Source: Thiotrichales bacterium | Lineage (GTDB): Bacteria > Pseudomonadota > Gammaproteobacteria > Beggiatoales > Beggiatoaceae | Length of the DNA: 64,000 nt | Assembly: GCA_016745035.1 (NCBI GenBank) | Contig: JADGDE010000001.1 | Span: forward strand, 1,030,507-1,094,506 | Direction of reading: 5' to 3' | Shown: positions 1 through 64,000 of the stretch, in pieces | Numbering within the stretch: the stretch's first letter is position 1 | Layout: each line of letters opens with the position of its first letter | Program-made: the position numbers and the translations under genes | The notes under the pieces: generated by a model | What the model saw: only the letters and a program-made list of their open reading frames with translations | The model's database searches: none | What the model was told of the DNA's origin: nothing

Positions 1-771
1 GACAATCGCTTGGTCGAAGTCCTCAGCTTTGTAGGCGGCAACACCGCTTAACCATAGGGCATTGACGTTTTTAGGTTCAAGTTTTAAGGCACGCGCCAAC
101 ATTTCAGAGGGTTCACCACTCAAGTCAGCATCACGACTGAGCGCAAGTGATTCGGCATAGGCAACTAACAAATTAGCATCGGCTAAAGGATTCCTATCAA
201 TGGATTTTTTGTAAGCTTTGCTGGCCTCTGCTTGTTTGTCCATCATTTGATAAGCCCGCCCCAGCATCATCCAGCCTTCAGCATCATCAGGTTTTTCGGC
301 AAGACGTTGTTCCAGTTTGAGGATCATTTCATCCATACTCGGTGCGGTGCGTTGAGAGCCGCCCATGTTGCCAGCACTATTGCCGTGTGCTGCTTGTTGC
401 TCAAAGGCTTGTGGTGAGCCAATTTCTTGATACAAAAAAATCGCAAAAACCGGTAGAAGCAACACTAACGTCCAGACAACCACAGGATGGCTGCGACGTT
501 GGCTTAAGGTCTCAGGGCGATCGAGCTCGTGTAATAAGCGCCGTTGTAATTCATTTTTTTGCTCAGTTAAGGCATTGCGCTCCAGTTCGGTTTGCGCTTT
601 TTCTGCTGCGTTATCGAGTTCACTCAAGCGTTCTTTATATAAGCTGATATTAGCTTTGCGCTGTGCATCTTCGCCAATAGGTTCAAGGTTTTGTTTGCGT
701 AGCAAACTCGGCATCACAAATGCCAATGCCAGCAAGGTCAATAAAGTGGCTAAAATCCAAAATGTGGTCAT
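1..771 (-). CDS. ccmI: Cytochrome c-type biogenesis protein CcmI (partial, C-terminus outside window)
   Basis: The minus-strand frame is open from an ATG at 771 to the window edge (257 codons, no stop). It begins MTTFWILATLL, a membrane segment. A charged coiled-coil stretch (KERLSELDNAAEKAQ) follows, then a second membrane segment (VVVWTLVLLLPVFAIF), then TPR-like helices (GWMMLGRAYQMMDKQAEASKAY). This is the CcmI/CycH architecture: a membrane anchor plus periplasmic TPR domain that holds apocytochrome c for haem ligation. It lies 12 bp downstream of ccmH, the usual order in ccm operons. The C-terminal part is cut off by the window. Confidence 0.9.
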   Translation of the reverse strand, partial: MTTFWILATLLTLLALAFVMPSLLRKQNLEPIGEDAQRKANISLYKERLSELDNAAEKAQTELERNALTEQKNELQRRLLHELDRPETLSQRRSHPVVVWTLVLLLPVFAIFLYQEIGSPQAFEQQAAHGNSAGNMGGSQRTAPSMDEMILKLEQRLAEKPDDAEGWMMLGRAYQMMDKQAEASKAYKKSIDRNPLADANLLVAYAESLALSRDADLSGEPSEMLARALKLEPKNVNALWLSGVAAYKAEDFDQAIV

Positions 772-783
772 CAGGTTATCCTT

Positions 784-1263
784 TTATTTTTTGTCGTCGT
801 CTGCAAGCAAGGCATCTAGGCGCTTTTGTTCATCTTCACTGAGGCGAGAACCCGATGTGCGGGTTTCTTGTCCGTGGCGACGCAGAAAATACATCAATGC
901 TAAGAGGGCTAAAATCAGCAACACATAAGGACCTATCCATAGGGGATAGGTTTTTTCTTCCATCGCTGGGCGGTATAAAACAAAGTCACCATAACGTTTG
1001 ACCAGAAAAGCTTTAATTTCTTCATCACTTTTACCCGAGACAAACAGTTCTTTGACCTCGTCACGTAAATCTTGTGCCAAAGAGGCATTTGAGTCGGCTA
1101 AGGACTGATTTTGGCAGACCACACAACGCAATTCAGCGAGTAAGTCCCAAAAACGAGCATCGGCTTCGGCAGTGCCTAAATCAGTTGGGTTTTTATCCAC
1201 GGCAGCAGCCATTGCACTATAAAAAAGCGCAATGAATAAAATCCAGTGTTTGATAAAACGCAT
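784..1263 (-). CDS. ccmH: Cytochrome c-type biogenesis protein CcmH (CcmL-type thioreductant)
   Basis: The 159-residue product has an N-terminal signal/anchor (FIKHWILFIALFYSAMAAA), the diagnostic LRCVVCQNQSLADSNA motif with the redox pair Cys-x-x-Cys, and the segment FLVKRYGDFVLYRP. A C-terminal membrane helix follows (LWIGPYVLLILALLALMYFL). The family reduces the disulfide of apocytochrome c in the periplasm before haem attachment by CcmF. The length fits the short CcmH form that is separate from CcmI, and ccmI follows 12 bp downstream. The start is the ATG just after the stop of the upstream protease gene, so the genes may be co-transcribed. Confidence 0.95.
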   Translation of the reverse strand: MRFIKHWILFIALFYSAMAAAVDKNPTDLGTAEADARFWDLLAELRCVVCQNQSLADSNASLAQDLRDEVKELFVSGKSDEEIKAFLVKRYGDFVLYRPAMEEKTYPLWIGPYVLLILALLALMYFLRRHGQETRTSGSRLSEDEQKRLDALLADDDKK

Positions 1264-1271
1264 GGTATTCC

Positions 1272-1967
1272 CTAAGGTTGATAAAGTTTGAGGAGTCGGT
1301 TACTTTGGCGCATATCTAAGCGTCCTAAAAAGCTCATACCGAGCAATAATTCATCATTGTCATAACTGGCTTGTACCAAAGCCTCGACCCGTTTGAGGGT
1401 AATATGACCAATTCGGACACTATCAAGTGTCACCACATAGGCGTGAACCGTGCCATTAGCGGTACTCACAGGCACAGTACGCGCACCATCAATGCTGACA
1501 CCAAAATGTTTAGCATGGGAGAGATTCATCGCCACACTGCTCGCGCCGGTGTCAATTAAAAAACGGGTGGGAAAACCATTGACCCAGCCGTGGCTGCTAT
1601 ACATACCGCCACGATCGGCCGAAATCACCACAGCTTGTTTATTTTTTGCCGCTTTGTGATGGGCTTTAGTGCGATTGTCTAAGTATAAAGGCTGCACTTT
1701 GCCCTCATAACGGATCACGGCTTTTTCACTGTCGGCTTTTAATAAGGTCACGCCTGCTTTGGTTTGTCCACGTTTAAGCATGTGTTGTTTGCCATCAATT
1801 TCTAATAAAGCTTGTTTATCAAACAAGGCTTTAACAAACACGCGCGGGGCGGCGACAACACTGTGACTCAGCGTCGATAATAGGTATAAAGATAATAATA
1901 GCGCTCGAAAAAACATCCGGCTATTTTGCCGTGTTTTGTGGCGTTTGACTAGAGGATAATCAGGCAT
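1272..1967 (-). CDS. Secreted retropepsin-like aspartic protease (clan AA, TIGR02281-type)
   Basis: The 231-residue product carries a single aspartic-protease half with FLIDTGASSVAMN (catalytic Asp near residue 139) and the later hydrophobic LLLGMSFLGRLDM segment, both typical of single-domain retropepsin-like bacterial proteases that dimerise. An N-terminal hydrophobic stretch (FFRALLLSLYLLSTLSHSVVA) is a likely signal peptide ending at VVA-AP. The start at 1967 leaves a long basic n-region; an internal ATG at 1916 (MFFRALL) gives a more ordinary signal peptide, and neither has a clear Shine-Dalgarno. It sits 8 bp upstream of ccmH, so it may share that transcript. The natural substrate is unknown. 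Confidence 0.8.
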   Translation of the reverse strand: MPDYPLVKRHKTRQNSRMFFRALLLSLYLLSTLSHSVVAAPRVFVKALFDKQALLEIDGKQHMLKRGQTKAGVTLLKADSEKAVIRYEGKVQPLYLDNRTKAHHKAAKNKQAVVISADRGGMYSSHGWVNGFPTRFLIDTGASSVAMNLSHAKHFGVSIDGARTVPVSTANGTVHAYVVTLDSVRIGHITLKRVEALVQASYDNDELLLGMSFLGRLDMRQSNRLLKLYQP

Positions 1968-2026
1968 TACTAAAAAACAGCTATATTAGGCTTGATTTCA
2001 TGGCACTTTGCTATAAGCTTAAGCAC

Positions 2027-2133
2027 CTGATGTTACACACTAAGCTTATTTTTGCCACAAAAGGGGGTTTTCCACCGCCCTAGTGATATTTAGCCGTGGA
2101 GCCATGGCGGTTTTTTGTGCCTTTGCGTAACAC
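2027..2133. mobile_element. Family-1 MITE-like element, copy A
   Basis: The left end reads CTGATGTTACACACTAAGC and the right end GCCTTTGCGTAACACC. The interior shares TTTTCCACC, TTTAGCCGTGGAG and GCGGTTTTTT with the copies at 12337 and 13298. The flanks TAAGCAC and TAAGTAC differ at one of seven bases and look like a decayed 7-bp target duplication. It lies in the divergent gap between the protease gene and the YejA-like gene, about 30 bp before the latter's start. Confidence 0.75.
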
Positions 2134-2162
2134 CTAAGTACTTATTTTTTGTAGGTAGTCTC

Positions 2163-3974
2163 ATGTTAAAAATTTATCGACCATTCTATTTAATACTCGG
2201 GCTGATGTGTTTATTACCCAGCTATGTCAGCGCCGATTATGCTGTGGCTTTGGGTAACAAACCCAAATACCCCGCAGGCTTTAGTCATTTTGATTATGTT
2301 AATCTCAATGCCCCCAAAGGTGGCGAACTGACGCTCTATGCCTTGGGTGGTTTTGATAGCTTAAATCCTTATCTATTAAAAGGCATCAGCGCTGCGGGCT
2401 TAAATTTGGTGTTTGAAACCTTAATGACCGAAAGCCAAGATGAGCCGTTTACTGCTTATGGGCTGCTTGCGGAAGATATTGCCTTAGCGGAGGATGAGTT
2501 ATCGGTGACTTTTAAACTTAACCCTAAAGCGCGTTTTTCTGATGGTACACCTGTGAGCGCTGAAGATGTGAAATTCTCTTTTGATACCTTAACCAGCGAA
2601 TTGGCACACCCGCAATATCGGATTTATTGGGGCAGAATTAAAAGCTGTGAAGTCTTAGACCCGTTAACCGTGCGCTTTAATTTTAAAGAAAAAAACCGCG
2701 AACTGTTTATGATTGCCGGACAAATCAATATTTTTCCTCGGCATTGGGTCGGCGATAAAGCCTTTGATAAGCTTACCAATGACACGCCTATCGGCAGTGG
2801 CCCTTATATCTTGGATGATTATGATTTAGGTAAAAATGTGAGTTATCGCCGTAATCCTGACTATTGGGCAAAAGATCTCAATGTTCGCAAAGGGCAATAC
2901 AATTTTAATAAAATCCGTTATCAGTATTATAAAGATAGCACCATCACCCTAGAAGCACTGAAAGCGGGTGAATTTGATGTTATGGGTATTTATAACTCTA
3001 AACAATGGGCACGGGATTTAGTCGGTCCTGCGTTCGATAGTAAAAAAATTCTCAAGGCGAGTCTATCGCATCAAAATAATGCAGGGATGCAAGCGTTTGT
3101 ATTTAATATACGCCGCCCCTTATTTCAAGATATGCGCGTTCGTCAGGCACTGAATCTAGCCTTTGATTTTGAATGGACAAACAAGCACTTGTTCTTTGAG
3201 CAATATCAACGTTGCCACAGTTTTTTTAGTAATAGCGAATTGGCTGCCACAGGATTACCTAGCGGTAAGGAAAAAGCCATACTCGAAGACTTACAAACGC
3301 GCTTTCCAAAGGATTTCCCTGCCAGCAGTTTAACCGAGAAATGGCAAGCGGTGAGTACCGCAAAACCGCACAGCCTACGGCAAAACTTACGCCAAGCCAA
3401 AGGCTTGTTAAAACAAGCCGGCTGGTCAGTTCCCAAAGGCAAGCAAGTGTTGGAAAATGCCAAGGGTGAGCGCTTTGAATTTGAAGTGATTTTATCCCAA
3501 AAAGCCTTTGAGCGTGTGATTGCCCCGTTTGCGCGTAACTTGAAAAAACTCGGCATTGCCGTGACTTATCGCACCGTTGATACCGCTTTATATAAGCGTC
3601 GCAGTGATAATTTTGATTATGACATGCTTGTCGATAGCTTCCCGCAATCCTTATCACCAGGCAATGAACAATTCAATCTTTGGCATAGTCGCAGTGCCGA
3701 TGAAAAAGGCTCGCAAAACAGCATTGGGATTAAAAACCCGGTGGTCGATGCCTTATTAGAACAATTAATACAAGTACCTGACCGAGAGGCATTGCTGACG
3801 CTAACACATGCGTTAGACCGCGTGTTATTGCACGGTCATTATTTGATTCCGCATTGGTTTACGCCCGTACATCGTGTGGTCTATTGGGATAAATTTGAAC
3901 GACCACAAACCGATCCCTTGTATTACCGTAGTGCGCAAGACCGTGCTTTGCAAAGTTGGTGGTTACGCCCATGA
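2163..3974 (+). CDS. Extracellular solute-binding protein, family 5 (YejA-like oligopeptide binder)
   Basis: The 603-residue product starts with a signal peptide (MLKIYRPFYLILGLMCLLPS, cleavage near VSA-DY). The family-5 periplasmic binding fold follows: NAPKGGELTLYALGGFDSLN, then FKLNPKARFSDGTPVSAEDV, then IGSGPYILDDYDLG. NAPKGG and the overall length match YejA-type proteins that bind oligopeptides or murein peptides for ABC import. The frame is open upstream to 2115, but the ATG at 2163 starts the signal peptide, and the earlier codons lie against the repeat that ends near 2133. No yejBEF permease or ATPase genes are adjacent, so its transporter must be elsewhere or shared. Confidence 0.85.
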   Translation: MLKIYRPFYLILGLMCLLPSYVSADYAVALGNKPKYPAGFSHFDYVNLNAPKGGELTLYALGGFDSLNPYLLKGISAAGLNLVFETLMTESQDEPFTAYGLLAEDIALAEDELSVTFKLNPKARFSDGTPVSAEDVKFSFDTLTSELAHPQYRIYWGRIKSCEVLDPLTVRFNFKEKNRELFMIAGQINIFPRHWVGDKAFDKLTNDTPIGSGPYILDDYDLGKNVSYRRNPDYWAKDLNVRKGQYNFNKIRYQYYKDSTITLEALKAGEFDVMGIYNSKQWARDLVGPAFDSKKILKASLSHQNNAGMQAFVFNIRRPLFQDMRVRQALNLAFDFEWTNKHLFFEQYQRCHSFFSNSELAATGLPSGKEKAILEDLQTRFPKDFPASSLTEKWQAVSTAKPHSLRQNLRQAKGLLKQAGWSVPKGKQVLENAKGERFEFEVILSQKAFERVIAPFARNLKKLGIAVTYRTVDTALYKRRSDNFDYDMLVDSFPQSLSPGNEQFNLWHSRSADEKGSQNSIGIKNPVVDALLEQLIQVPDREALLTLTHALDRVLLHGHYLIPHWFTPVHRVVYWDKFERPQTDPLYYRSAQDRALQSWWLRP

Positions 3975-3982
3975 GATGTTTA

Positions 3983-4113
3983 CTGATGTTACGCAAAGGC
4001 TTCTTTTTTGCCCCAAAAGGCAAAAAAACCACCATTGCTTCACGGCTAAACTTAACTAGGCAGGCAAAAAATAGACGTATTGTGCACAAATATAGTCAAG
4101 TACGTAACATCAG
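3983..4113. mobile_element. Family-1 MITE-like element, copy B
   Basis: The ends are CTGATGTTACGCAAAGGCTT and GTAACATCAG, in the orientation opposite to copies A, C and D. The interior has TTTTTTGCCCCAAAAGGCAAAAAAA (a short palindrome), then ACCACCATTGCT, CACGGCTAAAC and CTAGGCAGG, colinear with copy F. The flanks ATGTTTA and ATATTTG match at five of seven positions, so the copy may be older. It fills the gap between the YejA-like gene and the polyproline gene. Confidence 0.85.
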
Positions 4114-4123
4114 ATATTTGCAG

Positions 4124-4642
4124 ATGTTATGGCTTTTGCCCTTGTTGTTTGGTGTTGAGGTGATGGCTAAAGAAGACTTTAGCTTGTTTGATAAAGATAG
4201 GGGGAAAGTACAGGAAAAGCCTGTACCGCCACCACCGCCGCCACCTCCCCCTCCACCACCTCCTCCTAGAGATGAAGACAAACCAGCTGGGAAGTTAAAA
4301 CCCCAAAAAGATTTTTCCCTGCAAGGCTTAAGTTATTTGGGTGGCGCTTATCGAGTTATTTTACAAATGCCCAATGGTAAACAACGCGCTTTTGAATGGC
4401 AGCCACAACAAAAACGCCCGATACCGGGATTTCCGCGTCATAAACTGATTGCAGTGGATGTAGAGCAACGTGAAATACAAATCGCTTATCCCAAAAATGC
4501 CCCTTGTCGCCAAGACAATGCCAGTAAAGGACTCAGTTGTTTGTCAAAAGAAGTGGCTAGCGTTAATTTGATTCATGGCGCAAGCACTGTTGCCAGCAGT
4601 CCTAAACCTACGCGCTCACGACCTAACCCCAAAACTCATTAA
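4124..4642 (+). CDS. Secreted polyproline-linker protein, first of a tandem paralogous pair
   Basis: I recognise no named family. The 172-residue product starts at the ATG at 4124 with a short signal peptide (MLWLLPLLFGVEVMA). It continues FSLFDKDRGK, then 14 consecutive prolines (residues 35-48, mixed codons), then a C-terminal domain with FSLQGLSYLGGAYRVIL, KRPIPGFPRHKL and two cysteines (CRQDNASKGLSC). The same layout and motifs recur in the next gene, so the two are tandem duplicates with different linkers. The frame stays open back to 3956, but those 56 codons run through copy B of the family-1 repeat and are probably not native. A periplasmic location is inferred. Confidence 0.7.
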   Translation: MLWLLPLLFGVEVMAKEDFSLFDKDRGKVQEKPVPPPPPPPPPPPPPPRDEDKPAGKLKPQKDFSLQGLSYLGGAYRVILQMPNGKQRAFEWQPQQKRPIPGFPRHKLIAVDVEQREIQIAYPKNAPCRQDNASKGLSCLSKEVASVNLIHGASTVASSPKPTRSRPNPKTH

Positions 4643-4643
4643 T

Positions 4644-5321
4644 ATGTTTGTATACCGCTTTTTTATCCTACTCAGTTGTTTGAGCTTAACTGTCAGCGTC
4701 CAAGCAGAGGTGTTTGATTTATTTAATCAAGACCGAGGCAAGCCACCAGAGAGCACCGAAGTCAAACCCAAGCCGACACCTGTGGTTAAACAGAAACCCA
4801 AGCCGAAACCAAAAGTGGCGAAAAAACCCAAAGCGCTCAAACCCCAGCAAGACTTTATGCTCAAAGGCATCAGTTATTTAGGCCGAAAACACCGGGTAAT
4901 CTTAAAACTTCCTGATGGTAAAGAACGTTTGGTGACTTGGAAACCAAAGCAAAAGCGCCCAATCCCCGGGTTTGCCGCCTATAAAATTACCGATGTTAAT
5001 GTTGATGATCGAGAGGTGAAAATCGCTTATCCTAAAATTGCACCATGTCGTAAAAACAACGAAAGCAAAGGCGTAAGCTGTGAGAGTGAAACCGAGGCAA
5101 AAGTTGCCTTTGTCTATGGCAAACCCAGCGCTATGCCTGTGGCAGCCAAACGTCCTGCGGGTAATACAAAAAACAAAACGAATAATAACACCCAAGCTAA
5201 AGGTGGTACGGACTTAGCAAAACGTTTTGAAAAACAATTAATTGGTGATAGTGATATTCCTGAGGGTATGCGCCGGGTGCGGACACCTTTTGGCGATCGT
5301 CTCGTACCTAAAAAACCATAA
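4644..5321 (+). CDS. Secreted Lys/Pro-linker protein, second of the tandem pair
   Basis: The 225-residue product begins MFVYRFFILLSCLSLTVSVQA, a clear signal peptide. It then has FDLFNQDRGK, a Lys-Pro linker (KPKPTPVVKQKPKPKPK) in place of the neighbour's polyproline, and the shared domain FMLKGISYLGRKHRVILKL, KRPIPGFAAYK, CRKNNESKGVSC. A tail ending RVRTPFGDRLVPKKP is absent from the first paralog. The ATG at 4644 sits 1 bp after the previous stop, so the two are translationally linked. The upstream in-frame codons overlap the first paralog and are rejected. The function is unknown; the extended linker and secretion suggest a role spanning part of the periplasm. Confidence 0.7.
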   Translation: MFVYRFFILLSCLSLTVSVQAEVFDLFNQDRGKPPESTEVKPKPTPVVKQKPKPKPKVAKKPKALKPQQDFMLKGISYLGRKHRVILKLPDGKERLVTWKPKQKRPIPGFAAYKITDVNVDDREVKIAYPKIAPCRKNNESKGVSCESETEAKVAFVYGKPSAMPVAAKRPAGNTKNKTNNNTQAKGGTDLAKRFEKQLIGDSDIPEGMRRVRTPFGDRLVPKKP

Positions 5322-5332
5322 TGAGGATGACT

Positions 5333-5767
5333 ATGTGGTGGGGTAAAAAGAAAAATAAACGCATTACGAAAATTGATTCCTTGATCGGCAAACAAACAGA
5401 AATCCAAGGCGATTTGACCTTTAAAGGTGGCTTACATATTGATGGGCGGCTCAAAGGCGATATTTGCGCTGATGAACAAGATCACGAAGCGGTCTTAATT
5501 CTCAGTATTGAAGGTGAAATCATGGGAGATATTCATGTTCCTCATGTGGTAATTAATGGTAAAGTCCACGGTGATGTTCATGCCACGGAACATTTGGAAC
5601 TCGCGCCTGAGGCGCATGTCACCGGTGATGTTTATTATAACTTGCTGGAAATGACGATTGGATCTGAGGTCAATGGTAAACTCATTCACCATTATCCACC
5701 GGAAGTGCGTGAGCAAGATAGCAGCGATACCGTTGAATCTATTTTGGCAAAAAACCCTGCTACTTAA
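5333..5767 (+). CDS. Bactofilin (polymer-forming cytoskeletal protein)
   Basis: The 144-residue protein is dominated by the right-handed beta-helix repeat of bactofilins: GDLTFKGGLHIDGRLKGDI, IEGEIMGDIHVPHVVINGK, VHGDVHATEHLELAPEAHV, TGDVYYNLLEMTIGSEVNGK. The termini are short and disordered. Bactofilins polymerise into filaments at the cytoplasmic membrane and help position envelope-modelling enzymes. Candidate starts are ATGs at 5321 (overlapping the previous stop), 5327 and 5333; GAGG six bases before 5333 favours the last. Following directly after the two secreted paralogs, it may act with them in envelope shaping; that link is inference. Confidence 0.92.
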   Translation: MWWGKKKNKRITKIDSLIGKQTEIQGDLTFKGGLHIDGRLKGDICADEQDHEAVLILSIEGEIMGDIHVPHVVINGKVHGDVHATEHLELAPEAHVTGDVYYNLLEMTIGSEVNGKLIHHYPPEVREQDSSDTVESILAKNPAT

Positions 5768-5779
5768 GTCTCTGTATTC

Positions 5780-7603
5780 ATGTCAACATTGCCTAGTATT
5801 AAGCTGCTCTCCAGCCAATTATCCAATCAAATTGCCGCTGGAGAAGTCGTTGAGCGCCCCGCTTCCGTATTAAAGGAATTGCTTGAAAATAGTTTAGATG
5901 CGGGTGCAACACAAATTGACATTGATATTCATCAAGGTGGCATTGGTCTCCTTAAGGTCAGAGATAATGGTCATGGTATTCGCCCAGAAGAACTGAGTTT
6001 AGCTTTAAGCCGTCATGCCACCAGTAAAATTGCCAGTTTAGATGATTTGAGTCAGATTCATAGTTTGGGCTTTAGAGGCGAGGCGCTTGCCAGTATTGGA
6101 GCTGTCTCCAAATTAAGCTTAAGTTCCCGTTTCAAAGACAATGACACCGGCTATCAAGTGTATTTAGCAGGACGCGATAGCGAGCCAGAACTCAAGCCCA
6201 TAGCCCATCCAGTGGGCACAACCGTGGAAATGCGGGATTTATTCTTTAATACCCCAGCCCGTCGGCGCTTTTTGCGCACCGAAAAAACCGAATATGGTCA
6301 TATTCGTACCGTGCTGCAACGTATTTTACTCAGCCGTTTTGATGTTGGCGTGCAGCTTAAGCGCGGGCAAAAAACCGTAGAAACGTGGGAAATTGCCGCT
6401 GATAAAACCTCACAACTCGCCCGGATTGCCAATATTTGTAGCACGGGCTTTAGTGAACAACATTTAGCCGTTGATCAATATGATAATGGTTTGCATTTAA
6501 GTGGCTGGATCAGCCAGCCAAGCTTTTCTCGTGCTCAAACCGATATGCAATACTTTTTTATCAATGGGCGCGTGGTGCGGGATAAACTGATTAACCACGC
6601 GATAAAAGGCGCTTATCAAGATGTGCTCTATCACGGACGGCAAGCGGTTTATGTCTTGCACTTGCGTATGGATGCTGGACAAGTAGATGTTAATGTTCAC
6701 CCGAGTAAATATGAAGTCCGTTTTGCCCAAAGCCAACATATTTATCAATTCTTACTCAAAAGTTTAACTCAGGTACTGGCTGCGACTAAACCCAGTGCTC
6801 CAGCAGCTGAGCCACTAAAAAAACCACAAGTAGAAACGCTCGCAAGTGCAGTCAACTATCCAACACCCGCCCCGACAAATCACTGGCAAGTGAACGAAAG
6901 CCAGCAATCAAGACCTGTAGATGCACGGGATTTATATCAACAATTATCTCCTTCTAGTATCGCCCCAGCAGCAACAAACTATTTACCTTTGGAACATGAA
7001 TCGACATACGAGAGTAAGACTGAGATCCCGCCTTTGGGCTATGCCTTAGCCCAGCTAAAACAGATTTATATTTTAGCTGAAAATGCGCAAGGGCTGGTTT
7101 TAGTTGATATTCATGCCGCCCATGAACGTATTACTTATGAACAACTCAAACAAGCCAAAGGCAAACAAATTGAACAACATTTGCTTGTCCCCATTGAGTT
7201 AGAACTAAGCAGCAATGAGTTAAATATCGCCAAAGCCCAACGCCCTTTATTGGCACAACTGGGCTTTGGCGTGGAAATAATCCGTGCAAATTTATTGCGT
7301 TTGAGTCGTGTGCCGCAATTATTAGCCAAAGCAGATACCGGGCAATTATTTCGTGATGTGCTCTCAGATTTAGCTGAATATCAACAAAGTGAACGGGTTA
7401 ATGAGCAAATTGACAAAATTCTTGCCACAATGGCCTGTCATGGCTCAGTTCGTGCAGGACAAAGCCTCAATCGTTTGGAAATGAACAGCCTATTACGGGA
7501 TATGGAAGCCACCGAGCGTAGCAACCAATGCAATCACGGTCGCCCGACTTGGACGGCGATGTCGCTAAACGATTTGGATAAACTCTTTCTACGTGGTCAA
7601 TAA
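5780..7603 (+). CDS. mutL: DNA mismatch repair protein MutL
   Basis: The 607-residue product has the GHKL ATPase motifs: AAGEVVERPASVLKELLENS, DAGAT, DNGHGI, then GFRGEALASIGAVS. A variable linker (about residues 335-400) leads to the C-terminal dimerisation domain. That domain contains VDIHAAHERITYE, which fits the D-x-HA(x)2E(x)4E endonuclease motif of MutL proteins from bacteria lacking MutH, plus the zinc-site motifs ACHGSVRAG and CNHGRPTW. So this MutL is predicted to nick DNA itself, as in Pseudomonas. It follows the bactofilin gene by 12 bp; usual neighbours such as miaA or hfq are not present downstream. Confidence 0.97.
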   Translation: MSTLPSIKLLSSQLSNQIAAGEVVERPASVLKELLENSLDAGATQIDIDIHQGGIGLLKVRDNGHGIRPEELSLALSRHATSKIASLDDLSQIHSLGFRGEALASIGAVSKLSLSSRFKDNDTGYQVYLAGRDSEPELKPIAHPVGTTVEMRDLFFNTPARRRFLRTEKTEYGHIRTVLQRILLSRFDVGVQLKRGQKTVETWEIAADKTSQLARIANICSTGFSEQHLAVDQYDNGLHLSGWISQPSFSRAQTDMQYFFINGRVVRDKLINHAIKGAYQDVLYHGRQAVYVLHLRMDAGQVDVNVHPSKYEVRFAQSQHIYQFLLKSLTQVLAATKPSAPAAEPLKKPQVETLASAVNYPTPAPTNHWQVNESQQSRPVDARDLYQQLSPSSIAPAATNYLPLEHESTYESKTEIPPLGYALAQLKQIYILAENAQGLVLVDIHAAHERITYEQLKQAKGKQIEQHLLVPIELELSSNELNIAKAQRPLLAQLGFGVEIIRANLLRLSRVPQLLAKADTGQLFRDVLSDLAEYQQSERVNEQIDKILATMACHGSVRAGQSLNRLEMNSLLRDMEATERSNQCNHGRPTWTAMSLNDLDKLFLRGQ

Positions 7604-8154
7604 ATCCTTGGCTATACTTTAATAGTATAGTGGGCTGATACGGCAGTTTTTGAGCAGAAAACAACAAGTCTGTTGATAGGCTTTTTATCTGTGGTAGATG
7701 AACAACAATTTTCGCCAAAACCGGACTGAAAAGTGACGCTTGTTAGGTGGGAAAAATGGAGCCTAAGCTCATAAATTAGGGCGTTTAGCAGCTACTGTTG
7801 TAACATTACCACATATTTGAGGTTTTGTTGTGTTTTAGTGTTGTACTTTGTTCCTAGAATGTGCTAACCTTATGCCCAGTTGGATTTGACGACGAAAAGA
7901 ATTAAAACGGAAACGGGATCTTAAAGTGCTATTAAGGTCAGTGTGGTTCAAGACTACATTGACAACAAGCCAAAGCCTGTACCGCTTCAGTTAGCAACTC
8001 AATCAAGTAGAAAACGCTTAAGAATTTTATCAAAATTTTAAGACTGCCTACTTGTGGAAAGTAACTGAATTTTGTATGCTTACGCGCTGTTATAGCAGTG
8101 AATTCTAATCTGTAGTAATCCAGTGTTGATTTTTGTCTAAGGAGTGTAAATATA
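7604..8154 (+). promoter_or_regulatory. 551-bp gene-free leader upstream of the 8155 surface-protein gene, with AT hairpin
   Basis: No credible ORF is seen. A short dyad CTATACT-TTAAT-AGTATAG lies at 7612-7630, just after mutL. A longer hairpin at 8017-8042 pairs CTTAA(G)AATTTT with AAAATTTTAAG over a 3-base loop. A good Shine-Dalgarno (CTAAGGAGTG) precedes the ATG at 8155. The length suggests a long 5' untranslated region or an unrecognised small RNA. I did not find a convincing sigma-70 promoter. Confidence 0.45.
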
Positions 8155-9843
8155 ATGATGAGTTATACTTTGAAAAAGAAAGTATTGCCTTCAGCAATGG
8201 CTGTGGCAATGGCTTCTGGAGCATTGCTCAGTGGTAATGTATCCGCCATCCACCTCAGTGATGAAGGTACCGGTCAGGTACTTTTAGCGCCTATGTATTG
8301 GGCTGGCGACCCTGAAAATGTTGGTCGTACTAACGACACCGAATTTGCCATTACCAATACCCGCACAGATACTGCGGTAAAAGTAAAAGTTGTATTCCGT
8401 TCACGCGTTGCCTCTTCTGAGTGTCTTGACTTTATCTGCTACATGACCCCAGGTGACGTATGTCGTTTTAACGCAGGCGTATTAGACAACGGTAAAACCG
8501 GTGTCTACTCTACTGACGACTCAGTTAAAGCTGGTGTACCTTCAGGTTCTGGTGAAGTTGATTCTTTAGCTGCTGCTGAAGCAACTTTTGCATCAAAAGT
8601 AAAATTTGAAGCTGAATGGGCTCCTGTACAATTAGGTGCTGGTGATAGCTGTGACATGGGTCACGTTGAAGTTATCGGTGCTTATGGTGTACAAAACTCT
8701 GCGATCGGTTATAACGCAGCTGGTAACCAAGAACGTATCATCATTCAACCTCCTATGAGCAAGTTTCAATTAGCGAAAATTTTTGATGCTCCTCGTACCA
8801 TGGGTGATACCTCTACCTTCCCACGTCGTTTACATCGTCCAGTTACCACCGGTAATGACGTTGCTCAAAACAGCGCTGACGATTTGACCTTGGCATTAGC
8901 TAACAACGCTACCAATGGTTCTACCCGTGAGCAAGACGTTCGTAACGCAATCACTGGTTCTGAGCCATTGTCAACACTTGCTGTTGCTGCTGCTCCTAAC
9001 ATTCGTTCAACCGATCCTACTTGGGTTCAGTTGACTGGTACCGCAACCATCAGCAATGGTAGCGACCGTATGTCTTACCAAATTCCTGCGTTAGACGGCG
9101 CTGTTGGTGACATGGTTGCAAGCCCATTCGTTACTCCAGACGGTCTCGTAATCGTTGGTAGCGATAACGTTAGCGAATTAAACACCAACATGGCTATGTT
9201 TGATGGTTTAGTTATCTCTAACCCAGCTTATGATGACAGTGTTGCTTTCGAAAGCTCTATCGGTGATCGTTTTGGTGTTCGTCCTTTCGGTGGCGTATTC
9301 CCAGGCTTAGGCTTACCAGGTTCAAGCAAATTGGTTGAAATTGAAGCTGCTTTAGCAACTACTCTCCAAAGCGGCGAGTATAGCATCTCTGGCAACAACA
9401 TGACCTTCTTGCAAACCACCTTCCCAACTCGTTACACTCACGAAGGTCGTGATCCTTGTAATGTTGGTTTCCCTGCACCTGCAACTGGTAACTTCACCTC
9501 ACCATTTGCTCCAAATGGTGTAATGCCTATCTCTGTCAACATTTATGATGACTTCGAGAACACTAAAGTGGCAACTGGTGGTGTATTTGTATCTCCTGCA
9601 CCTATCGTCATTCCTGACGTAATCAACTTGGTTGAAACCAACTACTACATTCCTAATTGGATTAGCGAATTCGAACGTGGTTGGTTCAATGTTGTATTTG
9701 AAACCACTGCTAATACTGTAGCTGGTGACGTACGTAATTGCCCTTACGCTGGCGCACCTGCATTAGGTAATGTTCACAAATTCATTACCACCAGCACTGG
9801 TGCTCCAAGTCAATCTTTGATGGTACCAATGGTACATAACTAA
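8155..9843 (+). CDS. Large secreted protein of the IHLSDxGxGQVL family (probable surface protein)
   Basis: The 562-residue product starts MMSYTLKKKVLPSAMAVAMA, a signal peptide with cleavage likely at VSA-IH. The mature N-terminus reads IHLSDEGTGQVLLAP, followed by VKVKVVFRSRVASSECLDF. This resembles a family of uncharacterised secreted proteins of marine gammaproteobacteria that begin IHLSxDGxGQVLIYPYY. Six or more cysteines (SSECLDFICYM, GDVCRF, GDSCDM, RDPCNV) could form disulfides. Codon choice is very uniform (GGT, GCT, CGT, AAC, ACC), as in highly expressed genes such as the porin at 17914. It has a long leader and a strong terminator, so it is probably a single abundant transcript. Its function is unknown. 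Confidence 0.75.
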   Translation: MMSYTLKKKVLPSAMAVAMASGALLSGNVSAIHLSDEGTGQVLLAPMYWAGDPENVGRTNDTEFAITNTRTDTAVKVKVVFRSRVASSECLDFICYMTPGDVCRFNAGVLDNGKTGVYSTDDSVKAGVPSGSGEVDSLAAAEATFASKVKFEAEWAPVQLGAGDSCDMGHVEVIGAYGVQNSAIGYNAAGNQERIIIQPPMSKFQLAKIFDAPRTMGDTSTFPRRLHRPVTTGNDVAQNSADDLTLALANNATNGSTREQDVRNAITGSEPLSTLAVAAAPNIRSTDPTWVQLTGTATISNGSDRMSYQIPALDGAVGDMVASPFVTPDGLVIVGSDNVSELNTNMAMFDGLVISNPAYDDSVAFESSIGDRFGVRPFGGVFPGLGLPGSSKLVEIEAALATTLQSGEYSISGNNMTFLQTTFPTRYTHEGRDPCNVGFPAPATGNFTSPFAPNGVMPISVNIYDDFENTKVATGGVFVSPAPIVIPDVINLVETNYYIPNWISEFERGWFNVVFETTANTVAGDVRNCPYAGAPALGNVHKFITTSTGAPSQSLMVPMVHN

Positions 9844-9896
9844 GATTGCTTAAGAAATAATAGGGTAGCAATACCTTATTGTTTCTAAAAGTGCTT

Positions 9897-9932
9897 AAAA
9901 AGCCTACTTTCTTATGAAAGTAGGCTTTTTTT
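9897..9932 (+). terminator. Rho-independent terminator after the 8155 gene
   Basis: AGCCTACTTTC-TTAT-GAAAGTAGGCT forms a perfect 11-bp stem followed by a run of seven Ts, about 55 bp after the stop codon. Confidence 0.95.
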
Positions 9933-10276
9933 ATGCGTGCAATCTTCGTTCTTTTTGAGCTTAATTTAAAGACCCATCCCTTTTATCGAACACCTATTTC
10001 ACGCCAACTATTAAAAGTTGCGTATTGTCATAAAAAGTGATAAAAAGGAGCGGACTTAAAGGGGACGGGCATATTTGTGTGAATAGCTGTTTTTTAGCTT
10101 TTTAAAATATGACAACATGGTTTTTAATTATTTTCGTTGTATCATATTCGATGATATCTTTTGACAGAAATAATTATTAACAAGTCCCCTCCTAAATTAA
10201 CCTATTATTTTCTCAAACACCAAGTTTAATGAAAATGAGTAAAGGTTTGTTATCTTAATTTTTCAAGGAGAACATA
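9933..10276 (+). promoter_or_regulatory. Gap upstream of the InlB-repeat protein, with small dyad
   Basis: No ORF is seen. A dyad TATCAT-ATTCG-ATGATA (10140-10156) could be an operator. A perfect TTGACA at 10161 lacks a matching -10 at the usual distance. AAGGAGAACATA precedes the GTG start at 10277. Nothing else recognisable. Confidence 0.4.
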
Positions 10277-12241
10277 GTGCCTGTTTATCTAAAGAAATCA
10301 ATCAATAACTTGATACGATTGGGGGCAATGACGCTATGCTTTAGTCAGCTAGTGCCTCAAGTACTGGCTGAAGAATGGACTTATGTTCAGGAAATTGATA
10401 AATCGTTTTTTACAGCCTATGATGGTTCGCAGTCTCAAGCTTTAGTTAATGCCGCCATTGCTATTCCAGTGATTCAGCGTCCGGGCGAATCACTCAAAGT
10501 CCCTGTCAGAGTTCCAGCGGGTGTTTCTGCGATTAATGTCTCTACCCAAGGGGTTTTTGGTGGTATTACTGGCGGTCGCCCATTGATTGCACGTTTTGAT
10601 TATGATCCCGCAACCATTTGTATCTCTAACCCTAATAATTGCTCCGCAAATAGTGCTCCGCTGTTAACGCCTCCGTTTCACACTGCGAACTCAAGCCTGA
10701 GTGAAACCATTTATAATAGCGATATCTTAAGTGTTGAAGAAGCAAATCTTAACGGTGGTAAAACCGTTGCTGTGACCATTTATCATGGTGCGGCAGCTCC
10801 CTCTGATTTTGCTTTAGGCAAACTTTCTATTTCATTAGCCGTCAGTGATACAGCCGCTTATAACGCTTGGATTAATAATACTGCCGTTAACCCAACTCAC
10901 TCTTTGAGTATTGCTACAGAGGGTGCAGGTAGTGTCAGTAGTTCACCTTCAAATATTAACTGTGGTGTTGGTCTGCCCAGTTGTACTGCAAAATTTAATG
11001 AAGGCTCAGCTGTGACTTTAACCGCAACGCCAGATGATGGTTTCACCTTCTCCAACTGGGGCGGCGATTGTTCAGGTACGACGACTACCACAACGGTAGC
11101 GATGACCAGTGCTAAAGGCTGTACGGCAATCTTTGCTAATGATGCCGTTCTTAAATTAAACATTGGCATCAATGGTAGCGGCTCTGTCAGTAGCTCAGGC
11201 ATTAATTGCGGTAGTGGCGGTAGTAGTTGTGAAACCACAGCCTTAAAAGACCAAGCCTTTACTTTAACTGCACAGGCAGCAGAAGACAGTGTTTTCGATA
11301 ATTGGTCAGGTGATTGCTCAGGTACAGACCCTGTTGTCGCTATTGCATTAAGCACAAACAAACAATGCACAGCAAATTTCAGTGCTAAACAAGTTGTGGT
11401 AACTCCCCCTCCAGCAGCAGGTGGCAATAATATGGATCGCCCTGCTTTCATTTTGCCCGCAGGCACTCTCGCTGGTTCTACTAAAATGCAATTAGCTGGT
11501 CGCATCGATGAATATGAAGCCTTGCCTTATCTGTTAACCAATGCTGATGATGGTGCTCAATTCCCACTTGAAGACAGTATTTTAAGTTTGAATTTAAATA
11601 TTACCCCAGATAGCACCTTGGTTAATTCAAGTGCCATGGATATTTTATTATTAGCCAACTGGGTTGATGATGCAGGCAATGCAATTTGGTTACAAAAAAT
11701 CAAACCTCAAGGTTCTTTTGACTTTAATGACAACAAGGTTTGGGAGCGTTTTGAGTTAGGTGATGCGATGGCAAATGGTTTTACCACTTATCGCTCTAAC
11801 TTGCCTGTCGACACTGGTTTTTCAACCAGTATTGGCTCTGGTAAAGTAGTTGCTCCAATGGGCTTAGGTACTAAAGGGCGTACATTGACTTTCTACCCAG
11901 CTTATCAACAGCAAGCAGCTGGTAGCAATAGCATGTCGTTTATTGTCACTTTGTTCTCTTTTGTATTACCTGATAGCTTTTTAGCTTCAGAGTACAATGT
12001 TGCAGCCAATGCCAATATCTCTATTTCTACTGATGTCAGCAATGATCCTGAATACATTGCCAATGACAGTTGTGTGATTGCTGATAGCAATGTTGCGACA
12101 GCCACCTTTAACCAAAGTATCGGCTCTGCAAACAATGTACTCAATACTTGTAATGTAACAGGCGTTAGTGCAGGTCAAACTTATCTGACAGTCACCACCA
12201 ATACTGGTAAAGAGGTGACCACCTCTATTGTAGTCAACTAA
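10277..12241 (+). CDS. Secreted protein with two InlB-type bacterial repeat domains
   Basis: The 654-residue product starts with GTG at 10277 behind AAGGAG. A signal peptide (LIRLGAMTLCFSQLVPQVLA-EE) leads to a domain of about 200 residues with no clear match. Two divergent InlB B-repeat modules follow: LSIATEGAGSVSSSPSNINC...FSNWGGDCSGT and LNIGINGSGSVSSSGINC...FDNWSGDCSGT, each with paired cysteines. The C-terminal part, after a short Pro/Gly linker (VVTPPPAAGGNN), is beta-rich and uncharacterised. Such repeats occur in surface and adhesion proteins. It follows the 8155 gene in the same direction but has its own leader and terminator. A surface or extracellular role is likely; the ligand is unknown. 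Confidence 0.75.
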   Translation: MPVYLKKSINNLIRLGAMTLCFSQLVPQVLAEEWTYVQEIDKSFFTAYDGSQSQALVNAAIAIPVIQRPGESLKVPVRVPAGVSAINVSTQGVFGGITGGRPLIARFDYDPATICISNPNNCSANSAPLLTPPFHTANSSLSETIYNSDILSVEEANLNGGKTVAVTIYHGAAAPSDFALGKLSISLAVSDTAAYNAWINNTAVNPTHSLSIATEGAGSVSSSPSNINCGVGLPSCTAKFNEGSAVTLTATPDDGFTFSNWGGDCSGTTTTTTVAMTSAKGCTAIFANDAVLKLNIGINGSGSVSSSGINCGSGGSSCETTALKDQAFTLTAQAAEDSVFDNWSGDCSGTDPVVAIALSTNKQCTANFSAKQVVVTPPPAAGGNNMDRPAFILPAGTLAGSTKMQLAGRIDEYEALPYLLTNADDGAQFPLEDSILSLNLNITPDSTLVNSSAMDILLLANWVDDAGNAIWLQKIKPQGSFDFNDNKVWERFELGDAMANGFTTYRSNLPVDTGFSTSIGSGKVVAPMGLGTKGRTLTFYPAYQQQAAGSNSMSFIVTLFSFVLPDSFLASEYNVAANANISISTDVSNDPEYIANDSCVIADSNVATATFNQSIGSANNVLNTCNVTGVSAGQTYLTVTTNTGKEVTTSIVVN

Positions 12242-12264
12242 GTTTATTTCTTAGTTAAAGGTCT

Positions 12265-12320
12265 AAACCAGGTTAAGTAGCGGTTTTTTATCCGCTGCTT
12301 GATTTGGTTTTTTTATTTTT
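12265..12320 (+). terminator. Rho-independent terminator after the InlB-repeat gene
   Basis: AAACCA and AAGTAGCGG pair with CCGCTGCTT and TGGTTT around a T-rich loop, and the stem is followed by TTTTTTATTTTT. Confidence 0.8.
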
Positions 12321-12336
12321 CTTTCACAATCAATAA

Positions 12337-12466
12337 CTGATGTTACGCACTAAGCCGGTTTTTATTACAATAGTGTGATTTTCCACCTGCTTAGTGAAGC
12401 TTATCTGTGCAGCAAGCGGTTTTTTCTGCCCTTAAGGCAGAAAAAGAAGCCTTTATGTAACATCAG
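12337..12466. mobile_element. Family-1 MITE-like element, copy C (perfect 7-bp target duplication)
   Basis: The ends are CTGATGTTACGCACTAAGCC and GAAGCCTTTATGTAACATCAG (right end at 12466). It is flanked on both sides by TCAATAA (12330-12336 and 12467-12473), a perfect 7-bp direct repeat. The interior matches copy D: TTTTCCACCTGC, TAGTG, GCGGTTTTTT, and a TTCTGCCCTTAAGGCAGAA palindrome. Confidence 0.92.
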
Positions 12467-12572
12467 TCAATAATGGTCTTTTCAGACGATTAAAAGCATT
12501 TACCAAGAATTCATCTTAGTCATGATTGATTGTAAAACCATTAAAATATTTAGTTAGATTAGGTAGACAAAC

Positions 12573-13274
12573 ATGAATATTGATACCGTTTTGGAGCGAC
12601 TCAATACGTATACCCCACCTGAAGGCTGGGGCGGGCATATCTTTCTACTGCCAGAAGCGGTTATGCGAGATATTTACCAATTAGTGATTGATAAAAAGCT
12701 CACTAACTGTATTGAATTAGGTACAGGCTTTGGCGCAACCAGCTGTGTAATTGCCGCGGCATTTGATGAACTCGGTGAAGGACAGCTAACCACCATAGAT
12801 CGTTATTTACATCAACCGGTGAATGTACAAGTATTAATGCAACATGTGGGCTTGAAAGCAGATTATTTGAATGTTGTTGCCGATGAATTAGGCTATAACT
12901 GGCATATGGCTGATGTGTTAAGCAACACCCCAGAAGAGGCGCTTGAACAATATGATTTTTGTTTATTAGATGGTGCGCATGAATGGGAACCAGATGCTTT
13001 GGCATTTCAATTAGTGACCAAAATGCTCAAACCAGAGGCTTGGTTATTGGTCGATGATTTAGATTTTAATTTACGTATGATTCCTGACTGGCAAGTGAGT
13101 CATGGTGATTATAAAGATAAAGAATTAGACAGTTTTCAAATGCGTATGGTTTACGACATTATGGTTAAAAACAGTGTTGATTATGAAAACTTTGATGTCA
13201 CACATAATGGCCGTATGGGCTGGGCACAGAAAAAACCCACAAAATCATGGTTACAAAAATGGCTGTGTGCTTAA
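12573..13274 (+). CDS. Class I SAM-dependent methyltransferase (Methyltransf_24-like)
   Basis: The 233-residue product has the Rossmann SAM-binding start CIELGTGFGATSCVIAAAF, the acidic post-II LTTIDRY segment, and YDFCLLDGAHEWEPDAL. The latter resembles the metal/active-site region of O-methyltransferases acting on sugars or small molecules (LIDGDHSYE-type). There is no signal peptide, so it is cytoplasmic. It lies alone between repeat copies C and D, 106 bp and 23 bp away, so it has its own promoter or depends on sequences in the repeats. The substrate cannot be told from sequence. Confidence 0.8.
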   Translation: MNIDTVLERLNTYTPPEGWGGHIFLLPEAVMRDIYQLVIDKKLTNCIELGTGFGATSCVIAAAFDELGEGQLTTIDRYLHQPVNVQVLMQHVGLKADYLNVVADELGYNWHMADVLSNTPEEALEQYDFCLLDGAHEWEPDALAFQLVTKMLKPEAWLLVDDLDFNLRMIPDWQVSHGDYKDKELDSFQMRMVYDIMVKNSVDYENFDVTHNGRMGWAQKKPTKSWLQKWLCA

Positions 13275-13297
13275 GTTTTCTGAGTATATTTTATTAT

Positions 13298-13428
13298 CTG
13301 ATGTTACGCACTAAGCCTGTTTTTGTCTCAATATTGTGGTTTTCCACCTGCATAGTGGTGTTTAGCCGTGGAGCAATAGCGGTTTTTTTGCCTTTTGGGG
13401 CAAAAAAGAAGCCTTTGCGTAACATCAG
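13298..13428. mobile_element. Family-1 MITE-like element, copy D (perfect 7-bp target duplication)
   Basis: The ends are CTGATGTTACGCACTAAGCC and GAAGCCTTTGCGTAACATCAG (131 bp). It is flanked by TTATTAT on both sides (13291-13297 and 13429-13435). It has the least altered ends of this orientation and can serve as the family reference. Confidence 0.93.
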
Positions 13429-13458
13429 TTATTATCCCCAAAATATAAATAAAAACCT

Positions 13459-13836
13459 ATGAGTACAACACCAAGTTCTTCTTACAAATCCAAACAAGGT
13501 TTACGCCGTATTATCAAAGCGGGGCAATATTCTCTACAAGGATTTAAAGCCGCTTGGCAACATGAAGCGGCTTTTCAACAAGAACTGATCTTAGCCGTAC
13601 TATTGTTGCCCCTAGCTTTATATTTAGGTGATAATGGTCTTGAACGTGCACTATTAGTTGCCAGTGTGTTATTGGTTTTAGTTGTCGAGTTACTCAATTC
13701 TGCGCTTGAAAATGTGGTGGACCGATTTGGCGATGAGTATCATGTCTTAGCTGGGCGGGCTAAGGACTTAGGTTCAGCAGCCGTGTTTATGAGTTTGAGT
13801 TTATTGGTTTGTGTTTGGGTTTTAGTCTTGTGGTAA
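13459..13836 (+). CDS. dgkA: Diacylglycerol kinase DgkA
   Basis: The 125-residue integral membrane protein has three hydrophobic helices and the signature ELLNSALENVVDRFGDEYH, whose Glu and Asn residues bind MgATP, and an N-terminal amphipathic part with AFQQELILAV. DgkA phosphorylates diacylglycerol to phosphatidate, recycling lipid released by transfer of head groups to periplasmic glucans or lipid A. The length matches the family exactly. The start ATG lies 30 bp after repeat copy D, so the original promoter may have been displaced or replaced by the repeat. Confidence 0.95.
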   Translation: MSTTPSSSYKSKQGLRRIIKAGQYSLQGFKAAWQHEAAFQQELILAVLLLPLALYLGDNGLERALLVASVLLVLVVELLNSALENVVDRFGDEYHVLAGRAKDLGSAAVFMSLSLLVCVWVLVLW

Positions 13837-13920
13837 AACGAGATTAAAAATTAATAGCAGCTATAACTATACGCCAGACTTAGGATTTTATTTCTTCGCA
13901 TCACATTGATAACGGTAATT

Positions 13921-14919
13921 ATGGCGGTATATCCAAGCCCAAATGGTTCGGCAGATAGAGGGCGACCTCGACAACGGCGTGGGGCAGGACAGTTTCAACA
14001 ACGAAACTTAACGCATGCGTGGTTAAGCCATCATTTACAAGTGCTGTTAAGCAGCTTAGGGCAATTAATACGCACACCTCTCCCCAGTTTAATGACCGCT
14101 GCTGTGATTGGTATTGCACTTGCCTTACCTGCGGGTTTATATGTTCTGTTAGAAAATGCCCGCCATATCAGTGAAGGCTGGGATGGTTCGGTACAGTTAT
14201 CCTTATTTTTAAAACCAGATATTCAAGCAGCAGAAACCGAACAAATTGCTGCCCGTTTGCGCTTACATCCAGATATTGCTCAAGTGCGGCTTATTAGCCG
14301 TAATCAAGCTTTAGATGAATATAAACAATTATCAGGTTTTAGTGATGTGCTCGCCAGTTTGCAAGCGAATCCACTGCCTGCGGTTTTGGTGATTCAACCT
14401 CGCAGCAATAGTCCTGCACAAGCACAAAGTCTTGCCAAAGAACTCAAACAAGATGCCGCTGTTGAAATTGCACAATTTGATATGCGTTGGCTCAAACGCT
14501 TATTTGCCATCATGGCAATGGTACAGCGGGGCATTACTATATTAGCAGCTTTGTTGGCGTTGGCTGTTGTGTTAATTATTGGCAACACCATTCGTTTAGC
14601 GATTTATAACCGTCGCGATGAAATTGAGGTGAATAAATTATTTGGCGCAACCGATGCCTTTATCCGTCGCCCATTCTTATATAGTGGCTTATGGTATGGT
14701 TTTAGTGGTGGTTTGATTGCCTGGCTATTATTGCAACTGTCTTTTTGGGCTTTACAAACTCCTGCAAGACATTTGGTTAGCCTCTATTACAGTGATTATC
14801 AAATCATTATATTAAATTTTCACGAAACCTTACTATTACTCTTAGCAGGGACTTTATTAGGTTTGGGCGGTGCTTGGTTAGCTGTTAGCCGCCACTTGCG
14901 AATGATTGTGCCGCAATGA
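13921..14919 (+). CDS. ftsX: Cell-division protein FtsX
   Basis: The product of about 332 residues has one membrane helix near residue 60 (SLMTAAVIGIALALPAGLYV), a periplasmic domain (VQLSLFLKPDIQAAETEQI) and three C-terminal helices with NRRDEIEVNKLFGATDAFIR, the FtsX signature. FtsX with the ATPase FtsE regulates peptidoglycan hydrolases at the division septum. A TTG at 13906 is an alternative start. The usual upstream partner ftsE and the downstream rpoH are absent: dgkA precedes it and hemX follows. Confidence 0.93.
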   Translation: MAVYPSPNGSADRGRPRQRRGAGQFQQRNLTHAWLSHHLQVLLSSLGQLIRTPLPSLMTAAVIGIALALPAGLYVLLENARHISEGWDGSVQLSLFLKPDIQAAETEQIAARLRLHPDIAQVRLISRNQALDEYKQLSGFSDVLASLQANPLPAVLVIQPRSNSPAQAQSLAKELKQDAAVEIAQFDMRWLKRLFAIMAMVQRGITILAALLALAVVLIIGNTIRLAIYNRRDEIEVNKLFGATDAFIRRPFLYSGLWYGFSGGLIAWLLLQLSFWALQTPARHLVSLYYSDYQIIILNFHETLLLLLAGTLLGLGGAWLAVSRHLRMIVPQ

Positions 14920-15046
14920 TACTTCTCAGTGCTCGCACTGAGTACCTCAATTTAAGAATGCTAAAAAATTAAAACCTAGCGCCGTCAAGTAACACCCGCT
15001 TGTGTTATGCTTCAACTTTTAACTTTTGTAGCAATTGGCTTTATAT

Positions 15047-16237
15047 ATGACGACTAAGGATGGCGGCAATCCCACGACAGAACAGCCTGTCGAGGCAACA
15101 GATACCACAGAGCAAAGCCCCGCAAATACCGCTGAAACCTCAGAATCAAGCACCATACCATTAAAACGTAAAAAACCGCACAAAAAATTTCGTTTATTAC
15201 GTTGGTTGATTGTTTTTATCTTAATTATTGCCGCTTATCTATTGTGGCAAAGTAAACCATGGTCTGATAATACGCCATCAAAACCCAGCCAAACATCTAT
15301 TCCACAATCTCAATTAAACACCGAACAAATGCCTACAGCCGACAATGATTGGCAACAACAGTTAGATCTACTTAAAGCTCAAGTAGATGCGCAAGATAGT
15401 AGCCCTTGGCAAGCGGCGCTATTGGCGTTACAAAACCAGCAACAACAATTAGTACAAAATTATCGTTATTTGTACCAGCAACAACGCCATTTAGGCGATA
15501 AAACCGATGGTTTTTTGGCTGAAACAGGCTATTTATTACGGGTCGCACAACAACGTTTGTATTTAGAGCAAGATGTCTTAAGTGCTATCAAAGCCTTAGA
15601 AACCGCACATTTACGCTTAGGTCAAAGTGATGATCCACATTTATTACCCTTGCGTCATGCCATTATTCAAGATTTACAGCGCTTGCAAGCAGTTCCCGTG
15701 GCAGATACTCATGGTATTGCCTTGAGTTTACTCAATTATGCCACCCATGCCGATAACATGCCTTTGGTTCAAGGTGTGCGGCAAGTCGTTGAAGCCGAAA
15801 AACAAAAAAATAAAAAAGCTGAAAATATAGAAAAAACTTGGCAAGACTATTTATCTGATATTGCCGATAAATTCGAGCATTTGATAGTGGTACGCTATAA
15901 CGCCAATCACCAAGCAGCGGTGTTATCGCCTGAGCAACGCTTTTTTGTGCAACAAAACTTAAAATTGCAACTAATCAGTGCGCGTTTATTGGTTCTTTAT
16001 AAGGATGAGGCGGGTTTTAAGGCAGCGATTGCGATGTTATTAAGCTGGCTTGCAGACTACTATGATCAAAGTGACAATGCCGTTAAAGCTTTGCAAAAAG
16101 ATTTACGTCAGTGGCAAACACGCGGCTTAATCCCTGAAACTTTGGATTTGGCCAATAGCTTACAACAATTTAAGCGCCTAAATGCCTTGGGACATTACAA
16201 TAGCTTGCCACCAAAAGTATTGGAGTTATCACAATGA
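15047..16237 (+). CDS. hemX: HemX-like membrane protein (uroporphyrinogen-III C-methyltransferase-related)
   Basis: The 396-residue product has a disordered acidic/Thr-rich N-terminus (about residues 1-40), a membrane helix (LLRWLIVFILIIAAYLLW), then a long helical periplasmic part with KTDGFLAETGYLLRVAQQRL and ALETAHLRLGQSDDPHL, typical of HemX. Despite its family name HemX lacks the methyltransferase fold; its role in haem metabolism is unclear. The start at ATG 15047 is preferred to the TTG at 15035. It overlaps hemY by four bases (ATGA). The usual upstream genes hemC and hemD are not here. Confidence 0.9.
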   Translation: MTTKDGGNPTTEQPVEATDTTEQSPANTAETSESSTIPLKRKKPHKKFRLLRWLIVFILIIAAYLLWQSKPWSDNTPSKPSQTSIPQSQLNTEQMPTADNDWQQQLDLLKAQVDAQDSSPWQAALLALQNQQQQLVQNYRYLYQQQRHLGDKTDGFLAETGYLLRVAQQRLYLEQDVLSAIKALETAHLRLGQSDDPHLLPLRHAIIQDLQRLQAVPVADTHGIALSLLNYATHADNMPLVQGVRQVVEAEKQKNKKAENIEKTWQDYLSDIADKFEHLIVVRYNANHQAAVLSPEQRFFVQQNLKLQLISARLLVLYKDEAGFKAAIAMLLSWLADYYDQSDNAVKALQKDLRQWQTRGLIPETLDLANSLQQFKRLNALGHYNSLPPKVLELSQ

Positions 16238-17415
16238 AGCGCGTGATTGTTGGGATTATTCTCTTTTTTCTCGGCATCATCCCCGCCTTATGGTTACACG
16301 CCGATCCGGGCTATGTCATTATCGGTCGTGGGGTTTGGTCAATCGAAACCAGTGTGCCGATTTTTGTCTTATTGAGTTTTTTCGCTTTATTCCTGTTTTA
16401 TTTTCTCAGTCAATTTGTACACTGGTTTTTTCACCTACCTGCTAGGCAACGACAAAAACAGCAACAGCAACAGATTCATTTCCAACAACACAGTTTGCAA
16501 CAAGGTGTAGAGCATTTGTTAGCCGAGGACTGGGCGGCTGCACAACGCACATTGATAAAGAAAAAGCCGGGGTTATTGCACTGGCTTGCCGCTGCTTATG
16601 CGGCCCAACAACAAGGCTTGGAAGGGCAACGCGATGATTATTTGGAAAACGCTTATGCACTGACCCAAAAGTCGGAACGAGAATTATTGCAATGGTTCCA
16701 ACTGCGTTTGCGTCTTGCCCAAGGACAAGACAGTTTTGCCTTGGTACATTTACAAGCTTTATACCAAGATCACCTCGGTCATCCTTTATTACTCAATTGG
16801 CTGGCACAAATTTATCAACGCCAACAAGACTGGGATGCGTTATGGCAGCTTTTACCAGCTTTGCGTAAATATAAAGCACTCACACCAAATGCTTTAGCTC
16901 AACTAGAGCAACAAACGGCATTGCAGCGCTTGATGCATCAAGCTGAACAAGAAGGTAAAGAGGCGAAAAAAGAAGTCATGCACACGTGGAAAGGCTTGCC
17001 TAAGCCCGTGCGTTTGAGTCCTAAACTCAGCCATTGGTATGTGAAGTTTTTACAACAACAAAGTGAGTTTCAACAGGCAGAACGGCATTTACGCCAGAGT
17101 TTGGATCAGCATTGGCAGCATGACAACCTCTATTTATATAGTGAGCTAGAAGGTGATGCTAAGGCGCAGTTGGAACAGGCAACAGGCTGGTTAAAACAAC
17201 ATTCAGAGGATCCAGATTTACTCATTGCCCTAGGACAATTGGCCGCTCGCAATCAACTTTGGCACAAGGCACAAGATTATTTTGAAAATAGCCTCAAGCT
17301 CAGTGCCAAACCCTTGGCATGGCAAAACTTGGCCGAACTTTATACCCGTATGGGCGAACACAACAAAGCTGCCTCTTGTTTCAAACAAGCCTTATCACTC
17401 TTACAAGAACAATAA
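16234..17415 (+). CDS. hemY: HemY, haem-biosynthesis-associated TPR membrane protein
   Basis: The 393-residue product has two N-terminal membrane helices (VIVGIILFFLGIIPALWL and VPIFVLLSFFALFLFYFL) enclosing PGYVIIGRGVWSIETS, the HemY hallmark. A long alpha-helical TPR tail follows, ending in the repeat WQNLAELYTRMGEHNKAASC. The gene overlaps hemX by 4 bp, so the two are translationally coupled. HemY here is the proteobacterial TPR protein, not the protoporphyrinogen oxidase of the same name. Confidence 0.93.
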   Translation: MKRVIVGIILFFLGIIPALWLHADPGYVIIGRGVWSIETSVPIFVLLSFFALFLFYFLSQFVHWFFHLPARQRQKQQQQQIHFQQHSLQQGVEHLLAEDWAAAQRTLIKKKPGLLHWLAAAYAAQQQGLEGQRDDYLENAYALTQKSERELLQWFQLRLRLAQGQDSFALVHLQALYQDHLGHPLLLNWLAQIYQRQQDWDALWQLLPALRKYKALTPNALAQLEQQTALQRLMHQAEQEGKEAKKEVMHTWKGLPKPVRLSPKLSHWYVKFLQQQSEFQQAERHLRQSLDQHWQHDNLYLYSELEGDAKAQLEQATGWLKQHSEDPDLLIALGQLAARNQLWHKAQDYFENSLKLSAKPLAWQNLAELYTRMGEHNKAASCFKQALSLLQEQ

Positions 17416-17913
17416 GGCTCACAGGTAAGTGCTGGTTTATATCTCAGTGTTTGGCTCAGTCTTGCTTTGTTGTGACAACTGGCGTTATCCAAGTAAAACA
17501 CTTCCGTGAACAATTTACGGCGATAGCCCGCCGTTCTTGTATAAACACGCCCAATTCTCTTCCGCTTTTTTCGTTTGTAAATCGCGTCTTTGTTGATTTT
17601 ACAACAGACGAACGGGATCTTTGAGGTGACAAACACAAAGTTGTATCATTTTAGCTACAATTTTCAATTTGTGGTGTTTTTGCAGAAAAGTGTTGCGTTT
17701 TTTTCTGTAGTGGGCTATATTAAACCCCGTGTTGATGGTGTGGGTAGCGATACTCGCAGCGAGTTTCAAATGGATACGATAAAAATAAGGCACGAAAACA
17801 ACAGTTGTATCCAATGAAACAAAAAAACTTTGAAACGTTTTATACCCTTGACAAGAAGGGCATAAAACGCTGCTAAACATAAAGACTTCTTGTAAGCTAC
17901 TTTGGAGATTCAG
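17416..17913 (+). promoter_or_regulatory. 498-bp leader of the porin gene with promoter-like site and stable hairpin
   Basis: No credible ORF is seen. A plausible sigma-70 site is TTGCGT (17693-17698), 17 bp, TATATT (17716-17721). Further down, CGTTTTATACCCTT pairs with AAGGGCATAAAACG (17836-17869, one A-C mismatch) around a short loop, with no T-run behind it, so it is not a terminator. It lies about 45 bp before the porin start and may stabilise the message or bind a regulator. GGAG precedes the ATG at 17914. Confidence 0.5.
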
Positions 17914-18882
17914 ATGAACAATAAAATTCTTGCTCTTTCAATTGCAGCAGCTATGGCTATGCCAGTAGCAGCTCAAGCCGATATCAAAGTTTCAGGTGTA
18001 TTCCAAGCTGAAATCGGTAGTATTAAAAATGGTGGTGGCGATCGTGTTACCCAAAATGGCGGTAGCGCTGGTGCTTTGATGAACGGTGGTTCTAACACCT
18101 TACGTTTCGACATCAACGAAAAATTAGGCGGTGGTTTAACAGCTTTCGCTCGTATCAGCCAATCTTTCAGCTCTTTCTCAGCAGAAGGCTTAGGTGATCG
18201 CGAACGTTATATCGGTTTAAAAGGCAGCAATGCTCACATCGCTTTCGGTCGTAACTCAAGCTCTTATAAGAGCGTTAGCTTAGGTTATGACAAATGGAAA
18301 GGCACTGGCTTGCAAGCACGTAACGGTGGCGGTGGTATGTCTGGCAGCGCTTTCGGTCACAGCAGCTATGCACCTGACGCAGTTCAACTTGGTTTGAATG
18401 CAGGCGGTGTTGAGGTTCAAGTTCAAACCATTACTGACGAAGGCACTGGCCTTGACGGTAGCTATGTGGGTTCTTTGAAATACAAAGGTGGCAACTGGGA
18501 AGTCTTCGCAGCTGCATCTCACATGAACACTGACACCACCGACGCTGACAACTTCAAAGTTGGCGGTAAAATGACCATGGGTGGTTTAACCGCTGCTATC
18601 CAATATGAAGACACCGAAATCGGTACTGCTGCTATGGGCGGCGGTGAAGCTGAATACTTATTCGGTTCTTTAGACTATAAAGCTGGCAACGTAAGCTTCG
18701 GCGGTTGGGTTGCTCAACGTGACGGTGAAGACGATGCTACCGACGCTATGAGTTATGCTTTAGGTGTTCGTTATCACTTCAGCGGACGTACCCAAGCTTA
18801 TGCTGGTTATCGTGACACCAACAGTGACACCGATGCATTCGACCAAGACGTATTCTTGGTTGGTATGATGCACAAATTCTAA
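17914..18882 (+). CDS. Outer-membrane porin (Gram-negative porin family)
   Basis: The 322-residue product has a signal peptide (MNNKILALSIAAAMAMPVAA, cleavage at AQA-DI), then KVSGVFQAEIG and TLRFDINEKLGGGLTAFARI, then RERYIGLKGSNAHIAFGR. Alternating beta strands continue to a C-terminal Phe (FLVGMMHKF), required for barrel assembly. It is a trimeric general-porin type with 16 predicted strands, allowing diffusion of small solutes. Codon use is as uniform as in the 8155 gene, implying high expression. The start is ATG 17914, not the TTG 12 bp upstream. It has its own leader and terminator. Confidence 0.9.
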   Translation: MNNKILALSIAAAMAMPVAAQADIKVSGVFQAEIGSIKNGGGDRVTQNGGSAGALMNGGSNTLRFDINEKLGGGLTAFARISQSFSSFSAEGLGDRERYIGLKGSNAHIAFGRNSSSYKSVSLGYDKWKGTGLQARNGGGGMSGSAFGHSSYAPDAVQLGLNAGGVEVQVQTITDEGTGLDGSYVGSLKYKGGNWEVFAAASHMNTDTTDADNFKVGGKMTMGGLTAAIQYEDTEIGTAAMGGGEAEYLFGSLDYKAGNVSFGGWVAQRDGEDDATDAMSYALGVRYHFSGRTQAYAGYRDTNSDTDAFDQDVFLVGMMHKF

Positions 18883-18920
18883 GCATCAGCAAAACAGTAT
18901 CATAATAATAATATGATTTT

Positions 18921-18955
18921 AGGGGTATATACTTTGGTATATGCCCCTTTTTTTT
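18921..18955 (+). terminator. Rho-independent terminator after the porin gene
   Basis: AGGGGTATATAC pairs with GTATATGCCCCT, followed by eight Ts, ending 10 bp before pncC. Confidence 0.93.
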
Positions 18956-18964
18956 GCGTGAAAT

Positions 18965-19486
18965 ATGGATAAAGAACACGATTTATATACCCTAGCACAA
19001 CGCTTAGGGCAACAATTGCAACAAAAAAACTGGTATGTTTGCTGTGCTGAGTCTTGCACTGGTGGCGGCTTAGCCCAAGCGCTTACCGATGTTGCCGGCA
19101 GTTCCGCCTGGTTTGATAGAGGCTTTGTTACCTACTCCAACGCGGCCAAGCAAGATATGTTAGGCGTGATGCCAAACTTAATCGAACACCAAGGCGCAGT
19201 GAGTCTTGCTGTAGCAGAATCTATGGCCAAAGGCGCACTAATGCACAGTCAATCTCAGTTAAGTGTGGCTATCAGCGGCATCGCAGGACCTGGCGGTGGT
19301 AGTAAAGAAAAACCCGTTGGCACAGTTTGTTTTGCTTGGGGCTGCCCCAGTCATTTAGAAGAAATGGGTATTTATTCCGAACAATGTCATTTTGCAGGTG
19401 ACAGACAAGCCGTGCGTCAAGCAGCGATAGTTCATGCTTTAACAGAGCTAATTGCCTTAAGTCAACCGACAGCAGAAGCCGTTTAG
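18965..19486 (+). CDS. pncC: Nicotinamide-nucleotide amidase PncC (CinA C-terminal domain)
   Basis: The 173-residue product matches the stand-alone CinA C-terminal domain: CCAESCTGGGLAQALTDVAG, SSAWFDRGFVTYSNAAKQDM, VAISGIAGPGGGS. The Ser in AESCTGG is the catalytic residue of the family, which deamidates nicotinamide mononucleotide in the pyridine nucleotide salvage cycle. The N-terminal CinA domain is absent, as is normal for PncC. Often pncC precedes recA; here a DUF928 gene follows. The start ATG lies just after the porin terminator, so the promoter may overlap that terminator. Confidence 0.93.
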   Translation: MDKEHDLYTLAQRLGQQLQQKNWYVCCAESCTGGGLAQALTDVAGSSAWFDRGFVTYSNAAKQDMLGVMPNLIEHQGAVSLAVAESMAKGALMHSQSQLSVAISGIAGPGGGSKEKPVGTVCFAWGCPSHLEEMGIYSEQCHFAGDRQAVRQAAIVHALTELIALSQPTAEAV

Positions 19487-19554
19487 AAATTTTACTTTGT
19501 ATCTTTTTGTGTTTGCGCTAATATGTGGTTAGACGACAACAATAAGGTGGCGAC

Positions 19555-20685
19555 ATGAATCATCCGATAGCCAAACAAACACAGACTGAGCAATGGACAG
19601 TTTTGATAAGCATGGTGATGCTTGCTTATCTGATTGGCTTTACACAAAACAGTGTTGCTGCTGATGATGCCATTGAATTACTCGAATACAGCCCCCTTGA
19701 TAAAAATGCCATCCCTCGAAGGCGCGAAGCAGGCTTGGTCGATGACAGCATTTTAAGCGGGGGACAATCTCGCGGGCTTTCACGCGGTTTGTCCCGGGGT
19801 CTATCTCGTGGACTCTCACGCGGTTTATCCCGTGGCTTATCTCGCGGACTCTCGCGCGGTTTATCTAGGGGTCTGTCGCGTGGACTCTCACGCGGCTTAT
19901 CCAGAGGGCTATCTCGTGGACTCTCACGCGGTTTATCCCGTGGCTTATCTCGCGGGCTTTCACGCGGTTTATCCCGAGGTTTATCTCGTGGACTCTCTCG
20001 CGGCCTATCACGTGGTTTATCCCGCGGCCTATCTCGCGGACTTTCGCGTGGTTTATCCCGTGGTTTGTCTCGCGGACTTTCACGTGGTGCCACAGTTGAT
20101 GCCGCAAAAACTGATGAAGGTGGGCATGGCGATGAAGATTTGATTGCTTTACCCGAATTGATTGCGCCTTTTGCGCCACCACATACGGGTTTGACCAGCC
20201 AAGCAGCACCCCGTTTGTATTTTTATATTTCTAGCGACTGGCCCGTTGAATTAAATTTCACCTTAAACAAACCCCATGCGCCAGAACCCATCATCGCTTT
20301 AGAAATTCCCGCACCTGAAGGCGGATTCAAAAAAGGTTTTCACGCTATTGACCTTGCTCAACACGGTGTGGCATTAGAGCCGGGTATTGAGTACGAATGG
20401 TTTGTATTTATCTCGCCAGACTTAGAAGAGCGCACCGCTGACTTGATTGCCAGCAGTACCTTAAAACGTATTGTCATGCCAAAGACTTTAGCACAAGCTT
20501 TAGCACAACAAGCACAAAGCCGCCATTATGCCCTGTATGCTCAAGCTGGTTTTTGGTTTGATGCTGTCGATAATCTGCATCAAAGTTTGGCTGCTAATCC
20601 CACACTTTTACGCCAGTATCGCGCAGCTTTAGCCACGCAGGCAAAAATGCCTAAAGTTGCTCTATTTGACGTGCCGAGTTCTTAA
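19555..20685 (+). CDS. Secreted DUF928-type protein with 27 tandem SRGL-type tetrapeptides
   Basis: The 376-residue product has a signal peptide (VLISMVMLAYLIGFTQNSVA-AD). From 19768 to 20091 it encodes 27 consecutive units: 26 Ser-Arg-Gly-Leu and a last Ser-Arg-Gly-Ala. The 12-base units differ at many synonymous positions (Ser TCT/TCC/TCA/TCG, Arg CGC/CGT/CGG/CGA/AGG/AGA), yet the peptide is exact. The rest (RLYFYISSDWPVELNFTLNK, EPGIEYEWFVFISPDL) resembles DUF928, a beta-rich domain common in cyanobacteria and Beggiatoa-like bacteria, often near sensory cyclases or CHASE2 proteins. It is followed by an adaptor-like gene and a receptor cyclase. Its function is unknown; the periplasm is the likely location. 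Confidence 0.8.
   Translation: MNHPIAKQTQTEQWTVLISMVMLAYLIGFTQNSVAADDAIELLEYSPLDKNAIPRRREAGLVDDSILSGGQSRGLSRGLSRGLSRGLSRGLSRGLSRGLSRGLSRGLSRGLSRGLSRGLSRGLSRGLSRGLSRGLSRGLSRGLSRGLSRGLSRGLSRGLSRGLSRGLSRGLSRGLSRGATVDAAKTDEGGHGDEDLIALPELIAPFAPPHTGLTSQAAPRLYFYISSDWPVELNFTLNKPHAPEPIIALEIPAPEGGFKKGFHAIDLAQHGVALEPGIEYEWFVFISPDLEERTADLIASSTLKRIVMPKTLAQALAQQAQSRHYALYAQAGFWFDAVDNLHQSLAANPTLLRQYRAALATQAKMPKVALFDVPSS
19768..20091 (+). repeat. 27 x 12-bp in-frame coding repeat (SRGL)
   Basis: The tandem array of 27 units of exactly 12 bp lies inside the DUF928 gene. The period never slips, and third-position changes are frequent while amino acids are constant, apart from Ala in the last unit. Confidence 0.97.
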
Positions 20686-20699
20686 CCGCATTTATGTGA

Positions 20700-20784
20700 T
20701 TGATGTGGCGCAAAGGCTAAATACAACTAAGCAGTTGAAAAATCACTCTATTGTGACAAAAACTGGCTTAGTGCGTCGTATCTG
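20700..20784. mobile_element. Family-1 MITE-like element, decayed copy H
   Basis: The sequence TGATGTGGCGCAAAGGCTAA at the left and GGCTTAGTGCG-TCGTATCTG at the right matches the family-1 ends with several changes. The interior CTAAGCAGTTGAAAAATCAC and TTGTGACAAAAAC matches copies F and G. No target duplication is visible. It overlaps the 5' end of the adaptor-like gene. Confidence 0.65.
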
Positions 20785-21514
20785 TTATTTAAGCTTATGC
20801 TTACTTTATGGTCACAGCGTTTTTGCTGATGAGTTCTTATTCACACGCAGCTATGTAGCGCATTTGTCACCGGAACGTCAGTTAAGAATTTATAGCCCTG
20901 TCGAGGGCTATGCCCGAAAATTTCCTTGGCATTTAGGTGATAAAGTTGAGCAAGGTGAGTTGTTGTTTCAGCTTGAAAATAATTATCGCCAACTGGATTT
21001 GCGTAAAGCCAAAATACAACTGCAACAACAACGTTACCAATATCGACAAACCCAGAAGTTGCAAGCTCAACAGGCTATCAGTGACGCACAAAAACAAACC
21101 GATGCCACCGCGTTAGCCTTGGCCAAGCTAGAATTAGAAACCTTGCGCCAACAAGAACAAGACAGCATGGTCTCTGCGCCTATCAGCGGTATTATCAGTT
21201 GGCAGCAAATGGAAGAGGGTGATTGGCTAACAGCACATCAACATGTCTTAAGCGTGTTTAGCCTTGATGAATTGCGTTTAGTCGCACATATTGATGCTAG
21301 ATTGCTTAGACAATTACAATACGGACAAGTGGTTAAGATTCAAGCGCTAGAAAATGCGCCCCGGGCTTGGGTTCAACGGGTTTATCCTGAAATTAACCCT
21401 AAAACCCAGCAAGGACAAGTTGCCATCAAGCTCGAATTTATACCCAAAAACTGGTACAGCGGTCAAGCAATTACGGTACAATTTGGCAGCACGTTTATTG
21501 CAGAACAAAACTGA
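20771..21514 (+). CDS. Orphan membrane-fusion-type periplasmic adaptor (HlyD/RND family)
   Basis: From the GTG at 20771 the 247-residue product has a signal peptide (MRRICYLSLCLLYGHSVFA-DE), a lipoyl half-motif (RIYSPVEGYARKFPWHLGDK, VEQGELLFQLEN), a helical hairpin (about residues 75-125) and the second lipoyl half (VSAPISGIISWQQMEEGDWL). A short beta-barrel follows (LRLVAHIDARLLRQLQYG). This is the order of RND/ABC efflux adaptors. No pump or outer-membrane channel gene is nearby. The frame is open back to 20657, but that part overlaps the previous gene and repeat copy H, so GTG 20771, inside the repeat's right end, is the most sensible start; GTG 20752 is an alternative. Confidence 0.75.
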   Translation: MRRICYLSLCLLYGHSVFADEFLFTRSYVAHLSPERQLRIYSPVEGYARKFPWHLGDKVEQGELLFQLENNYRQLDLRKAKIQLQQQRYQYRQTQKLQAQQAISDAQKQTDATALALAKLELETLRQQEQDSMVSAPISGIISWQQMEEGDWLTAHQHVLSVFSLDELRLVAHIDARLLRQLQYGQVVKIQALENAPRAWVQRVYPEINPKTQQGQVAIKLEFIPKNWYSGQAITVQFGSTFIAEQN

Positions 21515-21595
21515 CGTTTGTCACTTGTTTAAGTGGAATCTGTCTATAGTCAAGCTAAACCCGATATTATCTCTAATGTGTCTAAGGCCAATCAA

Positions 21596-24500
21596 ATGAC
21601 TGCCACCTCTTCTAAGTCACAAATAAAAACAAAAGCCTTTGCTGGTCGGCGTTCTTTGCGCACCATTTTAATCATCCCTTTTGTGATTCAAATGATTGCT
21701 ATCGTTGCTCTCATTGGTTGGTTATCGTTTGAAAATGGCAAACAAGCCGTGAATGATTTAGCCAGTAAATTGCGTAGCGAAGTTACCTCACGTATCGCTC
21801 AGCATAGCCAAGAGTATTTTCGTACCCCACAACTATTTCAAAAAATTAATAAAAAGTTGATCGAAAGTGGTGAACTGGATTTGGATAATATTGCCCAATT
21901 ACAACAACATTTTTGGCAACAAATTCAAGTTGATCAGGCGATTGATTATTTATTTTATGGCGATGCTCAAGGGCGTTTTATTGGTGTACAAAATTTAGAA
22001 CAACATACAGTGGCAAAAATTCGTGATTTGGACACCGATGGCAAGCGGCATATTTATCGTTTGGACGATCAAGGGCAACAAATAGAATGGCAAAAAGAAA
22101 AAACCAAAGCCTATGATCCGCGTCAACGCCCTTGGTACCAAAGCGCAGTAATGGCTGGCAAAGCGACCTGGTCGCCTGTGTACCCCTCAGCGCACCTCAA
22201 TGTCTTACAAGTCACGCCTGTACAGCCAATTTACCACTATAAAAATAATGAAAAAGTCCTACAAGGGGTATTAGCGATTAATTTACGCCTTAGTGAAATT
22301 AATCAATTTTTAGCTGAACTCGATATTAGTCAGCGTGGTGAGGCCTTTATTATCGAGCGTAACGGCGACTTAATTGCCAGCTCAACCAAAGAACAACCCA
22401 GTCGTACCAATTACGATCCGAAAACAGGTAAAGATAAACGCCAACGTCTCAATGCCCAAGGTAGTCAAGAACCTTTGATTCGACAAACAGCAATGTATTT
22501 ACAGCAATATTTTTCTGACTATAAACATATCCAAACCCGCGAACAGCTTCGCTATGAATATCAAGGCGAAGATCAGCTAATCGAAGTCATGCCCATCAAT
22601 AATGAGCAGGGTTTAGACTGGTTAATTGTGGTAGTGATTCCTGAAAATGATGTGATGGCTAGAATCAATGACAATACCCGCACAACGATTTTGCTCTGCA
22701 TTGTCGCGTTGATAGTGGCTTTACTGGTAGGTGTGCTCACTGCCCGCTGGTTAATTAATCCGATTAAAGAATTGGAGCAAGCTGCCGAACGTTTATCGCT
22801 GGGTAATTGGGCTGAAAATGTTCCAGCTAAGCGTCAAGATGAATTGGGCAGTTTGGCACTGTCCTTCAATCGTATGGCAGCCGCTTTGCGAGATTCATTT
22901 AAAAATCTTGAAAAGAAAAATGCCGATTTAGAGGAAATGGATAAGCTCAAAAATGAGTTTTTAGCCAATACCTCTCATGAATTACGCACCCCACTCAATG
23001 GCATTATTGGTATTGCCGACTCTTTAATCGATGGTGCAACCGGAGAATTGCCCGAGGAAACTGCATATAATCTACAAATGATCATTGCCAGCGGCACACG
23101 CTTGACCAACTTGGTTAATGATATTCTCGATTTTTCCCAATTACGCCACAAAGCGATTCAACTACAACTCAAACCCGTAGCACTGAAAGAAATGGCTGAG
23201 GTGGTTTTAACTTTTAGTAAGCCTTTATTAGATAACAAGCCGATTGAATTGATTAATCAAGTCAATGCTGATTTACCGGCCGTATTAGCGGATGAAAATC
23301 GACTCCAGCAAATTCTGCATAATTTAGTCGGCAATGCCATCAAATTTACCGCCAAAGGGCAAATTCACATCAAGGCTGAGCGGAAAAAAGAAGGGGTTTT
23401 AATTCAAGTCAGTGATACCGGTATTGGTATTGCTAAAGAAAAACAAAACCGTATTTTTGAATCCTTCAAACAAGCTGATGGTTCGACAGCACGCGAATAT
23501 GGTGGCACAGGCTTGGGCTTAAGTATTAGTCGACAACTGATTGAATTACACAAAGGTTATATTGGCATTGAATCTGACCTTGGGAAGGGCAGTGTCTTTA
23601 GTTTTTGGCTGCCGGCGGCAAAACAAGCCGCAGAAACTTTAGCAGAACCATTGGTTAGCAAACCCCACGCGAATGATATTGATGCATTAAAAAATGCACC
23701 AAAAAAACGCAAAGCCACCAGCGTCTCTTTAGATATTACCGCCCAAGAATTAAATGAATTGCGCCAATCTGGACGTTTTACCATTTTGATTGTTGATGAT
23801 GAACCCGTAAACCTGCAAGTATTAAGCAATCACTTGGCAAATAAAAATTATATTCTCGCCGAGGCAAGCAATGGCGTTGATGCCTGGGGGGCGATTAGCA
23901 ACGGCTTTCGCCCTGATTTAATCCTACTCGATGTGATGATGCCGAAAATGACTGGCTATGAAGTTTGTCGGCGGGTGCGCGAATTATACATGCCAAATGA
24001 AATGCCGATTTTATTGCTGACAGCGAAAAACCAAGTCACGGATTTGGTTGAAGGCTTAGAGTCGGGCGCTAATGATTATTTGACCAAACCAATTTCTAAA
24101 AGTGAATTGCTCACCCGTATTAAAGTCCATATCCAGCTTTATAATATTAACCAAGCCTATGGGCGTTTTGTCCCCCATGAGTTCTTGCAACTCTTGAGTA
24201 AAAACAGTGTTTTGGATGTGGAATTGGGCGATCATGTCGAACAAGAAATGACGGTATTATTTACCGATATTCGTGGCTTTACCAGCCTGTCAGAAAAAAT
24301 GACTCCGAAAGACAATTTCCGTTTTATCAATGGCTATTTGAGCCGCATGGAGCCGATGATCAGCACTTATCACGGCTTTATTGATAAATATATTGGCGAT
24401 GCCATCATGGCGCTGTTCCCTACTTCAGCTGATGATGCGGTTCAAGGCGCAATTGCCATGCTCAACACCTTGTCTGATTATAATGAAGGGCGTAAGCGCG

Positions 24501-24982
24501 CGAAGTATGAACCCATCGCCATTGGTATTGGTCTAAACACAGGTCCATTGATGTTGGGTACAGTCGGCGGGCAAAACCGCATGGATGGTACAGTGATTGC
24601 TGATGCGGTCAATCTTGCCTCCCGCGTTGAAGGGCTAACCAAAGTCTATGGCGCAGCACTCTTAATTACCGAGCAAACCTATCTCAGACTACAAGATCGC
24701 AGCCATTATCTGATTCGGATTATTGACCGCGTGAAGGTTAAAGGAAAATCGCAGCCCGTGACGATTTACGAAGTCTTTGATGCTGACACGGCTGAGCAAA
24801 GCCAGCTTAAACAACAGACCTTACAATATTTCGAGCAAGGGGTCGCACATTTTCACCGTGAAGAAATTGGCACAGCACGGGATTATTTTGAGCAGGTTTT
24901 GGCACAAAACCCCGCTGACCTAGCTGCGAAAGTATATTTGGAACGCTGTCAAAAAAATAAAATTCAACGGGTGTTAGTTTAA
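21596..24982 (+). CDS. Hybrid sensor: Cache-HAMP-histidine kinase-receiver-class III adenylate/guanylate cyclase
   Basis: The 1128-residue fusion has a membrane helix near residue 30, a periplasmic Cache-type sensor (DPRQRPWYQSAVMAGKATWS), a second helix near residue 370 and HAMP. HisKA follows with NTSHELRTPLN (phospho-His 461), then HATPase (VGNAIKFTAKG, DTGIGI, GGTGLGLSIS), a receiver (ILIVDDEP, LLDVMMP with Asp 779, TKP), and a class III cyclase. The cyclase has the two metal Asp residues, VLFTDIRGFT (Asp 891) and KYIGDAIMALF (Asp 935). A short TPR-like tail ends the protein. One polypeptide could convert an external signal to phosphorylation and then cyclic nucleotide. The start is ATG 21596; a GTG at 21533 is an alternative. 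It lies downstream of the DUF928 and adaptor genes. Whether ATP or GTP is used cannot be settled here. Confidence 0.92.
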   Translation: MTATSSKSQIKTKAFAGRRSLRTILIIPFVIQMIAIVALIGWLSFENGKQAVNDLASKLRSEVTSRIAQHSQEYFRTPQLFQKINKKLIESGELDLDNIAQLQQHFWQQIQVDQAIDYLFYGDAQGRFIGVQNLEQHTVAKIRDLDTDGKRHIYRLDDQGQQIEWQKEKTKAYDPRQRPWYQSAVMAGKATWSPVYPSAHLNVLQVTPVQPIYHYKNNEKVLQGVLAINLRLSEINQFLAELDISQRGEAFIIERNGDLIASSTKEQPSRTNYDPKTGKDKRQRLNAQGSQEPLIRQTAMYLQQYFSDYKHIQTREQLRYEYQGEDQLIEVMPINNEQGLDWLIVVVIPENDVMARINDNTRTTILLCIVALIVALLVGVLTARWLINPIKELEQAAERLSLGNWAENVPAKRQDELGSLALSFNRMAAALRDSFKNLEKKNADLEEMDKLKNEFLANTSHELRTPLNGIIGIADSLIDGATGELPEETAYNLQMIIASGTRLTNLVNDILDFSQLRHKAIQLQLKPVALKEMAEVVLTFSKPLLDNKPIELINQVNADLPAVLADENRLQQILHNLVGNAIKFTAKGQIHIKAERKKEGVLIQVSDTGIGIAKEKQNRIFESFKQADGSTAREYGGTGLGLSISRQLIELHKGYIGIESDLGKGSVFSFWLPAAKQAAETLAEPLVSKPHANDIDALKNAPKKRKATSVSLDITAQELNELRQSGRFTILIVDDEPVNLQVLSNHLANKNYILAEASNGVDAWGAISNGFRPDLILLDVMMPKMTGYEVCRRVRELYMPNEMPILLLTAKNQVTDLVEGLESGANDYLTKPISKSELLTRIKVHIQLYNINQAYGRFVPHEFLQLLSKNSVLDVELGDHVEQEMTVLFTDIRGFTSLSEKMTPKDNFRFINGYLSRMEPMISTYHGFIDKYIGDAIMALFPTSADDAVQGAIAMLNTLSDYNEGRKRAKYEPIAIGIGLNTGPLMLGTVGGQNRMDGTVIADAVNLASRVEGLTKVYGAALLITEQTYLRLQDRSHYLIRIIDRVKVKGKSQPVTIYEVFDADTAEQSQLKQQTLQYFEQGVAHFHREEIGTARDYFEQVLAQNPADLAAKVYLERCQKNKIQRVLV

Positions 24983-25057
24983 GAGTCTATGCGGAGTATG
25001 GGAATCGTCACCAAAATAGCGGATTTGCAGCAGATTATTCATATTTCGCATAGACTC
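24983..25057. mobile_element. Family-2 MITE-like element, short copy, inserted at a stop codon
   Basis: The ends are GAGTCTATGCGGAGTATGGG and ATATTTCGCATAGACTC. It is flanked by TAA on both sides (24980-24982, which is the stop codon of the cyclase gene, and 25058-25060). It is an internally deleted version of the copy at 30477. Confidence 0.85.
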
Positions 25058-25190
25058 TAAGGCTAGGTACAGCTAAATCGCAACTGAATACTACTCAAAG
25101 TACCATTTTCATGTTTAGCGCCAATACTGCTACAAACCTTAATACAAATCTATTGTTGAAAACAGCCATACTGATTTCATAAAAAACAGC

Positions 25191-25219
25191 TTGCTATCAT
25201 GCACAGGCTAGCATATAAT
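25191..25219 (+). promoter_or_regulatory. Sigma-70 promoter of tRNA-Val (and possibly thrS)
   Basis: TTGCTA (25191-25196), a 17-bp spacer, then a perfect TATAAT (25214-25219), placing the start a few bases upstream of the tRNA at 25258. Confidence 0.85.
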
Positions 25220-25257
25220 ACTCCGCTTTATTAAACACAGCAGTGTTTATTTATAAC

Positions 25258-25332
25258 AGGCGCGTAGCTCAGTGGTAGAGCACTACCTTGACATGGTAGT
25301 GGTCGGTGGTTCGATCCCACTCGCGCCTACCA
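25258..25332 (+). tRNA. tRNA-Val (GAC anticodon)
   Basis: The acceptor arm AGGCGCG pairs with CGCGCCT, followed by discriminator A and encoded CCA. The D arm is GCTC-AGTGGTA-GAGC, the anticodon stem CTACC/GGTAG carries loop TTGACAT (anticodon GAC, reading GUC and GUU), and the T arm contains GGTTCGATCCC. The length is 75 bases including CCA. Confidence 0.97.
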
Positions 25333-25340
25333 GATTCTCT

Positions 25341-25366
25341 AAGGCACGACTCCCGTGCCTTTTTTT
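25341..25366 (+). terminator. Terminator between tRNA-Val and thrS
   Basis: AAGGCACG pairs with CGTGCC and is followed by seven Ts. It lies between the tRNA and the thrS start, with no other promoter visible in the 48-bp gap, so thrS may depend on read-through or on a promoter I cannot see. Confidence 0.9.
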
Positions 25367-25380
25367 ATGTGTAGCTTAAA

Positions 25381-27300
25381 ATGCCTGTAGTCACCTTACC
25401 GGATGGCAGTGAAAAACACTTCCCTGAAGCCGTTAGTATTGCCGATGTTGCCGCATCTATTGGTGCGGGTCTTGCCAAAGCCGCACTGGCTGGAAAAATT
25501 CGAGACCAGCTTTTGGATACCAGTCATCTGATTACAGACGATTGCACACTTTCCATCATTACCGATAAAAGCCCTGAGGGTATCGAAATTATTCGCCACT
25601 CTTGCGCGCATTTAATGGCACAAGCGGTGAAAGAATTATTCCCCGCCGCGCAAGTGACCATCGGCCCTGTGATTGATAATGGCTTTTATTATGATTTTGC
25701 TTATGAGAAAAGCTTCACCCCAGAAGACTTAGAAACCATCGAAGCGAAAATGACTGAGCTGGCACAAGCAGCGCAGCCTATTAGCCGTAGCCTTAAATCC
25801 CGCGACGAAGCGGTGAGCTTTTTTAAAGACATGGGCGAAGACTATAAAGCTGAGATTATCGCCTCAATCCCAGCTAACGAAGACTTGTCCTTGTACCAGC
25901 AAGGCGATTTTATCGACCTGTGTCGCGGCCCTCACGTCCCCAATACCTCACATATCAAAGCCTTTAAGTTGATGAAGCTCGCAGGCGCTTATTGGCGTGG
26001 CGACTCCAACAACGAAATGCTTCAGCGCATTTATGGCACAGCGTGGACAAATAAAAAAGCCTTAAAAAAATACCTGAATAATTTGGCCGAAGCCGAAAAA
26101 CGCGATCACCGTAAACTCGGCAAACAATTGGACTTATTCCACTTCCAAGAAGAAGCCCCCGGCATGGTGTTCTGGCATCAGCGCGGCTGGCAGTTATATC
26201 GCTCAGTTGAGAACTACATGCGTGCGCGCTTGGATGAATACGGCTATGAAGAAGTCTGCGCACCGCAAGTCTTGGATCGCAGCCTGTGGGAAAAATCCGG
26301 TCACTGGGATAAGTTCTCTGATGATATGTTCACCACCAGTTCAGAAAACCGTGAATATGCCATTAAGCCGATGAACTGCCCTGGACACATTCAGATTTTT
26401 AATCAAAAACTCCGCAGTCATAACCAAATGCCGATTTTATTGGCTGAATTTGGCACAGTACACCGTAACGAAGCCTCTGGCACGCTACACGGTTTGATGC
26501 GCGCACGGCGCTTTGTCCAAGACGATGCCCATGTGTTTTGTACTGAAGACCAACTCTTAGGCGAAATTGAAAAATTAATTGATTTCACTTTCCAAGTCTA
26601 TAACGATTTTGGTTTCAAAGAGATTCAAATCAAACTCTCTACCCGTCCTGAAAAACGTGTCGGTAGTGATGAAGTTTGGGATAAAGCCGAAGAAGCCCTA
26701 GACAAGGCTCTGAACGATAAAGGCTTGAGTTTTGACTTACAACCCGGTGAAGGCGCATTTTACGGCCCTAAAATTGAATTTTCACTCACCGATAGCATTG
26801 GGCGCGTGTGGCAATGTGGCACGATTCAGGTCGATTTTTCCATGCCCGGGCGCTTGGATGCCACCTATATTGCCGCCGATGGCACCAAACAAACCCCGGT
26901 GATGATTCATCGGGCAATTTTAGGCTCGCTGGAGCGCTTTATCGGTATTCTTATTGAGGAATATGCTGGAAAATTCCCCTTGTGGCTCGCACCCACACAA
27001 GTAGCAATTTTAAGTATTACCGACAAACAAGCCGATTATTGCTCGGAATTGGAAAAATTTTGCAAAAAACAAGGCATTCGTGCCATTAGTGACTTGAGAA
27101 ATGAGAAAATCGGGCTTAAAATTCGCGAACATACTTTAGAACGCATTCCCTACTTGATTATTATCGGGGGGCGTGAAGTGGAAGAAAAAACACTGGCTTT
27201 ACGAAATTTAGCAGGAAAAAACCTCGGCAGTTTGTCATGGCAAGATTTTGCAAGTAGAATAGCCAGCGAAAACCACCCTGAGCAATCGGGGACAGATTGA
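25381..27300 (+). CDS. thrS: Threonyl-tRNA synthetase
   Basis: The 639-residue product begins with the TGS-domain start [15 protein letters not shown]. The editing domain has [15 protein letters not shown] (zinc-site HxxxQ) and ALCRGPH-like [11 protein letters not shown]. The class II catalytic core shows [11 protein letters not shown] (zinc Cys), [17 protein letters not shown] and [19 protein letters not shown]. The C-terminal anticodon-binding domain includes [20 protein letters not shown]. It attaches Thr to tRNA-Thr in the cytoplasm. It heads the conserved thrS-infC-rpmI-rplT cluster and ends 22 bp before the infC start. Confidence 0.98.
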
Positions 27301-27322
27301 GCTAGTTTTAAGGAGAATCATC

Positions 27323-27850
27323 ATCGCAGCTGAAAAGCAAACCCGCTTAAACCAAACGATTACCGCCGCAGAAGTGCGTTTAATCGACGAGAATGGCGAA
27401 CAACAAGGCATTTTAGGTCTAGAAGAAGCCTTACAACGCGCTAAAACCAGCAATCTCGACTTAGTGGAAGTTTCTCCTCATGCCAAACCGCCTGTTTGCC
27501 GAATCATGGATTTTGGCAAATACCGTTTTGAACAGAACAAAAAACGCCATTCTGACCGTAAAAAACAAAAACAGATACAGATTAAAGAAGTTAAATTCCG
27601 TCCTGGGACGGAAGTGGGAGATTATCAGGTCAAACTACGCAACCTGATACGTTTCCTCAAAGGGGGAGACAAAGCCAAAGTAACCTTACGCTTTCGCGGA
27701 CGGGAAATGGCGCACCAAGAACTGGGGCGTGATTTACTCAAGCGAATCGAAGCCGATTTGAAAGAATATGGCAATATCGAGCAATTCCCGAAAATGGAAG
27801 GGCGGCAAATGGTCATGGTTTTGGCTCCAATCAAAAAACAGACGACTTAA
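27323..27850 (+). CDS. infC: Translation initiation factor IF-3, rare ATC start
   Basis: The 175-residue IF-3 has its N-domain ([40 protein letters not shown]) and C-domain ([47 protein letters not shown]). No ATG, GTG or TTG lies where the N-domain begins. Three ATC codons (27317, 27320, 27323) follow AGGAG at 27311-27315, and the third has the ideal 7-base spacing, giving [20 protein letters not shown] starts are typical of infC and allow IF-3 to repress its own translation. The GTG at 27374 would truncate the N-domain and is rejected. Confidence 0.93.
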
Positions 27851-27884
27851 ATATAAGAGTCGTTGATTAATTGCGGAGAGCATT

Positions 27885-28082
27885 ATGCCAAAAATGAAAA
27901 CTAACCGTGGCGCAGCTAAGCGTTTTTCACGCACAGCGAGCGGCGGTTTCAAATGTAACAAATCCCATCGTCGTCATATTTTGACCAAAAAAGGTACAAA
28001 ACGGAAACGTCAGTTACGTGCCCCTTCTAGCATTCATAGTGCAGATGTGGCCATCGTTAAACGTATGTTACCTTACAGCTAA
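27885..28082 (+). CDS. rpmI: Ribosomal protein bL35
   Basis: The 65-residue basic protein matches bL35: [34 protein letters not shown], then a short tail ending VKRMLPYS. It lies 34 bp after infC and 12 bp before rplT in the standard order. In many bacteria L20 represses this pair through the infC-rpmI mRNA; I did not work out such a structure here. Confidence 0.98.
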
Positions 28083-28094
28083 AGGAGTCAAACT

Positions 28095-28460
28095 ATGCCT
28101 AGAGTAAAACGTGGCGTAACTGCCCGTGCCAAGCACAAGAAAATTTTAGCCAAGGCTAAAGGTTATCGCGGCTTTCGTAGTAAAGTCGTCCGCATTGCCA
28201 AGCAAGCGGTTACCAAAGCCGGTCAATATGCTTATCGTGACCGTCGTCAACGCAAACGTCAATTCCGTGCTTTATGGATTGCCCGTATCAATGCTGGCGC
28301 ACGCGAACACGGTATGACCTACAGCGTTTTCATGCACGGCTTAAAACAAGCCGGTATTGAAGTGGATCGCAAAGTATTAGCTGATCTGGCTGTCAATGAA
28401 AAAGCAGGTTTTGCTGCTTTGGTTGAGCAAGTAAAAGCTGCCCAACAAGAAGCCGCTTAA
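28095..28460 (+). CDS. rplT: Ribosomal protein bL20
   Basis: The 121-residue product carries the bL20 signatures [49 protein letters not shown] and [20 protein letters not shown]. It binds 23S rRNA early in 50S assembly. A good Shine-Dalgarno (AAAGGAG) precedes the ATG. Confidence 0.98.
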
Positions 28461-29558
<1,098 letters not shown>

Positions 29559-29856
29559 TTGCTGATGTAATCGCATTTATCCCAGCATTAAGGGGGCAAC
29601 GCCCCCTAAAAAAATCAAACCCCAGCCCGTCTAAGTAAACTCCTCCCCATTCGCCCCACATCTGCTCTATATTTTAAGCACTATCTTGGTTGGCATCATC
29701 ATTCAATGGCATGGCTATTGTATTATAGAAGGGTGATACTGAACTGACGTAACGCACTGATAGCGTTTTGTTTCATTATTCGGGTTTGTTGCCTACATAA
29801 TGGGATGTAGAGTCTATGCGAAATATCATCAACAAACACTTTAAAAGGACACGCTG
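29559..29856 (+). other. Gap after pheS: GC hairpin and solo family-2 end, no pheT
   Basis: No ORF is seen. AGGGGGC-AAC-GCCCCCT (29591-29607) is followed by A residues, not T, so it is not a plus-strand terminator. AGAGTCTATGCGAAATAT (29809-29826) is a single family-2 repeat end with no partner close by. A weak -10-like TATTATAG lies near 29720. Confidence 0.6.
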
Positions 29857-30381
29857 ATGTTTGACTGGCTAAAAAAACACAAAAAAGCACAGGTAGATGC
29901 GCCTCAAGCAACACCACAACAAGCTCAAGGGCAAGATAGTTCAGCGCATTTGCACATTAATTTTAATCCCAGCTTAGTCGAACGACTCAAATCTGAGCAT
30001 CAACTTTTATTGTCGATTTATACCGATATTCTCGCAGCCGTTGGTGCTAAAAATTACCCACTGATCAGCGAAAAACTCAATGATTTTGGTATTAATTTAA
30101 AAGCGCATTTGTTGACTGAACATATCGAGCTGTATATTTATCTAGAATATATTTTAAGCACCGATAAAAAAACCTTTGAATATATGCACGAATTACGCAT
30201 GGAAATGGATGATATTTCCAGTGAAGTAATTGGTTTTTTACATAGCTATAAAACCAATCCCGTGAATGACAACAATGTCGATGCATTTAAACAACAGTTT
30301 GAAAAAATTGGGCATATACTTAGCGAACGCATCGAAAGAGAAGAGAAAACCTTATATATTCTCTATACTTCGGTAAGCTAG
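29857..30381 (+). CDS. Hemerythrin HHE-like domain protein
   Basis: The 174-residue, all-helical product has a disordered Gln-rich start (about residues 10-30) and a helical bundle with spaced metal-ligand candidates: LKSEHQLLLSIY, LKAHLLTEHIELY, YMHELRMEMDD, IGHILSERIEREEKTLY. The His and Glu positions fit the HHE cation-binding (hemerythrin-like) fold, which binds a di-iron centre and can sense oxygen or nitric oxide; the iron is inferred. There is no signal peptide. It stands alone behind pheS and before a family-2 repeat. Confidence 0.7.
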   Translation: MFDWLKKHKKAQVDAPQATPQQAQGQDSSAHLHINFNPSLVERLKSEHQLLLSIYTDILAAVGAKNYPLISEKLNDFGINLKAHLLTEHIELYIYLEYILSTDKKTFEYMHELRMEMDDISSEVIGFLHSYKTNPVNDNNVDAFKQQFEKIGHILSERIEREEKTLYILYTSVS

Positions 30382-30476
30382 TTGTCAATAGCGCGCTATT
30401 TTTAAATCACAGCCAAGTTCAAAACGCTAAATTCTCATGTCAATATAAAATGTGTGCTTGTCAGAGCTATTACTAA

Positions 30477-30635
30477 GAGTCTATGCGGAGTATGGGAGTC
30501 GTCGCGAAAATCAGATATTTTGGGGCTAATTTTGCGGTTTTGTGAGGCGAATAACGCGTTATTTAACGAATAAAAGCGCGGGATTAGACAAAAATAGCGG
30601 ATTTGCAGCCGATTACTCATATTTCGCATAGACTC
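30477..30635. mobile_element. Family-2 MITE-like element, long copy
   Basis: The ends GAGTCTATGCGGAGTATGGG and ATATTTCGCATAGACTC are flanked by TAA on both sides (30474-30476 and 30636-30638). The outer portions match the copy at 24983. An extra internal segment of about 84 bp is missing from that shorter copy, so the short one is a deletion derivative. Confidence 0.88.
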
Positions 30636-30694
30636 TAAGACTTACGGTAGCTTCAATGCGTCCAAATGAGAATTGTCGAAATGATTGAAAACAG

Positions 30695-30723
30695 TTGCTG
30701 CTATGCGCGAATCCCCGTAAAAT
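30695..30723 (+). promoter_or_regulatory. Sigma-70 promoter of carA
   Basis: TTGCTG (30695-30700), a 17-bp spacer, then TAAAAT (30718-30723), about 40 bp before the carA start. No arginine or pyrimidine operator was recognised. Confidence 0.6.
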
Positions 30724-30762
30724 GCTCCAGTCTTGGTAATGTTTAAGAAAAGGGGATAGACT

Positions 30763-31887
30763 TTGCAACAGCCTGCTGTATTGGCCTTGGCAGATGGCAG
30801 TATTTTTCCAGGGAAATCAATTGGTATCATCGGGGAAACCGTCGGTGAGGTGGTGTTTAATACCTCTATGACTGGTTATCAAGAAATACTTACCGATCCC
30901 TCTTATGCCCGTCAATTGGTCACTTTGACCTATCCTCATATTGGTAATACAGGCGTTAATGACGAGGATATGGAGTCCTCGCAGGTATTTGCATCGGGTT
31001 TGATTATCCGTGATTTACCCTTGCTTGCCAGTAACTGGCGCTCAGAAAATAGCCTCAGTGAATTTTTAATTAAGCATGATTGTGTTGCTATAAGTGATAT
31101 TGACACCCGACGCTTAACCCGAATTTTGCGCGAAAAAGGCGCACAAAGCGGTTGTATCATCAGCCAAAAACAAGGCGAAATTGACACCGATGCCGCCGTT
31201 GCTAAAGCCCGTGAATTTGCAGGCTTGCAAGGCATGGACTTAGCCAAAGAAGTCACGACCCAAGAGCGTTATCAATGGACAGACAATGTCTGGGGTAAAG
31301 AAGCCTTGAGTCCTGAAGCGCAAGCGTTTCATGTCGTCGCCTATGATTTTGGCGTGAAGCATAATATTTTGCGCTTGTTAGTCGAGCGCGGTTGTCGTTT
31401 GACTGTTGTTCCAGCCGATACTTCCGCCGATGAGGTGCTAGCGCTGAAACCCGATGGCGTGTTTTTATCCAACGGCCCTGGCGATCCTGAACCTTGTGAT
31501 TATGCCGTCGAATCAATTAAGACCTTATTAGATGCGAAAATGCCTATGTTTGGAATTTGCTTAGGACATCAATTGTTGTCGCTTGCCAGTGGTGCGCAAA
31601 GCTTAAAAATGGAAGTTGGGCATCATGGCGCAAACCATCCGGTGCAAGATCTGGATAGCAAAGTGGTTCACATCACCAGCCAAAATCATGGCTTTGCCAT
31701 TGATGAAGCCAGTTTGCCTGACAACTTAATTGCAACCCATCGGTCTTTATTCGATAAATCCCTGCAAGGGGTGGCGCGTACCGATTGCCCCGCCTTTGGT
31801 TTTCAAGGGCATCCCGAGGCAAGTCCTGGCCCTCATGACATTACGCCTTTATTTGACCGTTTTATCGCAGCCATGCAAGCTCAGTAA
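30763..31887 (+). CDS. carA: Carbamoyl-phosphate synthase small subunit
   Basis: The 374-residue glutaminase subunit starts with TTG behind AGGGG. The N-terminal part contains [20 protein letters not shown], and the class I glutamine amidotransferase domain has [27 protein letters not shown] (nucleophile Cys) and [13 protein letters not shown] (catalytic His and Glu). It supplies ammonia to CarB for pyrimidine and arginine synthesis. carB follows 20 bp later. dapB/dnaJ, often upstream, are absent. Confidence 0.97.
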
Positions 31888-31907
31888 GCCCTTAACGACG
31901 ATTTCTT

Positions 31908-34900
31908 ATGCCTAAACGTACAGACATTCAAAGTATCTTAATCATTGGTGCAGGGCCTATTATTATTGGTCAGGCCTGTGAATTTGACTATTCCGGCGCA
32001 CAAGCGTGTAAAGCGTTGCGCGAAGAAGGTTATCGCATTATTTTGGTCAACTCCAATCCTGCGACCATCATGACCGACCCCGGCATGGCCGATGCCACTT
32101 ATATCGAGCCGATTACTTGGCAAACGGTGGCTAAAGTCATCGAAACCGAAAAACCCGATGCCTTATTGCCAACCATGGGCGGACAAACCGCGCTGAACTG
32201 CGCCTTAGACCTAGCCCATCATGGCGTGTTAGAAAAACACGGTGTTGAGTTAATTGGCGCACGCGAAGAGGCGATTGATAAAGCCGAAGATCGGGATAAA
32301 TTCCGCACCGCGATGCGTAAAATTGGCTTGGATATGCCGACCTCTGGCATTGCCCATACGATGGAAGAAGCCAAAGAAGTGCGTGAAACACTCGGCTTCC
32401 CGGTGATTATTCGCCCCTCATTCACTTTGGGTGGCACAGGCGGCGGTATTGCCTACAACCGCGATGAGTTTGTCGAAATTTGCGAGCGCGGTCTCGATGC
32501 CTCGCCCACCAATGAATTATTAATTGAAGAATCCATTATCGGCTGGAAAGAGTACGAAATGGAAGTGGTACGTGATCGGGAAGATAATTGTATTATCATT
32601 TGCTCGATTGAAAACCTCGATCCGATGGGCGTACACACAGGCGACTCGATCACCGTTGCCCCAATCCAGACCTTGACCGATAAAGAATATCAAATCATGC
32701 GCAATGCCTCAATTGCGGTCTTACGTGAAATCGGTGTCGATACCGGTGGCTCGAATGTGCAGTTTGCGGTTAATCCCAAAAACGGGCGCATGATCATTAT
32801 CGAAATGAACCCTCGGGTTTCGCGCTCCTCGGCGCTGGCTTCTAAAGCCACGGGTTTCCCGATTGCCAAAATCGCCGCCAAGCTGGCGGTGGGTTATACC
32901 TTAGACGAACTCGCCAATGATATGACTGGCGGCGCAACGCCTGCGTCCTTCGAGCCAACGCTTGATTATGTCGTCACCAAAATCCCGCGCTTTACCTTTG
33001 AGAAATTCCCTCAAGCTGACCCCACCTTGACCACGCAAATGAAATCGGTCGGTGAAGTCATGGCAATGGGACGCTGTTTCCAAGAGTCCTTACAAAAAGC
33101 CCTGCGTGGTTTAGAAACCGGGATTCACGGGCTAGATCCTTTATTGCCTTTACCAGTGGAAGACGAGGACTTAAGCAAAGAAGACGAGCGCCGTTTACAA
33201 AATGCACTGCGGATTCCGACTCCTGATCGCTTGCGTTATGTCGCTGATGCCTTCCGTCATGGCTATGATTTAGACACCTTATACGAACAAACCGGCATTG
33301 ATCCGTGGTTCTTGATTCAAATTCGGGATTTATTGCATGAAGAACATGCAGTGCAAACCGATGGCTCTAAGGGCTTAAATGATTACGAACGGATGCGGAT
33401 ACTCAAACGCAAAGGCTTCTCAGATCAGCGCTTGGCGGATTTACTCCAAGTCGAAGAAGCGGCGATTCGCCAAATTCGTTATGACTTAGATTTACATCCG
33501 GTTTATAAACGCGTTGACTCTTGTGCGGCAGAATTCCCCGCCGCCACCGCTTATATGTATTCCAGCTATGAAGAAGAATGCGAATCTGACCCCACCGATA
33601 AGAAAAAAATCATTGTCTTAGGTGGCGGGCCAAACCGTATCGGGCAAGGGATTGAGTTTGATTATTGCTGCGTGCAAGCCTCGCTGGCTTTACGTGATGA
33701 TGGCTATGAAACTATCATGGTCAACTGTAACCCTGAAACGGTCTCGACTGATTACGATACCTCCAACCGCTTATATTTTGAGCCATTAACGCTTGAAGAC
33801 GTGCTGGAAATCATCCGTATCGAAAAACCTGAAGGCGTGATTGTGCAATATGGCGGACAAACACCGCTGAAATTAGCCCGTGATCTAGAAAGTGCAGGCG
33901 CACCGATTATTGGCACAAGCCCAGATTCAATTGATTTAGCCGAAGATCGGGAACGTTTCCAACAATTAGTTCATGATTTAGGCTTACATCAGCCACCGAA
34001 CCGTACCGCACGTACCCACGAAGAAGCCATCGCGATGGCGGATGAAATCGGTTATCCTCTGGTCGTGCGTCCCTCTTATGTGTTAGGTGGTCGGGCAATG
34101 GAAATTGTTCGTGATGAGGAAAATCTCAAGCGCTATATTAATGAAGCGGTGCAAGTTTCGAATAAATCCCCCGTCCTACTTGATAGTTTCTTAAGCGATG
34201 CGATTGAAGTCGATATTGATGCGATTTGTGATGGTGAAAACTTTGTCATTGGCGGCATCATGGAACACATCGAACAAGCCGGAATTCACTCTGGGGATTC
34301 GGCTTGCTCCTTGCCACCTTATCGCCTCTCGCCGATGATTCAAGATAAACTTCGTGACCAAATGCAACGCTTGGGACGAGCTTTAAAAGTGGTCGGTTTG
34401 ATGAATGCCCAATTTGCGATTCAAGGCGAACAAATTTATATTATCGAAGTTAATCCACGAGCTTCACGTACTGTACCGTTTGTTTCTAAAGCTATTGGTA
34501 AGTCTTTAGCACAAGTTGCAGCGCGTTGCATGGTCGGTATCGATCTAAAAACTCAGCAAGCCGATAATGAAATTGTGCCCAATTACTACTCAGTCAAAGA
34601 AGCGGTATTCCCGTTTGTGAAATTCCCAGGTGTTGACCCGCTCTTGGGCCCTGAAATGAAATCCACAGGCGAAGTCATGGGTGTCGGGCGCAGTTTTGGT
34701 GAAGCCTTTGGCAAAGCTCAAAATGCGGTTGGTATGCCCTTACCTCGACAAGGGCGTGCTTTCTTAAGTGTCTTAGATCAAGACAAAATGGCGATTGCTG
34801 ATATTGCCCGTGAATTGGTCGAACTGGGTTTTGAATTGCTTGCCACCCGTGGCACAGCCGAGGTAATCCAAAAAGAAGGCATTGCCTGCACCCAATTGAA

Positions 34901-35147
34901 TAAGGTCAATGAAGGTCGGCCGCACATTATTGATAAAATCAAAAATGATGAAGTCGATTTTATTATCAATACCACTGAGCAAAAACAAAAAGCCGCGGAT
35001 TATCATCATATGCGTGGCTATGCACTACGACATAAAATCACCTATACGACCACCTTAGCTGGGGCAAATGCGGCTGTTTTAGCACTTAAATCAGGTGATG
35101 AACTCACGGTCAATTGTTTGCAAGCTTTGCACACACAATTACATTAA
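31908..35147 (+). CDS. carB: Carbamoyl-phosphate synthase large subunit
   Basis: The 1079-residue product has the two homologous ATP-grasp halves: [36 protein letters not shown], and in the second half [54 protein letters not shown]. The C-terminal allosteric domain is of MGS type ([18 protein letters not shown]). It makes carbamoyl phosphate from bicarbonate, ATP and ammonia passed from CarA. The length is standard. It is co-transcribed with carA and probably greA. Confidence 0.98.
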
Positions 35148-35175
35148 TAGTGCTTACGAATACGGAGATTGAAGC

Positions 35176-35652
35176 ATGAATAAAACCCCGATGACTGTTC
35201 AAGGCGCGGAAAAACTCAAAGAAGAACTACACCAGCTAAAAATTGTTGAACGGGCGCGGATTACTCAAGCGATTGCTGAGGCAAGAGAACTTGGGGATTT
35301 AAAAGAAAATGCCGAATACCACGCAGCACGTGAGCAGCAAAGTTTTAATGAAGGTCGCATCGGTGAGATTGAAGGCAAACTGGGTATGGCAGAAATCATT
35401 GATGTCACCACTTTGCCACAGCAAGGCCGTGTGGTTTTTGGTACGACCGTTGATTTGCTTGACTTAGAAACCGAAGATGAGGTCAGTTATCGCATCGTCG
35501 GTGAAGATGAGGCAGATATCAAAGCCCGAATGATTTCTGTGACCTCCCCGATTGCGCGTGCTTTGATTGGTAAGGAAGAAGGTGATATTGCCGTGGTGCA
35601 AGCACCTGGCGGTGCGCGTGAGTATGAAATACTTGAAGTTAAGTACTTATAG
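35176..35652 (+). CDS. greA: Transcription elongation factor GreA
   Basis: The 158-residue product has the N-terminal coiled coil ([20 protein letters not shown]) with acidic tip ([20 protein letters not shown]) and the C-terminal FKBP-like domain ([20 protein letters not shown]). GreA enters the RNA polymerase secondary channel and stimulates cleavage of backtracked RNA. It follows carB by 28 bp, the order known from many gammaproteobacteria. Confidence 0.98.
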
Positions 35653-35655
35653 CTT

Positions 35656-35710
35656 GTGAGGATAGCGTTTGCGCATGATTAATTATTACTAATGCGCAAA
35701 CGATTCTCAC
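35656..35710 (+). promoter_or_regulatory. Long hairpin after greA
   Basis: CGTTTGCGCAT (35666-35676) pairs perfectly with ATGCGCAAACG (35692-35702). Outer GTGAG (35656) pairs with CTCAC (35706). The loop is AT-rich. ATATTTTTGGG follows, a poor T-run, so it may be an imperfect terminator or a leader structure of the next gene. Confidence 0.7.
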
Positions 35711-35733
35711 CTAATATTTTTGGGACAAAATCC

Positions 35734-36402
35734 ATGTACATTGAATACACTTTCAAAATGGATGATGGTAAAGTTTTACACTACCATGTCGATTTTGAAC
35801 GTCCACGCGATAAATTATTAGACCCCAATAGTTATCCTAATTGGACGCAAATGGATTTTCACCAATGTCCCAATTGTCCGTTATCTTCATCTGAATATTC
35901 TCATTGCCCAGTTGCCATTGATGCCCATGAAATTGTTTCAGGTTTCAATGAGGTCTTATCTTGTAAAGCCGCCGATATTCATGTCAAAACCCCTGAGCGC
36001 GAATACCGTAAATATACCGATGCGCAAACGGGTTTGCGGGCGCTGATTGGTTATGTGATGGCAAGCAGCGAATGCCCCACACTCTCGACCATGCGCGGCA
36101 TGGCTTATTATCATCTACCTTTTGCCAGCTTAGATGAAACCGTGTTTCGGATCACCTCGTCCTATTTGTTAAATCAGTATTATCATTACAAAAAAGGCAG
36201 CGCACCAGATTTGGAATTTGAGGGGCTAAAACAGCGTTTTGAAGAAATTCAAATTTTAAATTCGAGTTTTTTAGAGCGTATTCGTGCAGGTTGCGAAGCG
36301 GACTCCAATCTCAATGTTTTGGCAACCTTATTCACAATTTCCTCGATGTTGTCGCTATCACTAGAGCGACACTTGAAAGAAATCGAATATCTATTTGATT
36401 AA
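35734..36402 (+). CDS. Conserved protein of unknown function with CPNCP motif
   Basis: The 222-residue soluble protein starts YIEYTFKMDDGKVLHYHVDF. It has FHQCPNCPLSSSEYSHCP, a three-cysteine cluster that could bind a metal, then VKTPEREYRKYTDAQTGLRA and MASSECPTLSTMRGMAYYHL, and ends in helices. I recall proteobacterial homologues with the same FHQCPNCPLS and TDVQTGLRSL segments, possibly DUF6901, but cannot check. The start ATG 35734 is chosen because the upstream in-frame codons from 35692 lie in the hairpin. No partner is suggested by neighbours. Confidence 0.7.
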   Translation: MYIEYTFKMDDGKVLHYHVDFERPRDKLLDPNSYPNWTQMDFHQCPNCPLSSSEYSHCPVAIDAHEIVSGFNEVLSCKAADIHVKTPEREYRKYTDAQTGLRALIGYVMASSECPTLSTMRGMAYYHLPFASLDETVFRITSSYLLNQYYHYKKGSAPDLEFEGLKQRFEEIQILNSSFLERIRAGCEADSNLNVLATLFTISSMLSLSLERHLKEIEYLFD

Positions 36403-36426
36403 CACCGCAAGCATAGGGAGAAGGAT

Positions 36427-36495
36427 ATGTTGGTACTTTTTTTGAGCAAAATTAAATATATTGTCAGCATTTTATGGCAGCATTTTGCATTTTAA
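36427..36495 (+). CDS. Possible 22-residue hydrophobic peptide upstream of ispH
   Basis: ATG at 36427 follows GGGAG with 6-base spacing and AAGGA just before it. The frame encodes MLVLFLSKIKYIVSILWQHF plus two residues and a stop, a single hydrophobic amphipathic helix. It ends 8 bp before ispH. It could be a small membrane protein or leader peptide. Only the start signal and composition support it. Confidence 0.35.
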   Translation: MLVLFLSKIKYIVSILWQHFAF

Positions 36496-36503
36496 TCTGA
36501 GCT

Positions 36504-37454
36504 ATGATGAGTAAGAGCATCCCCATACAACAAATTAGCTTGGCACAACCGCGCGGTTTTTGCGCCGGTGTGGTGCGAGCAATTGAAATTGTGGAAAAGG
36601 CTTTGGATATGTATCCAAAACCGATTTATGTCTATCATGAAATTGTTCACAATCGCCATGTGGTCGAGCGCTTACGCGAGCAAGGGGCGGTTTTTGTCGA
36701 AGCGATTGATGACATTCCCACAGATGCGGTGTGTATTTTTAGCGCCCACGGGGTTGCCCAACGGGTGGTCGAAGATGCCCATGGCAAAAGCCTGCATGTG
36801 ATTGATGCGACCTGCCCTTTAGTCACCAAAATTCATAAACGCGCTAAACGCTACATCGAGCAAGACTATGAGTTGGTCATTATCGGTCACAATGGTCATC
36901 CTGAAGTTGAGGGCACACGCGGGCAAGTGCCTGCCGATAAAGTCCATGTGATCAGCACCGAAGCCGAGGCCGAGCACTTAAATGTACGCTCACCAGAAAA
37001 ACTCGCTTATGTGACCCAAACCACGCTTAGCGTTGATGATACCCGCGATGTGATTGCCTGCTTGCAAGCCCGTTTCCCCGCGATTAAAGGTCCGGATTTA
37101 AACGATATTTGCTATGCGACCCAAAACCGCCAAAATGCCGTAGCCGACTTGGCAAAACAAGTTGATGTGGTCTTGGTTGTTGGCGCAGCAAACAGCTCTA
37201 ATTCCAACCGTTTGCGCGAAGTTGGAGCACAATTTGGCAAGCCCGCCTACTTAATTGCCGATTACCACGATTTAGACCCCGCATGGTTTGCCGAAGGCAA
37301 GCATGTCGGTATCACCGCTGGCGCATCAGCCCCTGAACGCTTGGTTCAAGCCGTCATCGAACATTTATCCTCGCAAGATACCCAAGTAATAACCTTGGAT
37401 GGCAAGGCGGAAAATACCAGCTTTAAACTTCCTGATATGCAGCGTAAAACATAG
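36504..37454 (+). CDS. ispH: 4-hydroxy-3-methylbut-2-enyl diphosphate reductase (IspH/LytB)
   Basis: The 316-residue product has the three conserved Cys regions that hold the iron-sulfur cluster: QPRGFCAGVVRAIEIVEKA, VIDATCPLVTKIHKRAKRY and LNDICYATQNRQNAV. Other signatures are HEIVHNRHVVERLREQGAVF, IFSAHGVAQRV and VVGAANSSNSNRLREV. It catalyses the last step of the MEP isoprenoid pathway. ATGs at 36504 and 36507 are equivalent. The next gene starts 4 bp after its stop. Confidence 0.97.
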   Translation: MMSKSIPIQQISLAQPRGFCAGVVRAIEIVEKALDMYPKPIYVYHEIVHNRHVVERLREQGAVFVEAIDDIPTDAVCIFSAHGVAQRVVEDAHGKSLHVIDATCPLVTKIHKRAKRYIEQDYELVIIGHNGHPEVEGTRGQVPADKVHVISTEAEAEHLNVRSPEKLAYVTQTTLSVDDTRDVIACLQARFPAIKGPDLNDICYATQNRQNAVADLAKQVDVVLVVGAANSSNSNRLREVGAQFGKPAYLIADYHDLDPAWFAEGKHVGITAGASAPERLVQAVIEHLSSQDTQVITLDGKAENTSFKLPDMQRKT

Positions 37455-37458
37455 GCTT

Positions 37459-38220
37459 ATGTTAAAACAATATCTTGAAGTGGTGCTATATAAAACCTAT
37501 GCCGATTTGCGAGCCGAGAATCAGCGCTCTTATATGGGTTTTTTGTGGTGGATTTTCGAGCCGATCATGTATATGTCGGTGTTTTATGTCGTCTTTGCCC
37601 TAGCCTTACAAAATAATGACGAAAATTTTGTGCCCTTTTTGCTGGTTGGGCTAACCATTTGGCAATGGATGAAATCTTGCCTTACCCACGGCTCCGAATC
37701 CATTCTCAACAATAGCCAACTGATGCAGCATGTCTATTTGCCTAAAGCCGTGTTTCCAACCATTTCCATTTTTACCAATTCGGTGAAATTTTTATTTATT
37801 TTTCTATTGTTAATGCTGTATTTATGGTCGGAGGGTTTTGTACCAACCCAACATTATTTCGCCTTACCGTTGGTGTTGTTGGTTGAACTGTTGTTTATTG
37901 TCTCTGTGACCTATTTGATGGCGGCGATTGTGCCTTTTATCCCTGATGTGCGTTTTATTTTAGAAAATTTTTTACAAGCAGTATTTTTCATGTCGGGCAT
38001 TTTTTTCACCGTTGAAAAAATCCCGGAACGCTACCAAGATTGGTTTTATTTGAACCCGATGGCAAACTTAATTGAGGCTTTTCGAGATATTTTGATGTAT
38101 CAACAATGGCCTGATTTTTCCAGTTTAGCGATTATCAGCGTGTTATCGCTGCTGGTCATGGGCATCGCGATGTATTTATTGCGCCGTTTTGAATACGTTT
38201 ATCCCAAAATTAGCATATGA
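37459..38220 (+). CDS. ABC-2 type polysaccharide export permease (KpsM/Wzm-like)
   Basis: The 253-residue product has six predicted membrane helices, with [19 protein letters not shown] near the start and a re-entrant region [19 protein letters not shown] near the end, typical of ABC-2 polysaccharide exporters. ATG 37459 lies 4 bp after ispH; the open frame back to 37399 overlaps ispH and is rejected. It overlaps the ATPase gene by 4 bp. No glycan-synthesis genes are close, so the exported polymer is unknown. Confidence 0.9.
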
Positions 38221-38957
38221 ATAATTCTAAGCCCCTAATTACGCTTGACCATGTCGGTGTCTATTACCGTCGCCGTAATGGCTTATTTGGCGGTGACAAA
38301 TTTTGGGCACTTAAAGATGTCAGCCTCGAATTATACCCCGGCGAAACCCTCGGCATTGTCGGGCATAATGGTGCGGGTAAATCGACCTTAATGAAGGTCT
38401 TAGCCGGTATTATTAAAGCCGATCGCGGCATTATTCATAACCAAGGCTATCGTGCTTCTTTGCTCGCTTTACAACTGGGTTTTATTCATTATCTCAGCGG
38501 GCGTGAAAATGCCATCCTCAGCGGAATTTTAATCGGTCTAAGTAAAAAAGAAGTCGAGGCAAAACTCGATGATATTATCGCCTTTGCCGAACTGGAAGAA
38601 TTTATCGACCAGCCAATTATCACTTACTCCTCCGGCATGATAGCCCGCTTGGGCTTCTCGGTTGCTCTCTATGCTGACCCAGATATTATTTTGATTGACG
38701 AGGTTTTAGGTGTTGGTGATGCCGCTTTTAATAAAAAATCCACCACCATGATGCGGGAGAAAATCAAAAATAATAAAACCGTGGTTTTCGTCTCTCACAA
38801 TGCTGACATCGTTGCCGACATTTGCGACCGCGTGGTTTGGGTCGAGCATGGCAAATCAAAAATGGCTGGGGACACCGATGTGGTGCTTAAAGCCTATCAT
38901 GATAGTTTACAAAGTGCGGCAAATACCCCCGCAGTACAGCCAGATACCACCGTCTAA
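38217..38957 (+). CDS. ABC transporter ATPase for polysaccharide export (KpsT-like)
   Basis: The 246-residue ATPase has Walker [17 protein letters not shown], signature [20 protein letters not shown], Walker [13 protein letters not shown] and switch [11 protein letters not shown]. YSSGMxxRLxF is characteristic of polysaccharide/polyol-phosphate exporters. The length is that of KpsT; the C-terminal sugar-binding domain of Wzt is absent. It couples ATP hydrolysis to the permease encoded just upstream. Confidence 0.93.
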
Positions 38958-39265
38958 TAGCCAATCATTTGCGCTTCATACCGCTCACCTGCAGAGAACG
39001 ACTAGATTTAGAATTGGCAATTTTTCAACAACAGGTTACTATCAAGCCTGTGATCATTACCCGTTTATGTCTGCGGTAACTAGAATCGGTATAAATGACC
39101 TCTCGTCGTTTGTGAACCCCCTATTAAACTTAACAGAGTTGATACATAAGCGGTTTTTACCTTAACAAGACATAAACTAAACTCGTATGTACTTGCGAGT
39201 GTTATCACACTTGTTGAATAGAGCCTCTTATCCTAAAAAACACTTTAAACAAGGTAGGTATTGTT
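38958..39265 (+). other. Gap before the pentapeptide genes
   Basis: No gene, repeat family member or clear hairpin was seen. AAGGTAGG lies before the GTG at 39266. Confidence 0.6.
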
Positions 39266-40327
39266 GTGTATAAACTCTTATTTGCTTCTCTTAGCCTTTT
39301 AAGCCTTCCCTTTGCTCCACTTAAAGCCGATGTTGCTAATGCCGAGAAATTACAAGCAGATGTCGCGCAACTTTTAGACACACATCGTTGCAATCAATGT
39401 TTTTTGAAAACAGCCAATTTTTATCGCGCGCATTTAGTCACTGCACAATTAGAACAAGCCAATTTATTAGGGGCAAATTTAATTCGTAGCAATATCAAAG
39501 GCGGCAATTTAAAAGGGGCAAACTTAGAGAGGGCGCGTTTAGAAGAAGCTTATCTCAAAGGCGTTAATTTAGAAGGAGCGAATTTATCCCGAGCTAATTT
39601 AAAAGGCGCAAACCTCAAAGGTGCAAACCTTAAAAATGCGATTTTAAAAGGCGCATTATTAGAAGGGGCAAATCTTAAAGGTGCAAATTTGCGCGGCGCA
39701 TCCTTGGAGCGGGCTGATTTTAGCGGTGCAAATTTAGAAGGCGCGGATCTTTTTGGTGCTAATCTTCGCGTTATTAAACTCACCCAAGCCAATTTAGAAC
39801 GGGCTAATTTACTTGAAGTTTCACTTGAAAGTGCCGATTTGGTCAATGCCAACCTAAGAGGCGCACAATTAGAAAATGTGAATTTTACCCGTGCTAACCT
39901 TAAAGGGGCTTCACTCGAAGGCGCTAACATCGCTGGCGGTAATTTTGAACTGGCCGATTTGCAAGGTGTGAATATGGACAATGCCATTTTAGAATTAGAC
40001 CCCGGTTCAAAACAAAATACGGGGATTGGCGCACCACTACAATGGATTAATTTAGAAAAAGCGAACTTATTCCGTGCCGATCTAGCTCAAGTGAATTTAA
40101 CTGGGGCCAATTTAAGCCAGAGTAATTTGATAGAAGCCAACTTAAAAGAAGCCAATCTTAATCATGTCATCCTTAACGGTGCTAAATTACAATGGGCAAC
40201 ATTGCAAGGAACGAATCTCGCTGGGGCAAAATTAGCCAATGCACAACTAGAAGGCACAGTTTTAGAAGATAGCAATATCGACGAAGCTGATTTACAAGGG
40301 GTTGATTTAGCGAAAGCTGTACGCTAA
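39266..40327 (+). CDS. Secreted pentapeptide-repeat protein with CxxC motif (larger)
   Basis: The 353-residue product starts with GTG and a signal peptide (MYKLLFASLSLLSLPFAPLK, cleavage near KA-D). A short helix (VAQLLDTHRCNQCFLKTANF) holds a Cys-x-x-Cys. About 300 residues of A(N/D)LxG pentapeptides follow (such as LKGANLKGANLKNAILKGAL), forming a right-handed quadrilateral beta-helix. Near residue 245 the helix is interrupted by DPGSKQNTGIGAPLQW. Most pentapeptide proteins are cytoplasmic; here the signal sequence puts the helix in the periplasm. A smaller relative follows 12 bp later. The role is unknown. Confidence 0.85.
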   Translation: MYKLLFASLSLLSLPFAPLKADVANAEKLQADVAQLLDTHRCNQCFLKTANFYRAHLVTAQLEQANLLGANLIRSNIKGGNLKGANLERARLEEAYLKGVNLEGANLSRANLKGANLKGANLKNAILKGALLEGANLKGANLRGASLERADFSGANLEGADLFGANLRVIKLTQANLERANLLEVSLESADLVNANLRGAQLENVNFTRANLKGASLEGANIAGGNFELADLQGVNMDNAILELDPGSKQNTGIGAPLQWINLEKANLFRADLAQVNLTGANLSQSNLIEANLKEANLNHVILNGAKLQWATLQGTNLAGAKLANAQLEGTVLEDSNIDEADLQGVDLAKAVR

Positions 40328-40339
40328 AGGGAGAAGAAA

Positions 40340-40885
40340 ATGAATTATCCACATATTTTGGTACTTGGTTTAAGCTTAAGTTTTAGTTCAATCTCATTGA
40401 GTGCGGGCGAATTAGAAAACAATATTGAACAATTGTTACAGAATAATGATTGCCATGCGTGTCAATTAAATGGCGCGAATTTATATCGAGCTAATTTAAA
40501 AGGCGCAGGTATGCAAAAAGCAAGTTTGCGCGGGGCAAATTTAGAGCGCTGTAATATGGAGCGCATTAACCTGTCATCTGCACAGCTACAAGGGGCAAAT
40601 TTAGAAAGTTCGATGCTGATGGGATCCAACTTAGAGGGCGCAGATCTTTCTGGGGCAAACTTAGAAGGTTCGGATTTACAGCGCGTGATTTTAGTCAATG
40701 CTAACTTAGCCTACGCTAATTTGGAAAATGCCAATCTCAAAGGGATTAATTTAGAAGGGGCTAATTTAACGGGGGCTAATTTGCAAAATGCTGATCTGGC
40801 AGGAGCTAATCTTGAAGGTGCTGTGTTGAAAAATGTTAATTTGCGCGGTGCTAATTTAGAGCGAGCAGTACTCGCTAAACCTTGA
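40340..40885 (+). CDS. Secreted pentapeptide-repeat protein with CxxC motif (smaller)
   Basis: The 181-residue product has a signal peptide (ILVLGLSLSFSSISLSAGEL), then NIEQLLQNNDCHACQLNGAN, the same LLxxxxCxxCxLxxAN layout as the upstream gene. Pentapeptide repeats (LQGANLESSMLMGSNLEGAD) continue to the C-terminus. AAGGGAGAAG gives a strong ribosome-binding site. It is a paralog of the 39266 gene and probably co-transcribed; both may be exported and joined through the Cys pairs, which is inference. Confidence 0.85.
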   Translation: MNYPHILVLGLSLSFSSISLSAGELENNIEQLLQNNDCHACQLNGANLYRANLKGAGMQKASLRGANLERCNMERINLSSAQLQGANLESSMLMGSNLEGADLSGANLEGSDLQRVILVNANLAYANLENANLKGINLEGANLTGANLQNADLAGANLEGAVLKNVNLRGANLERAVLAKP

Positions 40886-41207
40886 GTAAAATCAAACCAA
40901 CGGCGTTGAAAGCGATAGAACCCAAAATACCCAAAGCAATACGTTTCAACTTATTATTTAGATGACACGGAAATCAGCCATATCACATAATCGAACTCAG
41001 ACAATGATGGAGGGGCAGCTTTAGGTCTAACTAAAGCCGTGTCTCCAGCCCAGCATTTGCTGTTTTTATCATTGTGAATGGTGTGATCTATTGGATATAG
41101 TTGGTTTTATCGCTAAGCCGCTGACATATATCGCGGCTAAAATAACGCTCAAAATAGTTTATAGAGAATCATTTTCTCGTTTCTTCATTGAATCAATGAG
41201 GTAGGTC
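40886..41207. other. 322-bp gap after the pentapeptide genes
   Basis: A minus-strand reading from 40950 to 40875 gives a short hydrophobic run (KRIALGILGSIAFNAVGL) but has no usable start or length. Otherwise nothing recognisable was seen. AATGAGGTAGGTC provides the ribosome-binding site of the next gene. Confidence 0.5.
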
Positions 41208-41474
41208 ATGAAAAAGCAATTAATCGCAACACTTTTATATAGCGTTTGTATCACATCAAATACTGTTTTTGCAGCACAGCCGACAAATATTAATTACGCA
41301 GGCAAAGACTCGACCTTTGGTGGTGAGCGTTACCGACTCTACACCGTACGTTGTTCAGATGGAAAAAAACGTACCATCACACAATGGAAAAAAAATGCCT
41401 GGTGCGTAGGTAAAGGCAGTAAAAAAGGCTGTCGAAAAAGCCAAATGAGTTCAGCTAAACGTGCCTGTAAATAA
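41208..41474 (+). CDS. Small secreted basic protein with four cysteines
   Basis: The 88-residue product has a signal peptide (MKKQLIATLLYSVCITSNTV, cleavage at VFA-AQ). The mature part is short and basic with Cys residues in VRCSDGKKRTI, NAWCVGKGSK, KGCRKSQ and AKRACK, likely two disulfides. No family is recognised. AGGTAGGTC precedes the ATG. The neighbours do not suggest a role; small size, charge and disulfides would suit a DNA/polysaccharide binder or a toxin-like peptide, but this is only a guess. Confidence 0.6.
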   Translation: MKKQLIATLLYSVCITSNTVFAAQPTNINYAGKDSTFGGERYRLYTVRCSDGKKRTITQWKKNAWCVGKGSKKGCRKSQMSSAKRACK

Positions 41475-41721
41475 GTGGTCTTAGCAAAAGCCCAATCTCA
41501 TTGGGTTAGGTCGCTAGCATCTGCTTAAAAATAATATAGCTAGAGGAAAAGCTTGAACCAAATAGGAATGAGGTCAACTATGCCGTTAAACCGACAGCAT
41601 ACAAACTTAAGCCTAAAAAGTTCAAGCCGTGGCATATGTTAGTAGTAATGCCTAAACTTAAGCTCAACAAAACGGTTGAGCGTTATCAAGAGGGGGCGTA
41701 TTAGACAGTGCGGTATACATC

Positions 41722-42219
41722 ATGATTTTTAGAGGTGATTTTAATAAACTAGAAATACATAAGCAATTGAAATTAAATATTTTATTACATTTAATCTTAA
41801 TCATTTTTAGCTCATCATTGATGGCACAGGAACCGCCAGCATGGCAAGTATGGGAGCAAAAAGCCGATAAGCTATTTGAACAAAAAGATTATGTGGCAGC
41901 GCAGCAAGCTTTTGAACAAGCGCTTGATGCTAACCCACCTATTGAAAACCAACATGAATTGCAAAGTTTCTTATCCTACAGCTTATTTCATCAAAAAAAA
42001 TACACCCAAGCACGCGATGTGTTGTTGCAATTAACCCGAACAGATACCGATGATAATACTGGTGCTTGGGATCTTTTAATCATGACTTATCAAGCCTTAA
42101 GTGATGACTTAGGAGTAAAGCGAGCTTATGAAGGAAGAGAGCAGATTATGAAAAAACGCCGAGATTTCTCAGGGCGGCATGATGTGTACCACCATCTTAA
42201 ATTTCAGGCTGACGATTAA
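41722..42219 (+). CDS. Small TPR-containing secreted or membrane-anchored protein
   Basis: The 165-residue product has a hydrophobic segment (LNILLHLILIIFSSSLMAQE) reading as a signal peptide, and two TPR-like helices pairs (ADKLFEQKDYVAAQQAFEQA and YSLFHQKKYTQARDVLLQL). It ends DVYHHLKFQADD. The start is uncertain: the ATG at 41722 has a long n-region and no clear ribosome-binding site. It lies 125 bp before the P-type ATPase gene. Confidence 0.6.
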   Translation: MIFRGDFNKLEIHKQLKLNILLHLILIIFSSSLMAQEPPAWQVWEQKADKLFEQKDYVAAQQAFEQALDANPPIENQHELQSFLSYSLFHQKKYTQARDVLLQLTRTDTDDNTGAWDLLIMTYQALSDDLGVKRAYEGREQIMKKRRDFSGRHDVYHHLKFQADD

Positions 42220-42344
42220 CACTTGCCTTTTAAGCAATAAACCCCATATTATGGCAACCCCATCATGGACAGCTTAAGCTATTCGTTCACATGGGTTAAA
42301 ATGATGTTTTTTTATACTCGTTAATGTAAGGATTATTCACCACC

Positions 42345-44981
42345 ATGAAATTTGATTTTCAAGGCTTAAACGATACCGAAGTCGCTGAGTCGAGAACGAA
42401 AAATGGCTCGAACAGCTTAACCCAGCAAGAGGTCGAAACCTTTTGGGATAAATTTGTCGAAAACTTCAAAGACCCGATTATTTTAATCTTGGTGGTCGCC
42501 TTGGTAATTACCGTAGGCTTGTCCATCGCAGGCTACGTGCCTTGGTATGAAGGCATTGGCATTGCTATCGCTGTAGCGGTTGCTACTTTGGTCGCTACTT
42601 GGTCTGAATACAGCAATGAAAATGAATTTCAAAAACTCCTCGAAGAAGCTTCAAAAATTCAAGTCAAAGTCTTTCGTGGTGGACACTTAGTTGAGCGCCC
42701 AATTGATGACTTGGTGGTTGGCGATCATGTCTTATTACAATCGGGCGATAATATCCCTGCCGATGGGGTATTAGTTGCAGGCGCACATTTAGCCGTTAGT
42801 GAAGCCGCGCTGACTGGCGAATCCGAAGCAATTACCAAGCAACCCCTACACGCAGGCGATGCAGCTGACGAGCGTTTGCACAATGTCTCCCGTGCTGCTC
42901 TAGTCGAAGATGGCGAGGCGGTGATGGAACTGACCGCCGTCGGCGACCAAACCGAATATGGTAAAACCTTAAAAGAAATCGTCTCTGCTGAAGATAGACT
43001 CTCGCCTTTGCAAGAAAAACTCACGGTCTTAGGCGGACAAATCAGCATGTTTGGCTACATTGGCGCGAGCTTTATTGCCGTTGCCTTTATGCTTAACCAA
43101 ATCTATTTTACCCAAGATGCAGCGGGTTCTCTCAGTGCCTATATGGCGGCGAACACCACAGGCGATATGGTGACCCACCTTGTCACCGCTTTAATCTTAG
43201 CAATTATTATTATCGTTGTGGCTGTGCCCGAGGGCTTGCCGATGATGATTGCCATTGTTTTATCCCTTAACATGCGTAAACTCCTGCGCGCTAAAGTGTT
43301 GGTACGTAAACTCCTCGGTATCGAAACCGCTGGCAGCTTAACCATTTTATTTACCGATAAAACCGGAACCTTGACTCAAGGGCGCTTAGTCGCAGAAACC
43401 TTTGTTAGCGGCAATGCTCAACAATACGCCAAGCTTAGCGATATTCCAGCAAATCTACAAAAACAACTCAGCTTTGCCCTGCGCAATAACACCAGCGCCG
43501 TGATTGATAGCACCGATAAAGACGATATTAAAATTGTCGGCGCAGACCGTACCGAGCAAGCCTTATTACGCTTTTTAGGACAAGACTTAGCCACAAAAGA
43601 CGAGATTGAATTAGTCGAGGCGATTTCCTTTAGCAGTGCGCGTAAATTCTCTGCTATGCAAGTCAAAGGCGCGCAAGACCTGACCTTGGTTAAAGGCGCA
43701 CCGGATATTTTGCTAGAACAATGCAGCAAATACCAAGACGAAAACGGCGAAATTCAAGACCTAGACAAAGCCGCCCTAGAAGCGATTATGCAAAAACTCT
43801 CTGGCGATGCGATGCGTTTAATGATGGTTGCCAGCAGCAGCGAGGCGATTGACTTAAGCGACCAACACCTACCCAGTGATTTAGTCCTTATCGGCTTATT
43901 CGGTATTCGTGACGCGTTGCGCGAAACCTCTTACCCTGCGGTCAAACAAGCCCAACATGCAGGTATTCAAGTGGTGATGATTACAGGCGACGCTAAAGAC
44001 ACCGCCGAGGCGATTGCCCGTGATGTCGGACTTTTAAAAGAAGACAGTGTGATTTTAACTTCAACCGAGTTAAAAACCCTGTCTGATGATGAAGTCAAAG
44101 CCCTGTTGCCACGCCTTGCCGTGGTTTCCCGCGCTTACCCCACGGATAAAAGTCGCCTAGTGAATTTAGCTAAATCCTTAAACTGGGTGGTCGGCATGAC
44201 CGGCGATGGCGTTAATGACGCGCCTGCGATTAAATCCGCCGATGTTGGTTTTGCGATGGGCAGCGGCACGGAAATGACCAAAGAAGCCAGTGATATTGTG
44301 ATTTTAGATGACAACTTTGCATCTATCACCCAAGCGGTGCTTTATGGTCGTACCTTGTTCAAGTCGATTCAAAAATTCTTAATTTTCCAATTGACCGTCA
44401 ACGTCGCGGCGATTTTACTCGCCTTCTTAGGGCCATTTATGGGCTACGAACTGCCCTTAACCATGATTCAATTATTATGGATTAACATCATCATGGACAC
44501 CTTGGCAGCGCTGGCGTTCTCAGGTGAAGCGGCATTGAGTCGCTATATGGAAGAAAAACCAATTGATAAAAATGCGCCATTGATTAACCGTGATATGTGG
44601 TCATCGGTGTTATTTGTCGGCATCACCATCACCGCCTTGAGTTTATTATTCCTCACCAGTGATTCCGTCAAAGGACTGTTTCACTCACAAGCGGCATTCT
44701 TAACCGCCTTCTTCGGCTTCTTCGTCTTTATCAACAACTTCAACAAGTTCAACGCCCGTACCGAGAGTGTCAACTTGTTAGACCATTTGTTTGATAACAA
44801 AAACTTCCTCTGGGTGGTGGCGATTATCTTCGCAGTGCAAATCCTCTTCACCTACATCGGTGGCGATATTATGCGCGTGGTCGGTTTAGAGTTTAACGAA
44901 TGGCTTTACATCCTCGCCTTCTCAGCGGTGATTATCCCGATTGATTTGGCGCGTAAGGCTGTGCGGAATGCCTTGAGCTAA
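42345..44981 (+). CDS. Cation-transporting P-type ATPase, PMCA-type (probable Ca2+ exporter)
   Basis: The 878-residue product has the P2-type layout: N-terminal helices, the actuator TGESEAITK, M4 with VAVPEGLPMMIAIVLSLNMR (the PEGLP motif of Ca2+ pumps), the phosphorylation site ILFTDKTGTLTQ, the KGAPDILL nucleotide region, and the hinge MTGDGVNDAPAIKSADVGFA. Four further helices with INIIMDTLAALAFS follow. The best match is the calcium-translocating PMCA group. It stands alone with its own terminator. Confidence 0.9.
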   Translation: MKFDFQGLNDTEVAESRTKNGSNSLTQQEVETFWDKFVENFKDPIILILVVALVITVGLSIAGYVPWYEGIGIAIAVAVATLVATWSEYSNENEFQKLLEEASKIQVKVFRGGHLVERPIDDLVVGDHVLLQSGDNIPADGVLVAGAHLAVSEAALTGESEAITKQPLHAGDAADERLHNVSRAALVEDGEAVMELTAVGDQTEYGKTLKEIVSAEDRLSPLQEKLTVLGGQISMFGYIGASFIAVAFMLNQIYFTQDAAGSLSAYMAANTTGDMVTHLVTALILAIIIIVVAVPEGLPMMIAIVLSLNMRKLLRAKVLVRKLLGIETAGSLTILFTDKTGTLTQGRLVAETFVSGNAQQYAKLSDIPANLQKQLSFALRNNTSAVIDSTDKDDIKIVGADRTEQALLRFLGQDLATKDEIELVEAISFSSARKFSAMQVKGAQDLTLVKGAPDILLEQCSKYQDENGEIQDLDKAALEAIMQKLSGDAMRLMMVASSSEAIDLSDQHLPSDLVLIGLFGIRDALRETSYPAVKQAQHAGIQVVMITGDAKDTAEAIARDVGLLKEDSVILTSTELKTLSDDEVKALLPRLAVVSRAYPTDKSRLVNLAKSLNWVVGMTGDGVNDAPAIKSADVGFAMGSGTEMTKEASDIVILDDNFASITQAVLYGRTLFKSIQKFLIFQLTVNVAAILLAFLGPFMGYELPLTMIQLLWINIIMDTLAALAFSGEAALSRYMEEKPIDKNAPLINRDMWSSVLFVGITITALSLLFLTSDSVKGLFHSQAAFLTAFFGFFVFINNFNKFNARTESVNLLDHLFDNKNFLWVVAIIFAVQILFTYIGGDIMRVVGLEFNEWLYILAFSAVIIPIDLARKAVRNALS

Positions 44982-44990
44982 ACACAGGAG

Positions 44991-45013
44991 ACGGGGCTTT
45001 AGCCCCGTTTTTT
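44991..45013 (+). terminator. Rho-independent terminator after the P-type ATPase gene
   Basis: ACGGGGC-TTTA-GCCCCGT forms a perfect 7-bp stem followed by six Ts, 10 bp after the stop codon. Confidence 0.95.
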
Positions 45014-45102
45014 GTTAGCATGACTTACACTTAATATTTTTCCTTTCCCGTTCGTTTAAGATTTCATAACTAAACCTTATCCCAATATATCTATAAAAAA
45101 CT

Positions 45103-46830
45103 ATGAAACAAGCACAAAAAATTATTGAACTGTTAGAAGATACATCGTTCCCACAAATATTATTAATTGATGGCGCATGGGGAAGTGGTAAGACATATTA
45201 TGTGAAAAATGAATTAATAGATATTTTAAAAGAAAAATTTGAAGAACTTGATGTGTATTATTTTTCATTATATGGAATATATAGTATTGAGGATTTTAAG
45301 AATAAAGTTATTTCTCTAAAACTTACGAATACAGAGGACAGTTCTTTAATAGAAAAAAACATTTTTAAAATTGCTGATAGTTTAGGAAGTAACTTAGGGG
45401 AAAAGGGGGTAGGAGGAATATTAAATGGTATTTCTGGGGCATTAAAATATAAGGTTTATTCTGGATTTGATAGCAGTATTTTAATTTTAGATGATCTTGA
45501 GCGTATCTCGGATGATTTTTTGATAAAAAACATTCTTGGTGAGTGTCTTAATTTAGTTGAATCAAACAAAATTAAGGTAATTATTATTGCTAACGAAAAA
45601 GAATTAGAGTGTAAAAATGATGTGGAAAAAGTTTTACCTGATGTATATAAATTTAAATTAAATCATGAAGAAATAATTGAAATTATTAAAATAGAATTTT
45701 CAGAACTATTTAATGACAAGTTATATGATGAAATTTCATCCATTGTAAAAGAAATAAATTTAAAAAACATAAGAGTTCTAAAAAGAGCAATTATAAAATT
45801 TAAAAAAATTCATTCAGAAATAGACGACAAAGATGGTCTAATAAAAAAAGAAGCTTACCCTTATCTTTTAGAACAAATTATTAAAATTTGTTATGCTAAA
45901 TATGAATGTGGGTTTGAAAAAGAAAATATTATAGAAGCAATAACAGAAAATTCAAAAAATCTTTGGGATAAAGAATATGAACGTAATGATAAATATGAAC
46001 GACTATATGAGATATATGTTGATGGTTTTCATGAAAAATTAATCAGTTACTGTTGTGATGAAACATATGACATTAATTATTTGGTAAACGAATTGGATTT
46101 ACCTATAGAATCTGACTTGCTTACAATGATTTTATCGGATAAAAATCGTAATCTATTATCTAATGATAAATTTAATAAAGGTATTGAACTATTAGAATCA
46201 CACATTAGAGATATAAATTTAAATATTTTAAAGTGGTTTTATGTATGTGACACATACATGGAAATGTTAGATAAAAAAATAATAAAGTCAGAAAATTTTT
46301 CAAAGGAGAATATAATTAACTCATGCGATACTGTTCATATATCTAATTTTTCTCCATTAGACACGAGACATAGAACCCCTGTATTTTATGATAAAAATAT
46401 CGAAAAAATTTATTTTAAAAAAAAGAAAGAACTAGATAAGAAATTGGAAAAAAATATATCCACAGAGTTTGTTAATAAATTTAAAACCTCATGGAAATCA
46501 ATTTATAAAGAACCCCATGATTTAAGACATAAGGCTTTTCTACAGGATATTAAAATTAATGAATTATTAATCGCATTTGAAAATTGGAATAATAGTGATA
46601 TGTTTGAATTTTCATCATATATGGAGGGTAGGTATAATTTTTATAATATAGAAGATTATTTTAAAGTTGAAATGAAAATATTAAAAGAATCTATTCCTGA
46701 AATTGAAGGAATGATTGATAGATTAGGCTTTGGATTAAAGTCTGGTCATTTATTAAATATAAAAAATACATTTGAGGATGCTTATACTAGAATGGAAATT
46801 AACCTTAACCAAAAAGAAGATAAAGGCTAA
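45103..46830 (+). CDS. KAP-type P-loop NTPase in an AT-rich island (possible defence protein)
   Basis: The 575-residue product has Walker A GAWGSGKTYY (Lys 30), the FSLYGIYSIEDFKNKV segment found after Walker A in related NTPases, and Walker B ILILDDLERIS (residues 126-134), then VIIIANEKELE. This matches the KAP/P-loop fold group, some members of which abort phage growth (PifA of F plasmid). The C-terminal 350 residues are helical and unassigned. Codon use is dominated by AAA, AAT, TTA and ATA, quite unlike the P-type ATPase gene before it, which suggests transfer. No membrane helices are seen. A defence role is inference. Confidence 0.75.
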   Translation: MKQAQKIIELLEDTSFPQILLIDGAWGSGKTYYVKNELIDILKEKFEELDVYYFSLYGIYSIEDFKNKVISLKLTNTEDSSLIEKNIFKIADSLGSNLGEKGVGGILNGISGALKYKVYSGFDSSILILDDLERISDDFLIKNILGECLNLVESNKIKVIIIANEKELECKNDVEKVLPDVYKFKLNHEEIIEIIKIEFSELFNDKLYDEISSIVKEINLKNIRVLKRAIIKFKKIHSEIDDKDGLIKKEAYPYLLEQIIKICYAKYECGFEKENIIEAITENSKNLWDKEYERNDKYERLYEIYVDGFHEKLISYCCDETYDINYLVNELDLPIESDLLTMILSDKNRNLLSNDKFNKGIELLESHIRDINLNILKWFYVCDTYMEMLDKKIIKSENFSKENIINSCDTVHISNFSPLDTRHRTPVFYDKNIEKIYFKKKKELDKKLEKNISTEFVNKFKTSWKSIYKEPHDLRHKAFLQDIKINELLIAFENWNNSDMFEFSSYMEGRYNFYNIEDYFKVEMKILKESIPEIEGMIDRLGFGLKSGHLLNIKNTFEDAYTRMEINLNQKEDKG

Positions 46831-47063
46831 CACACCATAAATGAAACCAAATAATTATATATATATCCACATTTCGTGGCTTCGATATGACGGATGGTGT
46901 GATGCTTACCCACCCGACAAGTTAACCTAGAAAAACGTTCATAAAAAATATAGGTAAATAATACATTAGGAAAAATAGATTAATTATTTTAGTTTTTAAT
47001 CGTAAATATCACCAACTTTTTCAAACTTAGTATAGACTATATAAAAAAGGTTCAATATATTAA

Positions 47064-48926
47064 ATGGATAATACCGTGAATAATAAAGAAGATAAATATA
47101 ATATTATAAATTATATAATCATATGTTATTTCTTAAATATAATTACTTATATTTACCTGCTTTCATTACCTGTCGATAATTTTATTTCTATATTGGCATC
47201 TTTGTTTTTTTTAGATGGATTATATGTTGAATATTTCCTAATCATCGTTTCTACATTTTTTATAAAAAATAAAAAAATATATTTATCTCTTATTCTTTTA
47301 TTTTTAAGCATACAAATTATCCAAATGTTTTCAATATATTATAGCTCTGGTTTTTTGCCGAGATTAGCCATTGATAATTTAAATTATACTGATTTAGTAC
47401 TTAATTTTTTAAATATTAATTTATTATTAATATTTTTTATTTTTGTGCTATTTTCTATATCCATCCTTTATTTATTAAAAATAAATAAATATTTTACATA
47501 TTTTTTTATCTCATTATCTATTGCTTTTTTATTTAAAAGTAATCAATTTTTAGAGGATGTTGTAAAAAAAGAAAACTCATATAAGTTAGAAATAAATATA
47601 GATAAAGTTTATCCTATATATAGTTTTTTTAAATTATTTTTATCAGATTCATACAATGAAAAAACAGAAAAATTTTCTATACATGAACTTGGAAAACTAA
47701 AAAATTTAGGACTTGAATTAGATTTAATAAAAAAATATCCATTAATGAAAAATAATAAAATTAACGGTATTAAACATAAAAATAAAAATGTTATTTTAAT
47801 ATTTTCTGAAGGCGTTTCTGCTAGAACATTAGCACCATATAATCAAAAATTTGCAGATGTCACTAAAAATATCCATGACTTTTCAAAACAATCTATACTT
47901 ATTGAAAATTATTATAATCACACAGCTGCTACTTATAGAGGATTGCATGGACAATTGTGTTCTATTTACCCTAAATATGGTGGCTCTAATGTGTGGTTTT
48001 ATGATGAAACTATAAAAAATATAAATTATTTTTGTTTAACTGATATTTTTAAGGAAAATAATTATAACTCCTTTTTCTTAGATGCCCATGTTGACAATAT
48101 TTCTGGTATAGATGAATTATTACGTCACATTGGTTTTGATGAAGTTTTAAGTGCAACAAAACTCAGTAATAACTTTCTCTCCTCTGAAGCTGCTGAAATG
48201 GAGACTTATTTATCAGATGCACAGTTATATCGTGCCTTAACATCTTTTTTAGAAAAGAAATATTTTTCTAAAAATGGAGAGGATAATCCTTTTTTTCTTG
48301 CCTTGTATACAGCACAAACACATGCATGGTATGACGTAAAGGAAAATGGAAATTATTACCAAGATGGGAAAATAAATGTATTGAATACGCTGTATAATTT
48401 AGACATTGCTTTTGGGAGGTTTTGGGATTATTTTAAAAATTCTAATTATTTTAATAATACTATTATTATATTTACTTCTGATCATGCCCATTTTCAAGAG
48501 AACTCATATATAGAACTTATGAAAAATAAAAATGAAAGTGATTATCAAAAGCTATTTATTGATGCTATCCCTTTAATTATATTTAACCCGGATAATAAAA
48601 AACCAATGGTGTTAGATGCAAAATATAAAACTTCTATTGATTTTGCTCCTAGTGTTGCTCATTACATGGGGTTATCTTACAAAAAAAATGCTTTTGTAGG
48701 TCGTTCTATGTTGATAACAGAAAATCATACAGAATTTGGTATAGCCAATTATGATAATGAGTATTTTCTTATTAAAAATGGAATTGTTTATACCGATAAA
48801 AATTCGGAAAAACATATAAAAACATTAGACTTAGTGAAAAAATATATTAAATATACACAGTTTTTAGAATTAAATAATCGCATTTTTTTTCCTCCTTCAT
48901 ATAAAATTGATGTAGAAAACCCGTGA
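47064..48926 (+). CDS. Membrane phospho-transferase/sulfatase superfamily protein (EptA/LtaS-like)
   Basis: The 620-residue product has about five N-terminal membrane helices (to residue about 175) and a periplasmic alkaline-phosphatase-fold domain. It shows VILIFSEGVSARTL (metal Glu), NHTAATYRGLHGQL (candidate Thr nucleophile) and IFTSDHAHFQENS (metal Asp-His). These correspond to the catalytic residues of phosphoethanolamine and glycerol-phosphate transferases, so it probably modifies lipid A, glycan or another surface polymer; the substrate is not identifiable. It is as AT-rich as the KAP gene 233 bp upstream, indicating a shared foreign origin. Confidence 0.8.
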   Translation: MDNTVNNKEDKYNIINYIIICYFLNIITYIYLLSLPVDNFISILASLFFLDGLYVEYFLIIVSTFFIKNKKIYLSLILLFLSIQIIQMFSIYYSSGFLPRLAIDNLNYTDLVLNFLNINLLLIFFIFVLFSISILYLLKINKYFTYFFISLSIAFLFKSNQFLEDVVKKENSYKLEINIDKVYPIYSFFKLFLSDSYNEKTEKFSIHELGKLKNLGLELDLIKKYPLMKNNKINGIKHKNKNVILIFSEGVSARTLAPYNQKFADVTKNIHDFSKQSILIENYYNHTAATYRGLHGQLCSIYPKYGGSNVWFYDETIKNINYFCLTDIFKENNYNSFFLDAHVDNISGIDELLRHIGFDEVLSATKLSNNFLSSEAAEMETYLSDAQLYRALTSFLEKKYFSKNGEDNPFFLALYTAQTHAWYDVKENGNYYQDGKINVLNTLYNLDIAFGRFWDYFKNSNYFNNTIIIFTSDHAHFQENSYIELMKNKNESDYQKLFIDAIPLIIFNPDNKKPMVLDAKYKTSIDFAPSVAHYMGLSYKKNAFVGRSMLITENHTEFGIANYDNEYFLIKNGIVYTDKNSEKHIKTLDLVKKYIKYTQFLELNNRIFFPPSYKIDVENP

Positions 48927-49033
48927 GGAATATAAGAGCAGCGCCATACACCAGAAACGAAGCCTAAAAACCAAATATATCCCTTAAATTTAAGGGCTTC
49001 GATTAGCGGATCGCCCAATATTTGATAAACACT

Positions 49034-49060
49034 GTAGAGCCGTAGCACTGCTACGGCTCA
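49034..49060. repeat. Family-4 palindrome, first copy
   Basis: GTAGAGCCGTAGCA followed by CTGCTACGGCTCA forms a near-perfect hairpin. Confidence 0.85.
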
Positions 49061-49140
49061 TTGCTCCGACTCCCACAAGGCAAATATTCCCCCAGTCCAA
49101 AGCCTCATTCCAAAATCTTATACACAGGGGCTTCGTTTGG

Positions 49141-49168
49141 GTAGAGCCGTAACGTGTTACGGCTCTAC
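49141..49168. repeat. Family-4 palindrome, second copy
   Basis: GTAGAGCCGTAAC-GT-GTTACGGCTCTAC is a perfect palindrome and shares the GTAGAGCCGTA arm with the copy at 49034. Confidence 0.9.
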
Positions 49169-49340
49169 GATGGATTGATAATCAAAGGTTTGACGGATAC
49201 TTAGCCTTTGCAAAGCAAAATTTCCATAAATATTTGTGTTCCTCTTGCGTCTTTAGCATCTTTTGCGTTAAAAAAGATTAGCCTCAATGTTAGCTTGCCA
49301 TTAAACTTGAGCAATCTAATCTGTTAAGAAGAACCCTGTC

Positions 49341-49997
49341 ATGAAAAATATCATCCTATTATTATCCTTATGTCTCAGCCCTAACCTATGGGCAGATGAT
49401 AAACTGGCCGATGTCTATGGTTTACGGGAGGAGCAGGCTTTGAAAAAATTAATCAATGACAACAAGGGAAAAACCGATAAGCAACAAGGTATTGCTTGGC
49501 ACAATATGGCGGTGTTGGAAAAATCCGGCGCAGCCGATAAAGCCTTTGATATTCTCAATGCCTTGCGGAAAAAACACCCTAAAGACTATGAAATCCTTGC
49601 CTATTTCGGCAGCGCGCAAACCATGGTAGCACGGGACTCTTGGAACTTTTTTACCAAAACCAGTAACGTCAACAAAGGCGTGGCGCTGTTGGATAAAGCC
49701 GTTGCCAAAGACAAGGACAATCCGGTGATTCGTTTGGTACGTATCAACAATACCCTCGCTTTGCCTGAATTTTTAAACCGCATTGGCAAAGTCAAAACCG
49801 ATTTAAATTATTTACTGAAATTATTTGAGCGAATTGAGGCGCGTGCGGTGGTACAAAGTGAGACCTATTATTTAATGGGACAAGAATTGCGCAAAAACAA
49901 AAAAGCCAAAGAGGCGCAAGGCTATTTGCAACAAGCCGTGGATGTTGACCCCGAAGGCGAATGGGCAAAAAAAGCCAAGGCAGCCTTAAATGGTTAA
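49341..49997 (+). CDS. Secreted TPR protein heading the ABC/LolA-like operon
   Basis: The 218-residue product has a signal peptide (MKNIILLLSLCLSPNLWADD, cleavage at LWA-DD) and helical TPR-like repeats (WHNMAVLEKSGAADKAFDIL; YYLMGQELRKNKKAKEAQGY). It overlaps the next gene by 8 bp, so it is translated with the ABC transporter and probably works in the periplasm with it. I recognise no closer family. Confidence 0.75.
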   Translation: MKNIILLLSLCLSPNLWADDKLADVYGLREEQALKKLINDNKGKTDKQQGIAWHNMAVLEKSGAADKAFDILNALRKKHPKDYEILAYFGSAQTMVARDSWNFFTKTSNVNKGVALLDKAVAKDKDNPVIRLVRINNTLALPEFLNRIGKVKTDLNYLLKLFERIEARAVVQSETYYLMGQELRKNKKAKEAQGYLQQAVDVDPEGEWAKKAKAALNG

Positions 49998-50655
49998 AGT
50001 CGAGCAGGTGGTTAAAACCTATCAATTGGGCAAGCAACAGGTGCAAGCCCTCAAAGGCGTGAGCTTGGAGGTGCAAGCCGCTGAGTTTGTCGCCATCACG
50101 GGCACATCGGGCAGTGGTAAATCAACCTTATTGCACCTGATTGGCTGTTTAGACCTGCCCACGGCTGGGCATATTCATATTCTCGATAAACGCACCGACA
50201 CGCTCTCAGATAAACAACAATCGTGGCTGCGCAATCAATTTTTAGGCTTTATTTTTCAATCGTTTAACCTGATTCCGGTTTTAACTGCGTTTGAAAATAT
50301 CGAGTACCCTTTGCTGTTGCAAGGCTTGTCACCCAAACAACGCCAACAGCGGGTCAATGGCTTATTAGAGCGTGTCGGTTTGAGCGAGCACTCCCACCAT
50401 CGCCCCGATTATTTATCTGGCGGACAACGCCAACGGGTCGCCATTGCCCGCGCTTTGGTGACAAAGCCAAAACTGGTCTTAGCCGATGAGCCAACGGCAA
50501 ACCTAGACTCAAAAACCGGCACAGAAATTTTGGATTTGATGAAGGATATTTGTTTGCAAGAAAAAACCAGTTTTGTCTTCTCTACCCATGACCCAAAAAT
50601 CAGCCACTATGCCAGCACCATTTATACCTTAAAAGATGGGGTATTACGGCAATGA
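49990..50655 (+). CDS. ABC transporter ATPase (LolD/MacB-type)
   Basis: The 221-residue ATPase has Walker A GTSGSGKSTLLHLIG, the loop FIFQSFNLIPVLTAFENIE, signature YLSGGQRQRVAIARAL and Walker B LVLADEPTANLDSKTG. This is the MacB/LolD group, which powers mechanotransmission rather than ordinary uptake. It overlaps the TPR gene (8 bp) and the permease gene (4 bp). Confidence 0.93.
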   Translation: MVKVEQVVKTYQLGKQQVQALKGVSLEVQAAEFVAITGTSGSGKSTLLHLIGCLDLPTAGHIHILDKRTDTLSDKQQSWLRNQFLGFIFQSFNLIPVLTAFENIEYPLLLQGLSPKQRQQRVNGLLERVGLSEHSHHRPDYLSGGQRQRVAIARALVTKPKLVLADEPTANLDSKTGTEILDLMKDICLQEKTSFVFSTHDPKISHYASTIYTLKDGVLRQ

Positions 50656-51875
50656 AAATTTTGAGCTTGGCTTTTCGTAATATCCTCCGCAATAAACGCC
50701 GCACCTTTTTAACCCTTTCTGCCATTATCTCTGGGGTTTGTAGTTTGGTGATTTTTGGCGGTTTTATCGAATTCACGTTTGAAGGGCTGCGTGAGTCTAC
50801 CATCCGCACCCAACTTGGCCATGTGCAAATTTACCAGCAAGGTTATAACCAGCATGGGGTTGCCAATCCGGCAAAATATTTAATCCAAGAGCCGGAAAAG
50901 GTCGAAGCCAGTTTGCAAGCTTTGCCTGAAGTGCTCAGTGTTACCCGCCGTTTGAGTTTGTCGGGCTTGATTAGCAATGGCAATAAAACCTTAAGCGCCA
51001 AAGTCACGGGCATTATTCCAGCGCAAGAGGAGGAGTTTTCCGCCTTTGAAACCTTGCTTGATGGTCAGCAATTGGATGAAGAGCTGCCACACGGCGGGGT
51101 TATCGGGGTTGAGCTGGCAAAAGCTTTAGATGCCAAGATTGGTGATTATTTAATCATCATGACCAACACCCTCGATGGCGCAATCAATGCGGTCGAGTTT
51201 GAATTGGTCGGTATTGCGCAAACAGGCTCGCAAGAGTATGACAGCGTCTTTGTTAAATTGCCGCTGGCGGTGGTACAACAAGCCTTAGAGACCGATTCAG
51301 TAGAAAAAATTATGGTCTTATTAGAAGAAAGTTCACAACTCGATGGTGTATTGACGCAATTGCCGGGGGTGTTGGCGCAAACGGGACTGGAGTTAGAATA
51401 CCGCAGTTGGAGGGACATGGCACTGTTTTACCATAAGGTGGTGGCGATGTATCAAGGCTTGTTTCAAGTCATACAAGTTATCATTGCCGTGATTGTCTTA
51501 TTTAGTATTATCAATACCATGACCATGGCGGTGTTTGAGCGTACCCGCGAGATTGGCACACTCCGCGCTATTGGTACGCCACGCGGGCATATCATGCAAT
51601 TGTTTATCACCGAGGGCTTTTTACTCGGTATTTTAGGCGGTTTGTTGGGCTTGGTGATTGCGATTTTGATTGCTTTTGGCATTAACGCCTCTGGCGGCAT
51701 TGATATTCCGCCACCGCCGGGCATGTCGCGGGGCTATTTGTCGATGATTTTAATTGTCCCCAGTGTTTTGTTTTATGCCTTTTTGTTGACGGTGTTTGTC
51801 GCGGTGTTATCGAGCATTTTGCCCGCGTGGAAAGCCAGTCGGATTAAAATTGTGGAGGCTTTGAGTTATATATGA
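50652..51875 (+). CDS. ABC transporter permease (FtsX/MacB-type)
   Basis: The 407-residue product has the family topology: an N-terminal helix (RTFLTLSAIISGVCSLVIFG), a large periplasmic domain (about residues 40-270), and three C-terminal helices with FERTREIGTLRAIGTPRGHI, the coupling-helix motif for the ATPase. It overlaps the next gene at ATGA, so all subunits are made together. The partner OMP and LolA-like protein suggest transport or lipid/lipoprotein extraction across the envelope. Confidence 0.92.
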   Translation: MKILSLAFRNILRNKRRTFLTLSAIISGVCSLVIFGGFIEFTFEGLRESTIRTQLGHVQIYQQGYNQHGVANPAKYLIQEPEKVEASLQALPEVLSVTRRLSLSGLISNGNKTLSAKVTGIIPAQEEEFSAFETLLDGQQLDEELPHGGVIGVELAKALDAKIGDYLIIMTNTLDGAINAVEFELVGIAQTGSQEYDSVFVKLPLAVVQQALETDSVEKIMVLLEESSQLDGVLTQLPGVLAQTGLELEYRSWRDMALFYHKVVAMYQGLFQVIQVIIAVIVLFSIINTMTMAVFERTREIGTLRAIGTPRGHIMQLFITEGFLLGILGGLLGLVIAILIAFGINASGGIDIPPPPGMSRGYLSMILIVPSVLFYAFLLTVFVAVLSSILPAWKASRIKIVEALSYI

Positions 51876-52675
51876 GTATATCTATTGACGCGCCGCTGGA
51901 GCGACGCAATCTGCATTCCCACGCTGGAGCGTGGGAACGAGTAGAGCAAATCGTGATTTTAGTCTTCAGCTTGTTTTTTTATACGGCTGTCAGTGCCGTG
52001 CCAGAGCCGCAAACGGCGCTACAAGCGGTGGATAATATCCGCGCCCCTGGGGATAATTTCAGTTTTACCTTGGATGTCGAGCAACAACGCCCTGATGACA
52101 AAACACGTCATTTTCAATTTGATGTCAAAGTCAAAAACAATGAAAAAAGCCTTGTTACCTATACTGAGCCGAAAAAATCTAAGGGCAAACGTATTTTAAT
52201 GGTCGGGGCGAATTTGTGGATTTATATTCCCACCACCCGTATGCCCATTCGTATTTCAGCCCAGCAAAAAATCAGCTCCGGCATTGCCAATGCTGATGTC
52301 GCACGGGTGGTTTATAGCCTTGATTATCAAGCGGACAGTATTAAAACGGTGCAGCTAGAAGACAAAGACAGCTATCAATTATCCTTAAGCGCTAAAAACA
52401 AAGGCGCTGCTTATCAAGCCATTGAATTGTGGGTTGCCACTGATGACTACCAGCCCATCAAAGCTGATTTTTATACCAAAACCGGACGCAAACTCAAAAG
52501 CATTTATTATCAAGATTATCAATTGGTCTTAGGTAAAAAACGCCCGATGTTGCTAGAAGTGCATGATGCCCTTAATCCTGAAGATAAAATCTTTATGCGC
52601 TATAGCGAGCTAAAATTGGCAGATACGCCAGATATGTATTTTCAAAAAAGCTATTTACCCCGTTTGCCACGTTAA
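51872..52675 (+). CDS. LolA-like outer-membrane lipoprotein-sorting protein with repeat-derived N-terminus
   Basis: The 267-residue product has the LolA-like fold: QALDNI-type start, KTRHFQFDVKVKNNEKSLVT, KGKRILMVGANLWIYIPTT, RIVYSLDY and LEVHDALNPEDKIFMRYSEL, as in proteins that pass lipids or lipoproteins through the periplasm. Residues 6-24 (DAPLERRNLHSHAGAWER and V) come from a 57-bp repeat lying between the ATG and the hydrophobic core (IVILVFSLFFYTAVSA). The ATGA overlap with the permease supports 51872 as the genuine start. GTG 51951 would give a short core without the repeat and is less likely. Confidence 0.82.
   Translation: MSISIDAPLERRNLHSHAGAWERVEQIVILVFSLFFYTAVSAVPEPQTALQAVDNIRAPGDNFSFTLDVEQQRPDDKTRHFQFDVKVKNNEKSLVTYTEPKKSKGKRILMVGANLWIYIPTTRMPIRISAQQKISSGIANADVARVVYSLDYQADSIKTVQLEDKDSYQLSLSAKNKGAAYQAIELWVATDDYQPIKADFYTKTGRKLKSIYYQDYQLVLGKKRPMLLEVHDALNPEDKIFMRYSELKLADTPDMYFQKSYLPRLPR
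51885..51941 (+). repeat. Family-3 57-bp repeat, copy 1, inside the LolA-like coding start
   Basis: The sequence runs from TTGACGCGCCGCTGGAGCGA to GGGAACGAG and contains the palindrome TTCCCACGCTGGAGCGTGGGAA. It is the reverse complement of 52701-52757 with two mismatches. Confidence 0.95.
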
Positions 52676-53961
52676 TGATTAATTTAAGCTCACTGTTCCA
52701 CTCGTTCCCACGTTCTAGCGTGGGAATGCAGATTGCGTCGCTCCAGCGGCGCGTCAAACTTTTATCTCTTATCACTTTTTATCTATTCTCTTTACCAACG
52801 CTCGCCAACGATTGGCTACAATCAGCCGAATTAAACTACCGCCCCCGCTACATAGAAACTCAAACCCCACTCACCGACCCACAAGCCCAGTTACTTGATT
52901 ACAGCCACCACCAAGCCGAGTTTTACGCCCTAATCAAACTGCATAAAAGCCTTGATAAACTAAATATCATCTCCCAACTGCGCCCCAGTTGGACATACCA
53001 GCAGCAAGCACACGAAGCAGGTTTTAATATCGACGAGTTATACCTAGATTATGCCCTTAGCCCCAGTATCTTTCTCAGTCTGGGTAAACGTAACCTCTTT
53101 ACTGGCGTTGCCCTGGGTCGTAATCCCACTGATTATTTGGCTGAAAATAAAAGCGTGGATAGCAGCCAAGACCCAGAGCGCCGCCGCGATTTACGCCGAG
53201 GCAATTACTTACTCACAGCCGAGTGGTATTTAGACAATGCCCATTTAAGCCTTGCCTTTGCCCCCCAGTTTAACGATACACAGCCAGAAAAAAACCGTTT
53301 ATTGCTGCGTTATAACCAGCTATTAGAAGCATGGAATACCGATGTCACCGGTTTTGTTTTCTTAGCGGAGCGAGAGGGCTTGGGGTTAAACCTATCCACC
53401 ACGGTCAATGATAACTGGGTGGTGTATGCCGATGTGTCCCTACGGCGCGGGCGAGACCGCCAGCTTGAAGGGGTGACAACACATCATCACAAGAATGTAT
53501 TTACCGATGCCGTCCTAGGCTCCAATTACAGCTTTAACAATGGTCTTGGTTGGTATGCAGAATATTGGTATCAAGAAAATGGTTACAGCGATAGCGAATG
53601 GCAAAGCCTGATAGATTTAAGCCAACAAAGCACAGCGCAACTCAACAGCCCCGCGCATGGCCTTGGCATCGAACAACTGGTTAGTATCAACCAAGCACTA
53701 AAGCCCTTATATTTACGCCAGCACTACCTTTTTAACCGCCTAAGCTACGCCATAGACAGCAACACAGAAACCAGCCTCAGTCACATTTTCAACCTAGACG
53801 ATAACAGCCAACTGATACGTTGGCATGTGCAACGCAATATTGCCGATATGCAACTGCGCTTACAACTGGAACATTTAGCCGGGCAACAGCAATCCGCCTT
53901 TGCCATGCGCACCGCACAGACCACGGTGCTACTCAATCTCAATTGGCGTTTTAGTCCTTAA
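52675..53961 (+). CDS. Outer-membrane beta-barrel protein with repeat-derived N-terminus
   Basis: The 428-residue product (from ATG 52675, overlapping the previous stop as TAATG) has a hydrophobic core (VKLLSLITFYLFSLPTLA-ND) and alternating beta-strand motifs with aromatic ends (WLQSAELNYRPRYIET, LDYALSPSIFLSLGKRN, HLSLAFAPQF, NGLGWYAEYWYQENG), ending in TTVLLNLNWRFSP. It is an outer-membrane protein of unrecognised family. Residues 9-27 are encoded by a 57-bp repeat, and ATG 52726 inside the repeat is an alternative start (MQIASLQRRVKLLSLITFY). The operon position suggests it is the outer-membrane partner of the ABC/LolA-like system. Confidence 0.75.
   Translation: MINLSSLFHSFPRSSVGMQIASLQRRVKLLSLITFYLFSLPTLANDWLQSAELNYRPRYIETQTPLTDPQAQLLDYSHHQAEFYALIKLHKSLDKLNIISQLRPSWTYQQQAHEAGFNIDELYLDYALSPSIFLSLGKRNLFTGVALGRNPTDYLAENKSVDSSQDPERRRDLRRGNYLLTAEWYLDNAHLSLAFAPQFNDTQPEKNRLLLRYNQLLEAWNTDVTGFVFLAEREGLGLNLSTTVNDNWVVYADVSLRRGRDRQLEGVTTHHHKNVFTDAVLGSNYSFNNGLGWYAEYWYQENGYSDSEWQSLIDLSQQSTAQLNSPAHGLGIEQLVSINQALKPLYLRQHYLFNRLSYAIDSNTETSLSHIFNLDDNSQLIRWHVQRNIADMQLRLQLEHLAGQQQSAFAMRTAQTTVLLNLNWRFSP
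52701..52757 (-). repeat. Family-3 57-bp repeat, copy 2, inside the OMP coding start
   Basis: CTCGTTCCCACGTTCTAGCG to GGCGCGTCAA is the reverse complement of 51885-51941, 55 of 57 positions identical. Confidence 0.95.
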
Positions 53962-54012
53962 AAACACAAGTTGGAACGTAATAAGCAAATACGGCGCTTG
54001 GAAAAGAGCCGT

Positions 54013-54642
54013 TTATTGTGCCGTGGTCAAACCAAAGGTTTCCCATGCTTGCATTCCTCCGCGATACCATTTGATTTTGTCCGCCGGATAACCCAAACGC
54101 AATAAAGTACGAATATTGGTCGGGGATTGCCCACACCATGCGCCATTGCAAAACATCACCAAGGTTTTCGCCTTCTCAAAATCCCAAATACTCTCTTGCT
54201 CTTGGACACCAAATTGATCAACAAAAATGGATTTAATCTCAAAGGTATCCGTGCCTTTATCCAAGCGTAGGCTGGTCCAAGGAATATTAATCGCGCCAGG
54301 AATCGTGCCTTTGGCAACCCAGTCGCTGGTGCGCGAATCAATGACAACAATATTGTCATCACCCCAGTTTTTTTTATCCAAATATTTCAGGAGTTCTAAT
54401 TCACCAATGGTCTCAACCCCGGGGGCTAGCGTCATCGGTTGAATGCAAAATGGTGGGCAAGGGCGAGAGGTTTTGGCATAGTCGGGATTGATGGTGTTTT
54501 TTGTGTCTTGTTGCCGCTGAATGGTCACTTCTTTATCGTTATGATTGATATTGACGCTTTCCATATCGGGACTGATATTGACTTCTAAAGCCATACTCTG
54601 ACTGCTCAGTAGTAATAAACTGGTATATAAGCTAAAACGCAT
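54013..54642 (-). CDS. Periplasmic rhodanese-domain protein
   Basis: The 209-residue product has a signal peptide (MRFSLYTSLLLLSSQSMA) and a rhodanese fold: VVIDSRTSDWVAKGTIPGAI, LVMFCNGAWCGQSPTNIRTL (active-site Cys, with a second Cys three residues after Trp-adjacent), and WYRGGMQAWETFGL. It is of the CNGxWCxQS group, which handles sulfane sulfur or forms a disulfide. ATG 54642 follows AGGAAAAT; the further upstream in-frame ATG is rejected. Sulfur metabolism would suit the supposed organism, but the substrate is unknown. Confidence 0.85.
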   Translation of the reverse strand: MRFSLYTSLLLLSSQSMALEVNISPDMESVNINHNDKEVTIQRQQDTKNTINPDYAKTSRPCPPFCIQPMTLAPGVETIGELELLKYLDKKNWGDDNIVVIDSRTSDWVAKGTIPGAINIPWTSLRLDKGTDTFEIKSIFVDQFGVQEQESIWDFEKAKTLVMFCNGAWCGQSPTNIRTLLRLGYPADKIKWYRGGMQAWETFGLTTAQ

Positions 54643-54670
54643 ATTTTCCTCCATGAGTTGATATAAATGT

Positions 54671-54728
54671 CTGATGTTATGCACCAAATCCGTTTTTGTA
54701 GAGGTATTTAGCCTTTGCCTAACATCAG
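54671..54728. mobile_element. Family-1 MITE-like element, short copy E (perfect 7-bp target duplication)
   Basis: The 58-bp element has ends CTGATGTTATGCACCAAATC and TTTAGCCTTTGCCTAACATCAG (right end at 54728). It is flanked by TAAATGT on both sides (54664-54670 and 54729-54735). It lies between the divergent rhodanese and ccoS genes. Confidence 0.9.
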
Positions 54729-54775
54729 TAAATGTTTATAATCCTGCTTTGATAACATCACTGAAGTAACATCGC

Positions 54776-54955
54776 ATGGAAATTATTTATTTATTGATTC
54801 CCCTCGCCCTAATCCTCGTCACGGTGGTGATTTGGGTGTTTTTGTGGGCTATCAAATCGGGGCAGTTTGATGATTTAGAAGGACCGGGTTATCAGATTTT
54901 GCAAGATGATGAACAAGTGCAAACGCCTGATAAAGGCGATAAAGACAAAGACTGA
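54776..54955 (+). CDS. ccoS: Cytochrome cbb3 oxidase maturation protein CcoS
   Basis: The 59-residue protein begins MEIIYLLIPLALILVTVVIW, one membrane helix. GFLWAIKSGQF-type sequence (VFLWAIKSGQFDDLEGPGYQ) and an acidic tail follow, the CcoS signature. CcoS is needed for maturation of cbb3-type oxidase, probably in cofactor insertion. The usual ccoNOPQ, ccoG, ccoH and ccoI genes are not in the window; ccoS is alone between repeats E and F. Confidence 0.9.
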   Translation: MEIIYLLIPLALILVTVVIWVFLWAIKSGQFDDLEGPGYQILQDDEQVQTPDKGDKDKD

Positions 54956-55016
54956 CACGGGCTTAAATTAGATACGTGTCAGCCTTGCTCTAAGCCGCTT
55001 TATTTACTGATGTTAC

Positions 55017-55139
55017 GCAAAGGCTTCTTTTTCTGCCTTAAAGGCAGAAAAAACCACCATTGCTGCACAGCTAAGCTTCACTAGGCAGGTGGAAAAGCAC
55101 CTTCATTGTGGCAAAAACAGGCTTAGTGCGTAACATCAG
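55017..55139. mobile_element. Family-1 MITE-like element, copy F (perfect 7-bp target duplication at a stop codon)
   Basis: The ends are CTGATGTTACGCAAAGGCTT and GGCTTAGTGCGTAACATCAG. It is flanked by TTATTTA (55010-55016 and 55140-55146). The right duplication begins with the TTA that encodes the stop of the minus-strand Met-rich gene. The interior palindrome is TTTTTCTGCCTT and AAGGCAGAAAAA. Confidence 0.95.
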
Positions 55140-55844
55140 TTATTTATTAGCTGCACCTTTTTGTGCTTCTAATAACTGCTGTAAAGTTTTTTCGATCCGA
55201 TCCAAACGCTCATCCACTTGTTTGCGGTGTTGCATCATCATCGGTGGCATTCCTTTTGGAGGCATCCCCATCCCGCCTTTATTCATGCCTTTTTTATGGT
55301 GTGGGCATTGGTGGTTAGGACCATTATGATCGCAACGGTGACGGTGTTGACCTTTGCCCATGCCTTTGGGAGGCATACCACGACCATTACCCATTGGCGG
55401 ACGTTGTCCCATATTGTTAGGACGACCATTACCCATGTTCATGCCTTGTGGCGGACGGTTGTTATTATTACCCATCATATTCCCTGGCATGGGCATCGCG
55501 CCACCCATAGGCATAGGCATATTGCCTGAGGGAATCGGCATGGCGTTCATCATTTGGTCGGGCATGTTAGGCATTTGACGCATCATTTGCTCAGGGACTT
55601 GTGCCGCTTTTGGAGCGGTATTCATCATGGTACGTGGCATGTCGGTTTGAATCGGCATTTTGTCCATCATGTTTTGCGGGTTAGGCATATTGTTAGGCAT
55701 AGGTGGTGGCGGTGGTGGCATCATGGGTGCGACCGCAGGCGCTGGGGCTGGATTTGCGGCGGGGGCTGTTGCGGCTTCTTCTGCCATCAACACTTGCATA
55801 CTGCTTGCGAGCACGCCCGCGACCATCAAGTGAGTTAATTTCAT
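55140..55844 (-). CDS. Secreted Met/Pro/Gly/His-rich protein, possible metal (copper) binder
   Basis: The 234-residue product has a signal peptide (MKLTHLMVAGVLASSMQVLM, cleavage near LMA-EE). Low-complexity Met, Pro, Asn and Gly follow (DQMMNAMPIPSGNMPMPMGG, NMMGNNNNRPPQGMNMGNGR), then a His/Cys cluster (HRHRCDHNGPNHQCPHHKK), then a C-terminal coiled coil (QVDERLDRIEKTLQQLLEAQ). No family is recognised. Dense Met with His/Cys resembles periplasmic Cu(I)-binding proteins, and the ccoS gene nearby concerns a copper enzyme; both points are inference. Confidence 0.7.
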   Translation of the reverse strand: MKLTHLMVAGVLASSMQVLMAEEAATAPAANPAPAPAVAPMMPPPPPPMPNNMPNPQNMMDKMPIQTDMPRTMMNTAPKAAQVPEQMMRQMPNMPDQMMNAMPIPSGNMPMPMGGAMPMPGNMMGNNNNRPPQGMNMGNGRPNNMGQRPPMGNGRGMPPKGMGKGQHRHRCDHNGPNHQCPHHKKGMNKGGMGMPPKGMPPMMMQHRKQVDERLDRIEKTLQQLLEAQKGAANK

Positions 55845-55884
55845 CTGCTTCCGACTCCAATTGTGGAACTACAACTTTTATTTG

Positions 55885-55967
55885 CTGATGTTAAGCAAAG
55901 GCTAAATATCACGAGGCAAGTAGAAACCCCATTATTTATAACAATGGGGTTTAGTGCCTAACATCAG
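55885..55967. mobile_element. Family-1 MITE-like element, copy G
   Basis: The 83-bp element has ends CTGATGTTAAGCAAAGGCTA and TTAGTGCCTAACATCAG. The interior ACCCCATTATTTATAACAATGGGGT forms a hairpin. The flanks TTATTTG and TTTACCG do not match, so no target duplication is left. Confidence 0.85.
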
Positions 55968-56022
55968 TTTACCGTGAGACCAAGCCAACTCCTCGCAAGC
56001 TTTGTCTCACACCCGTTATATA

Positions 56023-56415
56023 ATGTTGCATAATAACGGTCAATTCAAGTTTTTCCCCATGAATTCTCAGCCACAAGGGTATTTCCACATGTATTTTCCT
56101 CAAACTTGTGATGCTTGGCACAGCCCGGCATTAAAATCGGTCTTAACCGCAGAGTTGCGCCAACAAGGCTTGGAGGCGCTACAAAAACAGCTACAAAACA
56201 GCAGTGTGGCACTAGCAGATAAACTCGAGATTATGCTCTTAAAACAAAGTGAGCAAGCTAAGCATTTAGAAATCAAATTGGGGATTTTTTATCAAGGGGT
56301 GATCACAGGCTGTAACTGTGCTGACGACCCGATGGACTTTAGTGCTAACGAATATTGCGAACTGCTGCTGACAATTGAAAAGCACAGCCAACAAGGGGTT
56401 TTCTGCGCGATTTAG
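56023..56415 (+). CDS. Conserved protein of unknown function with GCNCADDP motif
   Basis: The 130-residue soluble product starts MLHNNGQFKFFPMNSQPQGY and has YFHMYFPQTCDAWHSP, LGIFYQGVITGCNCADDPMD and NEYCELLLTIEKHS. I recall gammaproteobacterial homologues with GxFYTGVIxGCSCADDPTP; no function is known to me. The conserved Cys-x-Cys could bind a metal. The ATG 56023 is chosen over an upstream TTG at 56002. It lies 63 bp before the RNase II-type gene. Confidence 0.7.
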   Translation: MLHNNGQFKFFPMNSQPQGYFHMYFPQTCDAWHSPALKSVLTAELRQQGLEALQKQLQNSSVALADKLEIMLLKQSEQAKHLEIKLGIFYQGVITGCNCADDPMDFSANEYCELLLTIEKHSQQGVFCAI

Positions 56416-56478
56416 TCAGCTTTTTTTGTTACACTGCGCGATAAATTTTTATAGACAATAGCTAGGAATCCAAGCGAT

Positions 56479-58461
56479 ATGGCAGATTTTGATGGGCGCA
56501 TCGGGGTAATACAAGACAACGATCATTTACAACTGGTGTGCATTCTGCGACCTAACAAGAAAAAACTCCAAATTTTGAATGCTAAAGGTCGCGAACAAAG
56601 CATCAACGAAAATAAAATCCTTTGGTTTTATCCCACCCATGTAGCCAATGCCAACGAATGGGCAGAAAAGCTCGCCAGTTTGCAAGCCCAACAACAAGAT
56701 TTGGTTGCCGAGGTCGATATCGAACTGTTATGGGAAAGTGCGCAAGATCTGGAAGCGGCCAGCATTGGCGATTTGAGCGAATTGTATTTTGATAATCAAG
56801 ACAGCGCCGAAAAAGCCGCGATTTGGGAAGCCATCGCCCTTGATGGTTTGCATTTTAAGCGCAAAGGCAATGACTGGCAATGCCGCGATGCCGAACAAAT
56901 CGAAGCCTTGCGCACCCAACGCCAGCGCGAACAAGAACGCGCCGAAATGGAAGACATTGCTTTCACATGGCTAGAGCAAGCCATTGCCGCCAAAGACAGT
57001 TGCGAGATTTCTGAAAGAGCTGCACCGTTTGTAGAAAAACTCAGCTGCTGGTTGCGGGGCGATAAAGACAAAGACACCGAAAAACTGCTGCACACCATCG
57101 CCGAAAAACACAAACAAGAAGACCGCGAACTGGCGTTTGAAGTCTTACTCAAATCTGGAAAACTGCCAGCCGATGCTGACCGCGATATTGTGATTGCGGG
57201 CTTACAAAGTGATTTCTCGCAACAAATTTATGATGCCGCTGCGGCGGTGACTGCGTGGGAACACACCGATGATAGCACCCCGCTGTCACTCGACTTTAGC
57301 ATTGACGACCCCGACACCCGCGAAGTCGATGATGCCCTCGGTATCCGCAAGCAAGAGGGCTTATGGCATATCGACATCGCCATTGCCGACCCCGGCAGTT
57401 TTATCGAACAAGGAGACACCCTCGACCGCGAAGCCATGCGCCGCAGCACCACGGTGTATTTACCCACCCAAACCGTGCTGATGTTGCCGCCGGTGATTTC
57501 CTGCGATATAGCCAGCCTCAGTGCCGAAAAACCCCGTCCTTCGGTGGTAATTCAAGCGGTCTTAAACGACGAAGCAGAGGTGCAAGACTTACAAATTCAG
57601 CGCCACATTGTCACCGTGCAACAACGCCTAGACTATGACACCGCCGATATGTTGCTGGCAGAAACCGACAGCGAAGACAGCACCACGGTCAAACTGAAAC
57701 AAATGCAAGCCTTGTGCGACAAGCTCAAAGCCCAGCGAATGGCTAACGATGCGCTGATGATTCAACGCTCAGAATTTAAGATTAAAGTCGATAAAGCTGG
57801 CGATGTCAGCGTCAACATGCTCGATGGCGAATCCGCTAGCCGTGCTCTGGTCGCTGAATTAATGATTTTAGCCAACCATCAAGCGGGACGTTTTGCCCAA
57901 CAAGAAGGCATTCCTTTAATTTTCCGCACCCAAGCCCCACCTGCCGAACCCATTTCCCGTGAAGTACAAAGCGACCCCTTGGTGTTTCAAAAAATCGGTA
58001 AATTACTCAAGCCCTCCAGCCTGTCACTACAACCGGGGGGACACAGTGGCTTAGGGCTGTCAGCTTATACACAGATTACCTCACCCTTGCGCCGCTTTGC
58101 CGATTTGGTCATGCAGCGGCAATTAATCGCCCACATCAAAGGCGAAGAACTGCCCTATGACCAAGACGAATTATTCAAAGTCTTGGCAACAGCAGAACAA
58201 AACGCCAAACAAGCGCGTAATCTCGAAAACAACGCCACCCGCCGCTGGTTTATTCGCTATTTAGAACAACAACACCTGGGCGAAGTATTAGAGGGCATGG
58301 TGATGGCAGCGCAAAAAGTCGGCTATAAAGTCAACCTGATGCCGTGGGGTGTCGATGCGTGGCTCAACAGCAGTGAAAAACTCGAACCCGGCAGCCAAAT
58401 TGCGGTCAAAATTGAAAAACTGCGCTTTAAGACCGGACAAATCCGCATTGTCCGTGTGTGA
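56479..58461 (+). CDS. RNB-domain exoribonuclease (RNase II family)
   Basis: The 660-residue product has the RNB catalytic motif FSIDDPDTREVDDALGI with the four metal-binding Asp residues, WHIDIAIADPGSFIEQGDTL, and TQITSPLRRFADLVMQRQL near the C-terminus, followed by an S1-like beta-barrel (EVLEGMVMAAQKVGYKVNLM). It digests RNA from the 3' end. The N-terminal 200 residues diverge from E. coli RNase II and RNase R, so I do not assign rnb or rnr. It shares 9 bp spacing with the next gene. Confidence 0.9.
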   Translation: MADFDGRIGVIQDNDHLQLVCILRPNKKKLQILNAKGREQSINENKILWFYPTHVANANEWAEKLASLQAQQQDLVAEVDIELLWESAQDLEAASIGDLSELYFDNQDSAEKAAIWEAIALDGLHFKRKGNDWQCRDAEQIEALRTQRQREQERAEMEDIAFTWLEQAIAAKDSCEISERAAPFVEKLSCWLRGDKDKDTEKLLHTIAEKHKQEDRELAFEVLLKSGKLPADADRDIVIAGLQSDFSQQIYDAAAAVTAWEHTDDSTPLSLDFSIDDPDTREVDDALGIRKQEGLWHIDIAIADPGSFIEQGDTLDREAMRRSTTVYLPTQTVLMLPPVISCDIASLSAEKPRPSVVIQAVLNDEAEVQDLQIQRHIVTVQQRLDYDTADMLLAETDSEDSTTVKLKQMQALCDKLKAQRMANDALMIQRSEFKIKVDKAGDVSVNMLDGESASRALVAELMILANHQAGRFAQQEGIPLIFRTQAPPAEPISREVQSDPLVFQKIGKLLKPSSLSLQPGGHSGLGLSAYTQITSPLRRFADLVMQRQLIAHIKGEELPYDQDELFKVLATAEQNAKQARNLENNATRRWFIRYLEQQHLGEVLEGMVMAAQKVGYKVNLMPWGVDAWLNSSEKLEPGSQIAVKIEKLRFKTGQIRIVRV

Positions 58462-58470
58462 GGAGAAAAC

Positions 58471-58671
58471 ATGACCATACAAGAATTTGAAAACATCGCC
58501 CTCTATGTCAGCATTGGTGCGCTGGTCAGCTATATGATTTTTATCGTCTACGACCTCGCCAAATCTTCCAATGCCGGAAAATATGGCTATTTTATTTTGT
58601 TTTTGGCTTTAGGTTTGGGCTTGGTCGGCTTTTTGGCGAAAACCATTATCACTGAAATGATGGGGATTTGA
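58471..58671 (+). CDS. Small membrane protein, DUF2788 family
   Basis: The 66-residue product has two membrane helices (IALYVSIGALVSYMIFIVYDL and YGYFILFLALGLGLVGFLAK) with the LFLALGLGLVGF segment of DUF2788. The start ATG follows AGGAGAAAAC. It is 9 bp after the RNase gene. The function is unknown. Confidence 0.8.
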   Translation: MTIQEFENIALYVSIGALVSYMIFIVYDLAKSSNAGKYGYFILFLALGLGLVGFLAKTIITEMMGI

Positions 58672-58715
58672 GCCAAGCAAACCGACACCCACTTCAGAGA
58701 TAATGGTTTTTGGGT

Positions 58716-60434
58716 TTACCCCCGATATAGCTCCGCATAAACGCCATTTTGTGCCAGCAATTGCTGGTGTGTGCCCATTTCGATCATTTCGCCTTGTTGC
58801 ATGACTAAAATTCTATCGGCTTTCTCAATAGTGGAAAGCCTGTGGGCAATGATCAAGGTGGTGCGGTTTTGTTTGAGGGTCTCAAGGGCTTTTTGCACTT
58901 GTTGCTCGGATTGGGTATCCAGTGCCGAGGTTGCCTCGTCAAAAATTAAAATCGGCGCGTCTTTAAGTAAGGCGCGGGCAATCGCGAGGCGCTGGCGCTG
59001 ACCGCCGGAGAGTTTGACCCCACGTTCACCGATAACGGTATCAAAGCCCTCGGGCAGTGCCTCGATAAACTCCAGCGCAAAGGCGGCTTTGGCTGCGGCT
59101 TTAATTTCATCCATCGAATGACTTGCCATGCTGCCATAAGCAATATTGGCGGCAATGCTGTCGTTAAATAACACCACTTCTTGTGAGACCAGGGCGATAT
59201 GCTGGCGTAAATTGCTTAAATACAAGTGGTTGATGTCTTTATCATCAATGAATATTTGCCCATCAGCCAAGGGATAAAACCGCGCTAATAAATTCGCCAA
59301 GGTGGTTTTGCCACTGCCAGAGCGCCCGACAATGGCGATGCTTTCACCCGCTTGAATGTCCAAGTTTAAATCCCTTAACACTCGCTCATTTTTTTCATAA
59401 TGAAAGTTTAATTGTTGCAAACGAATCTGCCCTTCGATGCGCTCTAGTGCCGTTGTGCCCCTGTCCTCTTCGGGCTGGGTGTCGAGTAATTCAAAAATAC
59501 TTTGCGCCGCAGCCAGCCCTTGCTGTAATTGCTCGTTGACCTTGGTTAGGCGTTTGACCGGAGAAAATAATAGACCCATTGCGGTGAGTAAAGCGACAAA
59601 TTCACCGACGCTTAAGAGTTGGTTGCCCGCATCAAAAGCCGCAATATAAATAATTACTGCTAGCGCTGAGGCAGTGAGCAATTGGACAATAAAAATACTG
59701 CTGTTGGCAAAAATTTTGACTTTGACTTCATAATCACACACCGATTGCGCGGTTTGGTTAAAGCGCCCCGCTTCATAGTCTTGTCCTGCGAACACCTTAA
59801 CCAATTTATGCCCGCTGATGCTCTCTTCTAAAATCCGGCTCAAATCGCCCATCGCCGTTTGAATACCTTGATTATCACGGCGTAAACGCTTGCTGACCCA
59901 ACGCACAACGATGGCAATCAAGGGCATGATGATAAAAATAATCAAACTTAAGCGCCAATTGATATAAAACATAAAACCTAGCAAACCGAGCACGGTGAGG
60001 CTGTCTTTGACTAAAATGGTCAAGCTTTCGGTTGCCGCTTGCATCACCCGGCTGACATCATAGGTGACTTTGGATAATAAAGTGCCCGTGGCATAATTGT
60101 CATAAGTGGCACTGGGCAGTTGGAGCAGTTTGGCAAACAAAGCTTGGCGTAAGTCTTTGACCACCTGCGCGGCTACCCAAGTAATCCCGACTTGACCGAT
60201 AAAGGTCGCCACCCCGCGCAAAATGGCAATGCCAATCAACCACAGTGGAATCATGCGCATGGTATCGCGATTTTGTGCCACAAAACCCTCATCAAGCAAA
60301 GGTTTGAGCAAGGCGGGCAACATGGGTTCGGTAGCAGCGAGGGCTATCATACCGAAAATAGCGAATAAAAATTGTTGCCGATAAGGGCGAACATAGCCGA
60401 GTAAACGGCGATAAAGCACGAGGCTGTGATTCAT
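58716..60434 (-). CDS. msbA: Lipid A export ABC transporter MsbA
   Basis: The 572-residue half-transporter has six N-terminal helices (TRIGNLIYR-type start replaced by LGYVRPYRQQFLFAIFGMIA) and an ABC domain with Walker A VGRSGSGKTTLANLLARFYP, signature VKLSGGQRQRLAIARALL and Walker B PILIFDEATSALDTQSEQQV. The order and length fit MsbA, which flips core-lipid A across the inner membrane. lpxK, usually next door, is not present. It is 16 bp downstream of the metallo-hydrolase gene in the same direction. Confidence 0.9.
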   Translation of the reverse strand: MNHSLVLYRRLLGYVRPYRQQFLFAIFGMIALAATEPMLPALLKPLLDEGFVAQNRDTMRMIPLWLIGIAILRGVATFIGQVGITWVAAQVVKDLRQALFAKLLQLPSATYDNYATGTLLSKVTYDVSRVMQAATESLTILVKDSLTVLGLLGFMFYINWRLSLIIFIIMPLIAIVVRWVSKRLRRDNQGIQTAMGDLSRILEESISGHKLVKVFAGQDYEAGRFNQTAQSVCDYEVKVKIFANSSIFIVQLLTASALAVIIYIAAFDAGNQLLSVGEFVALLTAMGLLFSPVKRLTKVNEQLQQGLAAAQSIFELLDTQPEEDRGTTALERIEGQIRLQQLNFHYEKNERVLRDLNLDIQAGESIAIVGRSGSGKTTLANLLARFYPLADGQIFIDDKDINHLYLSNLRQHIALVSQEVVLFNDSIAANIAYGSMASHSMDEIKAAAKAAFALEFIEALPEGFDTVIGERGVKLSGGQRQRLAIARALLKDAPILIFDEATSALDTQSEQQVQKALETLKQNRTTLIIAHRLSTIEKADRILVMQQGEMIEMGTHQQLLAQNGVYAELYRG

Positions 60435-60450
60435 AATCGGGTCTTTGGGG

Positions 60451-61386
60451 TTATTCGATGGCCCTAGCTTCTAGGGCTAAATAGACTTCATAAGCATTGC
60501 GACGATTGACGGCATCAAAGGTCGGTAAGCGCATAAATGCCTGCCAGTTGGTTTGTTGATAAGCACTATCAAACGGCTGAAAAGCTTTGACTGCCTTTGC
60601 CATCCGTTGATATAAAAATTGTAAATAAGCATAGGTGAATTGTACATGCCCTGCGGGATCGGTGCTGGCACTGCCATGCCCAGGAATCAAAACCTTGAAT
60701 GGCTCATGCTGTAAGCGCTCTAATAAAGCCAACCAACGGCTAATATTGCCTTGAGCAATAAAAGGTAAACGCCCAGAGAATACCAAATCACCGGCAAACA
60801 AAACCCCATCGGGGCTGACTTTGATGCTTAAATCGGCTTCTGAATGGTTGCTGGCATGAGGGCTTAATTCTAACTGGATCGCATCCACTTCTAATACTGT
60901 CGCTTGCTGAATAAGGCGATCAGGGCTGATGAGCAAGGTATTATCATTCACCCAAGGCGCAAGGGTAAAACGCCGCTCTTTGAGACGCGCCCGCGCTTCG
61001 GGGCTGCGGACATAGGCTTGTACACCTTCGGCAGCGATAATTTCTGCACCCAAGGCCTTAAACACCTGTAAGCCATAGACATGCTCGGCGTGATAATGCG
61101 TCACAATCACTTTAGTTATTGGTTTATCAGTTTTTGTCCGAATCAATTGTACTAATTTTTCTGCCAGTGCTGGCGTGCCGAGGGCATCAATGACTATCAC
61201 TTGGGTATCGGTGATAATCACGCCCGCATTAGAAATAAATCCGGCATTATCGCTTGCCATACCGACCCCGCCTTCGACATAAAAACAATGTTCTGATACA
61301 GGAGTCAGAAACATCGGTACATCGGGGAGTTTATTGGCAAAACTCAGCGGGCTAATCAAGAGCAACACCAGCCATATATAGGGCAT
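60451..61386 (-). CDS. Secreted metallo-beta-lactamase-fold hydrolase with HYHAEH motif
   Basis: The 311-residue product has a signal peptide (MPYIWLVLLLISPLSFA-NK) and the MBL fold: VTHYHAEHVYGLQVFKALGA (normally HxHxDH; here Glu replaces Asp), SPHASNHSEADLSIKV, GVLFAGDLVFSGRLPFI and VLIPGHGSASTDPAGHVQFT. The nearest group I recall is the quinoprotein-linked or SoxH-type zinc hydrolases of methylotrophs and sulfur oxidisers. ATG 61386 overlaps the glycosyltransferase stop (TAATG); the upstream ATG 61407 is an alternative. The substrate is unknown. Confidence 0.8.
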   Translation of the reverse strand: MPYIWLVLLLISPLSFANKLPDVPMFLTPVSEHCFYVEGGVGMASDNAGFISNAGVIITDTQVIVIDALGTPALAEKLVQLIRTKTDKPITKVIVTHYHAEHVYGLQVFKALGAEIIAAEGVQAYVRSPEARARLKERRFTLAPWVNDNTLLISPDRLIQQATVLEVDAIQLELSPHASNHSEADLSIKVSPDGVLFAGDLVFSGRLPFIAQGNISRWLALLERLQHEPFKVLIPGHGSASTDPAGHVQFTYAYLQFLYQRMAKAVKAFQPFDSAYQQTNWQAFMRLPTFDAVNRRNAYEVYLALEARAIE

Positions 61387-62522
61387 TAATTTTGTCCCCA
61401 TAAACATGCCGCGATCTTCTTTGCTGCCTTATCGCTACTAAAGGCCTGAATGTCCCGCTGGGCTTGCTGAGCTAATCTTTGCCGTAGGGTTTTATCCTTG
61501 AGTAAAATTTCCACGCCACGGAGACAAGCTTTTTCGCTATGGCTATCGACTAAGTAGGCATTATGCTGATGTTTGGCAAAACTGCTTGCCCCGCCAATCT
61601 GGGGGCAAATCACCGTCACGCCCATGGCCATCGCTTCCATCGCGGTTAAACCCATCGCCTGAAAATAGGAAAAATCAGCAAATATATCGCTATGGGCAAA
61701 TAAATCCGCCACTTGTGCTTGGCTTAAAATGCCTAAGTTCTGATGGCTAAAATCGTGCTCCAAGGCTAAATAATCGGGATCTTTTGCATCGACACCAAAA
61801 ATACGAATATCTATCTTGTCTTGCCAGCGTTGTTTTAAGTGTTTTAATACCTGCATGGTATGAGATGCCGCACGGCGAGGGCTGGCAGGGCGTATCATGG
61901 CGCTGATAACAAGGGCAGGCTGATGTGTTTTTGCTATCGCTGGTTTAAATTGGTTTTGCGCATAAGATGCACCAACCAAACAAGCTTGCTTACCGACTTG
62001 GCTTAATAACTCGGCTTGGTTCCAACGGGTTTTAGTCAAGAGCTTAAAATTCGGCTGTAAATAGGATAACCACGCGCAACGAAAATCAGCCGAGCGGCGA
62101 AAATAAAACCCCGCTAAACGCCTGCGTAACCTCGGAAAACGCCAAAACCAACGATAGCGCGTGAGTTTATCGGCAAAAAACCATGGTTCAAAATCTTGAA
62201 TATAATAGGCAAGCGCTGGGGCATTGGCGCGCTTTGCCAAGGGTGCTAGCCAATCGACGGTAAAATACACCGTTGCCATCACCACATCAAAAGTCATCGC
62301 TACGGTAGCAATATCACTCACCTGCTCGACATAATGCACAGGCAGGGCTAAAGCGGGATAACAGCGCTCGAAATCTTGCTGATGTCCGCTAAAATTTAAT
62401 AAACACACATCCACGCCTAAACGCTGTAGCGCCAAAGCTTCATGCACAATCACATGGCTACCACCGCCACTCTCGCGCAGGGGTAATAAGATTAAAAGTC
62501 GTTTATTTTGCCAGTTCTTCAT
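61386..62522 (-). CDS. Glycosyltransferase, GT4-type
   Basis: The 378-residue product has the GT-B fold: N-terminal LLILLPLRESGGGSHVIVHE (Gly-rich loop), VSAMIRPASPRRAASHTMQV at the acceptor/donor interface, and the C-terminal donor motif FQAMGLTAMEAMAMGVTVIC, whose Glu binds the nucleotide sugar. The start ATG 62522 is chosen because the next upstream ATG at 62564 lies in the ompA terminator. It overlaps the metallo-hydrolase gene by one base. It could act on cell-surface glycan; the sugar is unknown. Confidence 0.85.
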   Translation of the reverse strand: MKNWQNKRLLILLPLRESGGGSHVIVHEALALQRLGVDVCLLNFSGHQQDFERCYPALALPVHYVEQVSDIATVAMTFDVVMATVYFTVDWLAPLAKRANAPALAYYIQDFEPWFFADKLTRYRWFWRFPRLRRRLAGFYFRRSADFRCAWLSYLQPNFKLLTKTRWNQAELLSQVGKQACLVGASYAQNQFKPAIAKTHQPALVISAMIRPASPRRAASHTMQVLKHLKQRWQDKIDIRIFGVDAKDPDYLALEHDFSHQNLGILSQAQVADLFAHSDIFADFSYFQAMGLTAMEAMAMGVTVICPQIGGASSFAKHQHNAYLVDSHSEKACLRGVEILLKDKTLRQRLAQQAQRDIQAFSSDKAAKKIAACLWGQN

Positions 62523-62530
62523 TTTATCCA

Positions 62531-62565
62531 AAAAAAATGCGCTATGCCCGAGGGCATAACGCATT
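62531..62565 (-). terminator. Rho-independent terminator of the TSP3-OmpA gene
   Basis: On the minus strand AATGCGTTATGCCC pairs with GGGCATAGCGCATT and is followed by a run of Ts, 45 bp after the stop codon. Confidence 0.93.
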
Positions 62566-62609
62566 CTTCAACTAAGATTGAATCAGCTTAAAAAAGCTGT
62601 TTAGCTCAA

Positions 62610-63482
62610 TTATTTAGCTTTTTTCTCGTAGATTTCTGAAGTGATCACTACGCGACGGTTTTGAGCACGACCTTTACGGGTAGCGTTGCTAGCTGCTGGT
62701 GCGCTTTCGCCTTTACCAGAAACGGTAACTTTAGCACTAGGCACACCCGCTGAAATCAGGTAGTTAGCCACAGCTTGTGCACGACGCTCTGAAAGTTTTT
62801 TGTTATAAGCGCTAGGGCCAGTGCTATCGGTGTGACCAACAACGCTCATGCCATTGAACATGGCAGGATCTTTGTTGACGAAACTAACTAAACCATCAAG
62901 TGCTTTTTTACCAGCAGCAGTCACGTTAGCTTTATCGAAAGCAAAGTTAACCAGTTTGTTATCACTATTTAAGTTGGTGACATATTCTTGTTTTTCACCA
63001 CAACCATTAGCATCAACTTTAACGCCTGCTGGGGTGTTAGGACATTTGTCTTTATAATCCGCTACACCGTCACCGTCGCTGTCTTTAGGGCAGCCATCAG
63101 CATTTACGCCTGCGGCGATTTCTGCTGGGGTGTTATCAGGACACTTGTCTTTTTCGTCCAATACGCCGTCGCCGTCACGGTCGCCAGGGCAGCCGTTGGC
63201 ATCTACTTTAGTCCCTTTAGGGGTACCAGGGCACTTGTCTTTATCGTCAGGTACGCCGTCACCGTCAGCGTCTTTGAGGTTGTCGCCACATTGTGCGAAA
63301 CCGTGAGGGCTTGGTTGGTTAGGTGCAACAACACAATTATCTGTAGGAGATAAGACGGGGTTGCCTTGGCTATCGACCAAGTAAGAACGTGCAGAATGAG
63401 AATCTGCCATAACTGGGTTGATTGCTAATAACGCACTTACTGTCAAGCCGAGAAGGAGCTGATGACCAGATTGTTTCAACAT
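62610..63482 (-). CDS. Thrombospondin type 3-repeat / OmpA C-terminal domain protein
   Basis: The 290-residue product has a signal peptide (LLLGLTVSALLAINPVMADS), four or five calcium-binding TSP3 repeats (DADGDGVPDDKDKCPGTPKG; DRDGDGVLDEKDKCPDNTPA; DSDGDGVADYKDKCPNTPAG) and a C-terminal OmpA peptidoglycan-binding domain (VVGHTDSTGPSAYNKKLSER; RAQNRRVVI). It lacks the N-terminal eight-stranded beta-barrel of classical OmpA. It probably ties a Ca2+-stabilised rod to peptidoglycan in the periplasm. It has a 518-bp region upstream and a strong terminator, so it is its own unit. Confidence 0.93.
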   Translation of the reverse strand: MLKQSGHQLLLGLTVSALLAINPVMADSHSARSYLVDSQGNPVLSPTDNCVVAPNQPSPHGFAQCGDNLKDADGDGVPDDKDKCPGTPKGTKVDANGCPGDRDGDGVLDEKDKCPDNTPAEIAAGVNADGCPKDSDGDGVADYKDKCPNTPAGVKVDANGCGEKQEYVTNLNSDNKLVNFAFDKANVTAAGKKALDGLVSFVNKDPAMFNGMSVVGHTDSTGPSAYNKKLSERRAQAVANYLISAGVPSAKVTVSGKGESAPAASNATRKGRAQNRRVVITSEIYEKKAK

Positions 63483-64000
63483 ATTATTATTTCCTCGTAT
63501 CTAAAAGTAGATTTTATAAACGCTAAAAATCAGACAAACGTCCCATTTTATTTAGGCTATATCAGTTTGTATAATGCCTTTTCGACCAGCTCAATACCTG
63601 CGAGATCAGACTCATACGCCGGATTATTCTAACAATTACCTTGTCTAGCGTCTACCTAGTTTGACCAGACAAAACATTGTAAAATTAGCCACGCTCGATT
63701 GCGCTTAGGATAACTGTTCAGACTGGCAAAAGGCAAGGGTTTTCATCCATTTTTGTGCATAAAAGTTTAAAATAATGCGACAGTGTTGTATTTTTATCAC
63801 AAAACTTGGGTTTGAGAGTCATTTTGTGTCTTATAAATAGCGTAAAAATTGTCAATATTTTTCGACTCAATAGTTGATTATTGCTTGTCAATACGGCGCT
63901 TTTACTTAAAATAGCACGGATGTTATTCGGCGGCTGGAATTAACTTCAGGTAAAACAGCCGTTATCGCCATATAAATTCTCAATCATAGCAATCGTTTGC
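63483..64000 (-). promoter_or_regulatory. Upstream region of the TSP3-OmpA gene
   Basis: No gene is seen. A ribosome-binding site (GAGGAAATAATA on the minus strand) lies just before the start. AT-rich stretches could hold a promoter, but I cannot pick one with confidence. No family-1 to family-4 repeat was seen. Confidence 0.4.

Follow-up and report, generated by a model that had tools for sequence, protein, structure and literature searches.

A 27-unit Ser-Arg-Gly-Leu array under purifying selection in a probably exported DUF928 protein of the Beggiatoaceae

MtxA of Magnetospirillum is a periplasmic protein with a signal peptide; its gene precedes a CHASE2-adenylate-cyclase gene, and its deletion produced no visible phenotype (PMC4439547). 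The work cited in PMC5587647 includes a CHASE2-DUF928 neighbourhood in Nostoc and the acid-stress response of a DUF928 protein. Here we describe a DUF928 gene in a 64,000-nucleotide stretch of DNA from a Thiotrichales bacterium (contig JADGDE010000001.1), the whole of which is called the window. An uninterrupted ORF of 376 aa at 19555-20685 on the plus strand, on which all features of this locus lie, encodes both a tetrapeptide array and a DUF928 (PF06051) domain. The domain occupies residues 204-369 (20164-20661), and the match of 81.5 bits passed the curated Pfam cut-off of 26. The frame of the gene is open, and the gene belongs to a conserved family. A probable signal peptide (residues 1-36, 19555-19662), cleaved near SVA/A, was recognized by inspection as a hydrophobic stretch followed by an AxA-like site; the AlphaFold2 model placed a helix at residues 5-30, and the array-bearing relatives likewise have N-termini that look signal-like by inspection. 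The product is probably an exported member of DUF928, and its sequence suggests a location in the periplasm or at the cell surface. The motif RRREAGLVDD (19717-19746) lies immediately 5' of the array and is conserved in an alignment of 23 array-bearing proteins, among which R56, R57, and E58 are invariant. The array itself (19768-20091) is followed by a linker with several acidic residues (20092-20151) and then by the DUF928 core. Matches of the protein to FliH, ExsE, and rhoptry neck protein 2 were low-complexity and compositional, and they were dropped.

The core was modeled with AlphaFold2 at pLDDT >90 and is predicted to form an Ig-like sandwich and, after it, TPR-like helices. In the same model (23 sequences), pLDDT was below 50 over almost the whole array, a value consistent with disorder although not decisive for it, as AlphaFold2 is weak on such repeats. 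The same result, a confident core with a low-pLDDT array, was obtained for a relative with four units. On the basis of these models, the array is predicted to be a disordered, flexible arm. The best solved-structure match of both models was the C-terminal domain of MtxA (4Z29; Z 9.4 and 9.9, 152 residues, rmsd 4.2-4.3), and the next matches had Z ≤6.2. MtxA was absent from the results of profile searches against PDB sequences, and the likeness is therefore a fold match and not proven kinship.

The array lies exactly where it was first described, with 27 units at residues 72-179 comprising 26 SRGL and a terminal SRGA. All four TCN serine codons, six arginine codons, four glycine codons, and six leucine codons are used, and 20 of the 27 units are distinct as DNA. 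The six nonsynonymous positions carry the identical base in all 26 SRGL units, the two variable first codon positions yield only Arg and Leu synonyms, and at third positions 69% of unit pairs differ across the array. The first-pass annotation had described the codons as differing freely between units. Wide synonymous variation was indeed found, but no AGY serine codon occurs anywhere in the array, and the codons are not wholly free because the DNA has higher-order periods of 36 bp (three units) and 108 bp. Units three apart are 80% identical compared with 65% for neighbours, and units 13-15 are an exact DNA copy of units 4-6. The identity of neighbouring units (0.65) was close to that expected (0.64) from random synonymous draws using the codon usage of the window. 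When mutation from the consensus was simulated to equal DNA diversity, a mean of 31 amino acid changes accumulated (minimum 22, 300 runs), whereas none is observed in the 26 SRGL units, where only synonymous sites vary. The earlier proposal of purifying selection is thus upheld, and these results support purifying selection acting on the array peptide.

Arrays of the family show the same contrast between codon positions, with a median difference of 0.57 at third positions versus 0.02 at second positions (28 arrays). Silent second-position differences arise in four arrays (L066, L070, L081, and L014) because TCN and AGY serine codons are mixed; no single silent step connects these two codon sets. 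The sister-clade array of L009 also uses both serine codon families, and its 22 units, all 22 distinct as DNA, encode SRGL, SRGV, one SRGG, and nothing else. A pattern much like that of the window, in which silent sites are saturated and the other sites unchanged, was found in L009, L014, L017, and L057. The window array keeps its peptide over scrambled DNA, and the relatives have distinct yet equally uniform Arg-Gly arrays at the same site, which argues that the peptide is selected and not the DNA. Selection alone does not account for all of the uniformity; blocks of 24, 36, and 108 bp duplicated in tandem contribute as well. Most related arrays have a DNA period of 24 or 36 bp with block copies ∼80 to 96% identical, and units within one block differ by a third to a half. 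The arrays of L059, L062, L071, and L075, with nearly uniform DNA, look recent. The simplest history is that an old, short array saturates silently under peptide selection and that two- or three-unit blocks then duplicate. A test for 36-bp block ancestry common to genera gave a weak global result (P 0.004, with rows that are not independent), and the window array did not belong to the common block group in that test. Neighbouring units differed more than random codon draws would in 4 of 26 arrays (uncorrected P 0.001-0.034), a hint that selection may favour DNA differences between neighbours.

Of 36 genomes in the family of the window, which are sulfur-oxidising relatives of Beggiatoa, Thioploca, and Thiomargarita, at least 19 have an array at the same DUF928 site, and deltaproteobacterial MAGs likewise bear one there. 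A contig scan of named genomes, in which an alignment served as query (a single-protein query gave no match), recovered 25 loci from Beggiatoa, Thiomargarita, Thioploca, Ca. Venteria, Halobeggiatoa, Parabeggiatoa, and deltaproteobacterial MAGs. An SRG-type pattern searched in 369 genomes of the class had, apart from its match in this genome, two matches, both to unrelated simple repeats; no comparable array was seen outside the family, and the phages, plasmids, and viral contigs searched held no close relatives of the DUF928 core. Unit types include SRGV, SRGL, SRGI, ARGV, TRGI, TRGV, VRGG, RGV, RGGFDT, ARGLTRGF, and 14- and 19-residue repeats. The unit is nearly uniform inside each array and differs from lineage to lineage, with R-G retained while the rest is replaced. 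Arrays range from 4 to 33 units across the family, and therefore no set number of units is needed. A core-domain tree requires a minimum of 16 changes among the unit labels. RGV and RGGFDT each make up a single clade. SRGL is found both in the clade of the window and among deltaproteobacteria, which implies more than one origin or regain. In the nearest relatives, L009 and L017, SRGL units come first and SRGV units after them, and the best core identity to the window protein is 57% (L009). The four-residue period to which the first-pass annotation had drawn attention does not hold across relatives, in which units of 3, 6, 14, and 19 residues occupy the same site, and the period is therefore not the conserved feature. 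What selection keeps is therefore a uniform Arg-Gly-hydrophobic arm, with SRGL itself varying between lineages.

The site of the array can be read from plain members of DUF928. Plain paralogues, two of which are adjacent in this genome, read GAPxRRVGGGTRG or near, and their single TRG aligns at the array position of array-bearing members. The DUF928 profile starts at GGGTRG; the match of the window protein entered at profile position 19-20 and those of the plain paralogues at 2-3. This N-terminal start is not intact in the window protein, where the array stands at the TRG, and membership rests on the curated score. The first-pass annotation had pointed to a Gly-Ser-Arg-Gly motif of DUF928 proteins; the alignment of TRG with the array and the late profile entry essentially bear it out, and it was therefore a good lead. 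In the open literature searched, one paper mentions DUF928 and none contains the repeat strings. The arm-bearing DUF928 protein belongs to a known family, as a variant not described before.

Other repeats were noted in the same material. DUF928 proteins of L075, L076, and L077 have an RGGFDT hexapeptide arm, with 19 full units in L075. Long membrane tetrapeptide arrays of the GVAV/GLAG type with variable DNA occur in this and related genomes (L053, L033/L044, L034, L048, L049, and L055), mostly in proteins with an ATPase-like region. GLAV/GVAV membrane stretches, and EKGLEQG in PD-(D/E)xK-like proteins, were considered and set aside as unrelated proteins similar in periodicity alone. Elsewhere in the window, several imperfect 15-bp tandem repeats of the AAAGGTGCAAATCTT type (39489-40782) look like a pentapeptide-repeat protein, and a 12-bp proline-type repeat, CCGCCACCACCC, lies at 4226-4266.

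Two genes follow the array gene in the window. The first (20657-21514; Pfam, NCBIfam) encodes an HlyD/RND-type periplasmic adaptor, overlaps the 3' end of the DUF928 gene, and is a possible operon partner. The second (21533-24982; Pfam) combines a dCache sensor, histidine kinase, receiver, and class III nucleotide cyclase and is a possible signaling partner. No CHASE2-adenylate cyclase gene is adjacent in the window; the class III cyclase, two genes downstream, is part of the dCache histidine kinase. Among the neighbouring genes examined there was no adjacent two-partner-secretion (TPS) exoprotein or TpsB gene. TPS genes adjoin the array gene in L057, L058, L060, L062, and L072 and lie nearby in L075 and L078, the latter with a TpsB-type transporter neighbour, and CHAT proteins are neighbours in L070, L074, L076, L077, and L078; at several of these loci the TPS or CHAT label rests on clustering with a Pfam-scanned member. 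SoxYZ is a neighbour in L063, and the same gene clusters recur in L064 and L068. An acidic exoprotein family is the neighbour in L058, L060, and L062, and the plain DUF928 genes of this genome precede a TPS gene. The net charge is +27 for the array and −13 for the remainder of the protein, compared with −26 to −97 for the neighbouring TPS exoproteins and −37 for the acidic family, a match that is weak because many exported proteins are acidic.

Some of these neighbours have features of their own. The acidic family looks secreted, lies directly 3' of the array gene (L058 7564-10380, L060 7515-10514, and L062 7498-10476), had no Pfam match over the cut-off in the two members scanned (L058 and L060), and in these two begins with proline- and acid-rich or TQPPTTGTPTGG repeats. 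Array-bearing DUF928 is followed in the two nearest relatives (L099 7785-9989 and L100 9433-11679) by a membrane protein that matches VWA weakly, a successor that differs from the adaptor and kinase of the window. On contig C22 of this genome (L098), a pair of plain DUF928 genes, a gene for a TPS exoprotein, and one for a 1644-aa BNR/Sortilin-like protein are consecutive, a row resembling the cassette around array-bearing DUF928 genes of relatives.

The reading that we favour, with confidence a little short of even, is an exported MtxA-like DUF928 protein with its TRG amplified into a flexible, cationic, multivalent arm that holds an anionic partner. Amplification of the single conserved N-terminal TRG would have given a long, strongly cationic Arg-Gly-hydrophobic arm, and tandem duplication of two- or three-unit blocks drives the turnover that leaves each lineage with its own nearly uniform unit. 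The arm may act by multivalency, through many weak Arg-Gly contacts whose copy number sets avidity or reach. Possible partners are exoproteins, whether of the TPS type or otherwise acidic, and envelope polymers; the partner would be kept near the DUF928 core and the neighbouring sensor or secretion system. The most likely function would be to bind such an anionic partner in the envelope or among the exoproteins; a general role for the array as a polyanion binder is a guess. A disordered multivalent cationic arm fits because R-G is constant, the hydrophobic residue is changeable, and copy number is variable. We consider unlikely a further reading, in which an exported bacterial Arg-Gly polyelectrolyte arm forms condensates with the acidic secreted proteins or the envelope polymers of large sulfur bacteria, duplication of two- or three-unit blocks resets the unit in each lineage, and codon scrambling within the block keeps the array from collapsing.

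Were the array an entropic spacer in which length and solubility count and Arg-Gly chemistry does not, its predicted disorder and wide range of lengths (4-33 units) would be accounted for. A spacer would tolerate residue changes, but 26 units with saturated synonymous sites show none, and R-G is retained even where the rest of the unit changes; this explanation is improbable to us. Slightly less probable is the regular rod or fibre of four-residue period that the first-pass annotation had put forward. It draws on the strict peptide periodicity and on some helix assigned inside the array by the model, but a rigid rod is unsupported because the array is predicted to be disordered (a prediction that is not decisive on such repeats), and the periods of 3, 6, 14, and 19 residues at the same site also argue against it. 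Recent neutral expansion of a 12- or 36-bp DNA repeat, with no function at the peptide level, is very improbable. The 36- and 108-bp repeats are real and the nearly uniform DNA in L059, L062, L071, and L075 is what recent expansion would give, but in the window synonymous sites are saturated with all other sites unchanged, which contradicts it, and much the same pattern holds in L009, L014, L017, and L057. We give least credence to selection on the DNA itself or on a 155-aa frame that is open on the minus strand (19626-20093). The synonymous scrambling contradicts it, as the codons for Ser, Arg, Gly, and Leu vary; relatives have different codons and different units there, and such repeats often leave the opposite frame open by composition.

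The favoured reading, a multivalent Arg-Gly arm on a DUF928 core, can be set against described systems. The locus offers a clear example from nature of selection on a very simple repeat peptide that is readable straight from DNA. About thirty related arrays are available for comparison, and in several of them the unit has given way entirely to another. DUF928, a family without a function, gains a likely fold relative in MtxA and a common gene setting of sensor cyclases, two-partner secretion, and CHAT proteins. RG/RGG-rich disordered regions are typically intracellular, irregular, and nucleic-acid binding. The window arm resembles them in repeated Arg-Gly, predicted disorder, and a predicted multivalent and cationic character, but it is probably exported, its periodicity is strict, and every unit contains a hydrophobic residue. 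Plain DUF928 proteins have the same core as the window protein, together with a probable signal peptide and the GAPxRR motif, and, like array-bearing relatives, adjoin TPS genes, as in the genome of the window; they have one TRG where the window protein has RRREAGLVDD and 27 SRGL-type units. Engineered codon-scrambled repetitive genes, such as those in PMC10094428, also encode identical peptide repeats with different codons, whereas the window array is natural and its scrambling comes from mutation and the duplication of already scrambled 24- or 36-bp blocks. MtxA (PDB 4Z29) has the same Ig-like and TPR module, a signal peptide (probable in the window protein), and a gene adjacent to an adenylate-cyclase sensor gene, but its N-terminal region is different, and no array is reported for it (PMC4439547).

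Follow-up and report, generated by a model that had tools for sequence, protein, structure and literature searches.

A 54-bp palindromic repeat lies in frame in the signal-peptide n-regions of five predicted exported proteins of a Thiotrichales bacterium

Palindromic repeats dispersed in bacterial genomes are known to settle both between and within genes. The RPEs of Rickettsia are dispersed palindromes that are translated in frame inside many proteins, with the host protein tolerating the insertion (PMC2229807, PMC3733652). REPs are short hairpins, found in tens to hundreds of copies that are largely intergenic and sit close to the 3′ ends of genes; intragenic REP copies are known and, when found at N-termini, have been treated as probable mis-annotated starts (PMC3733652). 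REPINs correspond to inverted pairs of short hairpins (PMC3116915). In Yersinia, an RU-2/YPAL repeat contributes to the predicted signal peptide of YPO1552 (PMC2759123). Among sulphur bacteria, Candidatus Thiomargarita nelsonii is described as having a repeat-rich genome containing MITEs and palindromic repeats, with disrupted genes rather than insertions into signal peptides that preserve the frame (PMC4853749).

The window analysed here is a stretch of 64,000 nucleotides from a Thiotrichales bacterium (contig JADGDE010000001.1, GenBank assembly GCA_016745035.1). It contains an operon encoding, in this order, a TPR protein, an ABC transporter ATPase (49990..50655, + strand), an FtsX/MacB-type permease (50652..51875, +), a LolA-like periplasmic protein (51872..52675, +; PF17131, E 1.3e-36) and a second secreted protein (gene 2; 52675..53961, +). 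A Pfam search with the product of gene 2 returned no match; this protein may be outer-membrane or porin-like. The start codon of the LolA-like gene overlaps the preceding stop codon (ATGA), with the 3′ end of the permease gene providing this overlap together with a conserved GTGGAGG motif, and gene 2 starts on TAATG. As an earlier, sequence-only reading had noted, each of these coupled starts lies a few codons before a repeat, found directly ahead of the hydrophobic core of the signal peptide. Copy 1 (51888..51941, +) is read in frame as APLERRNLHSHAGAWER within the n-region of the LolA-like protein, and copy 2 (52701..52754, −), with two mismatches relative to copy 1, is likewise read in frame, as SFPRSSVGMQIASLQRR, within that of the gene 2 product. 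Across 64 nt, the two inverted arms (51885-51948 and 52694-52757) show 94% complementarity. The inverted pair described by the earlier reading is, therefore, real, with the unit more aptly defined as 54 bp (18 codons) than as the 57 bp proposed; both lengths are multiples of three, such that the claim of a frame-keeping length holds. The similarity of the two copies is far beyond chance, since a search with copy 1 as query yielded 41 matches in its own genome (4.18 Mb), the best other copy giving E = 2.5e-22, and since the repeat is carried by 38 of the 43 family genomes searched.

In relatives, copies of the repeat are mainly intergenic and often form inverted pairs, mostly about 15-200 bp apart, an arrangement common in genomes G024, G029, G003 and G014 and rare in the window's genome. 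Given the prevalence of inverted pairs in relatives, the two window copies could be taken as the arms of a single REPIN-type pair parted by the lolA-like gene, rather than as two insertions. This is very improbable, as ~745 bp of conserved gene separate the copies here, in contrast to the spacing of most pairs in relatives, and as copy 1 matches a repeat on a different contig (100% over 55 bp) better than it matches copy 2. A strict-pattern scan of 84,980 named genomes yielded a sole match, in G024, a Thiotrichaceae MAG (the same locus as G024:C9).

All copies in the window's genome align without gaps in a single 54-bp register, ACGCGCCGCTGGAGCGACG...GGGAACGAG. Twenty-one of the 41 are naked, with unrelated flanks, and about 20, which carry the variant sequence TTCCCAAGCTAGAGCTTGGGAA, form part of a longer MITE-like unit of ~117 bp whose ends are ATACCAAT...ATTGGTAT. 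These nested copies (loci L011-L025, L029, L097, L099, L100 and L103 of G000) contain CTAG, which closes some reading frames, and none is convincingly genic. When folded as DNA, the 54-bp unit forms two adjacent hairpins, with z-scores of -3.0 to -4.7 for three of four strands. The 18 codons of the element contain no stop in any of the six frames; because 6.8% of mononucleotide shuffles of the element share this openness, it is notable yet alone offers no proof of selection. An Rfam search with the repeat region and a literature search for the peptide SHAGAWER gave no matches. Alignment of the flanks of naked copies revealed neither inverted ends nor a consistent target-site duplication, and a dedicated transposase was not found; as such, we only infer that the element is mobile. 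Seven Y1_Tnp genes are present in the window's genome, one of which has a MITE-type copy within 1.5 kb. In G009, where only three copies of the repeat were seen, one (L191, G009:C2:3963125) lies 3 kb from the single, RAYT-like Y1_Tnp gene (G009:C2:3960037), a proximity that could reflect a link to a mobilising enzyme.

With its short hairpins, its many dispersed and mainly intergenic copies near gene 3′ ends and its inverted pairs, the element resembles REP, BIME and REPIN sequences. Unlike REPs and REPINs of the GTAG and CGTC superfamilies, it carries no GTAG or CGTC tag, with CTCG instead preceding the main palindrome, and it comprises two adjacent hairpins in 54 bp with no clearly linked RAYT gene. 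In the absence of both the tag and such a gene, the element is REP-like but is not filed in either superfamily.

A codon-usage gene call made around every copy in the window's genome placed 36 of the 41 copies outside genes and five inside. In each of these five genes, the repeat follows the start codon, keeps the reading frame and precedes the hydrophobic core of a signal peptide. The N-termini, with the insert given in brackets, read MSISID[APLERRNLHSHAGAWER]VEQIVILVFSLFFYTAVSA in the LolA-like protein, MINLSSLFH[SFPRSSVGMQIASLQRR]VKLLSLITFYLFSLPTLA in the gene 2 product, MINTEHCHP[TRSHAPAWECRFRRSSGA]FLLSFFLFYLGQAAA in a multihaem cytochrome, MLCFFSPLVQ[LVPTLQRGNAYCVAPAAR]TIITLILLILSSTSIA in a DsrE-like protein and MNK[HPHCGVGMQNSSLQRR]VLILILSLLPCITLA in NosD. 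Between them, the five genes read the element in four different frames. Family searches identified NosD (TIGR04247, E 4e-119) and matched the cytochrome and DsrE-like proteins to families as well, and the host proteins of the inserts are recognisable exported kinds. An SppA-like gene (L019) was considered as a further case and rejected, as the repeat there lies in an over-extended start with a better start downstream. Two further naked copies (L009 and L008/L102 of G000) are found only 12 and 24 nt ahead of signal-peptide genes, measured to the start codon. Among about 139 copies in ten genomes of relatives, no convincing instance of the same repeat in a signal peptide was found; the in-gene calls made there proved almost all to be over-extended starts or short, doubtful ORFs. 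In G004, a related-looking palindromic stretch (CTCGCTCCCACGCGCCGCGTGG...) is found upstream of nosD (locus L242).

Compared by description, the five in-frame insertions into protein-coding genes are like those of the Rickettsia RPEs. They differ in that classical RPEs measure 105-146 bp, as opposed to 54 bp here, in the host lineage, and in that RPEs are spread through proteins, whereas the in-gene copies considered here all lie in signal-peptide n-regions. The Yersinia case differs as well, involving one predicted protein and a new signal peptide rather than five proteins and existing signal peptides. The novelty of the present case is that the repeat recurs within one genome, in the n-regions of five exported proteins, and that orthologs show the start codon and signal peptide to have existed beforehand.

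Where translation of these genes starts was addressed by comparison with orthologs. The NosD ortholog of relative G012 is 82% identical and reads MSKKALFLLSLL, with no insert, such that MSKKALFLL in G012 corresponds to MNK[insert]VLILIL in the window's genome. In both genomes, the ATG that starts nosD shares nucleotides with the 3′ end of the same preceding gene, whose product ends in VDDE* in G012 and in ADDE* in the window's genome. Likewise, the LolA orthologs of G002, G026, G016, G032 and G031 share the permease-overlap start, in most cases preceded by the same GTGGAGG motif, and lack the insert. Such insert-free orthologs serve as empty-site comparisons, although they are not from sister strains. 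Because orthologs without the repeat retain the identical start codon, initiation is very likely to occur ahead of the repeat, in a signal peptide that already existed before the insertion.

It could nonetheless be argued that the starts were mis-called, with the repeat belonging to the 5′ untranslated region and the genes beginning within or downstream of it. This would be in line with the caution voiced for N-terminal REPs (PMC3733652), with the in-frame ATG found inside the repeat in gene 2 (codon index 17, giving MQIASLQRRVKLL...) and in nosD (codon index 11, giving MQNSSLQRRVLIL...), and with a GTG past the repeat in the LolA-like gene, the sole alternative start there. Yet, inspection of the sequence revealed no well-spaced Shine-Dalgarno motif for the internal ATG, and no ATG, GTG or TTG lies between the repeat and the h-region in the cytochrome, DsrE, NosD or gene 2 sequences. 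In the cytochrome and DsrE genes, moreover, no start codon occurs inside the repeat. When the conserved operon-overlap start codons of the LolA and NosD orthologs are also taken into account, mis-called starts become quite unlikely. Neither of the findings that the earlier reading had listed as counting against it, namely, conservation of these residues in relatives without a repeat or translation beginning past the repeat, was encountered, an internal start in gene 2 and nosD being the one point at which the second may apply. The conserved operon overlaps, the insert-free orthologs and the missing later start codons make it likely that the five copies are genuinely translated insertions.

The n-regions of signal peptides have no fixed length, allow basic residues and are cut away by signal peptidase. 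Since the n-region is cleaved off, an insert at this position is likely harmless, with tolerance presumably reflecting this cleavage and the insert presumably offering no benefit. Placement was compared with a control comprising a 400-kb stretch of the window's genome. Fifteen of the 21 naked copies are located past a stop codon at a distance of no more than 32 nt, whereas random placement between genes gave such proximity in 19% of cases (p 2e-7). Where insert-tolerant sequence was defined as intergenic sequence plus signal-peptide n-regions, with home-made and approximate gene calls and signal-peptide rule, n-regions accounted for 3.8% of such sequence and for 4.6% of that within 60 nt past a stop codon. 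Accordingly, 0.8 or 1.0 n-region copies were expected among the 21, as opposed to the five observed (p 0.0009 and 0.0023, respectively; p 0.006 and 0.012 when the two window copies are counted as one), in a test that was post hoc, the pattern having been found beforehand.

These observations are probably best explained by a non-autonomous, REP/REPIN-like 54-bp element that lands past stop codons and whose in-frame n-region copies, being tolerated, accumulate. As its placement near stop codons shows, the element, like other REPs, favours sites immediately beyond the 3′ ends of genes; where genes overlap as ATGA or TAATG, this landing spot falls in the first codons of the next gene of the operon. 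An insertion there would survive only if the frame remained open and the 18 added residues were harmless. In n-regions, such inserts would be tolerated, as they are cleaved off, and in this way the genome would have accumulated its in-frame copies in at least five exported proteins.

The count of n-region copies is about five times that predicted from tolerance alone, and something beyond neutral tolerance may, therefore, act on these copies, although the gene calls and signal-peptide predictions were crude and the test was post hoc. One such factor would be exaptation, with a basic peptide, R-rich in most frames, improving or tuning export, or with hairpins in the early mRNA tuning translation of the coupled genes. 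The excess itself (five copies versus about one expected under tolerance) and the strength of the hairpins would fit this proposal, as would the net charge of +2 or +3 contributed by the insert in four of the five proteins; in the cytochrome and DsrE-like proteins, all of the net positive charge of the n-region comes from the insert. The LolA insert, by contrast, adds no net charge, and the signal peptides of orthologs exist without any insert. Exaptation is considered unlikely. The suggestion of the earlier reading that Arg residues may help export agrees with the charge gained in four proteins and not with the LolA-like protein. Its broader proposal of repeated exaptation into secreted N-termini is borne out as regards recurrent in-frame n-region copies, in five genes and four frames, and not as regards a benefit for export, which the data do not require, since tolerance combined with landing just past stop codons suffices.

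Tolerated insertion of this sort suggests that signal peptides offer a safe place for palindromic repeats, which adds to their known tendency to insert into genes. It would provide mobile DNA with a simple route to becoming coding while leaving the mature protein undamaged, and the five proteins constitute a natural experiment on the amount of sequence that the n-region of a signal peptide can take up.

A second palindrome was encountered in relative G017, whose LolA ortholog reads MFNKFPLTPKSPLNPLFQRWERISAQVFILLLMSFACTSQA, as compared to MFNLLILLL... in G016 and G032. The extra DNA in the G017 lolA n-region contains the palindrome CCCCCTTTTCCAAAGGTGGGA, unrelated to the 54-bp element. The pattern of this palindrome gave 11 matches in G017, versus none for a reversed-pattern control, and was absent from three other genomes searched. 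It is also in frame in acnB, where it accounts for ~12 extra residues relative to G003. Because the G017 palindrome sits in both the lolA n-region and acnB, in-frame palindromic inserts occur more broadly in this bacterial family. The entry of two unrelated repeats into the same LolA-like signal peptide in two lineages would be a sign that n-regions are recurrent sites of both landing and retention, with frame-neutral palindromes acting as interchangeable basic cassettes that tune export or coupled translation, a reading that we deem unlikely. At loci L271-L280 of G017, the palindrome (CCCCNNTTTTCAAAGGNGGGA) is apparently in frame in glycosyltransferase, PheT-like and STAS-domain genes, too.
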